Shown one piece after another: positions 1 to 64,000 of a stretch of 64,000 nt of DNA. The stretch is from assembly GCA_025936825.1 (NCBI GenBank), contig JAICSO010000002.1, positions 186,001-250,000 of the forward strand, read 5' to 3'. The number at the start of each line of letters is the position of its first letter. The first letter of the stretch is position 1. The notes below the pieces were generated by a model. It was not told the origin of the DNA. It searched no databases and saw nothing but the letters and a program-made list of their open reading frames with translations. Position numbers and translations under genes: made by a program. This DNA comes from Terriglobales bacterium (lineage in GTDB: Bacteria > Acidobacteriota > Terriglobia > Terriglobales > Acidobacteriaceae).

Positions 1-111
1 GACCTGCCGCCAGAACTCGTTGCGCTGAGACAATTTTGTGCAAAACTTGGCGCAAACCTCGCAGCTCCTAATGGATTCAAGACCATACAAGATGTCGAGA
101 TTATTCATTGA
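1..111 (+). CDS. C-terminal fragment of a gene entering from the left edge
   Basis: Frame 1 is open from the first base to a TGA at 109-111 and encodes 36 residues beginning DLPPELVALRQFCAKLG. The start lies outside the window. Composition is compatible with coding, but no family is recognisable. It would be a further gene of the integrated element that ends at the tRNA. An accidental open stretch of this length cannot be excluded. Confidence 0.35.
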   Translation, partial: DLPPELVALRQFCAKLGANLAAPNGFKTIQDVEIIH

Positions 112-184
112 CATGCAGGCCTTATACCCGTACCTTTCGACTCCCAAGTTGCATTAAATCGGGGGAAGTTGAGGAGGCACGGAA

Positions 185-1144
185 ATGCCAATACCAAACA
201 TCGCAATGTACTCAGCAGGAGGAAACCTGCTCCACACCTTCATCGCTTGGAGCTACCGCCGATCCTCCGATGCGAGCATTTGTGACACGCCGGGCGAACG
301 ATTACTCACTGTCGAGCCAGTGCTGTTCGAGGGCTTCCGTGCAGAGCAAGCCTTCGACAGAACCACGCATGTGGTGATCGATTACCTGGCGAGAGATCCC
401 AGCGACGCCCGTCCGAATGCCGCATGGCGCGAGCCTTGGAACCATCTAGTCGCGATTCTGCACACTGCGGCGCGGGACAAGTCCGGCAAGCACCTCTTCG
501 TGCCCAGTGATCGCTTTCGTGTCCAATACTCGCGCGACCGTCCGGACGTGTTCGAATACGAAAACTATGAGACCAATCACTGGATTGAAACTTGGCTTGT
601 CGCGAAGCTCGCCGCCTTCCAGGGGAAGTCCCAAGCGGCAATCTACGAAGCCGCTGTTCGTGGAGAATTTCGCAATCTGGCAAATGACTGTCGGTGTGAC
701 TTGATCAACGAGATCAATCGCCGCAACAACCCGAAGCGTAATCCGGGTGGTCCACTACTGTCTCTCGACGAAGCTCTCGACTCGGACGACGAAGACAGCG
801 AAGTCCTAGCAGATTACATCGTGAAGCCTTGCGTGATCGACCCGGTGGACTGGATTGAGGCGAACCGGCATGCACTTAACAACAACGGAGTGTACGACGT
901 CACCAAAGCTATCACGGATCAATTTTTAGTCGGCGGCGATACGGCCACGAAGGTTCTTGCGCTGCATTGGGGCGTGGGCTTACGTCAGGCTCAGCGTCGC
1001 GGCGGTGACGTGCTCTCCCGCATACGCACGCAGTTACGCGACACATCGATAATTCGCGATCTTTATAGCACTCTTGACGCTTACGCCAACCGAGAAGCTA
1101 TTCTCTGCCGGAATTCACTGGTTGATTACCCGCAGCTGCAATAG
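185..1144 (+). CDS. Hypothetical protein with weak sigma-factor-like features
   Basis: This encodes 319 residues and has a convincing ribosome binding site (GAGGAGG at 173-179) before ATG 185. I do not recognise the family with certainty. Residues about 160-200 (LANDCRCDLINEINRRNNP followed by LLSLDEALDSDDEDSE) resemble the region-2 end and acidic linker of sigma-70-type factors. The segment near 265-295 (ATKVLALHWGVGLRQAQRRG, then LSRIRTQLRD) could be a helix-turn-helix like region 4. By context it is a cargo or control gene of the integrative element with the integrase at 2435. An alternative is a phage-type protein of unknown function. Confidence 0.6.
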   Translation: MPIPNIAMYSAGGNLLHTFIAWSYRRSSDASICDTPGERLLTVEPVLFEGFRAEQAFDRTTHVVIDYLARDPSDARPNAAWREPWNHLVAILHTAARDKSGKHLFVPSDRFRVQYSRDRPDVFEYENYETNHWIETWLVAKLAAFQGKSQAAIYEAAVRGEFRNLANDCRCDLINEINRRNNPKRNPGGPLLSLDEALDSDDEDSEVLADYIVKPCVIDPVDWIEANRHALNNNGVYDVTKAITDQFLVGGDTATKVLALHWGVGLRQAQRRGGDVLSRIRTQLRDTSIIRDLYSTLDAYANREAILCRNSLVDYPQLQ

Positions 1145-1411
1145 ACAGTGTAGACGCGTAAATCTGGGGCGGTCCAAAGATTCTGCGTCCACTGATGTCG
1201 CATTCAGAAACCGGGCGGGAATAAGGATAGTAGAGAGATTGAACGGTGCTGCACTCCTTCTCTGTCCCTGATCAGTGCCCTCCGCCATTAGCGGATCAGA
1301 CCTCGGAACAGGCGGAGAAGGCTTCAAGGACACAGCGTGTAAGAAACCCAGAGCAGGAGCGACAACCACCATCAAACCGGCGACGGAGAGGTCGCAGCTA
1401 GGACTCAGCTT
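1145..1411. other. Intergenic gap inside the element, nothing recognised
   Basis: There is no convincing gene, terminator or repeat between the sigma-like gene and the zinc/HTH gene. Short open frames on both strands lack ribosome binding sites and family features. Confidence 0.5.
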
Positions 1412-2110
1412 ATGTCCACCACAGCAACCATTGTCAACCTTCACCGACCTACATTGCCACCCAGCACACTGAACGTAGCAGTCGTATCGTGTGCTACCGG
1501 CAAGAAGATGTTCAGCAACAGAAAAGAGGCGGAGGAGTTCGAGGCAACGAACCGCAGCCAGTTCCACCGTCCACCGCAGTACGCATATGAGTGTTCCCAA
1601 TGCGCTTCGTATCATCTCAGCTCGAAACCGCCGGATGCCTTTGCGTGCGGGCCATCAAATATCAAGCGGCTTGAATCTTTAGCACCGGCGAACTCCCGCA
1701 CATCAAACCTAAGACCACGCGGCGAGACCGAGGCCCAGGTCAGACAACTACACGAACAGGGCTTAAATAACGGTGCCATTGCCTCGAAGCTTGGCATCAC
1801 TCGCGCTGCCGTCGCATACCACAAGAACAAGATCGCTGGGATCACTCCTAAGGGGTCCGGAACTGTAAGACCGCTCCTTACGCAGCCGGACCTGGATGAA
1901 CAGCGCCGTAAGCTCCAAAACCAATACGAAGCCGACATGCGCATGCTGGACCAACGGCAGCAATGGATAGCTGAAGCGAATAAGCTCAGCATCAGTGAGT
2001 GCCAGGATGGCAAAGCGTTATTCCTGAAATACGGGCACCACGAACGCATGAGCATCCCGAAAGACAAGGTTGCTGAACTGGCTGACTCGCTAAGGCCGTG
2101 GGTAATCTAG
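1412..2110 (+). CDS. Putative zinc-binding / helix-turn-helix protein of the element
   Basis: This encodes 232 residues. Residues about 30-72 contain MFSNRKEAEEFEA followed by YECSQCASYHLSS, a pattern (basic/aromatic start, CxxC, then HLSS or HLTS) that I associate with small metal-binding domains on phages and plasmids. Residues about 110-140 (LHEQGLNNGAIASKLGITRA) read as a helix-turn-helix of the Hin/resolvase or HTH_23 type. The C-terminal third is a charged helical tail. It is probably a DNA-binding regulator or accessory protein of the element. No strong ribosome binding site precedes ATG 1412, so the exact start is uncertain. Confidence 0.55.
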   Translation: MSTTATIVNLHRPTLPPSTLNVAVVSCATGKKMFSNRKEAEEFEATNRSQFHRPPQYAYECSQCASYHLSSKPPDAFACGPSNIKRLESLAPANSRTSNLRPRGETEAQVRQLHEQGLNNGAIASKLGITRAAVAYHKNKIAGITPKGSGTVRPLLTQPDLDEQRRKLQNQYEADMRMLDQRQQWIAEANKLSISECQDGKALFLKYGHHERMSIPKDKVAELADSLRPWVI

Positions 2111-2210
2111 CTTTTAGCTGGGGCACCCGCGCCACATACCGCTAGTTGGCGCAGACCAAGGGGCCTTAAACTGGCAGAGGACCGCGAGTCTACTGCAAGA
2201 TCCGTCCGAA

Positions 2211-2333
2211 ATGGCGGTAGAAAAACTCGCGGTTCAGCCCATAGAAAACGAAGGACGCCGTGAGCGTCGCCTGCAGTCCCGGTACAGGCTGCAATTCATG
2301 GAGGCGGACGCTGACGAGCAGCACGTTGAATAG
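2211..2333 (+). CDS. Possible 40-aa highly charged small protein
   Basis: In the gap before the integrase, ATG 2211 opens a 40-codon frame ending at TAG 2331-2333. It is rich in Arg, Glu and Gln (for example EGRRERRLQSRYRLQF). The same frame stays open upstream to about 2135 without a start codon, so this may be the remnant of a longer gene. No ribosome binding site or family is visible. Confidence 0.2.
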   Translation: MAVEKLAVQPIENEGRRERRLQSRYRLQFMEADADEQHVE

Positions 2334-2434
2334 ACGTGGGCTGCTGGCTATCGCCGACGACCAAACGGGGATTGTAAACGCGGGAAACGCGATCCCTGAG
2401 AAGACCGCTAGGTTTTCCGCCGAGGCATGGAATC

Positions 2435-3907
2435 ATGTCTGCCGGTGCGAACTTTTCAACCACGATTACTGCGAATCAGTACGCCGCTATTGAGACAGAA
2501 TGCGCTTCGGTATTGCAATTCCAGCACGGTCCCAGTAATGTTGCGCAAGCAACGACTGTGAGGCGGAAACGAGGACCATCGTTGAGCCGCCGAAAAGGAC
2601 AGAACGGTACTGTGTATCAACGCAACCGAAGACAAACCGACAAATGGCTACCCAATGAGCCAGCCTATGGGCGTTACTGGGAGGACACGCCGAACGGCAG
2701 AACCAAACGCGCAATTCCATTGGGGCTGCACCGTACTAGAACCCTTGCGTATCAGAAGCTGCAGCAGCACATCGCCGCCGAAGGAATCAATGACGCGGAA
2801 ACATTCGCAGTGAACACGCGCCCCGCGGTGACATTCCGGCAACAGGGTAGGGTTTGGATGAAGTCCTTGTCTGAGCGTCGTCGCCGTCCAGTTCGACCTG
2901 CAACCATCGACAATTACCAGTGGCTACTTGATAGTCGGTTGTTGGACTACTTCGGAGAGATGCCGATTGCAGACATCTCGAACGGAGCGGTGAAGAAGTT
3001 TGTTGATGCGCTGGTTGGGGAAGGGAAGGTGGGACCGAAGACCATTAAGGAGTATGTCGGTGTGGTCAAGCTGGTAGTGGCGTCGGCCATTGATGAAGAT
3101 GGCGATCAGCTCTATCCGCGCAACTGGAATCACGACTTCATCGGGATGCCGATTGTGGACAGGAGCAGACAGCGACGGCCAACCATCACGGCTGCGGGAG
3201 TTGAGCACCTACTGGCGACAGTGAATGCCAACCGCTATTATGTGCTCTTCGCCGCGTTGGCTGGTCTCGGTTTGCGTGTAGAAGAAATTCTCGCTCTGCG
3301 CGTGTCACACGTCAGTGAGGACGGGCGTGTTGTCCATGTGCGGCGCTCGATTTACTTCCGGACCAGAGAGGACTTGGAGGGAACAAAGACCAAGGCGGGG
3401 ATTCGAGATGTGGATGTGCCCGCCCCACTCGCTGCACTTCTGCGGTTGCAGGTCGGCTCTCGTACTTCGGGCTACCTGTTCACCACGAAGAGCGGTCGGC
3501 CATTGAGCGAACGAAACGTGCTTCGTATGCTCTACCGACACGACATCAAGGGCGGATTCCGTATGTTCCGTCGCTTCCGAGTCGAGACCCTGCGCAAGGC
3601 GGGTGTGCCTGAACATCTGATTCGCTACTGGATCGGTCACTCCAGTCACGATGATGAAATTGGTCAAGCTACACGCAACGCTACCGTCACTGATCTCTAC
3701 GCCGCAGGCGTGAAGAACGATGTGCAGTGGCGGCAGGAGTGGTGCGAGAAGGCTGGATTAGGCTTTACGCTGGTGTCGCCGGTGCTTCCGAAGTACGCAT
3801 CGAACACGCGGCGTGAATATGCAGCAAGTTTGCCAATTGGACTACATGGACTACAAAACCGACTGCCGGGTCGGTTTGTGGAGTCCGCAACCAGTGCATT
3901 ACAATAG
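2435..3907 (+). CDS. int: Tyrosine recombinase / integrase
   Basis: This 490-residue site-specific recombinase would catalyse integration and excision of the element to its left. Residues about 130-240 form a SAM-like core-binding domain (QQGRVWMKSLSERRRRP ... VDALVGEGKVGPKTIKEYV). The catalytic domain has the box I Arg in LGLRVEEILALRV (about residue 280), a box II region FRMFRRFRVETLRK, the second His in YWIGHSS, and a nucleophile Tyr in VTDLY (about 421). The usual HxxR of box II reads RxxR, which is noteworthy. The gene stops 11 bp before tRNA-Arg and its last codons overlap a long inverted repeat and a possible tRNA promoter. The N-terminal 50 residues are poorly conserved, so a later start is possible. 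Confidence 0.93.
   Translation: MSAGANFSTTITANQYAAIETECASVLQFQHGPSNVAQATTVRRKRGPSLSRRKGQNGTVYQRNRRQTDKWLPNEPAYGRYWEDTPNGRTKRAIPLGLHRTRTLAYQKLQQHIAAEGINDAETFAVNTRPAVTFRQQGRVWMKSLSERRRRPVRPATIDNYQWLLDSRLLDYFGEMPIADISNGAVKKFVDALVGEGKVGPKTIKEYVGVVKLVVASAIDEDGDQLYPRNWNHDFIGMPIVDRSRQRRPTITAAGVEHLLATVNANRYYVLFAALAGLGLRVEEILALRVSHVSEDGRVVHVRRSIYFRTREDLEGTKTKAGIRDVDVPAPLAALLRLQVGSRTSGYLFTTKSGRPLSERNVLRMLYRHDIKGGFRMFRRFRVETLRKAGVPEHLIRYWIGHSSHDDEIGQATRNATVTDLYAAGVKNDVQWRQEWCEKAGLGFTLVSPVLPKYASNTRREYAASLPIGLHGLQNRLPGRFVESATSALQ
3848..3886. repeat. Imperfect inverted repeat at the 3' end of the integrase gene
   Basis: The left arm (3848-3862, GGACTACAAAACCGA) and right arm (3871-3886, TCGGTTTGTGGAGTCC) pair with one bulge, including a perfect 7-bp inner part (AAACCGA/TCGGTTT) around an 8-nt centre. 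Tyrosine recombinases bind inverted core sites, so this could be part of the attachment site. It could also act as an RNA hairpin ending the integrase transcript. There is no T-run. Confidence 0.45.
3876..3905 (+). promoter_or_regulatory. Possible tRNA-Arg promoter inside the end of the integrase gene
   Basis: TTGTGG at 3876-3881 and TACAAT at 3900-3905 are separated by 18 bp and would start RNA a few bases before the tRNA at 3919. The -10 is good and the -35 is weak. If used, the tRNA depends on a promoter carried by the inserted element. Confidence 0.35.
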
Positions 3908-3918
3908 CTTTACGCGAC

Positions 3919-3995
3919 GCGCCCTTAGCTCAGTTGGATAGAGCGTCTGGCTACGAACCAGAAGGTCGGGAGTTCGAATCTCTCAGGGCGCGCCA
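3919..3995 (+). tRNA. tRNA-Arg (anticodon ACG)
   Basis: A complete 77-nt cloverleaf can be drawn. The acceptor GCGCCCT pairs with AGGGCGC, the D arm is GCTC/GAGC, and the anticodon stem TCTGG/CCAGA encloses loop CTACGAA with anticodon ACG. The T arm is GGGAG/CTCTC with loop TTCGAAT, followed by discriminator G and an encoded CCA. Its 5' end is 11 bp from the integrase stop and its CCA is 2 bp from the stop codon of the convergent nuclease gene. Confidence 0.97.
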
Positions 3996-3997
3996 TT

Positions 3998-4948
3998 TTA
4001 TTGCAATTCGTCATTCAACAGGTTCGCCAAGCGCACTCCGGCAAGGGCCACGCGTTGGCGTGCGACTTTCTTTGCCGCGGTCTTATACGCCGGCGTCAGG
4101 GTAAACGGTCCATTGCCATTGGCAACAGGCGCCGCGTAGACAGTCTGCTCGGCGGCATCGAAGCTCTCGGCAGCCCAGTCCGCCGCGTCCGTCTTTGTGG
4201 CGAGAGTGGCATCGGCAGTCGGCAGGTTTCGCCCAACAGTAGCTGCGCTGCTGGCTTTGGAACTCGTTCCCAGCAAATCGTCCCAAAAGGCATGCAGTTC
4301 CTGCTTGCACGGTGCGGAACACAACGTCACCAGGTTTCCGCCGTGATCGCCTTGCGGATCGGCGCTGCTGACGCGCGTGGCGGCGTGCAGTGGCTGATGA
4401 ATATCGCCCACCAGGTGTTCCAGCCAGACCAGGTCGTACGACTTCTTCGCGTCTGGATCGTTGGAGGCCAATACCGCGCGGAATGCTGTGATCTGCGTCT
4501 GCACATTCGGTGTGGGAAGCGAAGGAAGGGGCGTGCCGTCGGTCGAGAATGGCGTATCCACGAAATGCCAGTACTTGTGATGCAAGTGGTCGGAATAGCC
4601 AACGTTCTGGGAAGAGGTGGCGCCGTCTGGGCGATCGCCATTCTCGATTCCATCGTCGCTGTAACCAGTCTTGTGCTTGATATAGTCCGGCCAGGTTGCA
4701 GCCATCATGAAAATCAGCATCTTGCTTTTTGCTGCCGACGTGCCGCTAGGCACAGCTGCTTTCCAGTGACTGTAATCCGGGTTGAGGCGCAGCAGTTGAT
4801 TCACGCGAGCTTTGGTCCCGGTATTCAAGTGCTGATAGGCAACGTAGGCTACCGCCATGTGGCCTTCGTTGTCCCATGCAAACGTCGGGACGTTGAGTAC
4901 CAAGGCGAGCACCAACAGCAAGCAGAACAGATTCCGTGCACGTGGCAT
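3998..4948 (-). CDS. S1/P1-type nuclease, exported
   Basis: This 316-residue protein of the zinc-dependent S1/P1 nuclease (phospholipase C-like) fold should degrade single-stranded RNA/DNA outside the cytoplasm. A signal peptide (hydrophobic LLLVLALVL) is followed by a Trp in FAWDNEGH, which becomes the mature N-terminal Trp that ligates zinc in this family. Other ligand motifs are visible: WPDYIK, YWHFVD, HLVGDIHQPLH, GDHGGN and ELHAFWDD. ATG 4948 is preferred over the GTG two codons upstream because GGAG lies 7 nt before it. The gene is convergent with tRNA-Arg, and its stop almost touches the tRNA 3' end. Confidence 0.93.
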   Translation of the reverse strand: MPRARNLFCLLLVLALVLNVPTFAWDNEGHMAVAYVAYQHLNTGTKARVNQLLRLNPDYSHWKAAVPSGTSAAKSKMLIFMMAATWPDYIKHKTGYSDDGIENGDRPDGATSSQNVGYSDHLHHKYWHFVDTPFSTDGTPLPSLPTPNVQTQITAFRAVLASNDPDAKKSYDLVWLEHLVGDIHQPLHAATRVSSADPQGDHGGNLVTLCSAPCKQELHAFWDDLLGTSSKASSAATVGRNLPTADATLATKTDAADWAAESFDAAEQTVYAAPVANGNGPFTLTPAYKTAAKKVARQRVALAGVRLANLLNDELQ

Positions 4949-4954
4949 ACACAC

Positions 4955-5213
4955 GCTCCAATTCGAACCTGAATTTGTCCCGAAGAGGTAAACCCAACTA
5001 AGAGGGGGGAGAGCACAGAAATAATGTCATGCGTCAGGAGGCAGTGCAAACGATTTGGATTATTGTTCTGTTTTTGTAACAAAAATTGTCGCGCGGAATG
5101 CGAGTCGCTCTTTCGCAGGATCGACAGCAGAGCCCCCCGAACGCAACGACTGCTCAGGCATTCCATCTTCGACGGTGTCACCTCACCCTCAAATAACGTA
5201 CTATCAAAATTTC
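4955..5213. other. Divergent intergenic region
   Basis: This lies between the nuclease and the membrane-protein gene, which are transcribed away from each other, so it must hold both promoters. I see no clear consensus promoter or repeat. An in-frame extension of the rightward gene to TTG 5055 exists but has no typical N-terminus. Confidence 0.4.
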
Positions 5214-6788
5214 ATGTTCAGCGCTGGCAAGTCCCCAAGAAGCGTTGTCATTTGGCTCGCGATGGTTGCCGCCCTGCTCGCTTTCTGCGTCCAGTCGGGC
5301 GAAACAGGCTCCGCCGATACCGCGCACCGTCTGCAGACCGCCCACTCCTTCTGGACTTCCCAGCCCCCCGTGTTCCCCAATGAATATCCAGAATTTGGCG
5401 TACATGGGCGCGGCGGAAAAATTTACGACTGGTATGGCATCGGGCAGCCGCTGCTCATGCTGCCCTTCGACATTGTCGGCACAGGCATTTCAAAGCTGCC
5501 GATTTTCGGTGACTACGGCGATACCGATCCCACGGTGCGCAGTATTGTCGTGACCTACAGCGTGAATGTCTTTCTGAATGTGCTCACGGCCCTGGTGTGT
5601 TATCGCTTTCTCCTTCTGCTGGGTTTCGATCTGGCGCAGGCAATTGCAGGTGTGCTGGCCCTGCTGTTCTGCACCACTCATCTCCACTACACCCAGAACA
5701 TGATGGAGAACAATTACATTCAGCTGCTGACGTTCACTGGGTTGCGATATCAGTACGAGTGGCTGCGAACAGGGAAGAGGCGCCCATTAATTATCGGATC
5801 GGCCGCGTTCGGCTTGAACCTGTTGACTCGGCTAACCACCGGGCTCGACCTGATGTTCGGCGGCGTATTCCTCCTGCTGGTGCTCGCATTTGAGCGTGCC
5901 GGCAGACGCGAGTTCCGGACAAAACTCGTTGAGTACCTAAGGTGCGCACTTCCGGTCTATGTACCCTTCCTTTTCTTTGATCGCTTGTATCAGTTCTATC
6001 GGTTTGGGAGTTGGACCAGCACCTACGTCAAAGTTGCCGCTCTCGAACAACGACTACGGGATCCCAGTCTCGCCGCAGACTTTCCCTGGACCACGCCCTT
6101 TGTGAAGGGGTTCCTCGGCCCTCTCATATCGCCGGAAAAGTTTATCTTCCTCTTTGACCCGCTGATTGTACTGAGCATCCTGCTCAGCATCCTGGCCTGG
6201 AAACGGTTCACTCCCACAGTGAAAGCGTACTTGCTCTGCATGTTTGCTCTTATTCTCGCGTACATCTGCTTCTATGCGCGTTACTTCGAGTGGAGTGGAA
6301 ATTTCGCGTGGGGAGACCGGTACGTCTCAACTGCGGTCCAGATGGCCGCATTCATTTCGGTTCCCTTGCTGTTGAAGTTTCGCGCCCACCTCGGGAAAGC
6401 ACTGTGGAGTTTCGGAATGTTTCTCGTGGGGGCAAGCCTGGTGATCCAGATTGCATCACTGGCTTTCTGGCTTCCTCTTGAGATTTACCAGGGAGACGAT
6501 TTTGGCCACCCCCAATGGGTGATCTGGTTGCGCTTCAAGAACATCGTCGCGTTCGCGCTTGGAAAAATGGACGTCTGGGGGCTAAACACCGATTCCATGA
6601 CCTACGACCAGTGGGATTACCAGCACATCACCTGCTGGAATTTCTTGCCGTTTGTGCTCAGGAGAATTGGCGCCGCGCCGAGGTGGGTGGTGGATGCAGC
6701 GTTGGCGGTCTGGGCCGCCGCGATTGCAGCTCTCGGGATTTCACTCGCGAAACTGCGAAAAGCAGTTTCGCGAGTGCCTGAAGCCTAA
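5214..6788 (+). CDS. Polytopic membrane protein, possibly GT-C-type glycosyltransferase-like
   Basis: From ATG 5214 the protein has 524 residues with about ten or eleven hydrophobic helices. Conserved-looking loops include VHGRGGKIYDWYGIGQPL near the N-terminus and a long periplasmic-type segment (EWSGNFAWGDRYVSTAVQ). The order (TM1, large loop with acidic/aromatic residues, then many TMs) resembles GT-C/ArnT-like glycosyltransferases, but no catalytic motif is secure, so function is inferred only loosely. The start at 5214 is chosen because the first helix follows directly; no ribosome binding site is seen. The last codons overlap a 15-bp hairpin, and the stop codon lies inside a heptamer repeat. 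Confidence 0.7.
   Translation: MFSAGKSPRSVVIWLAMVAALLAFCVQSGETGSADTAHRLQTAHSFWTSQPPVFPNEYPEFGVHGRGGKIYDWYGIGQPLLMLPFDIVGTGISKLPIFGDYGDTDPTVRSIVVTYSVNVFLNVLTALVCYRFLLLLGFDLAQAIAGVLALLFCTTHLHYTQNMMENNYIQLLTFTGLRYQYEWLRTGKRRPLIIGSAAFGLNLLTRLTTGLDLMFGGVFLLLVLAFERAGRREFRTKLVEYLRCALPVYVPFLFFDRLYQFYRFGSWTSTYVKVAALEQRLRDPSLAADFPWTTPFVKGFLGPLISPEKFIFLFDPLIVLSILLSILAWKRFTPTVKAYLLCMFALILAYICFYARYFEWSGNFAWGDRYVSTAVQMAAFISVPLLLKFRAHLGKALWSFGMFLVGASLVIQIASLAFWLPLEIYQGDDFGHPQWVIWLRFKNIVAFALGKMDVWGLNTDSMTYDQWDYQHITCWNFLPFVLRRIGAAPRWVVDAALAVWAAAIAALGISLAKLRKAVSRVPEA
6742..6776. repeat. Perfect 15-bp inverted repeat with GAAAA loop at the end of the membrane-protein gene
   Basis: CACTCGCGAAACTGC (6742-6756) and its exact complement GCAGTTTCGCGAGTG (6762-6776) surround a 5-nt loop. 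It lies within the last coding codons and runs directly into the heptamer tract at 6776. There is no T-run, so intrinsic termination is not obvious; mRNA 3'-end stabilisation is an alternative. Confidence 0.8.
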
Positions 6789-6803
6789 AGCCTGAAGCCT
6801 GAG
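6776..6803. repeat. Heptamer tract A (4 units, GCCTGAA type)
   Basis: There are four consecutive 7-bp units (GCCTGAA, GCCTAAA, GCCTGAA, GCCTGAG). The second unit provides the TAA stop (6786-6788) of the membrane-protein gene. The tract lies between the convergent ends of that gene and glmS. Confidence 0.85.
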
Positions 6804-6812
6804 GCCCTCTCC

Positions 6813-8687
6813 CTACTCCACCGTCACCGACTTCGCCAGGTTTCTCGGCTGATCTACGTCGCAGCCACGGCGCACGGCGATGTGATAAGCCAGCAGCTGT
6901 AGCGGCACGATTTCCAGGATCGGCAGTAACTCTTCCGGAGCTTCGGGCACGTAGATTACGTGGTCGGCCGCTTCCTTGATCTCGTGATCGCCTTCGGTCG
7001 CGATGGCGATCACTTGTCCTGAGCGCGCTTTCACTTCCTTCAGGTTTGAGCTGGTTTTTTCGTACCGCAGCATCGAGAGCGGATCTTTCGGATCCCGCGT
7101 CGCGAGGATCACAACCGGCAGGTTCTCGTCGATGAGAGCGTTTGGTCCATGCTTCATCTCCCCGGCCGGGTAGCCTTCCGCGTGAATGTAAGAGATTTCT
7201 TTCAGCTTTAGCGCGCCTTCGAGCGCAATGGGATAGTGAATGCCGCGTCCCAAAAATAGGAAGTCTTGTGAGCGAACATACTGCTTGGCCAAGTCCTCGC
7301 AGTCTTCTTCGTGTGTGAGCAGGTGTTCGAGTTTGCCCGGGATCCGCGTGAGCTCATGGACCAGTTTGCGCGCCTGATCGTCGGAAATATTTCCGCGAAC
7401 CTCGCCAAGATACAAGGCAAAGAGATAAAGCGCCGTTAACTGTGCGGTGAACGCCTTGGTTGACGCAACGCCGATTTCCGGCCCCGCGTGCGTGTAGATG
7501 GTTCCAGCCGCCTCACGTGTGATCATCGAGCCCACAACGTTACAGATCGCCAAGGTTTTCGAGCCTTTTGCTTTGGCTTCCCGCTGAGCGGCGATGGTGT
7601 CGGCGGTTTCGCCGGATTGCGAAATCACAATCGTAATCGTGTCGCCGGGGACAATGGGGTCGCGGTAGCGCCATTCACTGGCGTAATCGACTTCCACCGG
7701 AACCCGCGCCAGCCGTTCGATCATGAACTTGCCAGCCTGGGCCGCATGCCAACTGGTGCCGCAAGCCGCGATGTTGATCTTCTTAACTGCTTTGAACTCG
7801 GCCTCGGTGATCTCCATCTCATCCAGAAACACGTGACCGGTTTCCTGCGAAATGCGTCCCAAAGTCGTATCGCGTACCGAGCGCGGCTGCTCATAGATTT
7901 CTTTGAGCATGAAGTGCCTGAAGCCGCCCTTTTCCGCCATGATCGGATCCCAGGTGACGTGCTGTACCTGGCGCGTAATGGGCTGACCGTTGAAGTCGGT
8001 GAGGCGTACGCCTTCAGGCGTGATGACTGCCAAGTCGCCATCCGCGAGGAAAAACAAATCGCGCGTGTGATAAAGAATCGCCGGAACATCCGACGCAACG
8101 AAATATTCATCCTTGCCTAATCCAATAACCGCCGGCGGTCCATTCCGCGCGGCAACAATTTTGTTGGGCTCATCGACAGAAATCACGGCCAGCGCAAAGA
8201 CGCCCGTAAGCTGAGTAACCGTCTTGCGCACTGCCTCTTCCAATGATGGCCGATGTCCATTGCCTCCATGCAAGTAGTACTTCTCGATCATGTGGGCAAC
8301 GATTTCGGTATCGGTTTCGGTCGTGAACTTGTGCCCTTCTTCAGCCAACTTCTTCTTCAATGAAACGTAGTTTTCGATGATGCCGTTGTGAACAACCACT
8401 ATCTTGCCGGTGCAATCACGATGCGGGTGCGCGTTTTCTTCGGTGGGGCGCCCGTGCGTAGCCCAGCGAGTGTGGCCGATCCCATAGGTACCGTCCATCG
8501 GCTTGAGGCGGATGACCTCTTCGAGATTACGCAGCTTGCCCTCGGCACGGCGGATCTGTAGGCCTTCGCCGTTTCCGCACACCGCTATCCCAGCTGAGTC
8601 GTATCCGCGATACTCCAGCCGCCTCAGGCCGTCCAGGATGACTGGAACGACCCTCTTCTTACCCACGTATCCCACGATTCCGCACAT
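6813..8687 (-). CDS. glmS: Glutamine--fructose-6-phosphate aminotransferase (isomerizing)
   Basis: This 624-residue cytoplasmic enzyme makes glucosamine-6-phosphate from fructose-6-phosphate and glutamine, the first step towards UDP-GlcNAc. The N-terminus [12 protein letters not shown] supplies Cys2, the Ntn glutaminase nucleophile; [15 protein letters not shown] and [18 protein letters not shown] are hallmark segments. Two SIS sugar-isomerase domains follow ([42 protein letters not shown]), and the C-terminus [11 protein letters not shown] is the family signature. Length is typical. No glmS-ribozyme-like leader fits in the 52 bp to purS upstream, with which it may share a transcript. Confidence 0.98.
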
Positions 8688-8739
8688 GGCAGACTGCTCC
8701 TAAAATGTTGTGGGGAGAACTACTCGAACCAAATCTGAA

Positions 8740-8985
8740 CTACTCCTCAAGCGAATACCGAAATTCTTCAATAACCGGATTGGTCAGCACTTCGCGGGCG
8801 ATCTTTCCGATCTCAGCTTCCGCATCGTTGCGGCTCAACCCACCATCGAGGATGATCTCGAAATATTTGCCTTGCCGCACGTCCTGCAGGCCCTTGTAAC
8901 CCATTTTGTTGAGGGCGCCTTGAATGGTTTTGCCTTGGGGATCCAAAACGCTCCGCTTCAGCGACACGTACACGAATGCTTTCAT
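8740..8985 (-). CDS. purS: Phosphoribosylformylglycinamidine synthase subunit PurS
   Basis: This 81-residue small subunit belongs to the three-part FGAM synthase (PurS-PurQ-PurL) of purine biosynthesis. The sequence MKAFVYVSLKRSVLDPQGKT and VRQGKYFEIILDG match the ferredoxin-like PurS fold, and YKGLQDVRQGKY is characteristic. The start at 8985 (MKAFVYV) is chosen over the upstream codon at 9009 because the family begins there. purQ and purL are not in the window, so the complex is encoded at separate loci. It lies just upstream of glmS on the same strand, so both glutamine-using pathways could be co-transcribed. Confidence 0.95.
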   Translation of the reverse strand: MKAFVYVSLKRSVLDPQGKTIQGALNKMGYKGLQDVRQGKYFEIILDGGLSRNDAEAEIGKIAREVLTNPVIEEFRYSLEE

Positions 8986-9215
8986 GGGGATGCGGTCATT
9001 ATACGGCAACCCTGGTTAGGTTCTTCTAATGACCAAAGTTTTCAGCCCACGAGGCCAATTTCCACCCGACGCGTCCGATTTTGGGAATCAGCAATCACCG
9101 TGTCCCCGCTTTGTTCTTAAACCTTCAATGACAAATTAGTTCCCAAAACGGCTCAGTTCCGGAATACAATTCGTGCAACGTAACTTTGCATCGAGGGGAG
9201 ATTGGGAATGCAGCG
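8986..9215. other. Divergent intergenic region
   Basis: It separates purS (leftward) from the sigma-54 activator (rightward). I find no clear sigma-54 or sigma-70 consensus and no repeats. GGGA at 9204-9207 gives a modest ribosome binding site for ATG 9216. Confidence 0.4.
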
Positions 9216-11279
9216 ATGCAAAGTCGCTCAGGGGATCCAGCAGGTGTAAACCAGCATCGGCTAGACGAGGGGATTGAATTTTGGGCAAAGCTGGCCGCAA
9301 CCCCTTCTTCCGCCGAACAGCCGCCTCTTTTTGCGCTCGTTTCCGAGTTTCTCGCTCGTCTTCAGCAGACTCTCCCGTTCGATCACTGTGCCTTCAGCTT
9401 TTTCGATCCCATCCGGCAAGTGGTCGCAGTGGTCTTCGAGTCGGGTAAATTTCGGTTTCCTCGAGAAGTGTGGGTGAATCCCAACTCACTCGGCCTGGTG
9501 CTCCAGCATCAGCTCGCGATCGAGGTTCACGACACCCATTCGGATACGCAATTTCCGGATCTAAATGTGTTGGCAGAAGACGCGGGTTTTCGCTCGTTCC
9601 GCGTGGTCCCGTTGAGTACCCATGCTCGCAGGCTTGGCACACTGGGAGTGGCCCGACGGCAGCCAGGCACGTTTTCCGACGAGGAGGCGCGCAAGCTTGA
9701 TCAAGCGGCCGAATTGGTCGCGCTGGTCCTGGAAAACGCCTTCATGACCGAGGTTCTGTGCGACGAAAAGAAACGCCTCGAAACGCTGTTGGATATCACC
9801 ACCGCGTTAATGTCCAGCCTTGATGTTCACAAATTGCTCCAGGATATTTCGAGTCTTCTACAGCCTCTGGTGAGCCAGGATTTCACACACTTGGCGCTGT
9901 ACGATGCCGGTACCGGAACAATGAAGCACCACATCCTGGACTCCACAACCGGTTCACCGAACGAAATACAGGAGAGCATTGTGCCCATGGGCGACTGCCC
10001 CACCGGAATCGCATTCACTCGTGGCGAGAGTATTCAGTTCACCCAGTCGGAGCTGCATCTCATTGGATCTTCGTTTTCCCAAGCTCTGGTTGCCGCTGGA
10101 GTTCGCACCGTATCATGTTTTCCCCTGATCAGCCGAGGCCGCAAATTCGGTGCTCTGGGACTGGCCTCGACCCGCAACGGTCACTGTTCCCAAGCGGACC
10201 TGATGCTACTCACGCAGATCGCGGCGCAAGTCGCCATCGCCATTGATAACGCTCGTGCCCATGAAGAAATTGCCCAGCTCAAGGACCGTCTCTCCAAAGA
10301 AAAACTCTACCTCGAAGACGAGATTCGATCGGAGCACAATTTCGGGGAAGTTGTGGGCAACAGTACCGCTCTGCGCCAGGTATTGAAGCAGGTGGAAATC
10401 GCGGCGCCCAGCGATGCCACAGTTCTGATTCTGGGCGAAACCGGCACTGGCAAAGAGTTGATTGCCCGTGCCCTGCATCGACTCAGTGCCAGGCGCGATA
10501 ACAATTTCATCAAGCTCAACTGTGCTGCTATCCCCACCGGCCTGCTCGAGAGCGAGTTGTTTGGGCACGAGAAAGGCGCGTTCACCGGCGCAATCAGTCA
10601 GAAGATCGGAAGGCTCGAGTTGGCCGATAAAGGGACGGTATTCCTCGACGAAATTGGGGAGATTCCTTTGGAGCTCCAGCCCAAACTCCTGCGTGCGTTG
10701 CAGGATCAGGAATTTGAACGCCTGGGTGGAGTGCGTACGATCAAGGTTAACGTCCGTGTGATCGCGGCGACAAATCGTAATCTCGACACAGCCGTAAATG
10801 AACATCAGTTTCGCCGAGATCTGTACTATCGGTTGAATGTCTTCCCCCTTCGACTGCCGGCTCTGCGCGACCGGACGGGGGATATTCCTTTACTTGTACG
10901 CTACTTCGTGCAGAAATTTGCACGCCGGATGGGCAAGAGGATCGAATCCATCCCCGCTGACGTCATACAAGAGTTGGAGCGGTGGCATTGGCCGGGCAAT
11001 ATTCGCGAGCTCGAGAATTTCCTGGAGCGATCTGTGATCCTCACTCAGGGGACAGTTCTCTATGCACCGATGGCGGAGTTGCGCATGGCATCGCCGGATC
11101 GAAACATCACTGGCACACTAGAGGACATTGAGCGCGAACACATCCTGCGCACATTGCGCGAAGCGGGCGGCGTGATTGCCGGAGTCACTGGAGCAGCGGC
11201 ACGCCTGGGAATGAAGCGGAGCACACTTCAGTCCCGCATGCAGAAACTCGGGATCACCCGACAGCAATACGCGGGGTAA
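9216..11279 (+). CDS. GAF-domain sigma-54-dependent transcriptional activator (FhlA-like)
   Basis: This 687-residue bacterial enhancer-binding protein remodels sigma-54 RNA polymerase with ATP. There are two GAF sensory domains (about residues 40-180 and 190-350), then an AAA+ domain with Walker A GETGTGKE (about 407), canonical GAFTGA loop (about 453), Walker B TVFLDEIGE, and the arginine-finger region FRRDLYYRLNVFPLRLP. A Fis-type helix-turn-helix (GAAARLGMKRSTLQSRMQKL) ends the protein. It is not a response regulator; the GAF domains should bind a small ligand. The start is ATG 9216 rather than the in-frame TTG 9186. It precedes the minor-pilin operon on the same strand and may control it, although no good sigma-54 promoter is seen there. 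Confidence 0.93.
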   Translation: MQSRSGDPAGVNQHRLDEGIEFWAKLAATPSSAEQPPLFALVSEFLARLQQTLPFDHCAFSFFDPIRQVVAVVFESGKFRFPREVWVNPNSLGLVLQHQLAIEVHDTHSDTQFPDLNVLAEDAGFRSFRVVPLSTHARRLGTLGVARRQPGTFSDEEARKLDQAAELVALVLENAFMTEVLCDEKKRLETLLDITTALMSSLDVHKLLQDISSLLQPLVSQDFTHLALYDAGTGTMKHHILDSTTGSPNEIQESIVPMGDCPTGIAFTRGESIQFTQSELHLIGSSFSQALVAAGVRTVSCFPLISRGRKFGALGLASTRNGHCSQADLMLLTQIAAQVAIAIDNARAHEEIAQLKDRLSKEKLYLEDEIRSEHNFGEVVGNSTALRQVLKQVEIAAPSDATVLILGETGTGKELIARALHRLSARRDNNFIKLNCAAIPTGLLESELFGHEKGAFTGAISQKIGRLELADKGTVFLDEIGEIPLELQPKLLRALQDQEFERLGGVRTIKVNVRVIAATNRNLDTAVNEHQFRRDLYYRLNVFPLRLPALRDRTGDIPLLVRYFVQKFARRMGKRIESIPADVIQELERWHWPGNIRELENFLERSVILTQGTVLYAPMAELRMASPDRNITGTLEDIEREHILRTLREAGGVIAGVTGAAARLGMKRSTLQSRMQKLGITRQQYAG

Positions 11280-11533
11280 CATTACCAATTGCCCCCTTCG
11301 ATCACGCGATCCTCCAATCAATTTTTCAAAACTGTCCTCCTTCCAATACTCTTCCCGAGAACAACTCAAACTCCTTTTCTGAGTACAGATTAACCATCAT
11401 TACCACGGACTGAGTAACCAGCCGCAACAGTATCTGTGTAACTTTCGTTCACGCCCTCTTTTGCTTAACTTTTCCACAAGCAGGCAACACTAAGGCTTCC
11501 GCAGCTGTTCCGCTGGCGGAACTTACGCAAACT

Positions 11534-12100
11534 ATGTTGACGACTTTTACAGAATTGCAGGAAACGTCAGGCGCAGCCGCAACTGCGCGGTTCACCGCTG
11601 GCAAATCCCGCGCTGACATTTCAGTGACGGCTAAGTCGGCGGGACTCAGCCTGCCGGAACTCATGATCGGAATGGCAGTCGCCGCTATTCTCACGGCCAT
11701 GTCTGTTCCCGTGGTGAACAGCACCATGTCGCGCATGCGCATGAATTCCGCCGTGAGCTCAATCAGCACCGCGATTTCGAAGGCCCGCTATCAATCCATC
11801 CGCAATAGCGACATTTACACACTGGCCATCAACGTTCCGCAAAACACCTACGTCGTGACTGACGTGAGCACGAACGTCGCGAACACCGCGGTGCCGCTGC
11901 CGAACACCGTTGCGATCAATGGCGGGAACTCGGCGGTATTTACGTACACGCTTTGCCCGAACGGGACCGTCTACGGAGCAGGTGGAACGTGTACGAACAA
12001 TACGAACGCTCCGCCAGCTTTGACTGTTACTTATTCGCAGCTGCAAACCAATATCGCTGTATCCACGGTGGGAAATGTCTCAACAACTGTCATCCACTAA
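11534..12100 (+). CDS. Type IV pilus minor pilin, FimT/GspH-like
   Basis: This is a 188-residue class III signal-peptide protein. The prepilin peptidase site is AKSAG|LSLPELMIGMAVAAI (Glu5 conserved), followed by the hydrophobic N-terminal helix and a small globular domain with Asn/Thr-rich strands. The 37-residue leader from ATG 11534 is unusually long. GTG 11624 would give a normal 7-residue leader, so the true start may be there; neither has a strong ribosome binding site. It is first in a four-gene minor-pilin operon and overlaps pilV by 26 nt. In this family FimT/GspH subunits sit at the pilus tip or bind DNA. Confidence 0.85.
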   Translation: MLTTFTELQETSGAAATARFTAGKSRADISVTAKSAGLSLPELMIGMAVAAILTAMSVPVVNSTMSRMRMNSAVSSISTAISKARYQSIRNSDIYTLAINVPQNTYVVTDVSTNVANTAVPLPNTVAINGGNSAVFTYTLCPNGTVYGAGGTCTNNTNAPPALTVTYSQLQTNIAVSTVGNVSTTVIH

Positions 12101-12698
12101 CCGTCGAAGCGCGGGCTTTACGCTGATTGAGGTGCTGGTCTCGATGGCTGTCCTGACCATTGGCTTAATCGGAATGGCTGCGATGGTGTGCAGCACCATG
12201 GTCTTTGGCACCAATGCCAAATACATGAACATGGCCAACGTCCTGGCTTCGGAAAAGCTGGACAACTTGAACAAGTGGCCGTCGACCGACCCCAACGTAG
12301 CTGCGGGAGGGAGCTTGGCCGGGCCGTCCACGTGCGCAGCTGGCGATACCTATTGCGACCAAGTGACGGTTTCCGAGACGTCAGGCGCTGACTACATTAC
12401 ACAAACGCAAATCGTTTTCGACCCAGTGACAAATACCAGCAATCCGGTCACGACCACGATCGTCCACACCAGCGCCGGTTGTGTCGACACGCCTGCGAAC
12501 TGCGGTGTACCGAGTCCGACGGGCGGAGGTTCGACGTTTACTCGCCGTTGGCAGATCACCGCGAACCCGGTCATTACCGATGCTGCCGGCAATCCCGCAA
12601 CCGTCACCGGAGCGCGAAGAATTACGGTCGTTGTCTCTCTGGCAAACAACGTCTCTAAGCAGCCGGTTTCTTTTCAGATGAGCATGGTGCGCCCGTGA
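12075..12698 (+). CDS. pilV: Type IV pilus modification protein PilV-like minor pilin
   Basis: This encodes 207 residues. The prepilin motif RRSAG|FTLIEVLVSMAVLTIGLIGMAA is classic PilV: short basic leader, Glu5, and the TIGLIGMA segment. The rest is a Thr/Ser-rich globular domain with two Cys pairs (GPSTCAAGDTYC and GCVDTPANC) that may form disulfides. It overlaps the FimT gene upstream and the PilW start downstream, indicating translational coupling in the operon. It is likely a minor subunit priming pilus assembly. Confidence 0.9.
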   Translation: MSQQLSSTNRRSAGFTLIEVLVSMAVLTIGLIGMAAMVCSTMVFGTNAKYMNMANVLASEKLDNLNKWPSTDPNVAAGGSLAGPSTCAAGDTYCDQVTVSETSGADYITQTQIVFDPVTNTSNPVTTTIVHTSAGCVDTPANCGVPSPTGGGSTFTRRWQITANPVITDAAGNPATVTGARRITVVVSLANNVSKQPVSFQMSMVRP

Positions 12699-13993
12699 AG
12701 AGGATCAATGTTATGGAGAATCGCAGAAGCAAAGGCTTTTCGATTTTCGAGATGCTGGTGGCAATGGCCGTTTTTATGATCGTCGCCAGCGCGGCCTTCT
12801 CTCTGTTCAACAAGCATCTTGCCATGATTACGGAACAGCAGAGCCTCTCAGGCGTGAACATCGGTATGCGAAACGCGATGTCACAGCTGGAACTTGATCT
12901 GGCTGCGGCGGGTCCGAATCTTTTCAGCAGCGTGCAGCCAACGGGCAGCCCGGTTCAACCCTTTTCGTTAGGGGTCGTAATTCGAAATAACACGCCTGCG
13001 GGCGCCGGCGCTTGTGCCCCGAACGCCAATTGGTCATATCCAACCAACCAGGCCTGCTTTGATTCGATGACGCTTCTACAACCCAAACCGTGCAATTCTG
13101 CGGGAGGCACAACCGCGCCGGTGCTGGTCACAAACGATCCTGGTCAGTCCGGTACCGCCATCCTCAACAGCTCCAATGTCTTCGTCACAGACCTGAATCC
13201 AGGTGCCGTTCTCGCCAATGACGTCCAGTGCTTCAAGAAAAACGACGAAGTTCTGTTTGTGCAAGTGGCGTCGGGGACGCTGCTGGCCTGCGATCCATCC
13301 CAGCCAGCTGTGCTGTCCACATACTGCATGGGTGTTGTACAGCTTACGCAGGACGCCAACACCGCCGGTGCGAATGGCATCAGGCTGCAACATAATCCGA
13401 CCGGTGGTGGAACCGATGCTGCCGGAGATCCGCTGAACATCGTCTTCAACTCCTCCGGTTCAAACAACTTCGCGAAGACCAACGGTTTCTCTTACGCCTT
13501 TGACGCAACCGGGGGAACTTACGTAGTCGACCTGGGCGATGGCTCTCAAGACATCACTTATTCCGTGCTGACCAGTGCCACCGATCCGACCAACGACCAG
13601 CTGGTCCGCTGCAATGGCGCAACCTGCACCGCTGCCAACGCGCAAGTGTTGACCGACCAGGTCATCGGTTTCAAGATTGGCGCCATTCTCTGGGACAACG
13701 CCAAGACAAACGCGACCGACGACGCGAATTATTTTTACGACTCAAGCAAGTACTGCACCGATGCGATCGCCGGCGCCGATTGCAGCACAACACCCCCGCC
13801 AGCAAACGATGTGAACGATTTCACATTGATCCGCGCGGTCCGAGTTTCCATGATTGCCCGCACGGTTCCCCACGCCAACTCGCCCGCGCTCACGAATTTT
13901 AAGAACGGGTTTGATGGCGGCCCGTATCTGGTCCAGCAGGGATCCGTGTCGGTCGACCTGCGCAGCATTACCAACAGTGACATTCTTGACTGA
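12695..13993 (+). CDS. pilW: Type IV pilus assembly PilW-like minor pilin
   Basis: This encodes 432 residues. The prepilin site is RRSKG|FSIFEMLVAMAVFMIVASA, with Glu5 and a hydrophobic helix; a long Cys-containing globular domain follows. GTG 12695 overlaps the pilV stop. ATG 12713 (AAGAGG 9 nt upstream) is an alternative giving a shorter leader. The globular part (VRVSMIARTVPH near the C-terminus) is typical of PilW. It is third in the minor-pilin operon, 25 bp before pilX. Confidence 0.9.
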   Translation: MKRINVMENRRSKGFSIFEMLVAMAVFMIVASAAFSLFNKHLAMITEQQSLSGVNIGMRNAMSQLELDLAAAGPNLFSSVQPTGSPVQPFSLGVVIRNNTPAGAGACAPNANWSYPTNQACFDSMTLLQPKPCNSAGGTTAPVLVTNDPGQSGTAILNSSNVFVTDLNPGAVLANDVQCFKKNDEVLFVQVASGTLLACDPSQPAVLSTYCMGVVQLTQDANTAGANGIRLQHNPTGGGTDAAGDPLNIVFNSSGSNNFAKTNGFSYAFDATGGTYVVDLGDGSQDITYSVLTSATDPTNDQLVRCNGATCTAANAQVLTDQVIGFKIGAILWDNAKTNATDDANYFYDSSKYCTDAIAGADCSTTPPPANDVNDFTLIRAVRVSMIARTVPHANSPALTNFKNGFDGGPYLVQQGSVSVDLRSITNSDILD

Positions 13994-14018
13994 AGCTGTG
14001 AACGTTGGAGGCAAAGCC

Positions 14019-16007
14019 GTGAAACACGCTTACAAAATATCGCGCAAATCGGCGGTCACACCAATAGTTGCCGAAAGCGGAGCTGCATTGATCATCACGC
14101 TGCTTCTGTTGGCCCTGCTCGGCGCTGCCAGCATTGCTGCCGTCGTGCTGGTCTCCTCCGACACCATGATCAACGGCTACTATCGCAACTACCGCGGATC
14201 CTTCTACGCTGCTGATTCCGGCACCAACGTGGTTGTTGAAGCAATCAAGAATTCCATCACCGCTGCCGCCACTGCCACCGCCAACCCTCCGTTGACAGTT
14301 GGTGGTGCGGCTATCCCCACGCAGGCGGGCGTTTGGGCGACGGCCCTTGCCTATCCGAATGGAATGGCGAGTTCCTACACGCCTTACCAGAATTCGTTCT
14401 ACACCGTGGGCGATCCAGGTTCATGGAAGGGAAGTTTTCAGTTGCTGAACGCGAATCCAAATGGCAACGCGATTCTGGGAACACCACAGTTCCAGGTTGC
14501 GCCTGCTGACGCGAAAACTTGTCTGCCGATCACCGCGTCGACCTGTGGAGCGAGTGCGACTCCAAACGCTAAGAATTACGCGTGGACATTCGTGTATCCG
14601 TACACCATCACGGTTCACGGAAAGTCCTACGGAAGCGAATCTGAAGAGATTACCCAGACCGGAACGATCGTGTACACCAGCGTGTCCGGAAACGCCGCCG
14701 TAGGGGGACCGCCGAGTTTCTCCAAGTGGGGAGCTTTCATTACCAACTTCGGCGATTGCCAGGGTCCTCTAGTCCCCGGCACTATGACAGGTCCATTCTT
14801 CACCGACGGCCAGTGGAACTTCGGCAGCTACACCAATCCCGGTTATACCTTTACGGGATCGGTGGCCCAGGTCGGTGCGAACGTAAGCTGGTGGTCCAAC
14901 AATAAATGTTCGGATTCGGCATCTGCTCCGAAAGGTTTCAAGCAACCGACATTCCAGAGCGGATTTCAAACCGGTGCAAACCCGGTTATTCCTCCGAGCA
15001 ATACTTACAACCAGGCGCAAGCCGTGTTGGACGGAAAAGGCGATCCGCCATGCACCGCAACTCCTTGCCCAGTGGACCCAGCGCCAACCCAAACGCAGCT
15101 CAGCCAAACGCTCAGGAACATCAACGGTACTTCGTATCCAAGCAGCGGCAGCGCTCCGAGCGGAGTGTACTTGCCCTGGTACACGAACTCATCCGGCCAG
15201 CGTGTTTATGGCAGCAATCCTGCCACTGGCGGCGATGGAGCGGGTGGCGGTTTCTACATCAACGGGAACGCATCCGTCGCTCTGACAGCCACGACCAGCA
15301 GTGGCCATCCCACGCAGACGTATACCATCACCCAAGGGAGCACGACCACGACGATTGTGGTCGACAACGTGGCGGGCACGACCACACTCACTTCCGGCAG
15401 CACGTCATTGTCCTTGCAAGGCGTCCCGAGTCAGTTAGATCCAAATACTGGACAGGCCGTCATCCAGACCGATCCTTCAGGCAGCGTTGTGGATCCAACG
15501 CTGGTTTATGTGAATGGCCAAGTCACCGGTATGAGCGGTACCGTCCAGAACAACACTGGGATTACCTTGGCGGCATCGAATAATATCAGCATCACCGGCG
15601 ACGTGACCTACTTGCAGTCGCCAGTGTCGGTTCCCGCGGATGTTCTGAACTCGTCGACGAATGCTGGAGTATTGGGAATATTCACCACCGGCAACATCAA
15701 TCTCTATCCTGACCCGAAAGGTAACCTGACGGTCAATGCGAGTATGGCGGCCATAGGTAGCGGGACGAGCGGATTCGCAACCCCCGGTGGCTCGATCAAC
15801 ACCTGGACCATCGTAGGTGGGCGTGCGGAAGACCAGGCACATTCGGTCAATATCAGCGCAGGAAACACTTACTACGATCAACGCTTCGCCAACAATTTCG
15901 GACCGCCATGGTTCCCCACTGCTGTACCTCAACCTGGAGAGTTGCCAACTTCTTCCTCTCAGACTGTTACGGTTACGCGAACTTCATGGCAAGAAGTGAA
16001 TCGCTAA
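14019..16007 (+). CDS. PilX-like minor pilin with a very long C-terminal domain
   Basis: The start GTG 14019 has an ideal ribosome binding site (GGAGG, 7 nt spacing), giving 662 residues. The N-terminus ESGAALIITLLLLALLGAAS with SSDTMINGYYRNYRGSFYAADSG matches the PilX N-terminal module (membrane helix without a strict prepilin Glu5). PilX of proteobacteria is only about 200 residues; here about 500 further residues of Gly/Thr/Ser/Asn-rich beta-type sequence follow. They contain CTATPCPVDPAPTQT and a C-terminal block NINLYPDPKGNLTVNASMAA resembling extracellular adhesin-like domains. No pilY1 is present in the window, so this long tail could supply a tip or adhesin function. Confidence 0.82.
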   Translation: MKHAYKISRKSAVTPIVAESGAALIITLLLLALLGAASIAAVVLVSSDTMINGYYRNYRGSFYAADSGTNVVVEAIKNSITAAATATANPPLTVGGAAIPTQAGVWATALAYPNGMASSYTPYQNSFYTVGDPGSWKGSFQLLNANPNGNAILGTPQFQVAPADAKTCLPITASTCGASATPNAKNYAWTFVYPYTITVHGKSYGSESEEITQTGTIVYTSVSGNAAVGGPPSFSKWGAFITNFGDCQGPLVPGTMTGPFFTDGQWNFGSYTNPGYTFTGSVAQVGANVSWWSNNKCSDSASAPKGFKQPTFQSGFQTGANPVIPPSNTYNQAQAVLDGKGDPPCTATPCPVDPAPTQTQLSQTLRNINGTSYPSSGSAPSGVYLPWYTNSSGQRVYGSNPATGGDGAGGGFYINGNASVALTATTSSGHPTQTYTITQGSTTTTIVVDNVAGTTTLTSGSTSLSLQGVPSQLDPNTGQAVIQTDPSGSVVDPTLVYVNGQVTGMSGTVQNNTGITLAASNNISITGDVTYLQSPVSVPADVLNSSTNAGVLGIFTTGNINLYPDPKGNLTVNASMAAIGSGTSGFATPGGSINTWTIVGGRAEDQAHSVNISAGNTYYDQRFANNFGPPWFPTAVPQPGELPTSSSQTVTVTRTSWQEVNR

Positions 16008-16043
16008 GGAACTCTGCCGGAAGGTTAAGTAGAGGCTGCGATT

Positions 16044-16071
16044 CGCATGCTGCCAAAATATCGGCAGCATG
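16044..16071. repeat. Perfect 10-bp hairpin downstream of the pilin operon
   Basis: GCATGCTGCC (16044-16053) and GGCAGCATGC (16062-16071) surround an 8-nt AT-rich loop, 36 bp after the pilX-like stop codon. It is a plausible transcript end or stabiliser. It lacks a T-tract. Confidence 0.6.
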
Positions 16072-16632
16072 CCGACGTCCCGGCACTCCAGAAAACTAAT
16101 CCAAACCCTCGCCGCTCGCCTTACCTGCTTTGGTGTGTACCACTTAAGCAGACGTACAGGTTTGGCATCCCCGTTGCACCTCATGTATCCAATCATTCTG
16201 CAAGGGTCAGGCGATCAGGAGAAAAGAAGACCTGTGCTTAGCGCCACGAGTACACCTTCTGCGCCCGTCTACGGGTTCGGTTGTCAGCCGAAGCCGGCAA
16301 CTGCACGGCGCTGCAAGCCGGGATTCGCCCGTCGTTGCTCCCGCACCGACATCTCGCCTTACCTGGACCCGCAATACCTTTTGCACTGCAGTTTCCGGTG
16401 GCATAACCATGCTGACAATACCGCGGGATGGGAGTTGGTCCAGGCCATGCGCTCTCGTGATCGCGGCGCTCGCGCCCTGGCAGCGGAACTATTTTCGCAG
16501 ACTGAGAACGGTCGATTGCTGGTGAGAGATCTCCGTCGCACGCGTAGCGGGTTGCGTGAAATCGCAGTCTCCACCGACGGAAAAGTCTGTTTCAAGAACC
16601 AGAACGACAACCAGAACCAGCTGGAGACTTCC
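16072..16632. other. Long leader upstream of the Crp/Fnr gene with an uninterrupted in-frame reading frame
   Basis: The 560 bp contain no stop in the frame of the downstream regulator back to 16069. The last third would encode SRDRGARALAAELFSQTENG and LLVRDLRRTRSGL, which look protein-like, while the first two thirds look random. Either a short coding stretch or an N-terminal extension exists here, or it is a structured leader. Several GC-rich stem-loops are possible around 16255-16345. I could not match a known riboswitch. Confidence 0.35.
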
Positions 16633-17343
16633 ATGAAGACGCCTTACGGCTTACAGATGATCGACGACTGCGACACCTGCACCTTGAAAAAGAGCGGCTG
16701 GTACTGTTCTCTCTCGGAAAACGTTGCCCGTACCCTTAGCCGGGCCTCACATCGCACCACATATCCTGGGGGAGCCATTCTCTGTGTGGAAGGCCAGGTA
16801 GCCCGCGGCGCTTTCATTTTGTGCTCAGGAAAAGTGAAGCTCACCACGACCTCGAAAGAAGGCAAGGTCCTGATCTTCAAAACGATCGCCCCCGGCGAGA
16901 CCATTGGCCTCAGTGCGATGATTTCCGGAGAGCCCTATCAGATGACCGCGGAGACTGTGGGGCCCTGCCTGATCAACTTTGTTGAAAGGGAAGCCCTCCT
17001 CCGGCTGATGGAGCAGAGTGGAGAACTGGGACTCCGCTCTGCCCTCGCCGTCAGCCGTGACTTCCAGGCCGCCTGCCGCGATGTCCACGACCTAATCCTT
17101 GCACGTTCCTCTTCGGAAAAACTGGCCCGGCTGTTGCTTTCTTGTGCGAGCCACGATGCTCCCAGCGAGCATGTCAGACTCCGCACGCCAGTCACACATG
17201 AGGAGATGGCGCAGAGGATCGGTGCCTCGCGCGAAACCGTCACCCGCCTCCTCAGTAATTTGAAAAAGCGGGACCTGATCAAACTCGAGGGATCGACCTG
17301 GGTGATCAAGAATCGCAATGCTCTCGAAGCAATGGCGGTATGA
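16633..17343 (+). CDS. Crp/Fnr-family transcriptional regulator with FNR-like cysteines
   Basis: From ATG 16633 (GGAG 6 nt upstream) the protein has 236 residues. It has a cyclic-nucleotide-binding-type beta barrel (PGGAILCVEGQVARGAFILC; APGETIGLSAMISGE), a dimerisation helix and a C-terminal winged helix (VTHEEMAQRIGASRETVTRL). Cys13, Cys16 and Cys25 (CxxC-x8-C) plus Cys112 in VGPCLINF lie where FNR has Cys20, 23, 29 and 122, suggesting a possible [4Fe-4S] oxygen or NO sensor. The recognition helix RETVTR is CRP-like (RETVGR) rather than FNR-like. Targets are unknown; the adjacent pilin operon is a candidate. Confidence 0.9.
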   Translation: MKTPYGLQMIDDCDTCTLKKSGWYCSLSENVARTLSRASHRTTYPGGAILCVEGQVARGAFILCSGKVKLTTTSKEGKVLIFKTIAPGETIGLSAMISGEPYQMTAETVGPCLINFVEREALLRLMEQSGELGLRSALAVSRDFQAACRDVHDLILARSSSEKLARLLLSCASHDAPSEHVRLRTPVTHEEMAQRIGASRETVTRLLSNLKKRDLIKLEGSTWVIKNRNALEAMAV

Positions 17344-17362
17344 CGCTGGTCGTTCTCGCAAC

Positions 17363-18142
17363 TCAGAGCCGGAACAGTTCTCGCAATCGTTTGGTCTGCG
17401 CCCGAGCCACGGGAATCTCTGTCTGCTTCTTGTCGTCCATGCGCAGTTGATACGAACTCTTGAACCACGGCACGACTTCTTTGATCCGTTGCGTGTTCAC
17501 GAGATAGGAACGGTGGACGCGCCAAAAGAGGTTCGGATCGAGACTATCGAGTAACTCTTCCAAGGTTCGGCAATTCGACTGGCCTTCCATCCCATTGGGG
17601 CCGGTGGTCACGACCGTGATGATGCCGTCCTCGATGGAAGCAAAGCAAATATCACGCTGATTCACCAGCAGCAGCCTGCCAGCTGTTTTGAGCAGGATCT
17701 TGGACGCTTGCGGCTTCTGTGCCTCCAGCATGCGCACGAGCGTATCGAGTTTCTCGGAGGATGAAGTTTGCGGCTCCATGGTGGAACGAGCTTTCTCCAC
17801 AGATTGCGCCACCCGCTTTTTATCGAAGGGCTTCAGCAGATAATCGACAGCGTTTACCTCAAAAGCCTTAACCGCATATTGATCGAAGGCGGTGGAGAAC
17901 ACGATCTTCGGCATCGGCAGCTTTTTGTCGAGAAGCTTCTTGATCACGCCGAAGCCATCCAGTCCCGGCATCTGGACATCAAGAAAAACCAGGTCGGGGT
18001 TGTGTTCGCGAATGAGGTTTACCGCCTCCAGGCCGTTTTTCCCCTGGGCGACGACATCCACGTCTCCCAGGTTCTTCAGCAGATAGGCGAGTTCATCGCG
18101 CGCAAGCTGCTCGTCATCCACTATGACCGCCGATAGGGACAC
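17363..18142 (-). CDS. LytTR-family two-component response regulator
   Basis: This encodes 259 residues. The N-terminal receiver domain has VIVDDEQLARDEL, phosphoacceptor Asp in LVFLDVQMPGLDG, and the Lys in YLLKPFDKKR. A linker helix (MVRMLEAQKP region) leads to a C-terminal LytTR DNA-binding domain (ICFASIEDGIITVVT; NCRTLEELLDSLDPNLFWRVHRSYLVN). This LytR/AlgR type binds DNA through beta strands. No partner histidine kinase is adjacent, so it is an orphan in this window. It is convergent with the Crp/Fnr gene 20 bp away. Confidence 0.95.
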   Translation of the reverse strand: MSLSAVIVDDEQLARDELAYLLKNLGDVDVVAQGKNGLEAVNLIREHNPDLVFLDVQMPGLDGFGVIKKLLDKKLPMPKIVFSTAFDQYAVKAFEVNAVDYLLKPFDKKRVAQSVEKARSTMEPQTSSSEKLDTLVRMLEAQKPQASKILLKTAGRLLLVNQRDICFASIEDGIITVVTTGPNGMEGQSNCRTLEELLDSLDPNLFWRVHRSYLVNTQRIKEVVPWFKSSYQLRMDDKKQTEIPVARAQTKRLRELFRL

Positions 18143-18185
18143 ACTTCTCTCCTGTCGAGAAAAGTATAGCCGACGAACCCTGATT

Positions 18186-18867
18186 CTATGCGGAACAGCT
18201 ACTGTGGATGCTGCTGTCCCATGCCTTCATCATGTCTTCCATGCTGACCGGCGTTCCGGTGATATGAGTCTTGGCGTCGGTGATCACCTTCGTGAGTGTC
18301 ATACTTTGATCTTTGCCGGTCATCTTGACCAGTTTCCAGGGTGACACCTTATCGCTCAGCCAATATTCGCTGCCGTCTTTCTTGCTGCGCCAGTGCTGGC
18401 ACGAAAATGTGCCCGCCGGAGTAGTGATGGTTTCGTTTTCCCAAACTTTCAGCATTCGCGCGCATATCGGCTTTTGATTCCTCCGATTGCATGCCATGCA
18501 TCTTCATCATGGAACTCATGTCCATTGGTGGTCGGCCTGGCATCTGGAAAATCGTGCGCTGTATGACGACGTTATCTGCTTCCCGCGCCAGCAGGCTTTT
18601 CATGTAGACGGTTCCATGCGGACTCTGCATGGTGTATTCCAGCCAGTAATTCGGTCCCTCTTTGCCCACCACCGACATCTCAAAGGAAGTCTTTTGTCCG
18701 CCATCTTTCCGGACCATTTCGTAGGCGGCGCCTGAACCGACCTCCGGGTTGAATACGCCGGCAATACTTGGGGGATGAGCCATGCCCATACCCATCTGGG
18801 CTCCGGCGGAATAAGTCAGGACAATGGCGATGAACATTATCACGACAATACGAATTGCAAGCTTCAT
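18186..18867 (-). pseudogene. Exported DUF4412-like protein gene interrupted by a 1-nt frameshift
   Basis: Two overlapping frames together encode one protein of about 226 residues. The first (18867 downward) has a signal peptide (IVVIMFIAIVLTYSAGAQ), a Met-rich mature start and a domain with YWLEYTMQSPHGTVYMKSLL and IFQMPGRPPMDM. The second resumes at ETITTPAGTFSCQHWRSK and ends near 18186. The family pattern '...AESLG-NETITTPAGTF' is restored if one base is removed from the A4 run (plus-strand T4 at 18436-18439). This is a real mutation or a homopolymer sequencing error. The protein resembles DUF4412-type periplasmic proteins, function unknown. It is divergent from rlmB. Confidence 0.75.
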
Positions 18868-18984
18868 AATTCCTCCGGCGAACTGCTGTTTCTGGAATGA
18901 AGTTCCTGGAGCGGGTCAGTGTACACCGTAGCGCGCATCTCACAAAGTACGTGTACGGTAGGCCCATCGCCGAACATTTACACT

Positions 18985-19731
18985 ATGTCTTCCATGAACG
19001 TTATCTACGGAATCAATTCCGTCACCGAGGCGCTCAAAGCCCGTGGCCGTGGCTTCGAGTGGGTCGGCATGGCGAAGGAACGCCATGACCTCCGCCTGCA
19101 ACGAATCATCGAGGAATGCCGCCGCAACAGTATTGCCGTCCGTTTCTTGCCGCGACAGGAACTCGATCGCATCGCTTCCACTGGAGCTCACCAGGGAGTG
19201 GTGGCGGTCACTTCGGCTAAGCAATACGCGGATCTCGATGATTTGATCGCTTCCAAACGCGGACAATTCTCACTGCTGGTGGTGCTCGACGGCATTGAGG
19301 ATCCGCACAATCTCGGCGCGGTTCTACGCACGTCGGAGGCCGCCGGCGCTGATGGGGTTGTCATTCCCGAGCGCCGTGCAGTGGGCGTGACTGGCACGGT
19401 CGCGAAAGCCTCTGCGGGAGCCAGCGCTCACTTGCCGATTGCGAAAGTCACCAATATCGCGAGAACACTGGAAGATCTGAAGTCGAAAAACATTTGGACC
19501 GTCGGCCTCGACGAGCGCGGCAAGGACAACTACGACGCCATCGACTACAAGATGGACTGCGCCGTCGTGCTGGGCGCAGAAGGCAAGGGATTGCACGACC
19601 TCGTGGCGAAGAAATGTGACTTCCTGGTCTCAATTCCCATGCTAGGCCAGGTTCCGTCATTGAACGTCTCGGTGGCCGCCGGCATTGTCCTCTATGAAGT
19701 CGTGCGCCAAAGGCGGTCGCCGCAGAAATGA
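18985..19731 (+). CDS. rlmB: 23S rRNA 2'-O-methyltransferase RlmB / SpoU-family TrmH
   Basis: This encodes 248 residues from ATG 18985 (ATG 18997 is also possible). The N-terminal substrate-binding domain starts VIYGINSVTEALKARGR. The C-terminal trefoil-knot SPOUT domain has the three motifs: LDGIEDPHNLGAVLRTSEA (N and R of motif 1), VVLGAEGKGL (motif 2) and IPMLGQVPSLNVSVAAGIVLYE (motif 3). It should methylate G2251 of 23S rRNA (E. coli numbering) using SAM. Its TGA overlaps the ATG of the next gene. Confidence 0.95.
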   Translation: MSSMNVIYGINSVTEALKARGRGFEWVGMAKERHDLRLQRIIEECRRNSIAVRFLPRQELDRIASTGAHQGVVAVTSAKQYADLDDLIASKRGQFSLLVVLDGIEDPHNLGAVLRTSEAAGADGVVIPERRAVGVTGTVAKASAGASAHLPIAKVTNIARTLEDLKSKNIWTVGLDERGKDNYDAIDYKMDCAVVLGAEGKGLHDLVAKKCDFLVSIPMLGQVPSLNVSVAAGIVLYEVVRQRRSPQK

Positions 19732-21443
19732 AGTGGTTCTCGGTTATTTGTGCGCTGCTTGCCTTCGCTGTGCCCTCGAAGGCGCTCGATCGCGAAGCTT
19801 TCAGCTTCACCCGTTACGATCTCGACGCAACCATCGATGCCGGCCAGCAGCGTCTGGGCATGCGCGGAAAGATCACGCTGCGCAACGATTCGGACTTGCC
19901 GCAGCGCAATATCGTCCTGCAGATTTCCTCTTCACTGCACTGGGTCTCAATTCAGCTTGGCGGCAAACCTGCGGAATTCATCACTCAGACGTACACCAGC
20001 GATATCGACCACACGGGCGCACTGAGCGAAGCTATCGTTACGTTGCCCAAACCGATTGCACCCAAAGAAGCCACGGAACTCAGCGTCGGCTACGAAGGCA
20101 CGATTCCTCAGGATGCCACGCGTCTGACTCGCATCGGAGTTCCCGCCGAAGTGGCCAAACATTCCGACTGGGATCAAATCAGTTCTGGCTTCACCGCCGT
20201 CCGCGGGATCGGCTATGTGGTTTGGTATCCGATCGCGACCGAGGTCGCGAATATGTCCGATGCCGCGAGCATTACGGAAGCAGTAGGGCGCTGGAAAGAG
20301 CGTCAGCATGACGCGGAGATGAGCATATGCATGCCCGATGGAGCGCTGATGAACGATACCGGCCAAGGCGCGGCTGGCGCGAAGTCCAGCGGAGATACCG
20401 CCGGCAACACCTCTCACTGTATTCAACATGTTTTTTTCGGAGGTGAAACTGTTCCGGTCTTCGTGATAGCTGACTTCAACGAGGTTCAAAATGGCAACTT
20501 CATTATTCGCTATCTCGCAGACCACAAGTCCGCCGCAGACGATTACGTGCTTGCGCTTAATCAGGTCGGCCCGAGTATCTCTGTCTGGCTTGGCGCACAT
20601 TCGGAGCCAAATGGCATGAAGTCGCAAGTCATCGATCTCCCTGATTCAAATGCAGCACCCTTTCAGTCCGGCAATACCTTGATGATGCCGATTGCGGAAG
20701 ATGAAACCACCATGTTGCTCATGGCCGTGCAGCAGGTTGCTCAGCTTGATTTTCCTTCCTCCCGAGCCTGGATCAATCAAGGCCTCGCACGATATATGCA
20801 GCTGCGTTATATCGAGCAGGAGAAGGAACGCGCGGGCGTTTTGCATTACCTAAACACTCACCGTGATCCCCTGGTCGAGATGGAACGCCAAAGCCCGGAG
20901 AAGGGAAGTCCTGCGGCAGCAGCGCGTTCGCTCATTAATTCATCGGACGAGTTTTACCTGGAGACGAAGGCTATGAATGTCTGGTGGATGCTTCGTGAAC
21001 TGGTCGGCGAAACCGCGTTGACGGCGGCGCTCCACAATTACAAGGCGAGCGATGACAAAGACGCGCTCTACATGCAGAAGTTACTCGAGCAGCAGTCGCG
21101 TCGTGATTTGACCTGGTTTTTTGACGATTGGGTTTATCGCGATCGTGGACTGCCCGACTTCCGCATTGACTCGGTTCATGCGCGCCCGGTGGTGAGCGGC
21201 GGATATATGGTCGCCGTTACTGTGGAAAATCTCGGGGGCGCTGCTGCCGAGGTGCCAGTGAAGTTGGAAATGACCGAGGGCGATGCCACGGAAAAGCTCA
21301 TCGTTCCCGGAAAGTCAAAAGCCTCGGTGCGAATCTTGGCGGCAGCCACGCCAATCAAAGCGATCGTCAATGACGGCACTGTCCCGGAGAGCGACACGAG
21401 TAACAACGAGTTCAGCATCAGTGCGGAATCCTTGAATCAGTGA
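19728..21443 (+). CDS. Exported M1-aminopeptidase-like protein lacking the zinc motif
   Basis: This encodes 571 residues with a signal peptide (MKWFSVICALLAFAVPSKA). The N-terminal beta domain (YDLDATIDAGQQRLGMRGKITLRN) is like the M1 gluzincin amino domain. The central helical part retains the scaffold: LMAVQQVAQLDF stands where HExxH-x18-E is expected and WINQGLARYMQLRY where the WLNEGFAxY segment is expected. The HExxH His/Glu and second Glu are absent, so it is probably a catalytically dead paralogue. A C-terminal Ig-like domain (VAVTVENLGGAAAEVPVKLE) ends the protein. ATGA overlap with rlmB indicates translational coupling. Confidence 0.72.
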   Translation: MKWFSVICALLAFAVPSKALDREAFSFTRYDLDATIDAGQQRLGMRGKITLRNDSDLPQRNIVLQISSSLHWVSIQLGGKPAEFITQTYTSDIDHTGALSEAIVTLPKPIAPKEATELSVGYEGTIPQDATRLTRIGVPAEVAKHSDWDQISSGFTAVRGIGYVVWYPIATEVANMSDAASITEAVGRWKERQHDAEMSICMPDGALMNDTGQGAAGAKSSGDTAGNTSHCIQHVFFGGETVPVFVIADFNEVQNGNFIIRYLADHKSAADDYVLALNQVGPSISVWLGAHSEPNGMKSQVIDLPDSNAAPFQSGNTLMMPIAEDETTMLLMAVQQVAQLDFPSSRAWINQGLARYMQLRYIEQEKERAGVLHYLNTHRDPLVEMERQSPEKGSPAAAARSLINSSDEFYLETKAMNVWWMLRELVGETALTAALHNYKASDDKDALYMQKLLEQQSRRDLTWFFDDWVYRDRGLPDFRIDSVHARPVVSGGYMVAVTVENLGGAAAEVPVKLEMTEGDATEKLIVPGKSKASVRILAAATPIKAIVNDGTVPESDTSNNEFSISAESLNQ

Positions 21444-21448
21444 AAGCG

Positions 21449-21543
21449 ATTAAATCATTGAGTCATCGGATCATTGAACGATTTAGAAACATGTGGGTTG
21501 TGGGGTTCAATGATTCAATATCTCACTGATTAAATGATTCAAT
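21449..21543. repeat. Heptamer tract B, inverted pair (ATTGAATCATT type)
   Basis: The left arm from about 21449 (units like AATCATT, GAGTCAT, CGGATCA) and the right arm to about 21543 (TTCAATGATTCAAT, ATTAAATGATTCAAT) are mutually complementary around a G-rich centre. The pair fills the gap between the M1-like gene and the MBL gene. It is the most AT-rich member of the heptamer group. Confidence 0.55.
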
Positions 21544-21558
21544 CGGGGAGGGTTTTTC

Positions 21559-22985
21559 TTGGCCTATATTCAGTTTCTTGGCGCGGCGGGTACCGTCACC
21601 GGGTCAAAACATCTACTGAATGTTTCTGGCGATGGGACCGGCAAAACTGGCACACAAATTTTGATCGACTGCGGCATCTTTCAGGGCAAGAAGGAATGGC
21701 GCGAGCGGAACTGGCAGGATGTTCCAATCGCCGCTCACGAGATCGAGTGCCTGATTCTGACCCACGCGCATCTCGACCACTGCGGCTGGATTCCTCGCCT
21801 GGTGAAGCAGGGATTTCGTGGGCCTGTTTACGCTACCCCATCGACCATCGATCTGTGCAGCATTATCCTGCCCGACTCCGGACACCTGCAAGAAGAAGAC
21901 GCCGCGTTCCACAACAAGTTCAAGACCTCGAAGCACGATCCCGCCCTCCCTCTTTATACGTTGGAGGAAGCGCAAGAATGCCTGCAATACTTCAAGCCAG
22001 TAGACTTCGGAGTAGTCAAGCAAGTTTCGCCGGACGTTTCATTCCGGTTCGTGCATGCCGCCCACATCCTTGGATCCTCCATGGCGGAGGTGACCGTCAA
22101 CGGTAGCCAATCCAAGCGGCTATTGTTTACCGGCGACATCGGCCGAGTGCACGATCAACACACCGCGCCCGGCAAAGTGGTGTATTCAGGTCCCCAACCT
22201 GGCGAGATGGCAGACGTTCTCGTGATGGAATCCACTTACGGAAATCGCAACCATCCGAAGACGGATCCTCGCCCTGAACTCGCCACGATAATCCGCAAAC
22301 CGTCGAACGCGGTGGAAGCGTCGTCGTCCCCGCCTTCGCTGTGGAGCGCACCCAGAAGTTCGTATTCATGTTGAAAGAGTTGATGGAATCCGGCCAATGC
22401 CCGCGCGTGCCGGTCTATTGCGACAGTCCCATGGCGATCAAAGCGGTCGAGATCTTCCTGAAACACACGGAGGAATACAGCGACGCGACCAAGGAATTAA
22501 TCAGCAAGTACGGATCGCCGCTAGAGTGGCAAGGCTTTACCTTCGCGCAAACCGCAGAAGAGTCGAAAAAGATCAACAACTCACGTTTCCCCTGCATCAT
22601 TATTTCTTCCAGCGGCATGGTGACTGGCGGTCGCATTCAGCACCACCTGATCCAGCGCCTGCCTGATCCGAGGAACACAGTCATCTTTATAGGTTTCCAG
22701 GCGCCAGGAACGCGGGGCTTCACCATCAAGAGCGGGGCGAACGAGGTGAAGATCTTCGGCCAAATGATTCCCATTCGCGCCCAGGTCGCTGCCCTAGAGC
22801 AGTTCAGCGACCACGCCGATACCCCGGAACTTCTGGAATGGCTGCATACGTTTTCCAGCAAGCCGAGGAGCACCTATTTAGTCCACGGTGAACTGGAAGC
22901 GTCCAATCAGTTGCGAGATGCGATGGCAAAGGATCTCGGATGGAATGTCCAAATCGCCCAATGGATGCAGAAAGTGGAGATTTAG
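21559..22985 (+). pseudogene. MBL-fold / beta-CASP RNA-processing exonuclease gene with a 1-nt frameshift
   Basis: This is a 475-residue metallo-beta-lactamase/beta-CASP nuclease split by a lost base. TTG 21559 follows a strong GGGGAGG. Frame 1 carries FLGAAGTVTGSKHLL and the zinc motif THAHLDHCGW, then AAHILGSS and LLFTGDIGR, up to ESTYGNRNHPKTDPR. It goes out of frame after ATIIR. The missing segment reappears in the next frame as TVERGGSVVVPAFAVERTQ and continues with YCDSPMAI, IISSSGMVTGGR, FSDHADTPELLEWL and YLVHGE. One base is missing near 22296-22299 (CGC AAA CCG should be CGC xAA ACC). As sequenced, the beta-CASP half is not translated. Sequencing error is the main alternative. Confidence 0.85.
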
Positions 22986-23012
22986 AGGGGCGATCAGCCA
23001 CCACAACAATCC

Positions 23013-23582
23013 ATGAACGACTCAACCCCAACCCGTTGCTCTTGGGCGAAAAACGACCTCGCGATTGCCTATCACGACCGCGAATGGGGCGTGCCGCAAC
23101 ACGATGATCGCGTCTTGTTTGAATTCCTGGTACTGGAAGGCGCGCAAGCGGGCCTCAGTTGGGACACGATCCTGCGCAAGCGCGAGAATTATCGTGCCGC
23201 CCTCGACGGCTTCGACCCGAAGAAGATTGCCCGCTACAACCGGCGCAAGCTCGACGCTCTGATGCGGAACGACGGCATTATTCGCAATCGGCTCAAGATT
23301 GACTCATTAGTGAAGAACGCGAAAGCATTTTTGGCCGCGCAGGATGAGTTCGGCTCGTTCAATCGATACATCTGGCAGTTCGTGAGCGGGCAACCAGTCG
23401 TGAATGCCAGGCGCAAAGTCACAGAGGTTCCCGCGCGCACGGCTGAATCCGACGCCATGAGCAAGGCCTTGCAAAAGCGCGGATTCACATTTGTGGGATC
23501 AACAATCTGCTACGCCTTCATGCAAGCAGTCGGCATGGTGAATGATCATCTGGTAACTTGCTTCAGGTACCACGAGGTGTGA
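23013..23582 (+). CDS. tag: DNA-3-methyladenine glycosylase I
   Basis: This 189-residue base-excision repair enzyme removes 3-methyladenine from DNA. The zinc-binding snap residues of Tag are present: Cys in TRCSWAKND, His in AYHDREWGVP, and His and Cys in MVNDHLVTCFRY. The helix-hairpin-helix-like core has GLSWDTILRKRENYR and a C-terminal GFTFVGSTICYAFMQAVGMV. Length is normal. It follows the beta-CASP gene by 27 bp and may share its transcript. Confidence 0.97.
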   Translation: MNDSTPTRCSWAKNDLAIAYHDREWGVPQHDDRVLFEFLVLEGAQAGLSWDTILRKRENYRAALDGFDPKKIARYNRRKLDALMRNDGIIRNRLKIDSLVKNAKAFLAAQDEFGSFNRYIWQFVSGQPVVNARRKVTEVPARTAESDAMSKALQKRGFTFVGSTICYAFMQAVGMVNDHLVTCFRYHEV

Positions 23583-23596
23583 AGAGGTGTAGAAGG

Positions 23597-23974
23597 CTAT
23601 TCGGAGCCTACGGTCATCGTCTCGTCGACCCATATCTGCGAGGGTTTTCCAGAATCAGATCGCGTCGCCACGGCGCGAAAACCGGTGCTGCTGGTCTCAA
23701 TGTCATAACTATAAGGCGGCCGCGAACCGTGCATGGTGATGTAGTGCCCGGCGACCAGATCGTCTAACGAGAGATACTTGCCTTCACTGGCCATGGCGCT
23801 GCGCTCAGCGTTGGCGATAGAGAGCAAGTCTGTTCTGACACCGGTGACCTCGGCCTGCGACGTGAGCGTCCCCCCCGGAGACGAACTGGCGAGGTTTTGC
23901 GCATCTTTGGAATAAAGGTAGATGGCAATCGCAATTGCGATCATAAAAGCGCCAAGACCAAAGACACGTAGCAT
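23597..23974 (-). CDS. Small membrane-anchored pilin-like protein
   Basis: From ATG 23974 the protein has 125 residues. It has one N-terminal membrane helix (LGAFMIAIAIAIYLY) and a globular domain with NAERSAMASEGKYLSLDDLV and YSYDIETSSTGFRAVATRS. This pattern (ANAER...G.Y.SLDDL...Y.Y...S..GF...A) resembles the soluble part of acidobacterial type IV pilin-like proteins. No prepilin peptidase site is visible, so it may be simply membrane-anchored. Upstream in-frame codons to 24073 are not pilin-like. It is convergent with tag. Confidence 0.65.
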   Translation of the reverse strand: MLRVFGLGAFMIAIAIAIYLYSKDAQNLASSSPGGTLTSQAEVTGVRTDLLSIANAERSAMASEGKYLSLDDLVAGHYITMHGSRPPYSYDIETSSTGFRAVATRSDSGKPSQIWVDETMTVGSE

Positions 23975-24102
23975 AGGTGCTCCCAGTTGTCCTATGATTT
24001 CACCGCGCTGGCGCCCTCGGAACAAGTGACCACAGGTCACGTCCTCTGGACACCCATCAGTCAAGGACAGCAAAGGCGGCCGCTGTCTTGCGTGGCATAA
24101 GG

Positions 24103-24615
24103 TTAATGGGATTTCAGTAGTTCGCGGATCAGGACAGCATGAGCCGGGTATTTGGCGACCAGTTCAGACCCATTCCCCTTGCTGAAGTAGGCGTAGTCGA
24201 AGCCCGGAGCCATGGTGGTGCCGAGCAGCGCATATTCCCCGCCAGCAACCAGCCGCGCGCCTTGCCAGACGCCACCTTTCACGATGTGCTGGAACTTCAT
24301 CCCGCTTTGAATATCCGGACCGAGCGTGACGATGTGGCCGGAGCCATCCGGAAGCAGCTCTAACATCTCCACTGGATCGCCAGCATAAAAGTGGAAGATC
24401 TCATCTCCAGGCACCTTATGGATGGCGGAAAACGACTCGGGTGTTAGCAGATAGTAGATTGCGGTTGACAGCGACCGAGGTCCAGTGTGGCCAAGCTTGA
24501 ACTGACGTGCGTCGATATTTTCCGCAGTTCGGTAGGTCTCGACAAAAAAGCCGCCCTCTTGATCGAGCGGCTTCAAGTCCAGAATTGTCATCAAGTCCGA
24601 GAGAGATGGTCTCAT
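24103..24615 (-). CDS. Cupin superfamily protein, DUF985 (cupin_5)
   Basis: This encodes 170 residues with the DUF985 pattern: LDLKPLDQEGGFFVETYR, TAIYYLLTPESFSAIHKVPGDEIFHFYAGDPVEML, GVWQGARLVAGGEYALLGTTMAPGFDY. It has a single beta-barrel domain and is cytoplasmic (no signal). The biochemical role of this family is unknown; some relatives are linked to sugar epimerase-like folds. It stands alone between the pilin-like and DUF4097 genes. Confidence 0.92.
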   Translation of the reverse strand: MRPSLSDLMTILDLKPLDQEGGFFVETYRTAENIDARQFKLGHTGPRSLSTAIYYLLTPESFSAIHKVPGDEIFHFYAGDPVEMLELLPDGSGHIVTLGPDIQSGMKFQHIVKGGVWQGARLVAGGEYALLGTTMAPGFDYAYFSKGNGSELVAKYPAHAVLIRELLKSH

Positions 24616-24655
24616 TCAAGGTGCCTCGAAAGGCACAATTGTAATGGGAGCAATC

Positions 24656-25444
24656 TCATCCCTTCCGCAGGTTGATGGAGCCATCGCCCGTGTGCACGGT
24701 GATCAGCTTGCCGCCGCCATTCAACTTTCCGCGAAGCTCATTGCCTTTAATGCGGCCTTCAGTGGTCATCGGCAGGTTCACGTCAATGTGACCATCGCCA
24801 GTATGAAGATATAAATCTGCAGACAAATTGTCGGGCAGTTCCAGGCTGACACTGCCATCGCCGGTGTGCAGCATCCATTCTTCAGAAAGGGTCGATCCGG
24901 CAGTTGCGCGAGCATCGACGTGCCCGTCGCCGCTCTTGAGGTCCAAGGCGTCGAAACGGCCATCGGCATTGATGTGTCCATCGCCCGTTTGCGCATGCAG
25001 ACGGCCTTCAACGTGGTGTATCTCCTCGGCGCCGTCGCCGGTGTTCAGGTTCATCTGACCCTTGAAATCGGCGAGCTCGATTTTGCCGTCGCCCGTGTGC
25101 AGATTAACGCTCCCCTGGCGCGGCATGTGGATGTTGATGTCCACGCGATGGCTGAACGGCGTCATGTGGTATTCATGCGGGAAACGCACGTTGATCGCGA
25201 CCGTATCTCCGGACTGCAGCTCATCTATTTGCAGTCCTCCGGGTCCGATCTTGTAATGCGAGCTGACGATCGTGGCCTCGATCGTCTTCTGGTCCCAGGT
25301 ATCGACGTGAATATTCGCATCGGTCGTCTCAACCTGCAGGTTCGGGGATCCGGAAATGTTGTAGGTCTTCGACCACTGCTCTGCGCGGGCCGAACCCATG
25401 CCTGCCAATACGACCGCGAGAATTGCCAACCCAAGATGTCTCAT
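24656..25444 (-). CDS. DUF4097-family secreted beta-helix protein with TGDG repeats
   Basis: From ATG 25444 the protein has 262 residues with a signal peptide (LAILAVVLAGMGSARA). The mature part is a regular beta-repeat array. The motif (T/S)GDG recurs about every 20-25 residues (HTGDGKIELAD, NTGDGAEEIHHVEG, QTGDGHINADGR, KSGDGHVDARA, HTGDGSVSLEL, HTGDGHIDVNL, HTGDGSINLRKG). This matches the putative adhesin DUF4097 domain, predicted to form a right-handed beta-helix outside the cytoplasm. The start is chosen at the signal peptide; a longer frame to 25516 lacks one. Confidence 0.85.
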   Translation of the reverse strand: MRHLGLAILAVVLAGMGSARAEQWSKTYNISGSPNLQVETTDANIHVDTWDQKTIEATIVSSHYKIGPGGLQIDELQSGDTVAINVRFPHEYHMTPFSHRVDINIHMPRQGSVNLHTGDGKIELADFKGQMNLNTGDGAEEIHHVEGRLHAQTGDGHINADGRFDALDLKSGDGHVDARATAGSTLSEEWMLHTGDGSVSLELPDNLSADLYLHTGDGHIDVNLPMTTEGRIKGNELRGKLNGGGKLITVHTGDGSINLRKG

Positions 25445-25684
25445 CGCTCCTCCTGCGCGGCACACGTGTGCCACTTGATAGACGTAGGTACGTGAAAATC
25501 GTGAGGTCGGTTCCACAAAAAATCAGCAGATAAGCATCGGTCAACAAGAAGCGGTATGACAACCCTGGATTCTTTTCAAGAGCACAGCAAGGCTGCGGGG
25601 TACATCGAGCCGACTAGGTGAATCTAGCGAAAAATTGTCCGGGCAGTGCCTTGGCTCATGTTTCCTCCGTTTGAACGACTGAAT
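25445..25684. other. Intergenic region, nothing recognised
   Basis: There are 240 bp between two leftward genes with no visible terminator, repeat or consensus promoter. It presumably carries the DUF4097 promoter. Confidence 0.4.
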
Positions 25685-26224
25685 TTATTTCCCGCCCCAG
25701 GTGGGGGCATCAATCCCAAACTGCGCCGCATATTCGGCCACCAAGCGCCGCCAACCGGCGAATTTCATCGCGTCGGCGCCAGCGATCTGGCCCAGCGGAT
25801 TTCCGCTTAGCAGCCGATCCAGAACATCGAAAGCAATGTGCCAGCCGGCTGCTCCCCACGCAACGAAGCGTCGATCGATGTTCGTCCACAAGGTCAGGCG
25901 AGTGCCGACATGCGTACCTTCAAGTTCCCACCGGATATCGCCGAACTCGAGCACCTCGCGAGCTTCGGCTCGCACAACCTTGGTCTCGATCGGAGCTGGG
26001 TTTCCGACCCAAGTGAGCTTGACCGTTGCTCCCACCTTGTCCAGTCTTCCATCGACCACAAATGGCGCCCACTCGCGCACTTGCGCAGGATCGATCAATG
26101 CCTGCCACACTTTTTCCGGCGAATGGCGTAGTTCGCGGACCAGGATCAGCGTCCATTTGTCTCCGCCCTTGCGCACCTGCGCCCCGCTGGCCGGGCCCGG
26201 TGTGTACTGCTCGAGTTCGGTCAT
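25685..26224 (-). CDS. SRPBCC/AHSA1-domain protein
   Basis: This encodes 179 residues of the START-like AHSA1 family: LVRELRHSPEKVWQALIDPAQVREWAP and a C-terminal amphipathic helix. GDIRWELEGTHVGTRLTLW is the typical beta-sheet hairpin. The family binds hydrophobic ligands in a helix-grip pocket. It is the third gene of an ArsR-VOC-AHSA1 cluster; ArsR regulators paired with AHSA1 proteins are a common arrangement. ATG 26224 is preferred over the upstream frame because the family starts near MTELEQYTPGP. Confidence 0.9.
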   Translation of the reverse strand: MTELEQYTPGPASGAQVRKGGDKWTLILVRELRHSPEKVWQALIDPAQVREWAPFVVDGRLDKVGATVKLTWVGNPAPIETKVVRAEAREVLEFGDIRWELEGTHVGTRLTLWTNIDRRFVAWGAAGWHIAFDVLDRLLSGNPLGQIAGADAMKFAGWRRLVAEYAAQFGIDAPTWGGK

Positions 26225-26331
26225 TTCTGTCTCCTCACACCTGGACCCTGAGGCTGTCGTCGCCCATTGATTATTTTCATTGTCAACCCGATCGCTAACC
26301 ACGAGTAACTAACAACCAACAACCGGTCTTT

Positions 26332-26724
26332 CTACCAGCGTTTCAGTTCTGTGACCTGCACCAGGTTGCCGCAGGTATCCTTCAACATGGCGATCTTGGA
26401 CGCGGTGACGTCGGTTGGCGGCATTGTAAATTCAGCCCCGCGCGCTTTCATTCGCTCGTAATCGGCTTGCAAGTCATCGGTGAAAAGCATGATTGCTGGC
26501 TGGTTTTGCTGAAAAATCGCTTGCTGATACGTTTTCGCCGCCGGATTGTTGTTGAGTGCCAACTGCAGTTCCGTGCCGTCCGGATCCTCCTGCGAGGTCA
26601 CTGTCAGCCAGCGGTATGGGCCCTGGCTGAAATCGGTTTTCTTGGCGAATCCCAACACGTCGGTGTAAAAGTGCAGGGCCTTCTCTTGATCGTCTACATA
26701 TACGCTAGTAACTTTGATTTTCAT
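26332..26724 (-). CDS. VOC-family (glyoxalase/bleomycin-resistance fold) protein
   Basis: This encodes 130 residues with two beta-alpha-beta-beta-beta modules. The first is KVTSVYVDDQEKALHFYTDVLGF; the second contains MLFTDDLQADYERMKARGAEF and TCGNLVQVTEL. It may be a dioxygenase-, glyoxalase- or resistance-type enzyme; metal ligands are partly conserved, so activity is uncertain. Its ATG overlaps the ArsR stop (ATGA), showing translational coupling. Confidence 0.92.
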   Translation of the reverse strand: MKIKVTSVYVDDQEKALHFYTDVLGFAKKTDFSQGPYRWLTVTSQEDPDGTELQLALNNNPAAKTYQQAIFQQNQPAIMLFTDDLQADYERMKARGAEFTMPPTDVTASKIAMLKDTCGNLVQVTELKRW

Positions 26725-27101
26725 CTGCTTTTTCCTTTGTGACGCTCGCGGACTTGCCGCGTCGCCGGATTTTCTTTCTTCTTCGTTGGTTTGGTTTGGT
26801 GCATGCGGTCGAGGTGGCGCTCAAGAGCATCGACGTGAGCAGACCAGAAGCGGCGGAACTGAGCCAGCCAGATATCGAGTTCTTGAAGTGGTTTAGGCCT
26901 GAGACGATACAGCCGGCGTTGCGCATCCACAGTGGACTCTACAAAGCCGGCTTCGCGCAGCACCCGCAAGTGCTTGGACACAGTCGGTTGCGGCATGCCC
27001 AGTTGTCGCTCGATTTCACCTACGGACTGTTCGGACGAGACCAGGAGGCTTAGAATCGCGCGCCGATTCGGCTCAGCAATGATTTCGAATATCGATTCCA
27101 C
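26721..27101 (-). CDS. ArsR-family transcriptional repressor
   Basis: This encodes 126 residues from GTG 27101. The winged helix-turn-helix runs IFEIIAEPNRRAILSLL, EIERQLGMPQPTVSKHLRVLREAGFVES, RRLYRLRPKPL, and is followed by a basic tail. No arsenic-type Cys pair is present, so the inducer is not a thiol-reactive metal by this route. The frame continues to TTG 27137, but that TTG is the first part of a consensus TTGACA box whose TATATA lies just before the GTG, so GTG 27101 is favoured and the mRNA would be almost leaderless. It heads the ArsR-VOC-AHSA1 operon and probably autoregulates. Confidence 0.92.
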   Translation of the reverse strand: MESIFEIIAEPNRRAILSLLVSSEQSVGEIERQLGMPQPTVSKHLRVLREAGFVESTVDAQRRLYRLRPKPLQELDIWLAQFRRFWSAHVDALERHLDRMHQTKPTKKKENPATRQVRERHKGKSR

Positions 27102-27137
27102 CCTTTGTATATACGCGATAGGGAATATACGTGTCAA
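27102..27137 (-). promoter_or_regulatory. Promoter of the ArsR operon with overlapping palindromes
   Basis: On the minus strand TTGACA (27137-27132), 18 bp, TATATA (27113-27108), then GTG start 27101. GTATAT and ATATAC form an inverted repeat, and TATATTCC occurs twice around the -35 box. These are good candidates for the ArsR operator. Confidence 0.6.
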
Positions 27138-27164
27138 GGAATATATGCAGGGAAACGATGTTGG

Positions 27165-27854
27165 TTAGAAAGTTGTTGGTCGGGCCTGAAGTGTGCTCCT
27201 GGGCTCTAGGGTCGTTTTTCGATACACCTGCGACAGCACGTTAGTTCGATCCGAGATGATGCCGTCAACTCCCCATTCGGCCAGACGCGCCATGGTTGAC
27301 GCGCGGTTGACGGTCCAGGCCCATAGGCTTTTTCCGGCTTCATGCACGTCACGCGACAAGCTGCGCGTGACCAGCGACTGATGCGCAATCACGATTTCGA
27401 TCGGCAGGTCCCTCCAACGTTGAAGCTGACGTGTGTTCTCGCAGATGAGCGCAAGCGGGACAGCGGTATCGAGACTCCTGAGTTCGAGCAGCACACGCGG
27501 CAGAAAAGAGGAAACAACGAACCCTTTCTTCGGAGGATGTGTGGAGAGGAGTCGAAGCAGGTGTCTCTCGATCCCGGAGACCTTCAGTTCGATATCGAGA
27601 AACGCGCGCGAGCAGTATCGCTGCAGCGCCGCTTCAAGAGTGGGTAGCTCCTGAAGGCGAGATGCCGCAGTCCTGGAAATTGAGAGCCCCTTGAACTTGG
27701 CGTCGTGACAAACAACCGGAACACCGTCGCTGCTCAGGCGCACGTCGAACTCAAAGCCATCACAGCCGTGCTCCAGAGCGAGATCAAAAGCGCCGAAAGT
27801 ATTCTCTCGAACCGAGCGGTCGCACCGTGATCCTCGATGTCCCAGCAAGAGCAC
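27165..27854 (-). CDS. Glycerophosphodiester phosphodiesterase
   Basis: This encodes 229 residues of the GDPD TIM-barrel family, hydrolysing glycerophosphodiesters to glycerol-3-phosphate and an alcohol. The start is GTG 27854. Catalytic motifs are LLLGHRGSR (His), ENTFGAFDLALEHGCDGFEFDVRLSSDGVPVVCHD (Glu, Asp and His in separate segments), FLDIELKV and VWAW-type LWAWTVNRASTMARLAEWGVDGII near the end. No signal peptide, so it is cytoplasmic. It ends 28 bp before the ArsR promoter on the same strand. Confidence 0.93.
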   Translation of the reverse strand: MLLLGHRGSRCDRSVRENTFGAFDLALEHGCDGFEFDVRLSSDGVPVVCHDAKFKGLSISRTAASRLQELPTLEAALQRYCSRAFLDIELKVSGIERHLLRLLSTHPPKKGFVVSSFLPRVLLELRSLDTAVPLALICENTRQLQRWRDLPIEIVIAHQSLVTRSLSRDVHEAGKSLWAWTVNRASTMARLAEWGVDGIISDRTNVLSQVYRKTTLEPRSTLQARPTTF

Positions 27855-28002
27855 GAGCGTGATTTTAGCTGACCAGTGGAGATGCCGACGAAACGTACCA
27901 AGCTCCGCTCACAAATCGAGTGCTGTTCACGGCGTCCACAGGATGAATCGCATCCTAATCCGGCAAGAAATTCAATTCACGCGAAAGATCAAAGGAGAAG
28001 CT

Positions 28003-28878
28003 ATGGCGTCCACACAGACACCAGGAAATGACCTACGCACGTCTGAGGCGCGAGTGATTGCGTTCTTCCGGAATAAAAATGATGCGTATAGCGCGATCAA
28101 TCAGCTGCGGGCTGCGGGGTTCACGTCCTCGGAGATCGGCTTAATGGCGGGAAGCGAGTACGAGAGCACAGGCACCACGGCAACCACGACCCAGGGCAAA
28201 GATCACGACAGCTTCTGGCAAAAGGTAAAGGATTTCTTTACCGGAGAGCACGATGAAGATTACGACTATCGCGAAGCCAGTTCGGACCTGAATTGGACCG
28301 ACGACCGGGCCGACTACTACTACCAGGGAATCAACACTGGTGGAGCGCTGGTAAGCGTGACTGGCACGCGCCGCGAGGAAGCGCGTAGGATCCTGCAGAA
28401 TGCCGGCGGGGATCTACGCGAAAGCGGCTTCGAGAGCTCTGCCATCAGTTCGGGTGCATCGGCCGATGTTGAAGGCGACCGCCGCATCCAGCTGCGAGGC
28501 GAGATTCTCCGCACTTACAAAGACCGCGTCCAACGCGGCGAGGTACGGTTGCGCAAAGATGTGATCACGGAAAAAAAGAACGTCGAGGTGCCGGTTACGC
28601 GAGAAGAGTTGGTGATTGAACGGACGCCCGTGTCCGGGCAGAGCGCGACGGGTGAGATCGGCAAGGACCAGGAAATTCGCGTGCCGCTTTCCGAAGAGCG
28701 CGTTCGGACGGAAAAGCAGCCAGTTGTAACCGATGAGGTACGGGTGGGCAAGCGCGCCGTGCAGCGGACAGAAAACGTCGCCGACGATGTGCGCCACGAA
28801 GAACTGCGAGTCGATAAGGAGGGTGACGTTGACGTGGACACGCAGGCAACGCCTAAGAGAAAGAAACCGGCCGCGTAG
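28003..28878 (+). CDS. DUF2382 (YsnF/AvaK) domain stress protein
   Basis: From ATG 28003 (AAGGAG 5 nt upstream) the protein has 291 residues. The N-terminal part (VIAFFRNKNDAYSAINQLRAAGF ... SVTGTRREEARRIL) resembles the general-stress YflT-like/DUF1269-type glycine-zipper module that often precedes DUF2382. The C-terminal DUF2382 domain has alternating charged strands: RVQRGEVRLRKDVITEKKNV, VPVTREELVIERTPV, IRVPLSEERVRTEKQPVV, EELRVDKEGDV. It is a soluble, highly charged protein; the family is linked to stress and desiccation. A strong terminator follows. Confidence 0.88.
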   Translation: MASTQTPGNDLRTSEARVIAFFRNKNDAYSAINQLRAAGFTSSEIGLMAGSEYESTGTTATTTQGKDHDSFWQKVKDFFTGEHDEDYDYREASSDLNWTDDRADYYYQGINTGGALVSVTGTRREEARRILQNAGGDLRESGFESSAISSGASADVEGDRRIQLRGEILRTYKDRVQRGEVRLRKDVITEKKNVEVPVTREELVIERTPVSGQSATGEIGKDQEIRVPLSEERVRTEKQPVVTDEVRVGKRAVQRTENVADDVRHEELRVDKEGDVDVDTQATPKRKKPAA

Positions 28879-28901
28879 TAAAGTCAAGCAAGCAGAACTA
28901 A

Positions 28902-28930
28902 GGGCGGCGCGAGCCGCCCCTCTTTAATTT
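28902..28930 (+). terminator. Intrinsic terminator after the DUF2382 gene
   Basis: GGGCGGC (28902-28908), GCGA loop, GCCGCCC (28913-28919), then CTCTTTAATTT. It has a strong GC stem and a U-rich tail. Confidence 0.85.
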
Positions 28931-28958
28931 GTCCGCTTAAAGGCCAGGGAACTTCTGG

Positions 28959-29819
28959 TTACCGCTTGGAAGCGACTAACGTTTGTTTGAGCAAAAGCCC
29001 CGCCGCATCGGCTATGGAGATGTCGTTGGGCATGCGTTCGAAGTTGCTGTGCAGCTCTTTCTGTTGTACCGAAATGCTCTTGAACAGTAGAGCTTTTCCT
29101 TGCATATTCACAGTGAGTTCCGTGACCTCCCAATCGTTGGGAGCAACTTCGGCGCGCTTCACCATGAATTGGCCGCCTTTTTCGAGGTGGCCCAGCAATC
29201 CGGCACCAAATTTGACGTCACTTGTGAGCCGGCCGTCAATGGCGATGAGCCGCTTCTGGCTCGCACTGACCCACATTTCCCCGGTCATGTGCTGCAAGAC
29301 CTTGCCTTCGCGGGAAGGAGGACGAAACTGTGGGTTCGGGGTAAAACTCAACCGGACCGCGTCGCCGCTCTGGCCTGTCTGCTGGAAATTGAACGCGTCA
29401 GGAATCATCTTGAAAATCGCGTTGCACTGGTCCGAATCTTTTTGGCGCGCTTGCTCCGCCTTGCGTTGCTCTTCAGGACTATGTGAAAACCGGAAAATCC
29501 GTCTGGCCTCCTCTGCCTGTTGAGCTTCGGTCAACGGCTTTCCAGCAATGGCCAGTAATCTGTCCAGCGATCCTGATTGGGTCTCAATAACGGTTCTGGT
29601 TTCCTGCTTGCCGTCAGATGTCTTTTCCAGCCGGTACTTCCAATGCACTGTTGAAACGCTTAACGGGTGCATCTCGTTATAGATGACGCTCTTGACCAGA
29701 GTGGCAGGGGAGAGCTGGGGTGAAGCCTGCGATTGCGCTACTCCGGGCTCACCAGTAACGAGGAGGCCGAATACCACCAGGCTCATTGCCGGAATGCACG
29801 ATTTGTGAGCAGAAGGCAC
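28959..29819 (-). CDS. Exported hypothetical protein
   Basis: This encodes 286 residues with a signal peptide (AMSLVVFGLLVTGEPGVAQ). The mature protein is a beta-rich domain with a coiled Gln/Glu/Arg segment (LTEAQQAEEARRIFRF; PEEQRKAEQARQKD) and a C-terminal lipoprotein-localisation-like fold (MTGEMWVSASQKRLIAIDGRL, FGAGLLGHLEKGGQF). I do not recognise a named family, though the architecture is like outer-membrane-lipoprotein sorting or DUF-type periplasmic proteins. It is convergent with the DUF2382 gene. Confidence 0.75.
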   Translation of the reverse strand: MPSAHKSCIPAMSLVVFGLLVTGEPGVAQSQASPQLSPATLVKSVIYNEMHPLSVSTVHWKYRLEKTSDGKQETRTVIETQSGSLDRLLAIAGKPLTEAQQAEEARRIFRFSHSPEEQRKAEQARQKDSDQCNAIFKMIPDAFNFQQTGQSGDAVRLSFTPNPQFRPPSREGKVLQHMTGEMWVSASQKRLIAIDGRLTSDVKFGAGLLGHLEKGGQFMVKRAEVAPNDWEVTELTVNMQGKALLFKSISVQQKELHSNFERMPNDISIADAAGLLLKQTLVASKR

Positions 29820-30114
29820 GCTTCGCGCTCCTATGAAGTCCCTGCAAGGCTATGGAACTGAGGGCCAATCAACAATCAGGATGATGGGGTAGGCAAGGCG
29901 GTGAGATCCCTAATTCTGAAGAGAACGCGGAGAAAGGGGACCACCAAAGCTCCGTAAGGGCCTGAAAACCCGGGAAATAGACTCAGGTCAGGAGCAGTGT
30001 TCAGGTCACGCCTTGGACAACAGGTGCATGTCCTGAAGAACCTGAACTTCGCCGTGGTTGCGCCGGTGTACAATTCGGTCGCTTTTGTTGCGCGCTAGTC
30101 CACAGGAGGACAAC
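29820..30114. promoter_or_regulatory. Divergent promoter region
   Basis: It lies between the hypothetical protein (leftward) and the cupin (rightward). TACAAT at about 30068-30073 is a plausible -10 for the cupin, with a ribosome binding site AGGAGG before ATG 30115. No repeat or gene is seen. Confidence 0.4.
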
Positions 30115-30552
30115 ATGAAACGCTCATTCTTCGTAGCTGCGGTGGTGGCCGGATTGGTCGTGGCCTGGACAATAGGGCGGGTGCAAGGACAGGCAGAAGG
30201 CAAGGTCGTGTTTATTGATTCGGCAAAGGCGAATTACACCGCCATGCAGCAGAACCCGAACGTCTCCACTGCGCCAGTGTTTGGAGACGCCGCCACGGGT
30301 GCGCATGCCACCTTCACAAAGTTTAAACCTGGGTACGACGCCGGAATGCATACCCACACCAACGATGTTTCGATCGTCGTGATTAAAGGTGCGTATCTCT
30401 ACAAAGACGAAAATGGCGAAAAACGCGTCGGCCCTGGAGACTTCCTGCGTGTCCCCGGCGGTCACAAGCACTGGAGCGGCGGCGATAAGAAAGAGGGCGC
30501 GCTGTTCTACGAAGAAGGATCGGAGAAGTTTGATTTCAATCCGGTGAAGTAG
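30115..30552 (+). CDS. Secreted single-domain cupin
   Basis: This encodes 145 residues from ATG 30115. An N-terminal signal or anchor helix (FFVAAVVAGLVVAWTIGRVQG) is followed by a cupin barrel. Motif 1 is FKPGYDAGMHTHTNDVSIVVIKG and motif 2 GPGDFLRVPGGHKHWSGG; the three His plus Glu/Asn could bind a metal. The ligand is unknown. It has no obvious operon partners; a MITE-like repeat follows 66 bp downstream. Confidence 0.9.
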   Translation: MKRSFFVAAVVAGLVVAWTIGRVQGQAEGKVVFIDSAKANYTAMQQNPNVSTAPVFGDAATGAHATFTKFKPGYDAGMHTHTNDVSIVVIKGAYLYKDENGEKRVGPGDFLRVPGGHKHWSGGDKKEGALFYEEGSEKFDFNPVK

Positions 30553-30617
30553 GTTTGGATTCGTACCGGAGTTGGGCATCCTTGGTTCGAGCCAGTGTTG
30601 GTAACCAGCAATAAACA

Positions 30618-30755
30618 GGGGTGCCCCACTTCTCGCGGTTTTCGAGAAGTAGGTAGAGGTGGTGAGAGTTTGGATTTCGAGAAATTCCTGAAACGGAATC
30701 ACGAATGAAGTCGTGGTACCCATGTCTGGAAAACGCGAGACAAGGGGCACCCCAC
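30618..30755. mobile_element. MITE-like element with about 26-bp imperfect terminal inverted repeats
   Basis: The left end (30618 onward, GGGGTGCCCC then a TCTCGCGGTTTTC part) matches the reverse complement of the right end (GAAAACGCGAGA then GGGGCACCCC, to about 30755). The outer 10 bp are perfect and the inner part nearly so. The 138-bp unit has no gene. It contains a further hairpin (CTTCTCG/CGAGAAG). It looks like a non-autonomous miniature element or REP-type repeat. Confidence 0.65.
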
Positions 30756-31000
30756 GTCATTGCTGAAGCCGGCAAACCCGGGCCACCCGCCAGGAGGTCA
30801 AGGGTGGCAGAGCTTTTTTCGAAGCCCTACAGCTGGGGAAATGGTACTTGGAACTCATTCTCTTGAAATCTTTCGGCTTTAACGGCGAGTATGCCTGCCG
30901 ACTGAACATCCCCGATGGGCTGGTTCCGTCGAACTGGTTCCCTGGGCCAAAACCAAGTCTTTAAGCCGCATCCCGACCCCTCCCTTCCGCATCTAAAACG
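30756..31000. other. Non-coding stretch before the dnaK promoter
   Basis: Beyond the MITE-like element there is no convincing gene or motif here. Short frames lack starts and coding character. Confidence 0.4.
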
Positions 31001-31029
31001 TTGACAATAACTCGCTCAACTCTGATAAT
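31001..31029 (+). promoter_or_regulatory. Sigma-70 promoter of dnaK
   Basis: TTGACA (31001-31006), 17-bp spacer, GATAAT (31024-31029). This is a near-consensus vegetative promoter and implies a 5' UTR of about 150 nt. No CIRCE (TTAGCACTC-N9-GAGTGCTAA) or sigma-32 box is present, so heat induction must act otherwise if it occurs. Confidence 0.8.
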
Positions 31030-31074
31030 AATGCAGAGCGCAATCGTGAGATGTTGAATCCAAAGTACTTACGA

Positions 31075-31155
31075 GCTGCTAGCGGTGAGCCGCGAGCAAT
31101 GAGCAAGCCAAATCAGGCTTGCTCGTCGCTCACAGCTCACTGCTCGCGGCTTAAA
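31075..31155. repeat. Heptamer tract D: inverted pair forming a hairpin in the dnaK leader
   Basis: The left arm has AGC-GAG-type units (GGTGAGC, CGCGAGC, AATGAGC) ending GAGCAAGCC. A 6-nt loop region (AAATCA) and the right arm GGCTTGCTC then TCGCTCA, CAGCTCA, CTGCTCG follow. The inner 9 bp pair perfectly and outer units pair in several registers. It lies 35 bp before dnaK. Confidence 0.75.
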
Positions 31156-31189
31156 TCACAGCACTTATAAGCACCACAAGGAGAGCATC

Positions 31190-33127
<1,938 letters not shown>

Positions 33128-33155
33128 GCTGTCAGCCGTCAGCCATCAGTCGTCA
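33128..33155. repeat. Heptamer tract E (4 units, GCCGTCA type) directly after the dnaK stop codon
   Basis: GCTGTCA, GCCGTCA, GCCATCA and GTCGTCA follow TAA 33125-33127 without a gap. Tract F before dnaJ carries the same family inverted. Confidence 0.85.
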
Positions 33156-33222
33156 GTCACAAAGGATGGCGCTAATTGCTGATGCAGGGGCAGCAGCAGT
33201 GGCGGTTCGGCGAACTTCTCGG

Positions 33223-33283
33223 CCACGGATTTACACGGATAAACACGGATCGAAGAATCCGTGACATCCGTGTTCATCCGTGG
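33223..33283. repeat. Palindromic CACGGAT repeat
   Basis: The left arm has three CACGGAT units about 10 bp apart (CCACGGATTTA, CACGGATAAA, CACGGAT); the right arm has ATCCGTG units ending CATCCGTGG. The arms are inverted around a short AT-rich centre. This is an intergenic repeat with a helical-turn period. Confidence 0.75.
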
Positions 33284-33378
33284 CTTTGAATTTGGAAGTT
33301 CGGGAGTGCACGGCTTCGGCTAGTGCCGAACGCGGCTTGATCAAGCCACGGCGTCGGCCATGCTGAAAATTACGGGAG

Positions 33379-33398
33379 GGCACGGCTTCAGCCGTGCC
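33379..33398. repeat. Hairpin repeat GGCACGGC-TTCA-GCCGTGCC
   Basis: A perfect 8-bp stem with a 4-nt loop. A related, partly degraded copy (GTGCACGGCTTCGGCTAGTG) lies at about 33306-33325. It immediately precedes the 56-aa gene. Confidence 0.75.
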
Positions 33399-33456
33399 GA
33401 AAGGAAATATCGAGCTGAGGGCCTTTAGGCCCTGGAGCAGTAAAGGGGTAGACAAA

Positions 33457-33627
33457 TTGCAGTTTCAAATTAAAGATCAGGAATATTTCTTAGCATTTGT
33501 GGAACAGGAGAAGCGCTGGTACGTTTTCGCGCCGACTCCTCAGGGAGTGCACCGCATCCCCGTGTACGTGGATGCGGTGAAGTGGGGAGCGCCGATGGTA
33601 CTGGAAGGTGAGACGCTCGCATCGTAA
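33457..33627 (+). CDS. Small 56-aa protein between dnaK and dnaJ
   Basis: TTG 33457 has an AAAGGGG ribosome binding site with 8-nt spacing, giving MQFQIKDQEYFLAFVEQEKR followed by WYVFAPTPQGVHRIPVYVD and a C-terminal GETLAS. It looks like a compact beta-sheet protein without a signal or Cys. No family is recognised. The longer frame to 33394 would translate a hairpin repeat and is rejected. Position between dnaK and dnaJ and between inverted heptamer tracts is suggestive, but no function can be assigned. Confidence 0.6.
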   Translation: MQFQIKDQEYFLAFVEQEKRWYVFAPTPQGVHRIPVYVDAVKWGAPMVLEGETLAS

Positions 33628-33677
33628 TTCGTTGATGCAATGGACAAGAACCTGTTATGACAAGATATAAACAAATT

Positions 33678-33705
33678 TGACTGATTGCTGAGTGCTGATT
33701 GCTGA
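33678..33705. repeat. Heptamer tract F (4 units, TTGCTGA type) just before dnaJ
   Basis: TGACTGA, TTGCTGA, GTGCTGA and TTGCTGA end 3 nt before the dnaJ ATG (33709), leaving no room for a normal ribosome binding site. The tract is inverted relative to tract E. Confidence 0.85.
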
Positions 33706-33708
33706 CTC

Positions 33709-34947
33709 ATGCCTACGACCACCAAAAAAGACTATTACGAAATTCTCGGTGTAAAGAAGTCCGCCTCGGAAGAGGACATCCGCAAGGCATTTCGCAAACT
33801 TGCGCGCAAATATCATCCCGACGTCAATCCGGGAGACAAAGCGGCTGAAGAGAAGTTCAAGGCCCTCTCTGAGGCCAACGACGTTCTCAGCGATCCCAAG
33901 AAGCGCAAGATTTACGACCAGCTCGGCTTTTATTCCGACAACATCGATCCCGCGGCGGCGGAAGCTTACGCGCGAGGCGGTCCAACCGGAGCCGGCGGGT
34001 ATGGCGGATTTCCCGGTGGACAACCCGGAGGCGGTGCCGGCGCGGGCGGCTTTGACTTCAGCGGCTTCGATTTCGGTGACATGTTCGAAGGCGCGCGCGG
34101 CGGGCGTGCACCCGCGGGAACCAGCGGTGGCGGCGGGTTTCGCGACATTTTCTCTTCGATCTTCGGCGGAGGTCGCGGCGGGGCGGCGGCACAGCAAGGG
34201 CCCGAGCCGGGCAGCGATCTCGAATATCAAGTGAACGTGCCGTTCTGGACGGCAATTCGCGGCGGCGTGATGAAGCTAAACATCGCGCGCCAGGATGTCT
34301 GCGGCAATTGCCACGGCAGCGGACACATCGAGCAGCCGGGCGTCTGTCCGCAATGCCACGGCAAAGGAACAATCGAGCAGAGCGCGAATCGCATGAAGTT
34401 CAACATGCCGTGCCCGCGATGCGGCGGCACGGGAAAGAATGTTTCGGCCTGTCCGGTGTGCCACGGAGAAGGTGTGGTCGGACGCACTGAGCCGCTGGAA
34501 GTGCGAATCAAAGCCGGCACGCGCGATGGCCAGCGTATCCGCATCGCGGGAAAGGGCAATGCCGGCGGCCACGGTGGCCAGCCCGGTGATCTTTACGTCA
34601 TCATTCGCGCGGGAGATCATCCTGTGTTTCGCCGCGAGGGGGACGACATTTACGTCACTGTTCCCATCACTGCGAGCGAGGCGGGACTGGGCTCGAAGGT
34701 TGAAGTTCCGACGATCGACGGTCGCGCCCAGCTCAAGATTCCGCCGGGTACTCAGTCCGGACAGAAACTGCGCCTGCGCGAAAAGGGCGTGCCATCCGCC
34801 ACGAAAGACGGCGTCCGCGGAGACGAGATCGCGGAAGTAAAGATCACGGTCCCTATGCCCCGCGACGAGAAGACGAAGGAACTCCTACGCGAGCTGGCAA
34901 AGTTGAACCCGGAGGATCCTCGGGCGGAGTTGTTCAAAAACATTTGA
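33709..34947 (+). CDS. dnaJ: Molecular chaperone DnaJ (Hsp40)
   Basis: This 412-residue DnaK co-chaperone has a J domain at 1-70 ([30 protein letters not shown] with HPD), then a Gly/Phe-rich region ([13 protein letters not shown]). Four CxxCxGxG zinc motifs follow ([32 protein letters not shown]), then the C-terminal substrate domains ([22 protein letters not shown]). All type I DnaJ elements are present. The ATG lies directly after a heptamer tract with no Shine-Dalgarno, so initiation may be weak or leader-dependent. Confidence 0.98.
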
Positions 34948-35020
34948 CCGCCGAGCACGCCGAGATCGCAGAGGAAACAATACTCGAGATCTCTCGGCGT
35001 ACTCTGCGTTCTCTGCGGTG
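34948..35020. repeat. Inverted 9-mer repeat directly after the dnaJ stop
   Basis: The left arm (34948-34973, CCGCCGAGC, ACGCCGAGA, TCGCAGAG) and the right arm (34991-35020, CTCTCGGCGTA, CTCTGCGTT, CTCTGCGGTG) are inverted 9-bp-period repeats. They start at the base after the dnaJ stop codon. Confidence 0.75.
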
Positions 35021-35078
35021 AAATGATGTTGATTTCGGGTATGCAACGTTGATCTCTGAATCGAACTAGACTATCTCA

Positions 35079-37277
35079 ATGTCCACCAGCACGTTGAACT
35101 CCCTTGCTCAGGCTTCGTCTTCGTACTTGCGATCCGCCATGCACCAACCGGTGCAGTGGCATGAGTGGGGCGAAGAGGCCTTTTCGCTGGCCAAACGTGA
35201 GAACAAGCCCATCCTGCTCGACATCGGCGCGGTGTGGTGCCACTGGTGCCATGTGATGGACCGCGAGTCCTACGACGATCCGGAAGTTGCGCAGATCATC
35301 AACGAGCGCTACGTGGCCATCAAGGTGGACCGGGACGAGCGTCCCGACATCGACAGCCGCTACCAAGTCGCGGTGCAAGCGATCAGCGGGCAGGGCGGTT
35401 GGCCACTTACCGGCTTTCTCACTCCGGATGGAAAGCCGTTTTATGGCGGCACCTACTTTCCGCCGCATGATCACTACGGACGCCCCAGCTTTAAACGCGT
35501 GCTGATCACAATTGCGGAGGCATTCCGCGAAAAAAATGGTGATGTGATCGAGCAGGCGGGGCTGGTCGAGAATGCGATTCGGCATTCGGAATCTTTTGAA
35601 GGCAAAACTGGAGAGTTCTCTGCCGCGGCAGTGCAGGAGATTGTCGATGCGGCGCTCCGCATGTTTGATGATCGCAATGGCGGATTCGGAAGCGCGCCGA
35701 AATTTCCGCATCCGTCAATGATTGATTTGCTAATTGATGAGTATGTCAGATCTCAGGCTTCAGGCGTCAGGCCTCAGGCTTCAGGAAGCCAAACTGGTGC
35801 AAATGGCCCGATTGATGCGACGCCGGCGGCCGAGGCCGACCGTCTCCACACAGTCATTACTACTACCATCGAGAAGATGGCGCGCGGCGGTGTCTACGAC
35901 CAGCTTGCCGGAGGATTTCATCGTTACTCGGTGGATGAGCGCTGGGTCGTGCCGCACTTCGAAAAAATGTCCTACGACAACTCGGAGTTGCTGAAGAACT
36001 ACGTACGTGCGTACCAGGCTACAGGAAACGAATTCTTCGCCGAAGTCGCGCGCGACATCATTCGCTGGATGGACGAGTGGCTGAGTGACCGCGAGCACGG
36101 CGGGTTTTACGCATCGCAAGACGCCGACTATTCGATGGACGACGACGGCGACTATTTCACCTGGACTCTGGATGAAGCCAGGGCCGTACTAAATGAAGAA
36201 GAGGCGCAGATCGCATGTCTGCACTACGACATCACCGAAGTTGGCGAGATGCACCACAATCCCGCCAAGAACGTGCTGTTCCAGCGGGCATCGGTAGATG
36301 AAATTTCCAAGCGCTTGAACCTGGCCGTCGAGCGGGTGCAGGAAATCCTGCAAACGGCGAAGCAGAAGATGTACACAGCGCGTCTCAAACGGCGAACACC
36401 TTATGTCGATAAGACTGTGTACGTAAGCTGGAATGCGCTATGCATCTCGGCCTACCTGCAAGCCGCCCGCGCGCTGGAGTTCGATGATGCCAAGCACTTC
36501 GCCTTGCGCTCGTTGGACCGGATCCTCGGCAAGGTTTGGACTTCCGCGTCCGGCTTGAAACATGTCGTTGCATACTCTGATCCAGCGGCGACTCACCGCG
36601 AGAACACAGGGTTTCTCGACGATTACGCATTCACCGCGATTGCCTGCCTTGATGCGTATGAAAGCACCGCGGACATAACTTACTTCCGCCGGGCTGAACA
36701 AATGACGCAACAAATGATCGCTCGTTTCTACGATAGCTTCGGTAGCGGATTCTTCGACTCTGAGCCAGGCCAAGCTTCACTCGGCGTGCTTGGTACCCCA
36801 CGGAAAGCGTTTCAAGACTCGCCGACACCGGCAGGGAACCCCATGGCCGCCATCGCACTCATGCGTATGCATGCCTACACCGGGAACGGCGACTATCTTG
36901 AAAAGGCTCAGAAGACGCTCGAGTTACTCGCTGGAGTAGCGGGGCAGTATGGGATCTTTGCAGCGACTTATGGGATCGCGGCTGTAATGTTTGCCAGTCC
37001 TCATGAACAGATCGTTGTTATCGGAGAAGACGAAACTGCGGGCGAACTCTGCCGTTTCGCATTGCGAATTCCCAGATTGGGAAAGACGGTTCTTAAGCTG
37101 AGCTTTAGTCAGGTTGCGGCTCGAAATCTGCCGCCGATTCTAGCCGAGACAATTCCAAATCTGCCGGCAGTTACGGAAGGGAAGAGTTGTGCGGTATCGT
37201 GTGCGAACCACGTCTGCTCGGCGCCGATATTCACGTTGGACGAACTGGGGAAACTGCAGAACCCTAGGAGGGTATAG
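35079..37277 (+). CDS. Thioredoxin-domain protein, YyaL/DUF255 family
   Basis: This encodes 732 residues. The N-terminal thioredoxin-like domain has the hallmark WHEWGEEAFSLAKRENKPIL and GAVWCHWCHVMDRESYDD (CHWC active site), EVAQIINERYVAIKVDRDER and GQGGWPLTGFLTPDGKPF. A C-terminal (alpha/alpha)6-barrel resembles N-acyl-glucosamine epimerase-type domains (GGVYDQLAGGFHRYSVDE; FEKMSYDN). Around residues 225-240 the protein contains RSQASGVRPQASGSQ, translated from heptamer tract G. The family role is uncertain (spermatogenesis-associated 20/YyaL type). Confidence 0.92.
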   Translation: MSTSTLNSLAQASSSYLRSAMHQPVQWHEWGEEAFSLAKRENKPILLDIGAVWCHWCHVMDRESYDDPEVAQIINERYVAIKVDRDERPDIDSRYQVAVQAISGQGGWPLTGFLTPDGKPFYGGTYFPPHDHYGRPSFKRVLITIAEAFREKNGDVIEQAGLVENAIRHSESFEGKTGEFSAAAVQEIVDAALRMFDDRNGGFGSAPKFPHPSMIDLLIDEYVRSQASGVRPQASGSQTGANGPIDATPAAEADRLHTVITTTIEKMARGGVYDQLAGGFHRYSVDERWVVPHFEKMSYDNSELLKNYVRAYQATGNEFFAEVARDIIRWMDEWLSDREHGGFYASQDADYSMDDDGDYFTWTLDEARAVLNEEEAQIACLHYDITEVGEMHHNPAKNVLFQRASVDEISKRLNLAVERVQEILQTAKQKMYTARLKRRTPYVDKTVYVSWNALCISAYLQAARALEFDDAKHFALRSLDRILGKVWTSASGLKHVVAYSDPAATHRENTGFLDDYAFTAIACLDAYESTADITYFRRAEQMTQQMIARFYDSFGSGFFDSEPGQASLGVLGTPRKAFQDSPTPAGNPMAAIALMRMHAYTGNGDYLEKAQKTLELLAGVAGQYGIFAATYGIAAVMFASPHEQIVVIGEDETAGELCRFALRIPRLGKTVLKLSFSQVAARNLPPILAETIPNLPAVTEGKSCAVSCANHVCSAPIFTLDELGKLQNPRRV
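35752..35786. repeat. Heptamer tract G (5 units, CTTCAGG type) inside the yyaL coding sequence
   Basis: TCTCAGG, CTTCAGG, CGTCAGG, CCTCAGG and CTTCAGG lie within the open frame and are translated as an SQASG/RPQASG-type low-complexity loop. The reading frame is kept across the tract. Confidence 0.85.
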
Positions 37278-37306
37278 AAAAAAAGGGCTTGGAAACCCCA
37301 AGCCCT
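37278..37306 (-). terminator. Intrinsic terminator of the 44-aa peptide gene
   Basis: Read on the minus strand: AGGGCTTGG, GGTTT loop, CCAAGCCCT, then a T7 run (plus-strand A7 at 37278-37284). The 9-bp stem is perfect. The strong U-tract is on the minus strand, so it serves the small gene rather than yyaL. Confidence 0.85.
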
Positions 37307-37332
37307 CGAAGATGTGAAGCCCTTTTAAGTTA

Positions 37333-37467
37333 TCAGCAATTGGGGTTTACTCTGCAAAGCCCCATTGGACCGGCTTCGTTGGTCTTTGTGCTGACTGGCG
37401 CTGCCATTGCTAGGCATGCGCAAGCTACTGCTACCACCAGGACTATTGTCCTGACCGCACGCTTCAT
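37333..37467 (-). CDS. 44-aa predicted secreted peptide
   Basis: ATG 37467 has a strong AAGGAG ribosome binding site 7 nt upstream. The peptide starts MKRAVRTIVLVVAVACACLA and continues MAAPVSTKTNEAGPMGLCR, ending VNPNC. It has a basic N-terminus, a hydrophobic core ending at an Ala-rich signal-peptidase-like site, and a short mature tail with two Cys (GLCRVNPNC) that could form a disulfide loop. It is followed by its own terminator. No family is recognised. Ribosome binding site, signal peptide and terminator together make it a good gene despite the length. Confidence 0.75.
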   Translation of the reverse strand: MKRAVRTIVLVVAVACACLAMAAPVSTKTNEAGPMGLCRVNPNC

Positions 37468-37606
37468 ACACTTTCTCCTTACGTGCGGGTCCCCTGGGAG
37501 CGGGAACCCTTAGTGGCTGGAATTATAACCTGACTGTCAAGGGATCACTGTGCAGAAATGAGATATGTTCCGTTTTTAGAACGGAGGGCAGCGACTGCGA
37601 AGCAGA

Positions 37607-38419
37607 TTAGGCCTGGGAATTACCGGTTTTGGACAACGCCTGGTCAACCATGTGCTCGAACATTGGGATCAGGGAATCGCCTTCGGCTTCGGCGGGTTGA
37701 ATTTCCATCAGTGCTTCGTCCCACCTTTGCGGAACCAGAACCGGAACCATCTCGCGCCTGCGGTTGACTAGACCGTAGAACAGCCAAACTAACATTCCGA
37801 CGATGTAAGTCGTCATTGCCGCGAGTTGTACGGTTGGGGTGCGTATCCGCCCGCCTGAGAACAGCGCAGTCGTTAGTAGTTCGCTTGCGGAGAAGATGCC
37901 GAATCCTAGGGCAATTCCGAAGCTGAGTCGCCGCCAGCTAACAGCAAGAGTACTGCTGAACGCGAGCAGAAAAATAACTAATCCACACTGCACGACACGA
38001 ACGCAGCGTTGAACAATCAGAATGCTGGTTCTGACCGGGTCTTCCCAGGATGGACTAACCATGATCAGAGCCACCGAGAGCAGGACCATGATGATTGCCG
38101 CCCATTTAAATAAAGCGGCACCCAGATCTTTCAAAGCATGGTACGGCTTAAACACGTCCAGAAAAATCTCGTGGATGATTCTGAAGGCGAGGAAGATATT
38201 CAGTGCCGCGCCAACCCAATAAGCGTCAAAATAGAGAGTGGCTCCCCCGAATTCGAAAACCGGAAGCTGAACGCAAAAAATCACCACCTGCGCCACGATG
38301 TATGTGAAGAAGGCTGGGAACTCTTTGTTGAGCTTTCGTCGGTACAGGATAGCCGCAATGGCGACCTGGATGATCGTCTGACTTATCCACAGCGCCATTA
38401 GCAATCGGGGGCTGGACAT
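37607..38419 (-). CDS. Hypothetical polytopic membrane protein
   Basis: This encodes 270 residues with about seven hydrophobic helices (LWISQTIIQVAIAAILYR; FTYIVAQVVIFCVQLPVF; AAIIMVLLSVALIMVS; VQCGLVIFLLAFSSTLAVSW; IVGMLVWLFYGLVN) and a short soluble C-terminal tail. The layout is like 7-TM sensory or 7TMR-type modules, but no output domain is attached. No family name is supported. It is downstream of DUF58 on the same strand, with an inverted repeat between them. Confidence 0.75.
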   Translation of the reverse strand: MSSPRLLMALWISQTIIQVAIAAILYRRKLNKEFPAFFTYIVAQVVIFCVQLPVFEFGGATLYFDAYWVGAALNIFLAFRIIHEIFLDVFKPYHALKDLGAALFKWAAIIMVLLSVALIMVSPSWEDPVRTSILIVQRCVRVVQCGLVIFLLAFSSTLAVSWRRLSFGIALGFGIFSASELLTTALFSGGRIRTPTVQLAAMTTYIVGMLVWLFYGLVNRRREMVPVLVPQRWDEALMEIQPAEAEGDSLIPMFEHMVDQALSKTGNSQA

Positions 38420-38495
38420 CTTTCTTCCCTTTAGGCCAGTTTTGCGCCTGTTATGAAGGAAAGTACCAGCTTCGGCAACTTAGGCCAATGAACCA

Positions 38496-38518
38496 AGGTA
38501 ACCAGAGTAAGGTTACCT
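38496..38518. promoter_or_regulatory. Perfect 8-bp palindrome between DUF58 and the membrane-protein gene
   Basis: AGGTAACC (38496-38503) and GGTTACCT (38511-38518) are 7 bp apart. It is a candidate operator or weak terminator in the 132-bp gap. Confidence 0.45.
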
Positions 38519-38551
38519 CCCAAGTTCAAGCATTACCTTGCGTTCAGCTTG

Positions 38552-39970
38552 TCACTCGATGAAAAGGAAGTATCCGCTCGCCCACATGGCGGCTGGAACA
38601 CTCCCGCGCTTCTGGGCCGTCAGGACGAGGCTGTAGTCCGTCGAACTGGCCAGTGTCTCGATGACCGAGGGGCCAGCTTTCGGCTGGATTGTAGCCAAAT
38701 ATTCCAGGAAATCGTAAACATCGCCGGCTCCTTCATACTCCTGCGAAACAAACGACAGAAAAACGCTCTGTTCTGTCAGTCGCCACGCCGCGGAAGCCGC
38801 TACGGAAACCATGTGTTCATATTTCTCTGGCGTCAGCTGTCGCGGTTCCGGATTGTCAAACACAATCCTTAATCGCCGTTCATCCTCACGGGCAAATTCA
38901 CGGACCTTCAGACCGCCAGACTTGGCCGTGGCTTTCCAGTCCACATGGCGCGCAGAATCTTCCGGCAGATATTCGCGGATCCGATACAGGTCCGAGCCTA
39001 AGCCTTTCTGATAAGCCTCGCGCTTTCCACTGACTACCGGCAAAAGCTCAACCACCTCCTGGGATTCGGTGAGTTCCGGATAAATCAGCACTTCTTTCGA
39101 CAAAGCCATGCGCCGCGTTTTCGAGAGGAATGCGAAGGGGAAGCGCGTGGAAAGGCTAAACCGCTCCTGGTAGCGTCCTCTGCGCCGGAACCGCAGCTTC
39201 ACTTCGGCTTGGAGCTGCGTTCCTGGGGGCAAGAGAGGGAAGTACGCCGACTGATGAAACACCCCAGACCCGGTGTCGATGGTCACCCGCCGCAGTTTGC
39301 GGTCGGGCAGCTGCAACCATTGCCTCTCGGGAGGTCGCCACGGTGGCACCGGAAAACGGGTTGCCACCCAGCTCCATTTCTTCTTCTCCTTCACTGTCTC
39401 GGCTGGAATCGCGCTGATCGAAAGCGAAGGCCGCCATTTGCTTGGATTCCGCACGGCGATAGTCCCGTAAACCTCTACGTTCGCGAAGATGTGTTCCGGG
39501 ATTTTAATTTCCAAGTCCAACCCACGGAGGCAGACGGTTGATGCGACGCCGGAGATCAGCATCGCCGCGAGCAGAATGGCCACAATGATGTAAAGCAGGT
39601 TATTGCCGGTGTTCAGTGCCGCAATGCCGATCACAAGCACAATCGCGACATACAGTGCGCCGGAACGCGTGACCTCAAAGTCGAGCGCATCACGCACTCG
39701 TCTTGCTTCCACTCGGCGCGCCAGGAAAGGAACGGTCGCCAGCCCCACCACGGTTGCGAGTAGCAAGGCGACTGACGCCAAAATGAACGTCGCCAGCACA
39801 TTCCCGGCATCGCGCGACGCGGTCGAGAAAATTGCGGCTGCAAATGCCAGAGCCAGTCCCAAAGCTGCCGCCAAAAAGCGCAGCCATGCACCGGAAGACC
39901 CGTGGCTCATGTAAAGAATGAGGCCCCGCATCCTTCGGAAATAAGCCGGATTGGTCGCAGCCTGGTCCAA
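38552..39970 (-). CDS. DUF58-domain membrane-anchored protein
   Basis: This encodes 472 residues. Two pairs of N-terminal helices (FLAAALGLALAFAAAIFS; FILASVALLLATVVGLA; IVLVIGIAALNTGNNLLYIIVAILLA) are followed by a beta region (VYGTIAVRNPSK; RFRRRGRYQERFSLSTRFPF) and the DUF58 signature GLGSDLYRIREYLPEDSARHVDWKAT with EFAREDERRLRIVFD. DUF58 proteins usually accompany MoxR ATPases and transglutaminase-like genes, but neither is in the window. It lies 39 bp downstream of the alpha/beta hydrolase on the same strand. Confidence 0.93.
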   Translation of the reverse strand: MDQAATNPAYFRRMRGLILYMSHGSSGAWLRFLAAALGLALAFAAAIFSTASRDAGNVLATFILASVALLLATVVGLATVPFLARRVEARRVRDALDFEVTRSGALYVAIVLVIGIAALNTGNNLLYIIVAILLAAMLISGVASTVCLRGLDLEIKIPEHIFANVEVYGTIAVRNPSKWRPSLSISAIPAETVKEKKKWSWVATRFPVPPWRPPERQWLQLPDRKLRRVTIDTGSGVFHQSAYFPLLPPGTQLQAEVKLRFRRRGRYQERFSLSTRFPFAFLSKTRRMALSKEVLIYPELTESQEVVELLPVVSGKREAYQKGLGSDLYRIREYLPEDSARHVDWKATAKSGGLKVREFAREDERRLRIVFDNPEPRQLTPEKYEHMVSVAASAAWRLTEQSVFLSFVSQEYEGAGDVYDFLEYLATIQPKAGPSVIETLASSTDYSLVLTAQKRGSVPAAMWASGYFLFIE

Positions 39971-40009
39971 GCTTCTCCGAGCCTAGCACTGATAAGGAAG
40001 TGTGTCAGG

Positions 40010-40870
40010 TTACTTCCCGTCGAGTACCCGCACAGGCGAGTGCTCAGCTAAGAAGGCATTGACGAGCGCAAGAAAGTCTCCGGGACATTCCTCGTACGGG
40101 AGGTGTCCGGCACCATCCATCACTGCTAACCGGCTGTTCTTCAGTTGCCGGTTCAACACCTGAGCGGAAGCCAGTTCTACCAGCCGATCCTTGCTACCCC
40201 AGAGAATCAGCGTGGGAGTTTCTGCCGCACCTGCCAGTACACGCTGAAGATCTGCCATATCCGAATGCCAGTTATGGGCGATTCGTACCGCATGCTCAAA
40301 AACGCCCTTCCGTACGAGTGGAAGAGAATAGCCCCGCAAAGTTTCAGCGCTCAGCCGGCGCTGGTCTCCGTACATTCGACGGATCGACAAGCGATGCAAG
40401 GCCGGTATGCGACGAGCGAATGGCGGGAACAGTAATCCAGCGAAGGGAAGCCCGAGCAAGGCCAGGCGCTTGCGTCCGATCCGGGACCACGGATTCGCAG
40501 GTGAAACCAGCGTCAGGGTGCGAATTCGTGCCGGATGTGTCGCCGTCAGGTATAGAGCCGTCGTACCGCCGTACGAGCTCCCCACCAAGTCGCATGAACC
40601 TATCCCCACCACGTCCAGGAACTTCAACAACCTTCCTGCGGCTTGCGAGAGGTGAGCGTCGCTAGTCTCGTGGCATTCCGAGAATCCAGATCCTGGCATG
40701 TCGAGCGCGAAGACCTCCCGCTCTTCTGACAATGGGGCAAGCACATGTCGCCAGCTGAACGAATACCCAAGTAGACCGTGCACGAGAACCACAGCCGGGC
40801 CGCGGCCCCGGCGGTCGAACTGCACCTTCATTCCGTTCACCAGGCACGATTGTTGAGATTGAATCGGCAC
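40010..40870 (-). CDS. Alpha/beta-hydrolase fold protein
   Basis: This encodes 286 residues. Oxyanion-region VVLVHGLLGYSFSWRHVLAPL, the nucleophile elbow LVGSSYGGTTALYL (Ser in GSSYGG), Asp in LILWGSKDRLVELAS and His in VMDGAGHLPYEECPGDF form a complete Ser-Asp-His triad. A cap domain separates strands 6 and 7. It has no signal peptide and the substrate is unknown; esterases, lactonases and C-C hydrolases share this layout. Confidence 0.93.
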   Translation of the reverse strand: MPIQSQQSCLVNGMKVQFDRRGRGPAVVLVHGLLGYSFSWRHVLAPLSEEREVFALDMPGSGFSECHETSDAHLSQAAGRLLKFLDVVGIGSCDLVGSSYGGTTALYLTATHPARIRTLTLVSPANPWSRIGRKRLALLGLPFAGLLFPPFARRIPALHRLSIRRMYGDQRRLSAETLRGYSLPLVRKGVFEHAVRIAHNWHSDMADLQRVLAGAAETPTLILWGSKDRLVELASAQVLNRQLKNSRLAVMDGAGHLPYEECPGDFLALVNAFLAEHSPVRVLDGK

Positions 40871-41013
40871 TCTTGCTGCACACTCCCATTCTGTGGGATG
40901 AGGGAGAAGCCCGACCTAACATGATCGCAATGTAATAAACAGCTACCCGGACAACTTTTCACGCCACCGATGAATTCTATCTATGCAGATATCGCCTCTG
41001 TCGCTTCTGTAAA
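40871..41013. other. Intergenic stretch with a possible 23-codon frame
   Basis: Divergent region between the hydrolase and the sensor kinase. ATG 40970 opens a 23-codon frame (MNSIYADIASVASVKGSFGS, ending SPSF) that runs through the terminator hairpin to TAG at 41039-41041. No ribosome binding site is seen. It may be part of a small RNA or leader transcript rather than a gene. Confidence 0.3.
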
Positions 41014-41040
41014 GGGGAGCTTCGGCTCCCCCTCTTTTTA
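41014..41040 (+). terminator. Strong orphan intrinsic terminator
   Basis: GGGGAGC (41014-41020), TTCG tetraloop, GCTCCCC (41025-41031), then CTCTTTTTA. There is no rightward gene upstream for it to terminate, as the alpha/beta hydrolase runs leftward from 40870. A short rightward transcript starting within 40871-41010 is implied. Confidence 0.85.
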
Positions 41041-41171
41041 GCCCAGAAAACGACTACCACGAAAGGTGTAAACATCGGCACGGCAGCGACTTACCGAATT
41101 TCGGAGATTCCTTCCAAAAAACATAACTGTGGTTTAGCCGTGATTCTATAATTTGGTAAAGCGCTCACTGT

Positions 41172-44087
41172 ATGGCACTTACCGCGTCCAAGAATCCGAG
41201 TACGTTGGCACCCAAAGTGCATCGGTTAGACCGGGCAGCTCCACCCGAGCAGGCAATCGATTTTTCGATGAACCGGGAATTTCAAATTCGTTTTATCGCC
41301 GGCTTCCTGGTTCTGCTTACGGTAGCGTCTGTCACGCTCGCCTGGATCAACTTCCGCAAAGAGCACCAGTTCATTGCACCATACGACGGCGTCTGGTGGA
41401 TTGAACGCGCCGGCGACATCGTAGCTGACCGGGTTGATCCCAGGGGGCCAGGTGCCCAAGCCGGAATCAAAAAGGGCGATCGGCTCGTCGCGATTGATAC
41501 CCGTCCGATCCCCACTACCGCCGCGCTGGTGGCGCAACTGTATCACGACGGCGTCTGGACGAAGGCTATTTACACTCTGCGGCGCGGCCAATACACCCTG
41601 GACGCATCCGCGATCCTTGCTCCCGCGGAAAGAGGTTCAAACGACTGGCTACGTTTGATTGCCCTGATTTACTTGGCAATTGGACTGTACGTTCTATTTC
41701 GTCGCTGGACGGCGCCCGGTTCAACGCATTTCTACATCTTTTGCGTAGTTTCTTTCGTCTTCTACGCCTTCAAATACACGGGCAAGCTGAACTCGTTTGA
41801 CTGGACAATTTATTGGGGTAACGTCGCTGCATGGCTCTTGCAGCCGGCAATTTTTTTGCACTTTGCGCTGACCTTCCCTGAAAAGCACGCCTTTCTTAAA
41901 AAGAACAAGTGGCTGCTGCCGACAATCTATGTGCCCGGTCTCGCGCTGCTTGGATTTCACATTCTATCCAAGGTATTGTCTCGGGCCAGCGAAATGCTGC
42001 GTTGGCAAATCGATCGCATCGAGATGGCCTACCTGGTGCTTTATTTTGCTGCCGCGGCTCTGGTATACCTGCACAGCTATCGGCAGGCCACGCAGCCCAT
42101 ACTGCGCCAGCAACTCAAGTGGGTGACGCGCGGAACAATCCTGGCAATCACTCCGTTTGCGCTTTTCTACGCCATTCCATACTTGCTCGGAATTGTTCCC
42201 ACGGGTCTGCTGAAGATCTCGGTTGTGTTCTTAGGAGTTTTGCCACTGACCTTCGGTTACGCCATCGTGCGGTATCGCCTGATGGATGTTGACCTGATCT
42301 TCAAGCGTGGCATGGCCTATACGTTGGCCGCGGCCACGATTGCGGGCGCTTATTTCGCAACCGTTGCGCTGGTCGGCGGATTCGTCAGCACTCGTGTTCC
42401 CGGCGCAGGTAAGACGGGATTGGTGGTAGCAATTGTTGTCACGGCGCTGCTTTTCGATCCGATTCGCAAATGGATTCAGGACAGGATTGATCGCCTTTTC
42501 TATCGACGTCGCTATGACTACCGACACACGCTGATCGAGTTTGGACGCGAGTTGAATGCTGAGACCGACCTCGACAAGATGCTCACGGCTGTCGTCGACC
42601 AACTCTCGCGCACGCTGTTGGTCGATCGCATGGCGATTTTTCTGGCCGGGGAGAACGACAGCTTTGTCTTGGCGAAGTCGTTCGGCATTCAGCAGACCGG
42701 CAAGCTCGATCTCAGCTTCCTGACTGCCCCGCGGCCGGAAACATCCGAGGCGCACCTGTTCTTCGAGAACACGCACGCCGTGCCCCGCGAGAGTGCGGGT
42801 GCGCAGGAAACCATCGCGCGCTTGGACCTGAACTACTACATCCCCTGCCGTGCGCAGAAGAGCACGATTGCTGTCCTCGCCCTGGGTAAAACCGTTGAAG
42901 GCGATTTCCTCTCCAGCGAAGACGTTGAGCTGCTCGAAACCCTCGCTGGTTATCTAGCCATCGCCATCCAGAACGCGCGCCTGTATGCCTCTCTGGAGCA
43001 GAAGATCGCGCAGTACGAGCGCCTGAAGGACTTCAATGAGAACATCGTTGAGTCCATTAACGTCGGCGTGCTGGCGGTGGATCTCGAAGACCGTATTGAG
43101 TCCTGGAACTCGCAGATGGAAGTGATGTACGCCCTGCCGCGGTGGCAAGCGCTGACCCGTCCGCTGGGCGAAGTGTTCTCTGGGCCGTTCGCGCAGGAGT
43201 TCTACCGCCTCCGCCAGAGTCCCGGCATTCATAACCTGTACAAGTTCCGCCTGGCGACACCCACGGGTGAGACGCGAATCGTGAACGTCGCCATCGCGCC
43301 GTTGGTAACGAAGAAATTCAGCGTTGTCGGCCGGCTCATCATCATGGACGACATCACCGAGCGGGTCGAACTCGAAACGCAACTGTCGCAGTCCGACAAG
43401 CTCTCATCCATCGGCTTGCTGGCGGCTGGCGTCGCGCACGAAGTCAACACCCCACTTGCAGTCATTTCCTCGTACGCGCAGTTGCTCTCAAAACAGCTTC
43501 AGGGCGATGACCAGAAAAGTGCGCTGCTCGACAAGATTACACGCCAGACGTTCCGCGCTTCGGAGATCGTCAACAACCTGCTGAACTTCTCGCGCACCAG
43601 CGCTACCGAGTTCACCGAAATCGATGTGAACAAGATCATCCTCGACACGCTGAATTTGCTCGAGCACCAGTTCAAGACGACGAAAATTCACATACAAGAT
43701 GAGCTGACGCCGCATCTGCCGCCCATCCAAGGAAACGCGGGCCGCCTGCAGCAGGTGTTCCTGAACCTGTTCCTGAACGCCAAGGACGCGATGCCACGCG
43801 GTGGAACGCTGCGAATCGCGTCGTATAACGGCGACGGAATCAGCGTTGAGGTTTCGGACACTGGCAGCGGAATCGCGCAGGAACACATCCAGCGCATTTA
43901 CGACCCGTTCTTTACAACCAAGACCGCTCCACAAGACGGCCAGCGGCGGGGCACCGGTCTTGGCCTCTCGGTGACCTACGGCATTATTCAAGAGCATGCC
44001 GGCAAGATTCGTGTGGAAAGCACTCCCGAAGAGGGGACGACCTTCTTCCTTCAATTCCCATTGCTCCGGAAGGCCGTGAATGTCTGA
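41172..44087 (+). CDS. Membrane sensor histidine kinase (PDZ, multi-TM, GAF, PAS, HisKA, HATPase)
   Basis: This encodes 971 residues. TM helix at about 40-58, then an extracytoplasmic PDZ-like segment (DRVDPRGPGAQAGIKKGDRLV), several TM helices (about 155-410), a GAF domain (about 445-600), and a PAS-like domain (NINVGVLAVDLEDRIESWN-type, about 620-730). HisKA has the phosphoacceptor His756 in AAGVAHEVNTPLAVIS, and HATPase_c has N box NLFLNAKDAMPRGG, G1 DTGSGIAQEHI and G2 GTGLGLSVTYG. It overlaps the downstream regulator by 8 nt, so the pair is a two-component system. The PDZ domain suggests a misfolded-protein or peptide cue. Confidence 0.95.
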   Translation: MALTASKNPSTLAPKVHRLDRAAPPEQAIDFSMNREFQIRFIAGFLVLLTVASVTLAWINFRKEHQFIAPYDGVWWIERAGDIVADRVDPRGPGAQAGIKKGDRLVAIDTRPIPTTAALVAQLYHDGVWTKAIYTLRRGQYTLDASAILAPAERGSNDWLRLIALIYLAIGLYVLFRRWTAPGSTHFYIFCVVSFVFYAFKYTGKLNSFDWTIYWGNVAAWLLQPAIFLHFALTFPEKHAFLKKNKWLLPTIYVPGLALLGFHILSKVLSRASEMLRWQIDRIEMAYLVLYFAAAALVYLHSYRQATQPILRQQLKWVTRGTILAITPFALFYAIPYLLGIVPTGLLKISVVFLGVLPLTFGYAIVRYRLMDVDLIFKRGMAYTLAAATIAGAYFATVALVGGFVSTRVPGAGKTGLVVAIVVTALLFDPIRKWIQDRIDRLFYRRRYDYRHTLIEFGRELNAETDLDKMLTAVVDQLSRTLLVDRMAIFLAGENDSFVLAKSFGIQQTGKLDLSFLTAPRPETSEAHLFFENTHAVPRESAGAQETIARLDLNYYIPCRAQKSTIAVLALGKTVEGDFLSSEDVELLETLAGYLAIAIQNARLYASLEQKIAQYERLKDFNENIVESINVGVLAVDLEDRIESWNSQMEVMYALPRWQALTRPLGEVFSGPFAQEFYRLRQSPGIHNLYKFRLATPTGETRIVNVAIAPLVTKKFSVVGRLIIMDDITERVELETQLSQSDKLSSIGLLAAGVAHEVNTPLAVISSYAQLLSKQLQGDDQKSALLDKITRQTFRASEIVNNLLNFSRTSATEFTEIDVNKIILDTLNLLEHQFKTTKIHIQDELTPHLPPIQGNAGRLQQVFLNLFLNAKDAMPRGGTLRIASYNGDGISVEVSDTGSGIAQEHIQRIYDPFFTTKTAPQDGQRRGTGLGLSVTYGIIQEHAGKIRVESTPEEGTTFFLQFPLLRKAVNV

Positions 44088-45513
44088 AGCTGCCGTTATT
44101 TCGCGAGGCACGCCCCCTGGCTTGGTACCGGGACAGGGAAGTGTGCTCATCATCGACGATGAAGCCGCAATTCGCGAGTCGCTGCAGACTCTGCTCGAGC
44201 TCGAAGGCTACGACGTGGAAGCTGCAGCCGACGGCGAAGAAGGGCTGGCCAGGTTGGGTGAACGTCCTTTCGACCTTGTCTTGCTGGATCTTGCGTTGCC
44301 GGATCGTAATGGCCTCGAATTGTTACCAGAAATTCGCGCCATAGACCCCCAGCTCTCGATCATCATGATCACGGCTTACGGCACCGTTGAAGATGCGGTG
44401 CGCGCCATGCAGTCAGGCGCCAACAACTTCCTGCAGAAGCCTTGGGATAATGAGAAGCTCCTTGCCGACGTGCGCGCGGCCGTATCCCGCCGTCGCACCG
44501 AAGAAGAGAACATCCAGCTCAAGCGCGCCCTTAAGCAGCGCTACAACTTTGAGAGCATTGTCGGCAAAAGCGAGCCGATGCTAAAGATCTTCGACCTGGT
44601 CGGCCAGGTGGCGCCAAGCCGGTCTACCGTGCTGCTGCAAGGCGAGAGCGGCACCGGAAAAGAGCTGATCGCGAAAGCACTTCATTTGAATTCTCCGCGA
44701 CGCGATCGCCCATTCGTTCCGGTAAACACCGGCTCGATGCCCGCAGACTTGCTGGAATCGACTCTGTTCGGCCACGTGAAGGGCGCTTTCACTAGTGCTA
44801 TCGCTTCCAAGAAAGGCCTCTTTGAGATTGCCGACCGTGGCACGCTTTTCCTGGACGAAATCGGCAGCATGGGAATTGAGACCCAGGCCAAGATTTTGCG
44901 CGTGCTGCAGGACCGCAAGTTCATGCATCTCGGCGGCGTTCACGAAATTCAGGTGGATGTGCGCATCATCGCCGCTACCAACGTGGATTTGCGCCAACTC
45001 GTGCGCGAAGGGAAGTTCCGCGAGGACCTGTTCTATCGCTTGAACGTGATCACCATCGACCTTCCGGCGTTGCGGCAACGCAAAGAAGATATTCCGTTAT
45101 TGGTCGATTTCTTCCTCCGAAAATATTCGGAAGAGAATCAGCAGCCCCTGCGACGTGTTACACCAGAAGCGCTTCGTCCCTTGATGAATTATGCCTGGCC
45201 GGGCAATGTCCGCGAACTGGAAAATGTGATGGAGCGTGCCGTTGTGCTGTCGTCCTCAACCGAGATCAGCCCTGAGCTGCTCCCGGATCACATCGCGGGA
45301 CGTGGTACGACGCTGCCCGTCATGGAAACCCGTGCCGATGCTTCATTGTTCGAAGTCATGGAAGAGTGCGAGCGCCAGATCATCGTTGCCATGCTGGAAA
45401 AATGCGGCTGGAACCAGACCGAAGCCGCCGACCGTTTCCATATCCCTCTCTCCACGCTGAACCAGAAAATCAAGCGTCTGAATATTGAGATAAAGAAGAA
45501 GGGGAGAGAGTAG
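44080..45513 (+). CDS. NtrC-family sigma-54 response regulator with variant GAFTSA loop
   Basis: This encodes 477 residues. The receiver domain has VLIIDDEAAIRESL, phosphoacceptor Asp70 in LVLLDLALPDRNG and FLQKPWDNEKL. The AAA+ domain has Walker A GESGTGKE (about 188), GAFTSA at 235-240 where the sigma-54 contact loop is normally GAFTGA, Walker B TLFLDEIGSMG and FREDLFYRLNVITIDLPALR. The Fis-type HTH is EAADRFHIPLSTLNQKIKRL. It is the cognate regulator of the kinase upstream (8-nt overlap). The Gly-to-Ser change may reduce or alter sigma-54 engagement. Confidence 0.95.
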   Translation: MSEAAVISRGTPPGLVPGQGSVLIIDDEAAIRESLQTLLELEGYDVEAAADGEEGLARLGERPFDLVLLDLALPDRNGLELLPEIRAIDPQLSIIMITAYGTVEDAVRAMQSGANNFLQKPWDNEKLLADVRAAVSRRRTEEENIQLKRALKQRYNFESIVGKSEPMLKIFDLVGQVAPSRSTVLLQGESGTGKELIAKALHLNSPRRDRPFVPVNTGSMPADLLESTLFGHVKGAFTSAIASKKGLFEIADRGTLFLDEIGSMGIETQAKILRVLQDRKFMHLGGVHEIQVDVRIIAATNVDLRQLVREGKFREDLFYRLNVITIDLPALRQRKEDIPLLVDFFLRKYSEENQQPLRRVTPEALRPLMNYAWPGNVRELENVMERAVVLSSSTEISPELLPDHIAGRGTTLPVMETRADASLFEVMEECERQIIVAMLEKCGWNQTEAADRFHIPLSTLNQKIKRLNIEIKKKGRE

Positions 45514-45520
45514 ACCCGGG

Positions 45521-45541
45521 CATCAGGCGTCAGGCTTCAGG
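45521..45541. repeat. Heptamer tract H (3 units, CGTCAGG type), left flank of four-helix-bundle gene 1
   Basis: CATCAGG, CGTCAGG, CTTCAGG begin 7 bp after the regulator's stop codon. The tract is inverted relative to tract I on the other side of the four-helix-bundle gene (18 of 19 bp agree). Confidence 0.8.
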
Positions 45542-45572
45542 AAACCCTTCAGCGACAGCCATCGTGAACAGC

Positions 45573-45959
45573 CTAAGCAGCGTTTGCTGTCTCCGTCTTT
45601 GAATCTCTGTTGAGAGACCGGATCAAACCGTTGAGCATTTTTCCAGCTTCGCCGGCCTGCGACCGAATGTTTCTCGTGTCACTCGGCGAGATATACCCTA
45701 GCTTTTCGGCAATGTCGATTTGACTTTCGATTTCGAAAAGTGATCCGCGAGCGTTTCCGAAAAAGCGCAGGGAGTCTCTGTCGGATATCCGGCCTTTTCC
45801 CTCAGCTATGTCGCTCATGACCGAGACCGCTGCGCGACGCAGTTGGCTCGTCAGTGCAAAAAGCTCGTCTCTCGGAAAACCCCGAGTCGCGGCATAGACG
45901 GAAATAGTTAACTCAAAAGCCTTCTGCCAACATTTCAAGTCTCGAAACGTTCCGCCCAT
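45573..45959 (-). CDS. Four-helix-bundle protein (S23/IVP, Avd-like), copy 1
   Basis: From ATG 45959 the protein has 128 residues of the small four-helix family first found as intervening-sequence (IVS) ORFs in 23S rRNA. Hallmarks: FRDLKCWQKAFELTISVY, FPRDELFALTSQLRRAAVSV, DIAEGKGRISDRDSLRFFGNARGSLFEIESQI. It is a pentamer-forming, nucleic-acid-binding type fold in related Avd proteins. No reverse transcriptase or variable repeat is nearby. It is enclosed by inverted heptamer tracts H and I, as copy 2 is by K and L. Confidence 0.9.
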   Translation of the reverse strand: MGGTFRDLKCWQKAFELTISVYAATRGFPRDELFALTSQLRRAAVSVMSDIAEGKGRISDRDSLRFFGNARGSLFEIESQIDIAEKLGYISPSDTRNIRSQAGEAGKMLNGLIRSLNRDSKTETANAA

Positions 45960-46055
45960 ATTGACCTCCGAGACGCAGCTTATCGTCATTTATTGTCTTT
46001 GCTAACAAAAACTCGCTTTGCACTTGCAGGTCAGTTCCGTTTTGGTTTTCCTTTC

Positions 46056-46104
46056 TGACGCCTGACGCCTGACGCCTGACGCCTGACGCCTGAGGCCTGA
46101 AGCC
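46056..46104. repeat. Heptamer tract I (7 units, TGACGCC type), right flank of four-helix-bundle gene 1
   Basis: Five exact TGACGCC copies are followed by TGAGGCC and TGAAGCC. It ends 20 bp before the mlaE start. It is the most regular tract in the window. Confidence 0.92.
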
Positions 46105-46123
46105 TTCTGTTATATTCCCTCTC

Positions 46124-46909
46124 ATGGACATCGAGCTCATTTCTCCGAGCGAATGGGTCAAGCAGCAGGTCAAGTCTGTCCAGGATTACACGCTCATCGC
46201 ATCCCGCTCGATAGCGAATCTGTTTACCGGCCCGCGATATCTGGCCGATACCACCCAGCAAGCAGATCTGATCGGTTGGGGATCTCTGCCCATCATCGTT
46301 CTGACCGGTTTCTTTACCGGGGCAGCGCTTGCGCAGAACAGCGGCAGCACACTGCAGAGATTCGGGTCTGTCACGCTCATCGGACAACTCGTCTCTCTGG
46401 GCATGGTGCGCGAACTTGGTCCGGTGATCACGGGACTGATGGTTGCAGGCCGCAATGCCTCAGGCATGGCAAGCGAATTAGGCTCAATGGTTGTCACCGA
46501 GCAGATCGACGCTATGCGGGCCCTGGGCACCGATCCCATGCGGAAGCTGGTCACGCCGCGGGTGCTCTCAACTGTCACCATGCTGTTCTTCCTGACAATC
46601 ATCTCCGACTTCCTGGGTCTTGCTGGCGGTGGTGTTGCTTCATCACTGTTTTTCGGGGTTGATTCGCACCAGTACTGGAGCACCGCCTGGCAGATTCTGG
46701 TCTTCCAGGACGTTTTCATGGGGCTTGCCAAGCCCGTACTCTTCGGCTTCATCATCGCGACGGTAGGCTGCTATTACGGCATCAGCGCGCGCGGTGGCAC
46801 GCAAGGGGTGGGCCGTGCGACAACGCAGGCGGTGGTCGCGTCGTCCATTCTCATTATTACGGTGGACTTCTTTGTCACTCGCCTTTCCATGACTCTCTTC
46901 GGACAATAG
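46124..46909 (+). CDS. mlaE: MlaE-family ABC transporter permease
   Basis: This 261-residue inner-membrane permease is of the phospholipid/toluene-tolerance (Mla) importer type. Five to six helices include GWGSLPIIVLTGFFTGAALA. The family loop is GLMVAGRNASGMASELGSM followed by VTEQIDAMRALGTDPMRKLV. It probably moves lipids between membranes with the ATPase encoded next. It ends 9 bp before mlaF. No MlaD substrate-binding gene follows in the window, so the system is incomplete here. Confidence 0.94.
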   Translation: MDIELISPSEWVKQQVKSVQDYTLIASRSIANLFTGPRYLADTTQQADLIGWGSLPIIVLTGFFTGAALAQNSGSTLQRFGSVTLIGQLVSLGMVRELGPVITGLMVAGRNASGMASELGSMVVTEQIDAMRALGTDPMRKLVTPRVLSTVTMLFFLTIISDFLGLAGGGVASSLFFGVDSHQYWSTAWQILVFQDVFMGLAKPVLFGFIIATVGCYYGISARGGTQGVGRATTQAVVASSILIITVDFFVTRLSMTLFGQ

Positions 46910-46918
46910 AACCTTCCT

Positions 46919-47764
46919 ATGTCGACGCCCCCATCCGTCCTTGAGCAACGCGTTCAGCAAAGCCCGGCCAACGAGGTCACGGTCAAGTTCGAGGACGTCT
47001 CGATTGCGTTCGAAGACAAAGTCGTCCTGGATGGCATCTCGTTTGAGCTGCTGCACGGTGAGACGAAAGCAATATTTGGGGTCGCAGGATCGGGCAAGAG
47101 TACGCTCTTGAAGCTGGCCTTAGGGCTGCTGCGCCCGGATTCGGGCCGCATCTTCGTTCTCGGTGAAGAAGTCACCGCGATGACAGAAGATCAGCTCTTC
47201 GAACTCCGTCGCCGTGTCGGTATCGTGTTTCAGGAGAGCGCGCTTTTCGACTCGCTCAACGTCCGCGAGAACGTGGCTTTCCGGCTGTATGAAGAAGGCA
47301 AAGTTTCAGAAGAAGAAATCGACGAACGTGTGCGCGAGGCGCTGAGTTTCGTGGAACTGGAGCACACCGTTGATATGTATCCGTCGGAGTTGTCGGGCGG
47401 CATGCGGCGACGCGTCTCGATTGCGCGAACGATTATCACCCATCCCGAGGTTTTGCTCTACGATTCGCCAACCGGCGGACTCGATCCGGTTACATCAAAC
47501 ACGATCATTGAACTCGTCGTGAAACAGCGCGACATTTACAAGGTCAGCTCGCTTCTGGTGACACACCGTCTGCAAGACGCCTTTACCATGGCCACGCACT
47601 ACTTCGAGCGCACGGAAAATAAGATGAAAGAGTTGCCGCCCGGCGCGCGAACTGAGGTCCCGTTCAGCTTCCTCATAATGCGGGACGGGCGCGTCATCTT
47701 TGACGGAGATTTAGGTCAGCTGCGCGAAACGAAGGACGAATACATCCGGGAATACATCTCTTAG
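46919..47764 (+). CDS. mlaF: MlaF-family ABC transporter ATP-binding protein
   Basis: This encodes 281 residues. Walker A GVAGSGKSTLLKLALG, Q-loop IVFQESALFDSLNVRENVAF, signature LSGGMRRRVSIAR, Walker B VLLYDSPTGGLDP and the H-loop LLVTHRLQDAF are all present. It is slightly longer than MlaF, with an extra segment near residue 220-245 (FERTENKMKELPPGARTEV). It is the partner of the preceding permease. The TAG stop lies inside heptamer tract J. Confidence 0.94.
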   Translation: MSTPPSVLEQRVQQSPANEVTVKFEDVSIAFEDKVVLDGISFELLHGETKAIFGVAGSGKSTLLKLALGLLRPDSGRIFVLGEEVTAMTEDQLFELRRRVGIVFQESALFDSLNVRENVAFRLYEEGKVSEEEIDERVREALSFVELEHTVDMYPSELSGGMRRRVSIARTIITHPEVLLYDSPTGGLDPVTSNTIIELVVKQRDIYKVSSLLVTHRLQDAFTMATHYFERTENKMKELPPGARTEVPFSFLIMRDGRVIFDGDLGQLRETKDEYIREYIS

Positions 47765-47790
47765 CGGTGAGCAACGAGCAGTGAGCTGTG
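47763..47790. repeat. Heptamer tract J (4 units, AGCAGTG type) overlapping the mlaF stop
   Basis: AGCGGTG, AGCAACG, AGCAGTG, AGCTGTG. The AG of the first unit belongs to the mlaF TAG (47762-47764). Confidence 0.85.
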
Positions 47791-47896
47791 AGCCCGATTC
47801 ACCACGACTGTAGGGCTGTTGTCCGGGGGACAATTGCAGGTCAATTGGTCTTTGTAGAGAGTTCTTCAGCAGCTGCTAAGCGGCGAAAGAATAAAG

Positions 47897-47947
47897 CCCA
47901 GGGCGTAAGCCCTGGGTCGGTGACGGTGCAAGAAGCCCCGAAGGGGC
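47897..47947. repeat. Two adjacent intergenic hairpin repeats
   Basis: CCCAGGGC-GTAA-GCCCTGGG (47897-47916) and GCCCC-GAA-GGGGC (47935-47947) lie between mlaF and the convergent hypothetical gene. Both are perfect short stems. The second is close to the gene end and might terminate one transcript, but no clear T-run follows. Confidence 0.7.
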
Positions 47948-47957
47948 GAAAGAAAAT

Positions 47958-48401
47958 CTACACTTTAGCCGCCTTTGCCCGCATGGCTTCTGCGCGCTTC
48001 GCCATCATCTGCAGGCGATCGCGCCCGTCTTTTGTCCGTGTAACCACCTCTTCAACCCGTTTGAAGCCGTGAGGGATGCCTGCTTTCTCACGGACCTCTT
48101 TCAAGAATGGGTGCAGTTTGGCGAACGTGAACCACATCTCGTTGGCGTTGTCCAAGAAGAGTTCTTCGTTTACCGCACCGCGCAGTACAAAAGACGCAGC
48201 CATATCCCAGTAGCCATTAACTTGGCGAAACCATGCATTCTCTTGTGTCCCGCCGCCGTTCACAATTGCGAGAACATCTTCCGCGCTGGTCGGCCACCAT
48301 CCGCCATACCATTTGCGGGCCTTGCGCATTTCCGCTTCGCGCCGCAGGTCATACAGCTTCATGATGATTTGTGCATCTTCAGCAGTGGGTTTCTTCGGCA
48401 T
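47958..48401 (-). CDS. Hypothetical cytoplasmic protein
   Basis: From ATG 48401 (AGAGG upstream) the protein has 147 residues, highly charged and helical: EDAQIIMKLYDLRREAEMRK, WYGGWWPTSAEDVLAIVNGG, FLDNANEMWFTFAKLHPF. There is no signal peptide or TM. No family is recognised with confidence; the repeated Trp/aromatic pattern is distinctive. It is convergent with mlaF and downstream of topA on the same strand (46 bp). Confidence 0.75.
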   Translation of the reverse strand: MPKKPTAEDAQIIMKLYDLRREAEMRKARKWYGGWWPTSAEDVLAIVNGGGTQENAWFRQVNGYWDMAASFVLRGAVNEELFLDNANEMWFTFAKLHPFLKEVREKAGIPHGFKRVEEVVTRTKDGRDRLQMMAKRAEAMRAKAAKV

Positions 48402-48447
48402 AAATTCCTCTTTCAATGGAGGCGCGGGCGCCCTCGCCCGTGCACTC

Positions 48448-50946
48448 TTAAGCCTGAGCAGCAGGTTGTTGCTGTGGCGGCGTGGCGTCAGGATTCGGTC
48501 GCTCGTAGTCACACTCTTTGTTCGGACACGCGATCACCGGCCCTGACTTCAAATACTTCTCCACCAGATACTCGCTGCCGCAACTCGGACACTTCTCCGC
48601 GAGCGGCTTGCCCGCCGAGGTGAATTTGCACTTCGGATAATTGCTGCATCCGTAGAACGTGTTGCCCTTACGCGCCTTCTTCTCGACAAGATCGCCATCT
48701 TTGCACAGCGGGCACTTCACGCCAATGTAGTTCTGCTTTACATACTTGCAATCCGGATATCCGCTGCACGAGGTGAATTCGCCGTAACGTCCATGGCGGA
48801 TCACCATGTTGCGATCGCACTTCGGACACTTCTCATCGAGCGGGATATCGGGAACCTTCTTTCCCTGATCCAGACGCCGCGTGGTCTTGCAGTCCGGGTA
48901 CCCCGTGCAAGCCATGAATTGCCCGAATCGTCCGCGCTTCAGCACCATAATGCGGCCGCAGTTCTCGCAGTACTCGTCGGCTGCTCCGGTTTCCTGCACG
49001 TCCGCCGAATCGAGGTCGGGCAGGTTGATGGGATTTTCTTTGGTGAACGTGCAGCTGTTGAGGTCCTCTTTGTCATACGCGCTGCACGCATAAAACGATC
49101 CGTGCTTGCCCCACTTAATCACCAGCGGAGAGCCGCAGCGTTCGCATTTCTCGTCGGTCGGCTTCTCCATCCGCTTGATGTTCTCCATGTGCTTCTGGGC
49201 ATAGCGGAGGTCCTTCTCAAACTTTTTGTAAAAGTCGGCGAGCGCGTCGGTCCAGCCTTCCTTGCCTTCTTCGATTTCGTCGAGCTCTTCCTCGAGACGG
49301 GCCGTGTACTGGATATCAAAGATGTCGGTAAAGTTCTCCACCAACAGGTCGGTAACAACCAACCCGATTTCGGTTGGAATGAACTTGCCGCCGGTCTTGG
49401 TGACGTACTGGCGCTCCTGGATCGTGCTGAGAATCGCTGAATACGTTGATGGACGCCCGATTCCGCGCTCTTCAAGTTCCTTCACCAGCGACGCTTCGTT
49501 GTAGCGCGGAGGAGGTTCGGTGAAGTGCTGTTCCGGCTTCAGTTCGCGCAGCGTGAGCTTCTGCCCAGCCTCGAGCGCGGGCAACTTGTGTTTCAGTTCC
49601 TCGTCTTCTTCGTCCTTGCCTTCTTTCGATTCCTTATAGACCTTGAGGAAACCATCAAACTTTTCGACGGATCCAGTGACACGAAACCAGAACGCGTCAG
49701 TGCCCATCTTCGCATCGATGTCGATCGTTGTCTGATCGAAAACCGCGGGATTCATTTGGGAAGCAATGAATCGCTGCCAAATGAGCGTATACACCTTGAG
49801 TTCATCTTCTTTTAGGTACTGCTTCACCTGGTCGGGATGCCGCAGCGCCGAGGTGGGACGAATGGCTTCGTGTGCCGCCTGCGCTTCCTTCTTCTCCTTA
49901 TATGTATTCGGTGATTCCGGCAGGTATTGCGGACCGTAGTTCTGTCCGATATATTCGCGAACCTCGGTCAGTGCCTCAGGCGCGACTCGAGTCGAATCGG
50001 TACGCATATAAGTAATGAGGCCGACCAGACCTTCGTCGCCGAGTTCGACGCCTTCATATAAACGCTGCGCAATCATCATGGCACGCTTCACGCTGAAGCG
50101 CAGTTTGCGCGAGGCATCCTGCTGCAGTTTGCTGGTCGTAAACGGCGGGGTGGCGTTTCGGCGGCGCTCTTTCTTTTCGACCGTGCGGACCACCCAGTCC
50201 GCCTTCTCCAACGCCGAAGTGATCTTCTGTGATTCCTCTTCGTTAGGAACCTCGATCTTTTCTTCGCCTTTACCGAGGAATCGTGCGTCGAATGCTGGAG
50301 GCTTGGGGCCGGCGAGATGCGCGTCGATCGTCCAGTATTCTTTTTTCTCGAACGCCTTGATTTCGCGTTCGCGCTCGACAATGAGGCGCAACGCGACGGT
50401 CTGCACTCGTCCAGCCGAAAGGCCGCGGCGAACTTTGTCCCACAGCAGCGGCGAGACCTGATATCCGACGATGCGGTCGAGTACACGGCGCGCCTGCTGG
50501 GCGTCAACCAAATGACGATCAATGTCCCGTGGCCGCTCAAAAGCCTCTTTTACCGCGCGCTGGGTGATCTCGTTGAACGTTACGCGGCGAATGCGCTCGT
50601 GCCCGTTCACCTCATCCTTTTTCTTCTTCTTTTTCTTTTTGGCGCCATCGCCGAGTTCTTCGGCCAAATGGGCAGCAATGGCTTCGCCTTCGCGGTCCGG
50701 GTCAGGCGCGAGGTAGATCGTATCCACTCCGCTGGCCAGCTTCTTGAGCTTGGCGACCACCTTCTCTTTGCCGGGAATGACGATGTACTCGGTTTCGAAA
50801 TCGTTGTCGATGTCGACACCAAGGGTGCTCTTGGGCAGGTCTTTGACGTGCCCGAGCGAGGCCTCGACGGTGAAGCCCTTGCCCAGGTACTTCTGAATTG
50901 TTTTCGCCTTTGCCGGCGATTCGACGATGACTAAACCCTTTGCCAA
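48448..50946 (-). CDS. topA: DNA topoisomerase I (type IA)
   Basis: This 832-residue enzyme relaxes negative supercoils. From TTG 50946 the family N-terminus LAKGLVIVESPAKAKTIQ is preserved; an upstream start at 50985 adds 13 residues. The Toprim domain has APDPDREGEAIAAH, the catalytic Tyr is in GLITYMRTDSTRV, and five C-terminal zinc fingers (CERCGS, CENCGR, CPKCDR, CPLCKD, CPSCGS blocks) bind DNA. An unusual run of eight Lys (GAKKKKKKKKDE) is inserted in the Toprim domain. The protein ends in a Pro/Gln-rich tail. Confidence 0.98.
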   Translation of the reverse strand: MAKGLVIVESPAKAKTIQKYLGKGFTVEASLGHVKDLPKSTLGVDIDNDFETEYIVIPGKEKVVAKLKKLASGVDTIYLAPDPDREGEAIAAHLAEELGDGAKKKKKKKKDEVNGHERIRRVTFNEITQRAVKEAFERPRDIDRHLVDAQQARRVLDRIVGYQVSPLLWDKVRRGLSAGRVQTVALRLIVEREREIKAFEKKEYWTIDAHLAGPKPPAFDARFLGKGEEKIEVPNEEESQKITSALEKADWVVRTVEKKERRRNATPPFTTSKLQQDASRKLRFSVKRAMMIAQRLYEGVELGDEGLVGLITYMRTDSTRVAPEALTEVREYIGQNYGPQYLPESPNTYKEKKEAQAAHEAIRPTSALRHPDQVKQYLKEDELKVYTLIWQRFIASQMNPAVFDQTTIDIDAKMGTDAFWFRVTGSVEKFDGFLKVYKESKEGKDEEDEELKHKLPALEAGQKLTLRELKPEQHFTEPPPRYNEASLVKELEERGIGRPSTYSAILSTIQERQYVTKTGGKFIPTEIGLVVTDLLVENFTDIFDIQYTARLEEELDEIEEGKEGWTDALADFYKKFEKDLRYAQKHMENIKRMEKPTDEKCERCGSPLVIKWGKHGSFYACSAYDKEDLNSCTFTKENPINLPDLDSADVQETGAADEYCENCGRIMVLKRGRFGQFMACTGYPDCKTTRRLDQGKKVPDIPLDEKCPKCDRNMVIRHGRYGEFTSCSGYPDCKYVKQNYIGVKCPLCKDGDLVEKKARKGNTFYGCSNYPKCKFTSAGKPLAEKCPSCGSEYLVEKYLKSGPVIACPNKECDYERPNPDATPPQQQPAAQA

Positions 50947-50995
50947 TGGATCCTCAATTTCAGGTATTGCTTTTGAAGCTAGCACGAAAGGACAG

Positions 50996-51044
50996 CTTCT
51001 AGCTACTAGCTCCTAGCTGCGAGCGATGAGCGGTGAGCTGTGAG
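50996..51044. repeat. Heptamer tract K (7 units), left flank of four-helix-bundle gene 2
   Basis: CTTCTAG, CTACTAG, CTCCTAG, CTGCGAG, CGATGAG, CGGTGAG, CTGTGAG. The 18-bp stretch 51021-51038 recurs inverted at 51486-51503 (tract L) with one mismatch. Confidence 0.9.
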
Positions 51045-51089
51045 CAACCTTCTAAAGCATAGTTCCGGGGCAGACTCGGCCGTACAAAA

Positions 51090-51452
51090 TCACGCTTTGG
51101 CCGCTTGAAATTTCCGCATCAGCGCCGTGAGCATGCGCTGCAATTCGTCAGCAGAATGTGACAAGTTCCGAAATTCCTGCTCGCGTATGAAGTGCGGATC
51201 CCGTGCCAATAACGCGTGATACTCCAGTTCCGCGGCGGAACCACGAGCGATCTGCAGGAAACGGACCATCTCTCCGTCAGATCGTCTGCCGCAACCTTCC
51301 GCAATATTCGCCCCAATGGATGCAGCAGAGCGCCTCATCTGGCTTGTCAAACCGAACAGCTCTTCGCGCGGAAAATTGCGAGTCGCAGCATACACACCCA
51401 AAGTCAACTCATGCGCCTTCTGCCAGACTTGTAGTTCTTTGAAGCTTTTCAC
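51090..51452 (-). CDS. Four-helix-bundle protein (S23/IVP, Avd-like), copy 2
   Basis: GTG 51452 (AAGGAGG upstream) gives 120 residues: MKSFKELQVWQKAHELTLGV, FPREELFGLTSQMRRSAASI, NIAEGCGRRSDGEMVRFLQI. It is clearly homologous to copy 1 at 45573 but divergent (about half identical by eye), so it is not a recent duplication. It is enclosed by inverted heptamer tracts K and L. A function in nucleic-acid binding or as part of a mobile element is inferred only from family and context. Confidence 0.92.
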   Translation of the reverse strand: MKSFKELQVWQKAHELTLGVYAATRNFPREELFGLTSQMRRSAASIGANIAEGCGRRSDGEMVRFLQIARGSAAELEYHALLARDPHFIREQEFRNLSHSADELQRMLTALMRKFQAAKA

Positions 51453-51484
51453 AGATCCTCCTTGCACGACAACGCCTGGTCCGT

Positions 51485-51512
51485 GGCTCACCGCTCATTG
51501 CTCGCCGCTCAC
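51485..51512. repeat. Heptamer tract L (4 units), right flank of four-helix-bundle gene 2, containing the dprA stop
   Basis: GGCTCAC, CGCTCAT, TGCTCGC, CGCTCAC on the plus strand. The dprA stop codon (51509-51511) is inside the last unit. Confidence 0.9.
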
Positions 51513-52684
51513 ATGCTCCTCACAAAATTCTTCCCCGGCAGCTGTTTCACCTTCCCGGCGAGTTCCAATTCAAACAGCGCCGCGAAGATTTCCGAAGAAG
51601 AGATTTCAGCTTCGAGCTTCTCGATGATCTCGTCGAGGTGCAGGGCCTCGTCGGCCTTGAGCACGGCGTAGATCTTCTTTTCGTACGGAGAGAGCGAAGG
51701 TTCCTCAAATAAGGATGCAGTTTGACCTGCCTGAGATTCAGAGCCGGCCGGCGGGGTAAGCGCAAGTTGCACATCTGCTGGGAGTTCCTCCCACACGTCC
51801 TCCCACGTGGCGACCAGGTGAGCGCCTTGTTTTATTAGCGTATTCGGCCCCCACGAGTTCTTGTTGGTGACGTTTCCGGGCACCGCATAAACGTCGCGTC
51901 CTTGCTCGAGCGCACAACGCGCCGTGATGCGAGTGCCACTGTATTCCGCAGCTTCGACAACCAAAACCGCGAATGACATGCCGCTGATGATTCGATTTCG
52001 GATCGGGAAGTTCTGCGGTGCAGCAAAGGTGCCGAGCGGGAACTCAGAAGTCAGAGCTCCACCAAGACTAAGAATTTGATCGGCAAGACGGGAGTTCTCG
52101 CGTGGGTAGATAATGTCAACACCCGTTCCGAACACGGCTACCGTCTTGCCTTTGGCAGAAACCGCGCCACGATGCGACGCGCTATCGACGCCACGAGCGA
52201 GTCCGCTAAAGATCACCAGCCCACGACCAGCGAGATCGCAAGAGAGCCGTTCCGCCATGCCAATCCCGTACGGCGTGGGATGACGCGTACCAATCACCGC
52301 AATTCCTGGGCGGCTTAGCGCTTCCAGATTCCCGCGCACATACAGCACCAATGGCGGGTCGTAAATCTGTTTAAGCCGCACGGGATAATCCGCATCCTCC
52401 AGTGCGACAATTTGAATGTCCAAGCCGGTCGCCTTGGCCACCTCTTCATGCGCGAGTTCCAAAGACTTGCCTGTGCCTATAGATTGGGCGGCCGCCGCCG
52501 GCAAACCTGCCGCCTCCAGTTCGGTCAACGAGACCTGGAATACCCTTTCGACTCCGCCGAAAAATTCCACCAGACGCCTGGCGCGAGTTGGTCCGAGTCC
52601 TGGAGTCAGAGCCAGAGCAATCCAGGGAATCTGTTTCGAATTGTCAGCGCTGGGCGGGGGTGCGGTGGCAGTCTTGGTTGACAA
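51509..52684 (-). CDS. dprA: DNA processing protein DprA (Smf)
   Basis: This 391-residue protein loads RecA on incoming single-stranded DNA in natural transformation. An N-terminal HhH-type region (ALALTPGLGPTRARRLVEFF) precedes the Rossmann core: PGIAVIGTRHPTPYGIGMAE, VIFSGLARGVDSASHRGAV, VAVFGTGVDIIYPREN, GGALTSEFPLGT and AVPGNVTNKNSWGPNTLIKQGA. A C-terminal winged helix (KADEALHLDEIIEKL) is present. The start is TTG 52684. With the type IV pilin genes it suggests competence potential. Confidence 0.96.
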   Translation of the reverse strand: MSTKTATAPPPSADNSKQIPWIALALTPGLGPTRARRLVEFFGGVERVFQVSLTELEAAGLPAAAAQSIGTGKSLELAHEEVAKATGLDIQIVALEDADYPVRLKQIYDPPLVLYVRGNLEALSRPGIAVIGTRHPTPYGIGMAERLSCDLAGRGLVIFSGLARGVDSASHRGAVSAKGKTVAVFGTGVDIIYPRENSRLADQILSLGGALTSEFPLGTFAAPQNFPIRNRIISGMSFAVLVVEAAEYSGTRITARCALEQGRDVYAVPGNVTNKNSWGPNTLIKQGAHLVATWEDVWEELPADVQLALTPPAGSESQAGQTASLFEEPSLSPYEKKIYAVLKADEALHLDEIIEKLEAEISSSEIFAALFELELAGKVKQLPGKNFVRSM

Positions 52685-52770
52685 GGTGCGCCTCCAGTTT
52701 GGAGGCTAGGGATGCTCGAAATCGCAAGTCAAGGTCATCCGTCACATGGATGCTAGAATTTTTGCAGCGA

Positions 52771-52798
52771 AGCAGTGAGCGGAGGGCAGTGAGCAGCG
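52771..52798. repeat. Heptamer tract M (4 units, AGCAGTG type), inverted partner of tract N
   Basis: AGCAGTG, AGCGGAG, GGCAGTG, AGCAGCG. It lies in the dprA-mqnA divergent gap and faces tract N 79 bp away. Confidence 0.8.
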
Positions 52799-52877
52799 AG
52801 CAGACGGACGCGTTTTAGCTTGCAACTCGCTGTAAACAGAACAACTCGTGCGCAGATCGCAAGGGAGCACAGCGGTT

Positions 52878-52912
52878 TGCTCGCAGCTCATAGCTCTCTG
52901 CTCACAGCTCAA
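52878..52912. repeat. Heptamer tract N (5 units, AGCTCAT type), overlapping the mqnA start
   Basis: TGCTCGC, AGCTCAT, AGCTCTC, TGCTCAC, AGCTCAA; the last A is the first base of the mqnA ATG (52912). No Shine-Dalgarno can precede mqnA. Confidence 0.85.
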
Positions 52913-53730
52913 TGCGCATCTCTGCCATCTCATATCTCAACGCGGCCCCGTTGATGTGGGATTTCGAGCACGGGCTCGCTAGCCCAGAATTCGAGATCTC
53001 CTACACTGTTCCGTCGCAATGCGCTGCAGAACTGGCGCGCGGAACAGCCGATATTGGAATTATCCCCGCAGCTGCGTACGCCGCCATACCAAACCTCGTG
53101 ATCATTCCCGGCGTGGCGATCGCATCCAAACAGCCGGTACGATCCATCCTGCTGGTCAGCCATAAGTCGCTTGAGGAGATCCGCACCGTCGCGCTCGACA
53201 ACTCTTCTCTCACTTCCGTCGCCCTTACGCGTGTGCTATTCGAAAAGTTCTGGCGCGGAGAGAGAACGTTCACCTCAGCTGCCCCCGATATCGATGCCAT
53301 GCTCGCCAGCAACGATGCCGCGCTCCTGATCGGCGACCCAGCGTTGCAGGTGGACCGTTCCAAATATCAGACCTGGGACCTTGCCGAGGAGTGGATTCGC
53401 TTTACGGGCAAGCCATTCGTGTTCGCATTTTGGGCAGTGCGCGAAGAAGCCTTGAACGGTACTGCGCTGGATTTAGCCACCATCTTCAATCGGTCGCGCG
53501 ATCATGGTCTTCAATCGAACCATATCGACGAGATTGTTCGCAGCTGGTCGCCAAAGCTCGGAATTACCGAGCAAGCCGCACGCGACTACCTCACCCGCAG
53601 CATTCATTTTCAGCTGGATGATGAGTGCCTGGAGGGCTTGCGCTTGTTCTACGCCTACGCACACAGTTATGGCCTTTTACCCAGAGTCCCACAACTGCAG
53701 TTTGCTCACGCCAACGTAGGTAAAGGTTGA
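52912..53730 (+). CDS. mqnA: Chorismate dehydratase MqnA (futalosine menaquinone pathway)
   Basis: This 272-residue protein of periplasmic-binding-protein fold makes 3-[(1-carboxyvinyl)oxy]benzoate from chorismate. Typical sequence: RISAISYLNAAPLMWDFEHG, SQCAAELARGTADIGIIPAA, VALDNSSLTSVALTRVLFEK, LLIGDPAL and EEWIRFTGKPFVFAFWAV. It shows that the organism uses the futalosine route to menaquinone. Its start codon is directly attached to a heptamer tract, so translation likely depends on a leaderless mRNA or weak initiation. Confidence 0.95.
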   Translation: MRISAISYLNAAPLMWDFEHGLASPEFEISYTVPSQCAAELARGTADIGIIPAAAYAAIPNLVIIPGVAIASKQPVRSILLVSHKSLEEIRTVALDNSSLTSVALTRVLFEKFWRGERTFTSAAPDIDAMLASNDAALLIGDPALQVDRSKYQTWDLAEEWIRFTGKPFVFAFWAVREEALNGTALDLATIFNRSRDHGLQSNHIDEIVRSWSPKLGITEQAARDYLTRSIHFQLDDECLEGLRLFYAYAHSYGLLPRVPQLQFAHANVGKG

Positions 53731-53761
53731 AATTCGAGGACTCAGCCGGGGACACACTTTA

Positions 53762-53795
53762 GTGCTCAGAGAGTCCTGAGCACGCGTGCTATAAT
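53762..53795 (+). promoter_or_regulatory. Extended -10 promoter with overlapping palindrome before the DEAD helicase
   Basis: TGCTATAAT (TATAAT 53790-53795) is a good extended -10. Just upstream, GTGCTCAG (53762-53769) and CTGAGCAC (53776-53783) form a perfect palindrome over the -35 position: a possible operator. A leader of about 175 nt to ATG 53978 is implied. Confidence 0.6.
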
Positions 53796-53977
53796 CTTTG
53801 AAGTCGCTATTTCCACGGTTTGCTCGTTACGCGGTGACCTCGTTAGGTCAGATTCATCTCCGCCTTCCTGCCCGCCGTTTAGTCCGGCGCCTAATCCAAA
53901 ATTGACGTGAGTGGCAAGGAACCTCCTGACATTTGTCTGTGTCTGTAACGAAAGCCTCTCCAGAAAGAAACCTTAGA

Positions 53978-55165
53978 ATGACGAAGTTTACGGAACTGCC
54001 CCTGTCTTCTGCGTTGCAGCAGAAGCTGGCAGCAGCTCAATTCATTACCCCAACCCCTATTCAGGCAAGCACCATTCCGCCTGCTCTGGAAGGCAAAGAC
54101 GTAATCGGTACCGCACAAACCGGCACGGGCAAGACGCTTGCTTTCCTTATCCCGATCATCGAGATGATGCAGCGAGAACTCTCGCGCAAGACGACGGCGT
54201 TAGTGCTATTGCCGACGCGCGAACTTGCCATGCAGGTCCATGAACAATATGAGAACCTCCGCGGAAAGAGCATGCCCAAGGCAGCGCTGGTAGTCGGCGG
54301 CGTTTCCGAGAAGGCTCAGATTCAAAGCCTTCGCACCTGCGGATTGGTGATCGCAACGCCCGGGCGCCTACAGGACTTCATTACGCGCCGGCTCGCCGAT
54401 CTGAGCCAGATCAAGATTCTCGTGCTCGACGAAGCCGACCGCATGCTGGACATGGGCTTTCTGCCCGCGATCCGGCGAATTCTGGCGATTCTGCCCGCAC
54501 GGCGGCAAACACTTTGTTTCTCCGCAACTATGGAGCAATCCGTGGCCAGCCTGGTACATGACTACATGCGCGACCCGGTACGAATCGCTTTAGGATCGGT
54601 GCTGAAGCCCGCAGAAAGCGTCCAGTTGACAGCCTACGAAGTGCGTCCCGGAGAGAAGCTCGACGCCTTGAGGCAACTTTTGTATGAGGAAACCGGGCAG
54701 ACGTTGATCTTCACGCGCACCAAGCGTGGATCGCAGCGGCTAGCCGGTGATCTTGTCCGCGATGGCTTCCGTGCCACCATGATCCACGGCGACCGCTCGC
54801 AATCCCAGCGTAATGCGGCGCTGAGTGGGTTTCAGGAAGGCCGGTTCCAGGTGCTGGTCGCGACCGACGTAGCGTCCCGCGGCCTCCACGTCGACGATGT
54901 AGCGCACGTGATCAACTATGACGTTCCCAAGATTGCCGAAGACTTTATCCACCGCGTAGGGCGGACTGGCCGGGCCGGTTCGGCAGGCCGGGCTTCTACC
55001 CTCGTCGCCGGCGCGGAGGCTCTCGAACTGCGTAACATCGAACGCACCCTTCGGTTGCGTATCGAACGCAGGCAGGTCGAGACTTCGAATCGTCCGGTCA
55101 AGGTGGTCAAGAATACTCTAACTTCACGAACACTGAACGCTCTTCCCGGCGAAGTGTTCGTCTAA
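53978..55165 (+). CDS. DEAD-box ATP-dependent RNA helicase
   Basis: This encodes 395 residues from ATG 53978. The Q motif region (FTELPLSSALQQKLAAAQF), I AQTGTGKT, Ia PTRELAMQVHEQY, II VLDEADRMLDMGF, III SATMEQSVASL, IV-V TLIFTRTKRGSQRLAG and ATDVASRGLHVDDVAHVINYD, and VI HRVGRTGRAGSAG are all in place. It has a short basic C-terminal tail and resembles RhlE/DbpA-type helicases without an RNA-binding extension. The long leader could mediate cold or autoregulation. A hairpin follows the gene. Confidence 0.94.
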   Translation: MTKFTELPLSSALQQKLAAAQFITPTPIQASTIPPALEGKDVIGTAQTGTGKTLAFLIPIIEMMQRELSRKTTALVLLPTRELAMQVHEQYENLRGKSMPKAALVVGGVSEKAQIQSLRTCGLVIATPGRLQDFITRRLADLSQIKILVLDEADRMLDMGFLPAIRRILAILPARRQTLCFSATMEQSVASLVHDYMRDPVRIALGSVLKPAESVQLTAYEVRPGEKLDALRQLLYEETGQTLIFTRTKRGSQRLAGDLVRDGFRATMIHGDRSQSQRNAALSGFQEGRFQVLVATDVASRGLHVDDVAHVINYDVPKIAEDFIHRVGRTGRAGSAGRASTLVAGAEALELRNIERTLRLRIERRQVETSNRPVKVVKNTLTSRTLNALPGEVFV

Positions 55166-55178
55166 AACTCAACCACAG

Positions 55179-55215
55179 GCTCGGGTAGGTTCACTTAGCC
55201 CTGGATCACCCGAGC
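55179..55215. repeat. Inverted repeat after the helicase gene
   Basis: GCTCGGGT (55179-55186) and ACCCGAGC (55208-55215) enclose a 21-nt loop. It could be an mRNA 3' hairpin of the helicase or a leader element of the next gene. Confidence 0.5.
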
Positions 55216-55278
55216 AGGTTGAATTTCATTCCCCCGCCACATACCACTGCGGAGCGGCAAACTGGCTTCTAAGTTTTG

Positions 55279-55926
55279 ATGTTCCCGTCTTCTATCGTCG
55301 CTACACTCTTCGTCTGGCGCTGGATCCTGCGTTTAGGCGGTCCAGGCTTGATCTTCCTCGGTGTTGTCGATAACTCGGTCGTCCCCCTGACCGGCAGCAT
55401 GGATGTGCTCACCATCTGGCTCGCCGCGGGACATCGCAACGTCTGGCCCTATTACGCGTTAATGGCAACCATTGGCGCGGTGATCGGCGGATACATCACC
55501 TATGCTCTGGGACGTAAGGGCGGCAAAGAAGCTATTGAGCGCAAGCTTAGGAAAGAAAAAGCAGAAAAGCTCTTCAAGCGCTTCGATCGGTGGGGTTTTG
55601 AATCAGTTGCAGTAGGCGCATTGCTGCCGCCGCCCTTCCCGCTCGTCCCGGTGCTTCTGGCCGCCGGCGCGCTGCAATATTCGCGGAAAAAATTCCTGGC
55701 GGCGCTCACGCTCGGACGCAGCGTCCGCTATTGCTTGGTAGCGGGAATAGGCTCTTTGTATGCTGGGCCGATCACTTCATTCTTCTCGCGTTATTACAAG
55801 CCGACCGCACTTGTGCTCGCTGGCATTGCGGCAATCGGCAGTTTTTTTGCGATTCGCGAATACATGCATTCCCGCAAACCCAAGTCCGAAGCTCCGGACG
55901 CCCTGCACCCAAGCAAAGCAGCCTGA
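55279..55926 (+). CDS. VTT/DedA-like inner-membrane protein
   Basis: This encodes 215 residues with SNARE-associated (VTT) features: LIFLGVVDNSVVPLTGSMDVL, AVIGGYITYALGRKGGKEAI, then a re-entrant-type GALLPPPFPLVPVLLAAGAL and basic loops. The typical E-x-x-x-P and G-x4-R motifs of DedA (GRSVRYCLVAGIGSLY) are recognisable. Members are implicated in undecaprenyl-phosphate or phospholipid translocation. ATG 55279 rather than TTG 55276. Heptamer tract P lies 13 bp past the stop. Confidence 0.85.
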   Translation: MFPSSIVATLFVWRWILRLGGPGLIFLGVVDNSVVPLTGSMDVLTIWLAAGHRNVWPYYALMATIGAVIGGYITYALGRKGGKEAIERKLRKEKAEKLFKRFDRWGFESVAVGALLPPPFPLVPVLLAAGALQYSRKKFLAALTLGRSVRYCLVAGIGSLYAGPITSFFSRYYKPTALVLAGIAAIGSFFAIREYMHSRKPKSEAPDALHPSKAA

Positions 55927-55938
55927 CATCCTCATCGG

Positions 55939-55981
55939 CCCTAGAGTCTAGAGCCTAGAGCCTGAAACCTGAAACCCTGAA
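55939..55981. repeat. Heptamer tract P (6 units, GCCTGAA/GCCTAGA type)
   Basis: CCCTAGA, GTCTAGA, GCCTAGA, GCCTGAA, ACCTGAA and an 8-nt ACCCTGAA. It ends 2 bp before the ribF stop, between convergent genes. Confidence 0.85.
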
Positions 55982-55983
55982 AC

Positions 55984-56931
55984 TCACCCCTCGTATTTTC
56001 TTAATTTGTGTAGGAACCGGTGCGCTTTTGAAACGTCCCTCGCAATCTGATCCCGAAGGTCCTGCACGGAAGGGAACTTCATTTCATCGCGCAAGCGCGA
56101 GAGAAATGAGAGCTCAATCGGCGTCTGAGCAGTGAGTTCGATCGGATGAAAGTTGAGCAGGTGAGTTTCGATGGCAAACGACTCTTCTCCGAATGTGGGC
56201 CGGTTCCCGATATTCGTAACGGAATCGAAACACTCTTCTCCAACACGGGTGCGAGTGATGTAGACGCCGTCCCTTGGGACCAACTCTTCGTAGCGCGAAA
56301 GGTTGATGGTAGGAACCGTATATTTCGAGCCGTATCCCCGGCCCCTGCCGGCGGTCGAAAGAATGCTGAATGGCCGTGTCAGTAGGACACGCGCGCGATG
56401 CATGTCGCCAGCGCGAATGAGTTCGCGAATCCGCGTGCTGGAAACGGAAGCTCCACGAATCCGCATCTCCGGATAGACTACGACCTCAAATCCTAGCTCC
56501 CGGCCAAACTCGGTCAGCATGGCAATGTTACCGGACGCCTTGTGCCCGAAATGAAAGTTGTAACCTTCGTGGACCTCGACCGCGTGCAGCCGATCGCGCA
56601 GAATCTGTTCGGCAAATTCGCGCGGGCTCATCAGCGAAAGATCACGGGTGAAGGGAAGCAGGAGCACTGCATCGACTCCGGACTGCCCGAGAAGGCGCAG
56701 TTTCTCCGGCGTCGGTGTGATGAGCTTCAATCCGGAATCCGGCCGCAGAATTCGCATGGGATGGGGTTCAAAGCTGACCGCCACGGATTTCGCTCCACGC
56801 TTGCGAGCGCGAGCCACAATCTCGTCCAGTACGCGCCGGTGTGCACGATGTACACCGTCGAAGTTGCCGACGCTGACCAGGGTTGGCCCGAAATCCGCCG
56901 GAATCTCGCTCAAGTGCCGGAAGACTTGCAT
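55984..56931 (-). CDS. ribF: Bifunctional riboflavin kinase / FAD synthetase
   Basis: This 315-residue enzyme makes FMN and FAD from riboflavin. The N-terminal adenylyltransferase domain has LVSVGNFDGVHRAHRRVLDE and NFHFGHKASGNIAML. The RFK domain has GRGRGYGSKYTVPTINL, DGVYITRTRVG, and NIGNRPTFGEESFAIETHLL. The end (LRDEMKFPSVQDLRDQIARD) is typical. It is the last gene of the ygfZ-DUF1844-MBL-ribF operon, sharing a base with the MBL gene stop. Confidence 0.96.
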   Translation of the reverse strand: MQVFRHLSEIPADFGPTLVSVGNFDGVHRAHRRVLDEIVARARKRGAKSVAVSFEPHPMRILRPDSGLKLITPTPEKLRLLGQSGVDAVLLLPFTRDLSLMSPREFAEQILRDRLHAVEVHEGYNFHFGHKASGNIAMLTEFGRELGFEVVVYPEMRIRGASVSSTRIRELIRAGDMHRARVLLTRPFSILSTAGRGRGYGSKYTVPTINLSRYEELVPRDGVYITRTRVGEECFDSVTNIGNRPTFGEESFAIETHLLNFHPIELTAQTPIELSFLSRLRDEMKFPSVQDLRDQIARDVSKAHRFLHKLRKYEG

Positions 56932-57704
56932 CAGATCTCGAACTCCAGTTTCATGCCGTCGTAGCAGAGCCTGACGTTTTCCGGCAGGGAAGCATTGGTA
57001 GCCTCATGCGGTAGGTCATGACAGATGTGTGTGAAAAATGCCCGTCGAGGTTTCAATCGCTCCACAGTTTGCAGGGAATGCTCCACCGTTGAATGCGTGG
57101 GATGAGGTTTGTATCGAAGCGCGTCGAGGAATAGAACGTCCAGATCTTCGAGCTGCTTAAGAGAGGTCTCGGGAATGTCGCTGTGGTCAGTGAGGTACGC
57201 CGCCGATCCAAAACGAAAGCCGTAGATCTCCGCTTCGCCGTGAATCAGCGTGACTGGCGTAAACGTTGCGCCAAATAGCTCGAGCGGGCCTTCGATCGGC
57301 TTCATCTCAACCAGGGGCAGGCCTCCAAACTTGTAATCCGCAACAAAGATGTACTTGAACATGTTGCGAATAAATTCCGCCGCTTCGGGATGCGCGTACA
57401 GCGGCAAGCGGTTCGGCTTATGCAGAAAGCTCAGCGGCCGCAAATCGTCAATGCCGAGCAGGTGGTCAGCATGCGTGTGTGTGTATAAAACGGCGTCCAG
57501 GCGTCGAATATTTTCGCGGATTGCCTGCTCGCGGAAGTCCGGCGTCGTGTCTATGAGCACCGCGCGTTCACCGTACTCGACCACGACCGACGGACGAGTG
57601 CGCCGGTCGCGCGGATCGCTGGAATGGCAAACCGCGCAGTCACAGCCGATCGTGGGCACGCCCATCGACGTGCCGCTTCCAAGCACGGTGAGCGTTGCTT
57701 TCAT
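56931..57704 (-). CDS. MBL-fold phosphodiesterase (PhnP-like)
   Basis: This encodes 257 residues. GSGTSMGVPTIGCDCAVC with a Cys-rich loop, YTHTHADHLLGIDDLR (HxHxDH motif), AYLTDHSDIPETSL and FFTHICHDLPH are those of the PhnP/cyclic-phosphate phosphodiesterase branch. It overlaps the DUF1844 stop (57701-57704) and touches ribF. Substrate unknown; a cyclic or nucleotide phosphodiester is likely. Confidence 0.93.
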   Translation of the reverse strand: MKATLTVLGSGTSMGVPTIGCDCAVCHSSDPRDRRTRPSVVVEYGERAVLIDTTPDFREQAIRENIRRLDAVLYTHTHADHLLGIDDLRPLSFLHKPNRLPLYAHPEAAEFIRNMFKYIFVADYKFGGLPLVEMKPIEGPLELFGATFTPVTLIHGEAEIYGFRFGSAAYLTDHSDIPETSLKQLEDLDVLFLDALRYKPHPTHSTVEHSLQTVERLKPRRAFFTHICHDLPHEATNASLPENVRLCYDGMKLEFEI

Positions 57705-58246
57705 TTTGTGGGTGGCGCCTGCTGTGGACCTCGCGCAATGGCATTGGTCACTTCGACATACGCCATGCGCAACTCGTAAAGCGCATTCTGCAGAAATCCC
57801 TGTTCTTTCGGCGTGAGATTGCCCTTGGTCTTGTCGCTCAGCAGTGCAATGGTGTCTATGGTCTGACGTGCACCAATGAGGTCGAGTTGTGGCTGGCCGC
57901 CCTGTTCGTGCATGAGGCCGAGCTGCAACATACCCGTCATGTACAGCGAGGCGAGAAAGCGCTCGAATGTAATTTCGAGCTCTTTCGCCGAATGGCCGCT
58001 TGCTTCCACCTGGCGGTCCATTTCCTGCGAGGACTTCTCATAAGCATCGGCCTGTTCTTTTTGCTCGTCAGCGGAGGGCGATGGCGGGACAGCTGCCTCC
58101 TGCTGCGGCGGCTGCTCCGGGGCGGGTGCTGGTTTCGAGGAGGCTTGCTCCGGTTCCTCTTCGCTTGCTTCGGGGCGCAACTCGCCATCTGCGGTGAACA
58201 GCCGGCGATCGGTTACGGTGAAGGTTTCGTTTTTCTTTTCTGCCAT
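57701..58246 (-). CDS. DUF1844 protein
   Basis: This encodes 181 residues from ATG 58246. It has KKNETFTVTDRRLFTADGEL at the N-terminus, a Pro/Gln/Glu-rich low-complexity linker (PAPAPEQPPQQEAAVPP) and the C-terminal DUF1844 helical pair (FERFLASLYMTGMLQLGLMH; QTIDTIALLSDKTKGNLT). Function unknown. It is second in a tightly packed operon. Confidence 0.92.
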   Translation of the reverse strand: MAEKKNETFTVTDRRLFTADGELRPEASEEEPEQASSKPAPAPEQPPQQEAAVPPSPSADEQKEQADAYEKSSQEMDRQVEASGHSAKELEITFERFLASLYMTGMLQLGLMHEQGGQPQLDLIGARQTIDTIALLSDKTKGNLTPKEQGFLQNALYELRMAYVEVTNAIARGPQQAPPTK

Positions 58247-58279
58247 ATTGGTCAACCGAGCCTGCAAACAGCTCAAAAA

Positions 58280-59296
58280 TCAGAGTTGTTGAATCAAATT
58301 TGAAAAAGGCAAAGACGCTGGACGCAATGTCGCCCCACCGGCTTCAAAGCTCGCACCGGGCGTGAGGTGCTCCTTGCGCAGCAGGCCAAGTGCGATCACA
58401 CGCGAACCATCGTCCGTCGGGATCTTTGCAGTGCTGGTGATCAGGCCGACATCTTTCCCGTCCACCTGGATCGGTGTCCCACTCGCGCCAGCCGAGCCAC
58501 TGACTTCAAAACCTGTTAGCACGCGGTGCACGGAGCCTCGAGCCCGTATGCGTTCGACGATCTCCTGCCCGATGTAGCAGCCCTTATTAAAATTGAGTGC
58601 GCGATCTTGTGCGGTCTCGTGCGGCAGAGTGCGCTCGCGAATATCCACACCAATCTTCGGGATCCCACACAGGATTCTGAACGCGTCGAGCGCCGCTTCG
58701 CCAACTTCCTCTGCGCCCGCTTGCAGCAGAGCAGCCCAGAACGCGTCTGCATGCTCTTTGGGAACCCAGAACTCGTAATTCGCCACGCATGGATTGTCAC
58801 CGCGAACCGCCGTTATTGTGACCCCATTCCATGCAGTCTCGGCGATGGTCAACGGTCGTTCCGGACCCGTCATCCCATGCGACTCGATGAGCTGCGTCGC
58901 TTTCGGCCCGGCGATCCCAAAAATCGCAATCGAAGCCCCGAGTTCCTGGACTTCTACTTTGTCCATGATGATGTATCGGCGTAGCTGCGGAAGCAGTCCA
59001 GCCTGAGCGTGCTCGATTTCGAGGACGAGACTCTCGCCACGATTGAAGGCGTACAAATCGCCTTGAATCTGTCCCTGCGGATTCAGGACGAAGGCGTATA
59101 CACCCCGCCCAACCGCGAGGTCCCGTATGTTGTTGCTAACCATACCGTTAAGCCAGCGGACACGGTCTTTCCCGGCCAGTGAAATCAGGGTTTGGTTAAC
59201 CTTGTACGCCCCGCATCCGGCGGCCAGCGCGTGTAGCTCGGAACGCAGGTTCTGGTGCTGTTCAGCGATATTTTCGTGTTGTGCAACAAGCATCAT
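58280..59296 (-). CDS. ygfZ: Folate-dependent YgfZ/GcvT-like protein
   Basis: This encodes 338 residues. The YgfZ signature FNKGCYIGQEIVERIRARGSVHR contains the K-G-C-Y-x-G-Q-E motif with the conserved Cys; other blocks are DRVRWLNGMVSNNIRDL, LNPQGQIQGDLYAF and IPKIGVDIRERTLPHETAQD. These proteins bind tetrahydrofolate and assist Fe-S enzyme maturation. It is the first gene of the operon that continues with DUF1844, MBL and ribF. Confidence 0.93.
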   Translation of the reverse strand: MMLVAQHENIAEQHQNLRSELHALAAGCGAYKVNQTLISLAGKDRVRWLNGMVSNNIRDLAVGRGVYAFVLNPQGQIQGDLYAFNRGESLVLEIEHAQAGLLPQLRRYIIMDKVEVQELGASIAIFGIAGPKATQLIESHGMTGPERPLTIAETAWNGVTITAVRGDNPCVANYEFWVPKEHADAFWAALLQAGAEEVGEAALDAFRILCGIPKIGVDIRERTLPHETAQDRALNFNKGCYIGQEIVERIRARGSVHRVLTGFEVSGSAGASGTPIQVDGKDVGLITSTAKIPTDDGSRVIALGLLRKEHLTPGASFEAGGATLRPASLPFSNLIQQL

Positions 59297-59338
59297 TCGA
59301 TGATTTGATTATAGCCAAGGCGCGCAGGTCGCAAGGTC

Positions 59339-59427
59339 GTGGCTGGGGGCTAATAGCCCGTCGGACGAGCATTAGGCTTTTTCCACCGAGCACAAGCGGT
59401 GGCCGCTAACTACTAGCCGCTAGCCAC
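59339..59427. repeat. Heptamer tract Q, inverted pair (CTAGCCG/GGCTAAT type)
   Basis: The left arm (59339-59359, ending GGGGCTAATAGCC) and right arm (59401-59427, GGCCGCTAACTACTAGCCG then CTAGCCAC) are inverted relatives around a 41-bp centre. Units are less regular than in other tracts. Confidence 0.55.
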
Positions 59428-59446
59428 TTGTGTTACCTTTCCTCCC

Positions 59447-60520
59447 GTGGCCAGCACGAAGAAGCGAATCGCCGTCCTTCCCGGCGACGGTATTGGGAAA
59501 GAAGTCATTCCCGCTGCGCTTGAGGTCATCGAAGCCTCCGGGGTTACCGTCGAGTTTACGCACTTCGATTGGGGAGCGGATCGATACCTTGCCGACGGAA
59601 CCACAGTCCCGACCGACGGTTTCACCACGCTAGCTGGCGACTTTAACGCGGTCTTCCTCGGCGCGTTCGGCGACCCGCGCGTGAAGACCAACATTCATGC
59701 CAAAGAGATCCTGCTTGGCATGCGCTTCAAAATGGATCTCTATGCGAATGTCCGTCCGGTGCGCCTGCTTGATCCGTCGCTGTGCCCGCTGAAGGGAATC
59801 GAACCCAAGGACGTCGATTTCGTGGTTATCCGTGAAAACACCGAGGGCGTTTACGTCGATTCTGGTGGCATCTTCAAGCAGGGAACTGCCGACGAACTTG
59901 CCGTTCAGGAGGACATCAACACTCGCAAAGGTGTGGAGCGAATCATTCGTTTCGCCTTCGAATATTGCAAGTCCGAAAAGAAAAGCGACGGTAGTGCTCG
60001 CACCCGCGTTCTCCTCTGCGACAAGTCAAATGCCATGACTTACGCCGGCAGCCTCTGGCAGCGCGTGTTCAAGGAAGTCTCTGCGGAATATCCTCACTTC
60101 AAGGCCGAGCACATGTACGTTGACGCTCTCTGCACGCAGATGGTCCGCGATCCGCGTCAGTTGGACGTAATTGTCACCAACAACATGTTCGGCGACATTA
60201 TCAGCGATCTAGGCGCAGGCCTGCAGGGTGGCCTCGGCATGGCGGCCAGTGGAAACATTCATCCGGGCAAAACATCGATGTTCGAGCCTGTCCACGGCTC
60301 CGCGCCTCCGCTCGCGGGAAAGAACGTAGCCAATCCCATTGGCGCGATTCTCACGGCTGCCATGATGCTCAAGCACCTGGGCTTCACCATGGAACCCAGC
60401 CGGATCGAGGCCTCGGTGCTAGAGGCTGTGCGCCAGAAACAAACCACGGCCGATGTTGGCGGCACGGTTGGAACCCGGGAATCCGCCGATTGGATCGCCA
60501 AGAGAGTTGCTGGCTCCTAG
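59447..60520 (+). CDS. Isocitrate/isopropylmalate dehydrogenase family protein
   Basis: This encodes 357 residues from GTG 59447. Beta-decarboxylating dehydrogenase fold: [67 protein letters not shown] and [20 protein letters not shown]. Isopropylmalate dehydrogenase usually has E-L-T-G-G where this has R-E-N-T-E-G, so it may be an isopropylmalate, homoisocitrate or isocitrate-type enzyme. NAD-type cofactor residues cannot be settled by eye. A leuB annotation is plausible but not proved. Confidence 0.9.
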
Positions 60521-60643
60521 TTTCCGAAACCTGCCTATGGAATTGCGTAGCTCGCTGCAAGCATAATCAAAACCTCGGCCGTTCCTCCGCCGCGAGCAGC
60601 CTCGGACAACGCTCCAGCAGCAACTTTCATCGTAAATGTCGCA

Positions 60644-62014
60644 ATGTACAAGGCTGCATGTGTGCTCACGTTGGTACTAGCCGGAGTATTGGCTGGTTGC
60701 GGTGGAATGACTCAAACTCAATCCCAGGATCCCCCTCCCAGCAACAATCCTCCACCTACTCCGCCCCCTCCGGCCGGCAGTCTGAACGACGTGAACCATA
60801 TCATCTACATGTTGCAGGAGAACCGCGGCTTCGACGAATACTTTGGACAATTGAACAACTACCGTGTGGCACAGGGACTCAATCCCGACGTCAATGTCAC
60901 GCCGGCGAATGCTCAGCAACTGAGTTACGACAAGACCACTTTCTTCACGCCGTTTCACATGAACTCAATGTGTGTCGAGGACCTCAGTTCGTATTGGAAC
61001 GAAAGCCACAACGACCGCAATCATACGGATCCAACCTCTGCGTCCGCAGCGATGGATGGCTTCGCCAATGCCGCGGGGGGCAACTCGCGGAATAGCACTC
61101 CCGGCTACGACATCAACGGCCAGCGAGTGATGGGCTACTACGACGACACCGATTTGCCCTACTACTACTTCATGGCAACGCAGTTCGCCATGTCCGACGC
61201 GTGGTTCTCGCCGGTGATGACGAACACGCCGGCGAATCGCATGTACGCGATGGCAGCTACCTCGCACGGCGTGGTCAATAAGCCGCTTACGCAGGTCAAT
61301 ATCTCTACGATTTTCGACAAACTGGACGCAAAAGGGATTACTTGGAAAAACTACGTTCCGGATTTTCCGAACGGCAGTTCGCTGAAGCCATTTCCCATTT
61401 ACGCCAAAGCACTCAACACCAAGATCGTTCCCATGGCGGACTACTTCACCGATCTGCAAAACGGAACCTTGCCGCAAGTTGTATTCATCGATCGTGACTC
61501 GAAGAATGGATTGGATGAGCATCCCGGTGGAGTACAGATACAGAAGGGTGCGGCGTGGGTGAAGAAGATTGTGGACGCTCTCATGGCCAGCAGCGCCTGG
61601 CAGGATTCGATTTTCTTTTTAAGTTATGACGAAGGTGGTGGATTTTACGACCACGTGCCGCCCGCGCCTGCAGTTTCGCCCGACGGAATTCCACCGGTTC
61701 TTGGCACCAATGACACCTGCACTGCGACCACTGGTCCCGCCTGTGATTTTGTCTTTACAGGCTTTCGGCTGCCGAATATCGTGATCTCCCCGTTCTCAAA
61801 GGTTGGCTATGTGGATCACACCACCATCGATACCACGGCCATCCTGCGGCTGATTGAAATTCGTTTCGGTATCAATCCGTTGACCGCACGCGACGCAGCG
61901 CAGCCGGATATCAGCAATCTGTTCTTCGATTTCACTAATAAGCCGAATTTGACTCCGCCCACGCCGCCTACTCAACCCACAAACGGGCCGTGCTATATCA
62001 CCTCTCTACCGTAA
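60644..62014 (+). CDS. Phosphoesterase-family lipoprotein (phospholipase C / acid phosphatase type)
   Basis: This encodes 456 residues. Lipobox LAGVLAG|CGG and a Pro-rich linker (PPPSNNPPPTPPPP) anchor an extracytoplasmic PF04185-type phosphoesterase: HIIYMLQENRGFDEYFGQL, FAMSDAWFSPVMTNTPANR, VFIDRDSKNGLDEHPGGVQI and FFLSYDEGGGFYDHVPPAPA. The Asn/Glu/Asp/His metal residues of the alkaline-phosphatase superfamily are visible. Substrates in relatives are phospholipids or phosphomonoesters. Its stop overlaps the convergent small gene by 22 nt. Confidence 0.93.
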   Translation: MYKAACVLTLVLAGVLAGCGGMTQTQSQDPPPSNNPPPTPPPPAGSLNDVNHIIYMLQENRGFDEYFGQLNNYRVAQGLNPDVNVTPANAQQLSYDKTTFFTPFHMNSMCVEDLSSYWNESHNDRNHTDPTSASAAMDGFANAAGGNSRNSTPGYDINGQRVMGYYDDTDLPYYYFMATQFAMSDAWFSPVMTNTPANRMYAMAATSHGVVNKPLTQVNISTIFDKLDAKGITWKNYVPDFPNGSSLKPFPIYAKALNTKIVPMADYFTDLQNGTLPQVVFIDRDSKNGLDEHPGGVQIQKGAAWVKKIVDALMASSAWQDSIFFLSYDEGGGFYDHVPPAPAVSPDGIPPVLGTNDTCTATTGPACDFVFTGFRLPNIVISPFSKVGYVDHTTIDTTAILRLIEIRFGINPLTARDAAQPDISNLFFDFTNKPNLTPPTPPTQPTNGPCYITSLP

Positions 62015-62280
62015 ATCGCGGCAGAGTCTTTACCGTGAAGTGCGGCGACGTCGATCCCGATGTTGACTGTGTTCAAAACGGGCGCATAAGTCTTCTTTAG
62101 CGTCGACATCCAGCCATCGATTCGGCGGTCATCCATCCGCGGAACAGAAATATACGAATCGGCTATCCACTGTTCGAGTCTGAGCAGGGCGAGCTGGCAC
62201 GCCTCCGCGAAGATTTTCGCGTCCTTCCGGCTTAACTTTCGAGGACGGCTTGATGAGAATTTGAGGAATGGAAATTTCAT
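61993..62280 (-). CDS. Hypothetical small protein
   Basis: From ATG 62280 the protein has 95 residues: MKFPFLKFSSSRPRKLSRKD, then AKIFAEACQLALLRLEQWIA and RRIDGWMSTLKKTYAPVLNTVN. A basic N-terminus and amphipathic helix look protein-like, but no family or good ribosome binding site is seen. It overlaps the phosphoesterase end on the opposite strand, which lowers confidence. Confidence 0.35.
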   Translation of the reverse strand: MKFPFLKFSSSRPRKLSRKDAKIFAEACQLALLRLEQWIADSYISVPRMDDRRIDGWMSTLKKTYAPVLNTVNIGIDVAALHGKDSAAIYGREVI

Positions 62281-62304
62281 TGTTGTAACCCGTGTGCCCG
62301 ACAT

Positions 62305-62908
62305 CGTGTCACAACACTCCAGAAACCTTCAGCCGGAAACCTCCTCCATGCAAACCAAGGTAATCAGGGCACAGTATTGCCTCGGAGTTCATGCCACCTG
62401 CGTTTTCCTCACCGAGATGCGAAGTTTTCCATCACACCCTGCCACATAGCAAAGGTGCTCTAGCGCGCCTGGCATTACGGGAGGCAACTGAGGCAAAGGC
62501 TAAACTCAACCGCCTCCTCGTGATTGGCCCGCAAGTGACTTGCAATCTGCTTCCGAATAAATCTTCTCTCGCAAACCCTTATTCCTTTAGGCCAGGCACT
62601 CTAGTAATCGGAAATCAACCCGATTGAGAGACGATAGCAAGCCTTGCAAACTGGATTCGAAAGCAAATTCCTCCCCCGAGGTCGAAGTTCATGGTTCGCG
62701 AAGTTGAGCACTCGTTTTCCCCGCGTCATCCCATTCTCCATTCCCAACTGGTTCTACCGAGACGTAATATGGCCCCTCCCCCACTGCCGGACAATTGCGA
62801 GAGCCTCTGGGTGCGCGTAAACCGCATCTGCGATCGATACATGCCCCAGCTCCTTGACATGCGGCTCGGTCCCAAGATGTGGTGGACGCCAGGGGAGAAC
62901 TCTCAGAG
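62305..62908. other. About 600 bp without a recognised gene
   Basis: No frame here has both a start signal and protein-like composition. No hairpin repeats or heptamers stand out. It may be decayed sequence near the insertion element. Confidence 0.45.
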
Positions 62909-63304
62909 ATGAGCTCCTGGATGCGTCGTCGCGGGCCTGATGATCTTCCGCCTTCTACCGTAAAACGGCGCAATGAACGATATTTGCTGAGCACACGTTT
63001 GACTGCGACCGTTCGCGGCGAGAGTGGCGAAACCAAGATCAAGACTCACGCCCTCGACATCAGCGAAAGCGGGATTGGAACACTTGCTGGCGAAGGCTGG
63101 GGCGTGGGCGCTCGAGTTGATTTAGAGGTCCCGCTTCCCGTGGAAAACACATTCCTGGAGATACAAGGAGTTGTGCGGCACCGAACCGGGGCGAGATGCG
63201 GCCTGGAATTCTTGGAAGTATCGCCCGAGCAGCAACGAGTCCTTCGCAATGTTTGCAAGTTTCTCGCAAGCAACCCAGGAAACCCAGGAAACCTGTCTTC
63301 CTAA
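62909..63304 (+). CDS. PilZ-domain protein (putative c-di-GMP receptor)
   Basis: This encodes 131 residues from ATG 62909. The PilZ c-di-GMP motif appears as VKRRNERYLLSTRLTATVRG (RxxxR-like, K-R-R-N-E-R) with ALDISESGIGTLAGEG (D-x-S-x-x-G). The remainder (EIQGVVRHRTGARCGLEFLEV) is the typical barrel closing. It might link c-di-GMP to the pili encoded earlier, but that is inference. No operon partner. Confidence 0.85.
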   Translation: MSSWMRRRGPDDLPPSTVKRRNERYLLSTRLTATVRGESGETKIKTHALDISESGIGTLAGEGWGVGARVDLEVPLPVENTFLEIQGVVRHRTGARCGLEFLEVSPEQQRVLRNVCKFLASNPGNPGNLSS

Positions 63305-63535
63305 AAAGCGCTGGCAATGTGATCAACTCCACGAGTTGTCTGATGTGACTTCAGCGAATTGGAGCTCGAATATTGCTTGCTAGCGAGCCGAGTCTCAACC
63401 AAATGAGTCGCTGAATAGCTCAGGCGGAGGTCAGGGTCAACGAGTGTAATGATTCCATAAACAATGTCGGCTCCCAGGCCCGAGTAGACTTTGGAGGCGC
63501 AAACCACCCAAAGGCTCGGAGGAAAGGAGCCGATC
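63305..63535 (+). ncRNA. Candidate IS110 left end with possible bridge RNA
   Basis: The 231 bp between the PilZ stop and the transposase start are non-coding and sit where IS110-group elements carry their left end and encode a bridge RNA. GGCTC (63514-63518) and GAGCC (about 63527-63531) can pair across the GGAGG ribosome binding site. The exact element boundary is not visible. Confidence 0.4.
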
Positions 63536-64000
63536 ATGTTGATTATAGGTTGTGACTATCATCCGAGTGCGCAACAAATAGCGTTCGTGGACACGGACAC
63601 CGGTGAACTGAGGGAACGACGGCTCGGGCATCCGGAAGAAGCGGAGCAGTTTTACCGGGAACTGAAACAGCAGAATGTGGCGGTGCGAGCGGGAATGGAA
63701 TCCAGTGGGCACTCGCGCTGGTTTGAGCGCCTGCTGCAAGAACTGGGTTTTGAATTGTGGATTGGAGATCCCGCCGAGATTCAGAGCAAGCGAGTACGCA
63801 AGCAAAAGACCGATCGTCAGGATGCGCAGCTGTTGTTGCGGCTGATGATGGAAGACCGGTTTCCGCGGATCTGGATTCCAGACGCGGCCAATCGGGACCT
63901 ACGACAGTTGCTGTGGCATCGGCACCGCCTGGTGCAAATGCGCACGCGAGTGATGAATCAGTTGCATGTGGTCGCTGTCAACGAGGGACTGAGACGCAAG
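63536..64000 (+). CDS. IS110-family transposase, 5' part (cut by window edge)
   Basis: 155 residues to the window end; start ATG 63536 with AAAGGAG upstream. The RuvC-like DEDD domain is readable: MLIIGCDYHPSAQQIAFVDT with Asp7, GMESSGHSRW with Glu55, and KTDRQDAQLLLRL with Asp93 and Asp96. VNQLHVVAVNEG-type MNQLHVVAVNEGLRRK follows. This is a DEDD recombinase that moves IS110 elements, in recent work guided by a bridge RNA from its non-coding end. The C-terminal Ser domain lies outside the window. Confidence 0.93.
   Translation, partial: MLIIGCDYHPSAQQIAFVDTDTGELRERRLGHPEEAEQFYRELKQQNVAVRAGMESSGHSRWFERLLQELGFELWIGDPAEIQSKRVRKQKTDRQDAQLLLRLMMEDRFPRIWIPDAANRDLRQLLWHRHRLVQMRTRVMNQLHVVAVNEGLRRK

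Follow-up and report, generated by a model that had tools for sequence, protein, structure and literature searches.

Inverted heptad arms suggest that a four-helix-bundle gene is the protein-coding version of a little-recognised but widespread class of very small mobile DNA hairpins

Two bracketed genes in one window

Between dprA and topA, in the 64-kb stretch of DNA analysed here (the window), lies a small gene for a four-helix-bundle protein, enclosed by two inverted arms built of 7-nt repeats. This gene, copy 2, has a family member with arms of its own in the same window (copy 1), and similar repeats also form hairpins and a weaker bracket from which the gene is absent. The features are as follows, with arms, hairpins and the weaker bracket given without strand:

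51090–51452, minus strand: copy 2 four-helix-bundle gene (TIGR02436 / PF05635 23S_rRNA_IVP), 120 aa, likely GTG start after AAGGAGG
51486–51510: copy 2 5′ arm (gene orientation), period 7, unit AGCRRTG, 3–4 heptads, adjoining the 3′ end of dprA
50994–51045: copy 2 3′ arm, period 7, about seven units, paired core 51015–51038, adjoining topA
45573–45959, minus strand: copy 1 four-helix-bundle gene, same family as copy 2, 119 bits
46055–46105: copy 1 5′ arm, unit CAGGCGT, about seven units
45519–45541: copy 1 3′ arm, unit CAGGCNT, about three units
31074–31151: gene-less hairpin upstream of dnaK, with copy 2's own unit (AGCRNTG), single-stranded DNA fold z −5.4
52771–52909: gene-less hairpin upstream of dprA, with copy 2's unit and a 74-bp spacer
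33117–33703: weaker inverted heptad bracket, dnaK–dnaJ intergenic, unit CAGCCAT/CAGCAAT, four-helix-bundle gene absent

The start codon of copy 2 is likely the GTG at 51452, which is preceded by AAGGAGG. In profile searches the encoded protein scored 133.1 bits against TIGR02436 (cut-off 24) and 136.7 bits in a second test of the TIGR02436 / PF05635 family (cut-off 33.8), in agreement with the preliminary description of a TIGR02436-type four-helix-bundle gene. The nearest solved structure is 2gsc (Xcc0516; E 5.7e-20), which secondary accounts describe as five four-helix bundles arranged in a ring (Lin 2006, cited in PMC4990558 and PMC3936711). The protein is under purifying selection (pN.18–.40, pS.73–.95).

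The 18-bp inverted arms reported earlier are present at 51021–51038 (GAGCGATGAGCGGTGAGC) and 51486–51503 (reverse complement GAGCAATGAGCGGTGAGC), with a single mismatch. The full pair comprises 24 nt (51015–51038 / 51486–51509; 92% complementary) and is the sole inverted repeat detected within 1.5 kb. On the topA side the tract is longer than first stated, reading AGCTTCT.AGCTACT.AGCTCCT.AGCTGCG.AGCGATG.AGCGGTG.AGCTGTG.AGC from 50994 to 51045. The arms of copy 2 score 20, against a median of 11 and a maximum of 16 in 143 shifted control windows in relatives, and the earlier judgement that chance is unlikely holds. Copies 1 and 2 have, as had been noted, a common layout with different heptamer units (CAGGCGT vs AGCRRTG).

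Both gene-less hairpins of the window fold strongly as single strands, and neither matches an Rfam family. The dnaK–dnaJ bracket is a possible derivative of the element; a four-helix-bundle remnant was looked for inside it and none was found. Its interior holds a 77-aa ORF without a Pfam match, plus REP-like palindromes. An Acido-Lenti-1 sRNA (RF01687, 47.5 bits) lies at 47871–47916 on the minus strand.

Distribution of the brackets

The source genome (6.5 Mb), acidobacterial to judge from its relatives, encodes eight members of the family, all eight within inverted tracts of period 7 (period 8 in one case) and each with a private unit: AGCRRTG, CAGCCAT, CAGGTYT, CTAGTGG, GGTTRTT, CAGGCGT, TTGAGTCA and CAGATTG. 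Among relatives (78 loci, 41 related genomes) the median arm score is 21, against 11 in control windows made by shifting the flanks by 750 bp, whose maximum was 16; brackets were found at about 90% of the 70+ loci. A wider scan of many phyla, with one genome per species and many MAGs, yielded 80 loci. It covered Acidobacteriota, Proteobacteria, Planctomycetota, Bacteroidota, Chlorobiota, Chloroflexota, Cyanobacteria, Verrucomicrobiota/Lentisphaerota, Nitrospirota, Synergistota, Firmicutes, Fibrobacterota, Omnitrophota and one archaeal MAG. Scores of 16 or more were reached in 91% of 79 loci and in 2% of controls, and period 7 scored best in 68 of the 79. A further 48 loci came partly from the phylum and partly from six genomes belonging to other groups, a few being shared with the earlier sets; brackets were present at 46 of them, against 5 of 96 controls. 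Plasmid-borne members (cyanobacteria, Gemmatimonadota, Azospirillum, Riemerella) were bracketed in 11 of 12 cases. As a positive control, the RAYT genes of the same genomes scored for their known REP brackets, without period 7. No close relative of the protein was found in the phage collection searched.

Inverted periodic repeats in the flanks of other family members, which the preliminary description had put forward as the decisive comparison, are therefore present in all three sets (8/8, 91% of 79, 46/48). The functional link that it suggested between protein and repeats is strongly supported through co-occurrence across genomes, and the bracket association is confirmed far more widely than first reported. 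The clade-tied core and its polarity, the dispersed gene-less hairpins and the membership of 23S intervening sequences (IVS), set out below, go beyond that description.

Anatomy of the arms

EM alignment gave a unit consensus of YYAGYNN in relatives (G 96%, A 78%) and of YAGTNNN in other phyla, where the AGT form may be over-represented because a single clade seeded the wide scan. The core is directed from the outside towards the gene at both ends in 38 of 41 and 66 of 69 loci (104/110 together). Most arms have four or five units, with tracts ranging from 3 to over 30. A second protein clade (clade B), with statistics from fewer than 20 loci, has a different core, AAT/ATY, every 7–8 nt and often with period 8. 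Since the FastTree tree carries no printed supports, only the deep split between clades A and B is relied upon here.

Outside the core the unit is unconstrained: it varies among loci, and is common to both arms of one locus. The arm match is 21 within a locus vs 9 between any two loci, and 20 vs 13.5 when the comparison is with loci at the same genomic site (p 1e-5); part of the same-site match could reflect vertical inheritance plus slippage. A G-U asymmetry test for selection on the arms as an RNA stem gave no signal: differences between arms that are G-U compatible on the sense strand were not in excess (224 vs 203, p.33). This favours DNA hairpins over RNA stems.

Dispersed hairpins and re-used sites

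Across 464 kb of the genome there are some 40 tracts of period 7 or 8, where shuffled sequence is expected to give none. The same 464 kb hold 30 inverted pairs, two of which are the gene-bearing copies of the window; most of the pairs have spacers of 12–120 bp and no gene. AG, counted by a simple AG/CT rule, points inwards in 23 cases vs 3. With the same arms as the coding copies, the gene-less hairpins would be non-autonomous derivatives of the element.

Two genomes that lack the gene (G024 and G019) have no tract in 68–100 kb, and a third (G020) also lacks it, yet has three tracts in 51 kb. A simple dose relation, with tract density following gene copy number, was not supported, as G014 has nine genes and no tract in 100 kb; nor was the idea of one gene copy per dispersed unit family, since an exact unit can be abundant where no gene copy matches it (CAGTTCT in G013, CAGCCAT in G025). 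In G013, CAGTTCTCAGTTCTCAG was counted 57 times, spread over about 24 sites, and its unit is absent from all gene copies of that genome. The wobble, unit-match and dose negatives limit the mechanism and leave the association intact.

Comparison of individual sites among relatives revealed several states. At the topA site, several relatives carry the gene and arms with units of their own, in one the arms enclose a 24-aa remnant, and others are without the element. Between nuoE and nuoF, gene-less hairpins with differing units occur in the source genome and at least eight relatives, and the gene is present elsewhere in the nuo operon in some relatives. The prfA site ranges from the gene with arms, through a hairpin lacking the gene and a lone arm, to an empty state, and in one further case it holds a REPIN. 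In the last case (G003, locus L413) a REPIN-like pair (GTAGAGACGTAAC...) occupies the intergenic spot where relatives hold a heptad element, a spot used by two kinds of miniature element. Gene and arms are inverted relative to the flanks between relatives at site S4, and distantly related proteins occupy one and the same site in two instances (L099 at S2, L097 at S6). On cyanobacterial plasmids the element lies between cas10 and cmr3, cas6 and cas4, and nrdB and nrdA. These comparisons of sequence suggest that gene and arms may be mobile as one unit, of about 450–550 bp in all. The element encodes no catalytic domain.

Intervening sequences of 23S rRNA genes

In Azospirillum lipoferum 4B, 473 bp of arms plus gene occupy helix 45 of one 23S gene, whereas another 23S gene of the strain has GTGTGATCTTCGATCACGC, a 19-nt hairpin, at this position, with identical flanks. 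This is the one clean empty site, and no target-site duplication was found at it. The intact IVS and its ORF (L175, 2001–2330, on AZO_p2) lie in one of several rRNA operons, and the identity of the surrounding 23S gene was checked. The ORF is missing from the plasmid gene table.

With gene and heptad arms in helix 45 of Azospirillum, classical 23S IVS therefore belong to this class. IVS with an S23 / 23S_rRNA_IVP ORF (Leptospira, Coxiella, Azospirillum) are of the same family and have the ORF between terminal inverted repeats, as does the PF05635 ORF of copy 2. In Coxiella, GACAGAT heptamers precede the ORF (PMC4990558), and these contain the same core as the arms in general. The known 23S IVS are found within rRNA genes, and accounts of them treat them as fragmenting the rRNA, whereas an intergenic position is the rule for nearly all other copies, those of the window included: copy 2 sits between dprA and topA, outside 23S rRNA genes, and a search for rRNA across the 64-kb window found none. 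No descriptions of IVS were found that include the general heptad core, its polarity or dispersed gene-less forms.

Relation to known systems

Terminal inverted repeats are shared by copy 2 with insertion sequences and MITEs. The overall arrangement resembles that of the REPIN / RAYT system (PMC3116915), in which a gene likewise lies in inverted repeats and gene-less hairpins are dispersed extragenically, as are the 30, mostly gene-less, pairs counted here. The element differs in having no transposase, in having heptad tracts rather than GTAG palindromes, and in its many private units per genome.

The Avd protein of diversity-generating retroelements (DGRs) is a distant homologue (bAvd, PF22296), scoring 24–27 bits, below the cut-off of 40; scores against Avd NF033474 were 21.9 and 29.5 bits (cut-off 80). 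No reverse transcriptase is adjacent, as the only RVT_1 match of the genome lies on another contig (C12). The element thus differs from DGRs in being without a reverse transcriptase, and a template/variable repeat is not known here. DGR targets need a DNA hairpin or cruciform with variable stem sequence (PMC3240598), and the Avd system may, by analogy only, parallel the use of DNA hairpins by the element.

Reportedly, Elhai and colleagues have worked on small repeats in cyanobacterial heptamers. Heptameric repeats in Xanthomonas and Nostoc (PMC4692102), like the STRRs of cyanobacteria, have period 7, are intergenic with about four units, are sometimes inverted, and have no assigned function. 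That paper proposes G-quadruplexes and, in the parts consulted, draws no link to the protein family; the window units, unlike that proposal, are without G-tracts. Genes for 23S_rRNA_IVP also occur in cas loci (PMC3936711). A search confined to an open library of papers found none joining IVS, Coxiella heptamers, heptamer repeats and cas-locus genes.

Proposed mechanism and alternatives

We read the gene and its two arms as a mobile hairpin element of miniature size, with a TIGR02436 gene as its sole gene and a protein that reads the heptad core at both ends, and we put the probability of this at roughly two in three. The reading builds on the architecture, polarity, phylogenetic breadth, site re-use, inversion, gene-less derivatives and empty site observed above; the binding of protein to heptads, a DNA rather than RNA form and the mode of movement are what we infer from them. 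Each end, mostly of 4–5 heptads with an inward YAG core (AAT/ATY in the second clade), would be recognised by a homopentameric ring protein, which may make one contact with the core of each heptad in both arms; its substrate would probably be a DNA hairpin that is either extruded or single-stranded. Movement of the hairpin to intergenic sites or existing stem-loops could then fall to a nuclease or polymerase, supplied by the host or acting in trans, and classical 23S IVS would be copies inserted into helix 45. If a ring protein read a 2–3-base core at fixed spacing, this would explain why core and spacing are conserved and the remainder is free.

The arms could instead work at the RNA level, as a transcript stem cut by RNase III as in 23S IVS so that insertions are tolerated, with a protein that binds RNA and mobility via RNA. 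The 23S members do require excision, RNase III cleaves at the first heptamer in Coxiella (PMC4990558), and copies are located inside operons (nuo, cas, nrd). However, the sense strand shows no G-U bias in the arm differences (224 vs 203), inversions with respect to the flanks ignore the transcribed strand, and reverse transcriptases, rejected as a partner on this ground, are uncorrelated with gene copy number; we regard an RNA-level element as unlikely, though not remote. The resident gene might also regulate itself, the arms being operators or terminators of a host gene and not ends of a mobile unit, in keeping with their position within tens of bp of a gene under purifying selection. Gene-less copies genome-wide, patchy presence, empty sites and site re-use make this improbable.

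An origin as REPINs of the RAYT (Y1 transposase) system with an acquired passenger gene would agree with the correlation between Y1 and four-helix-bundle gene copy numbers (rho 0.66 in 41 genomes, in-family 0.73). Yet RAYT genes are flanked by ordinary REP palindromes without period 7 in 18 of 19 cases, so that no cognate Y1 transposase carries the same repeats, and four relatives (G006, G025, G031, G034) have the gene but no Y1 match. RAYT was rejected as driver, the REP brackets being without heptads despite the correlation, and this origin is decidedly improbable. (RAYT loci L373–L392, in G000, G004, G008, G013 and G014, are bracketed by REP doublets.) Slightly less probable again is passive slippage at hairpins, by which tracts would grow, template switching would match the arms and the gene would be a hitchhiker. 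Tract lengths do vary greatly, from 3 to over 30 units, and heptamer repeats are over-represented in some bacteria (PMC4692102), but slippage predicts neither a fixed YAG core, 104/110 polarity and a clade-specific core, nor the presence of brackets around more than 90% of the members of a single gene family and not at shifted positions.

The miniature hairpin element thus remains the preferred reading. A broader claim, which we offer tentatively and with rather more doubt than conviction, is that it represents a new, near-universal class of transposase-less miniature elements, in which a pentamer reads the core of each heptad at both ends of a DNA hairpin and each locus has its private unit, and which has seeded genomes with heptameric repeats and has the 23S IVS as its members resident in rRNA genes.

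Significance

TIGR02436/PF05635 proteins are common and their structure is solved, without an assigned function. Separate pieces have been published already, and the inverted YAG heptads around the gene across bacteria join them. One observation ties together the protein family, the origin of 23S IVS and the excess of heptamer repeats seen in bacterial genomes, and the heptads offer a direct test of binding and mobility. Together, these findings suggest that tiny mobile DNA hairpins form a class that is widespread though little recognised, and that the gene with its arms is the coding form of this class.
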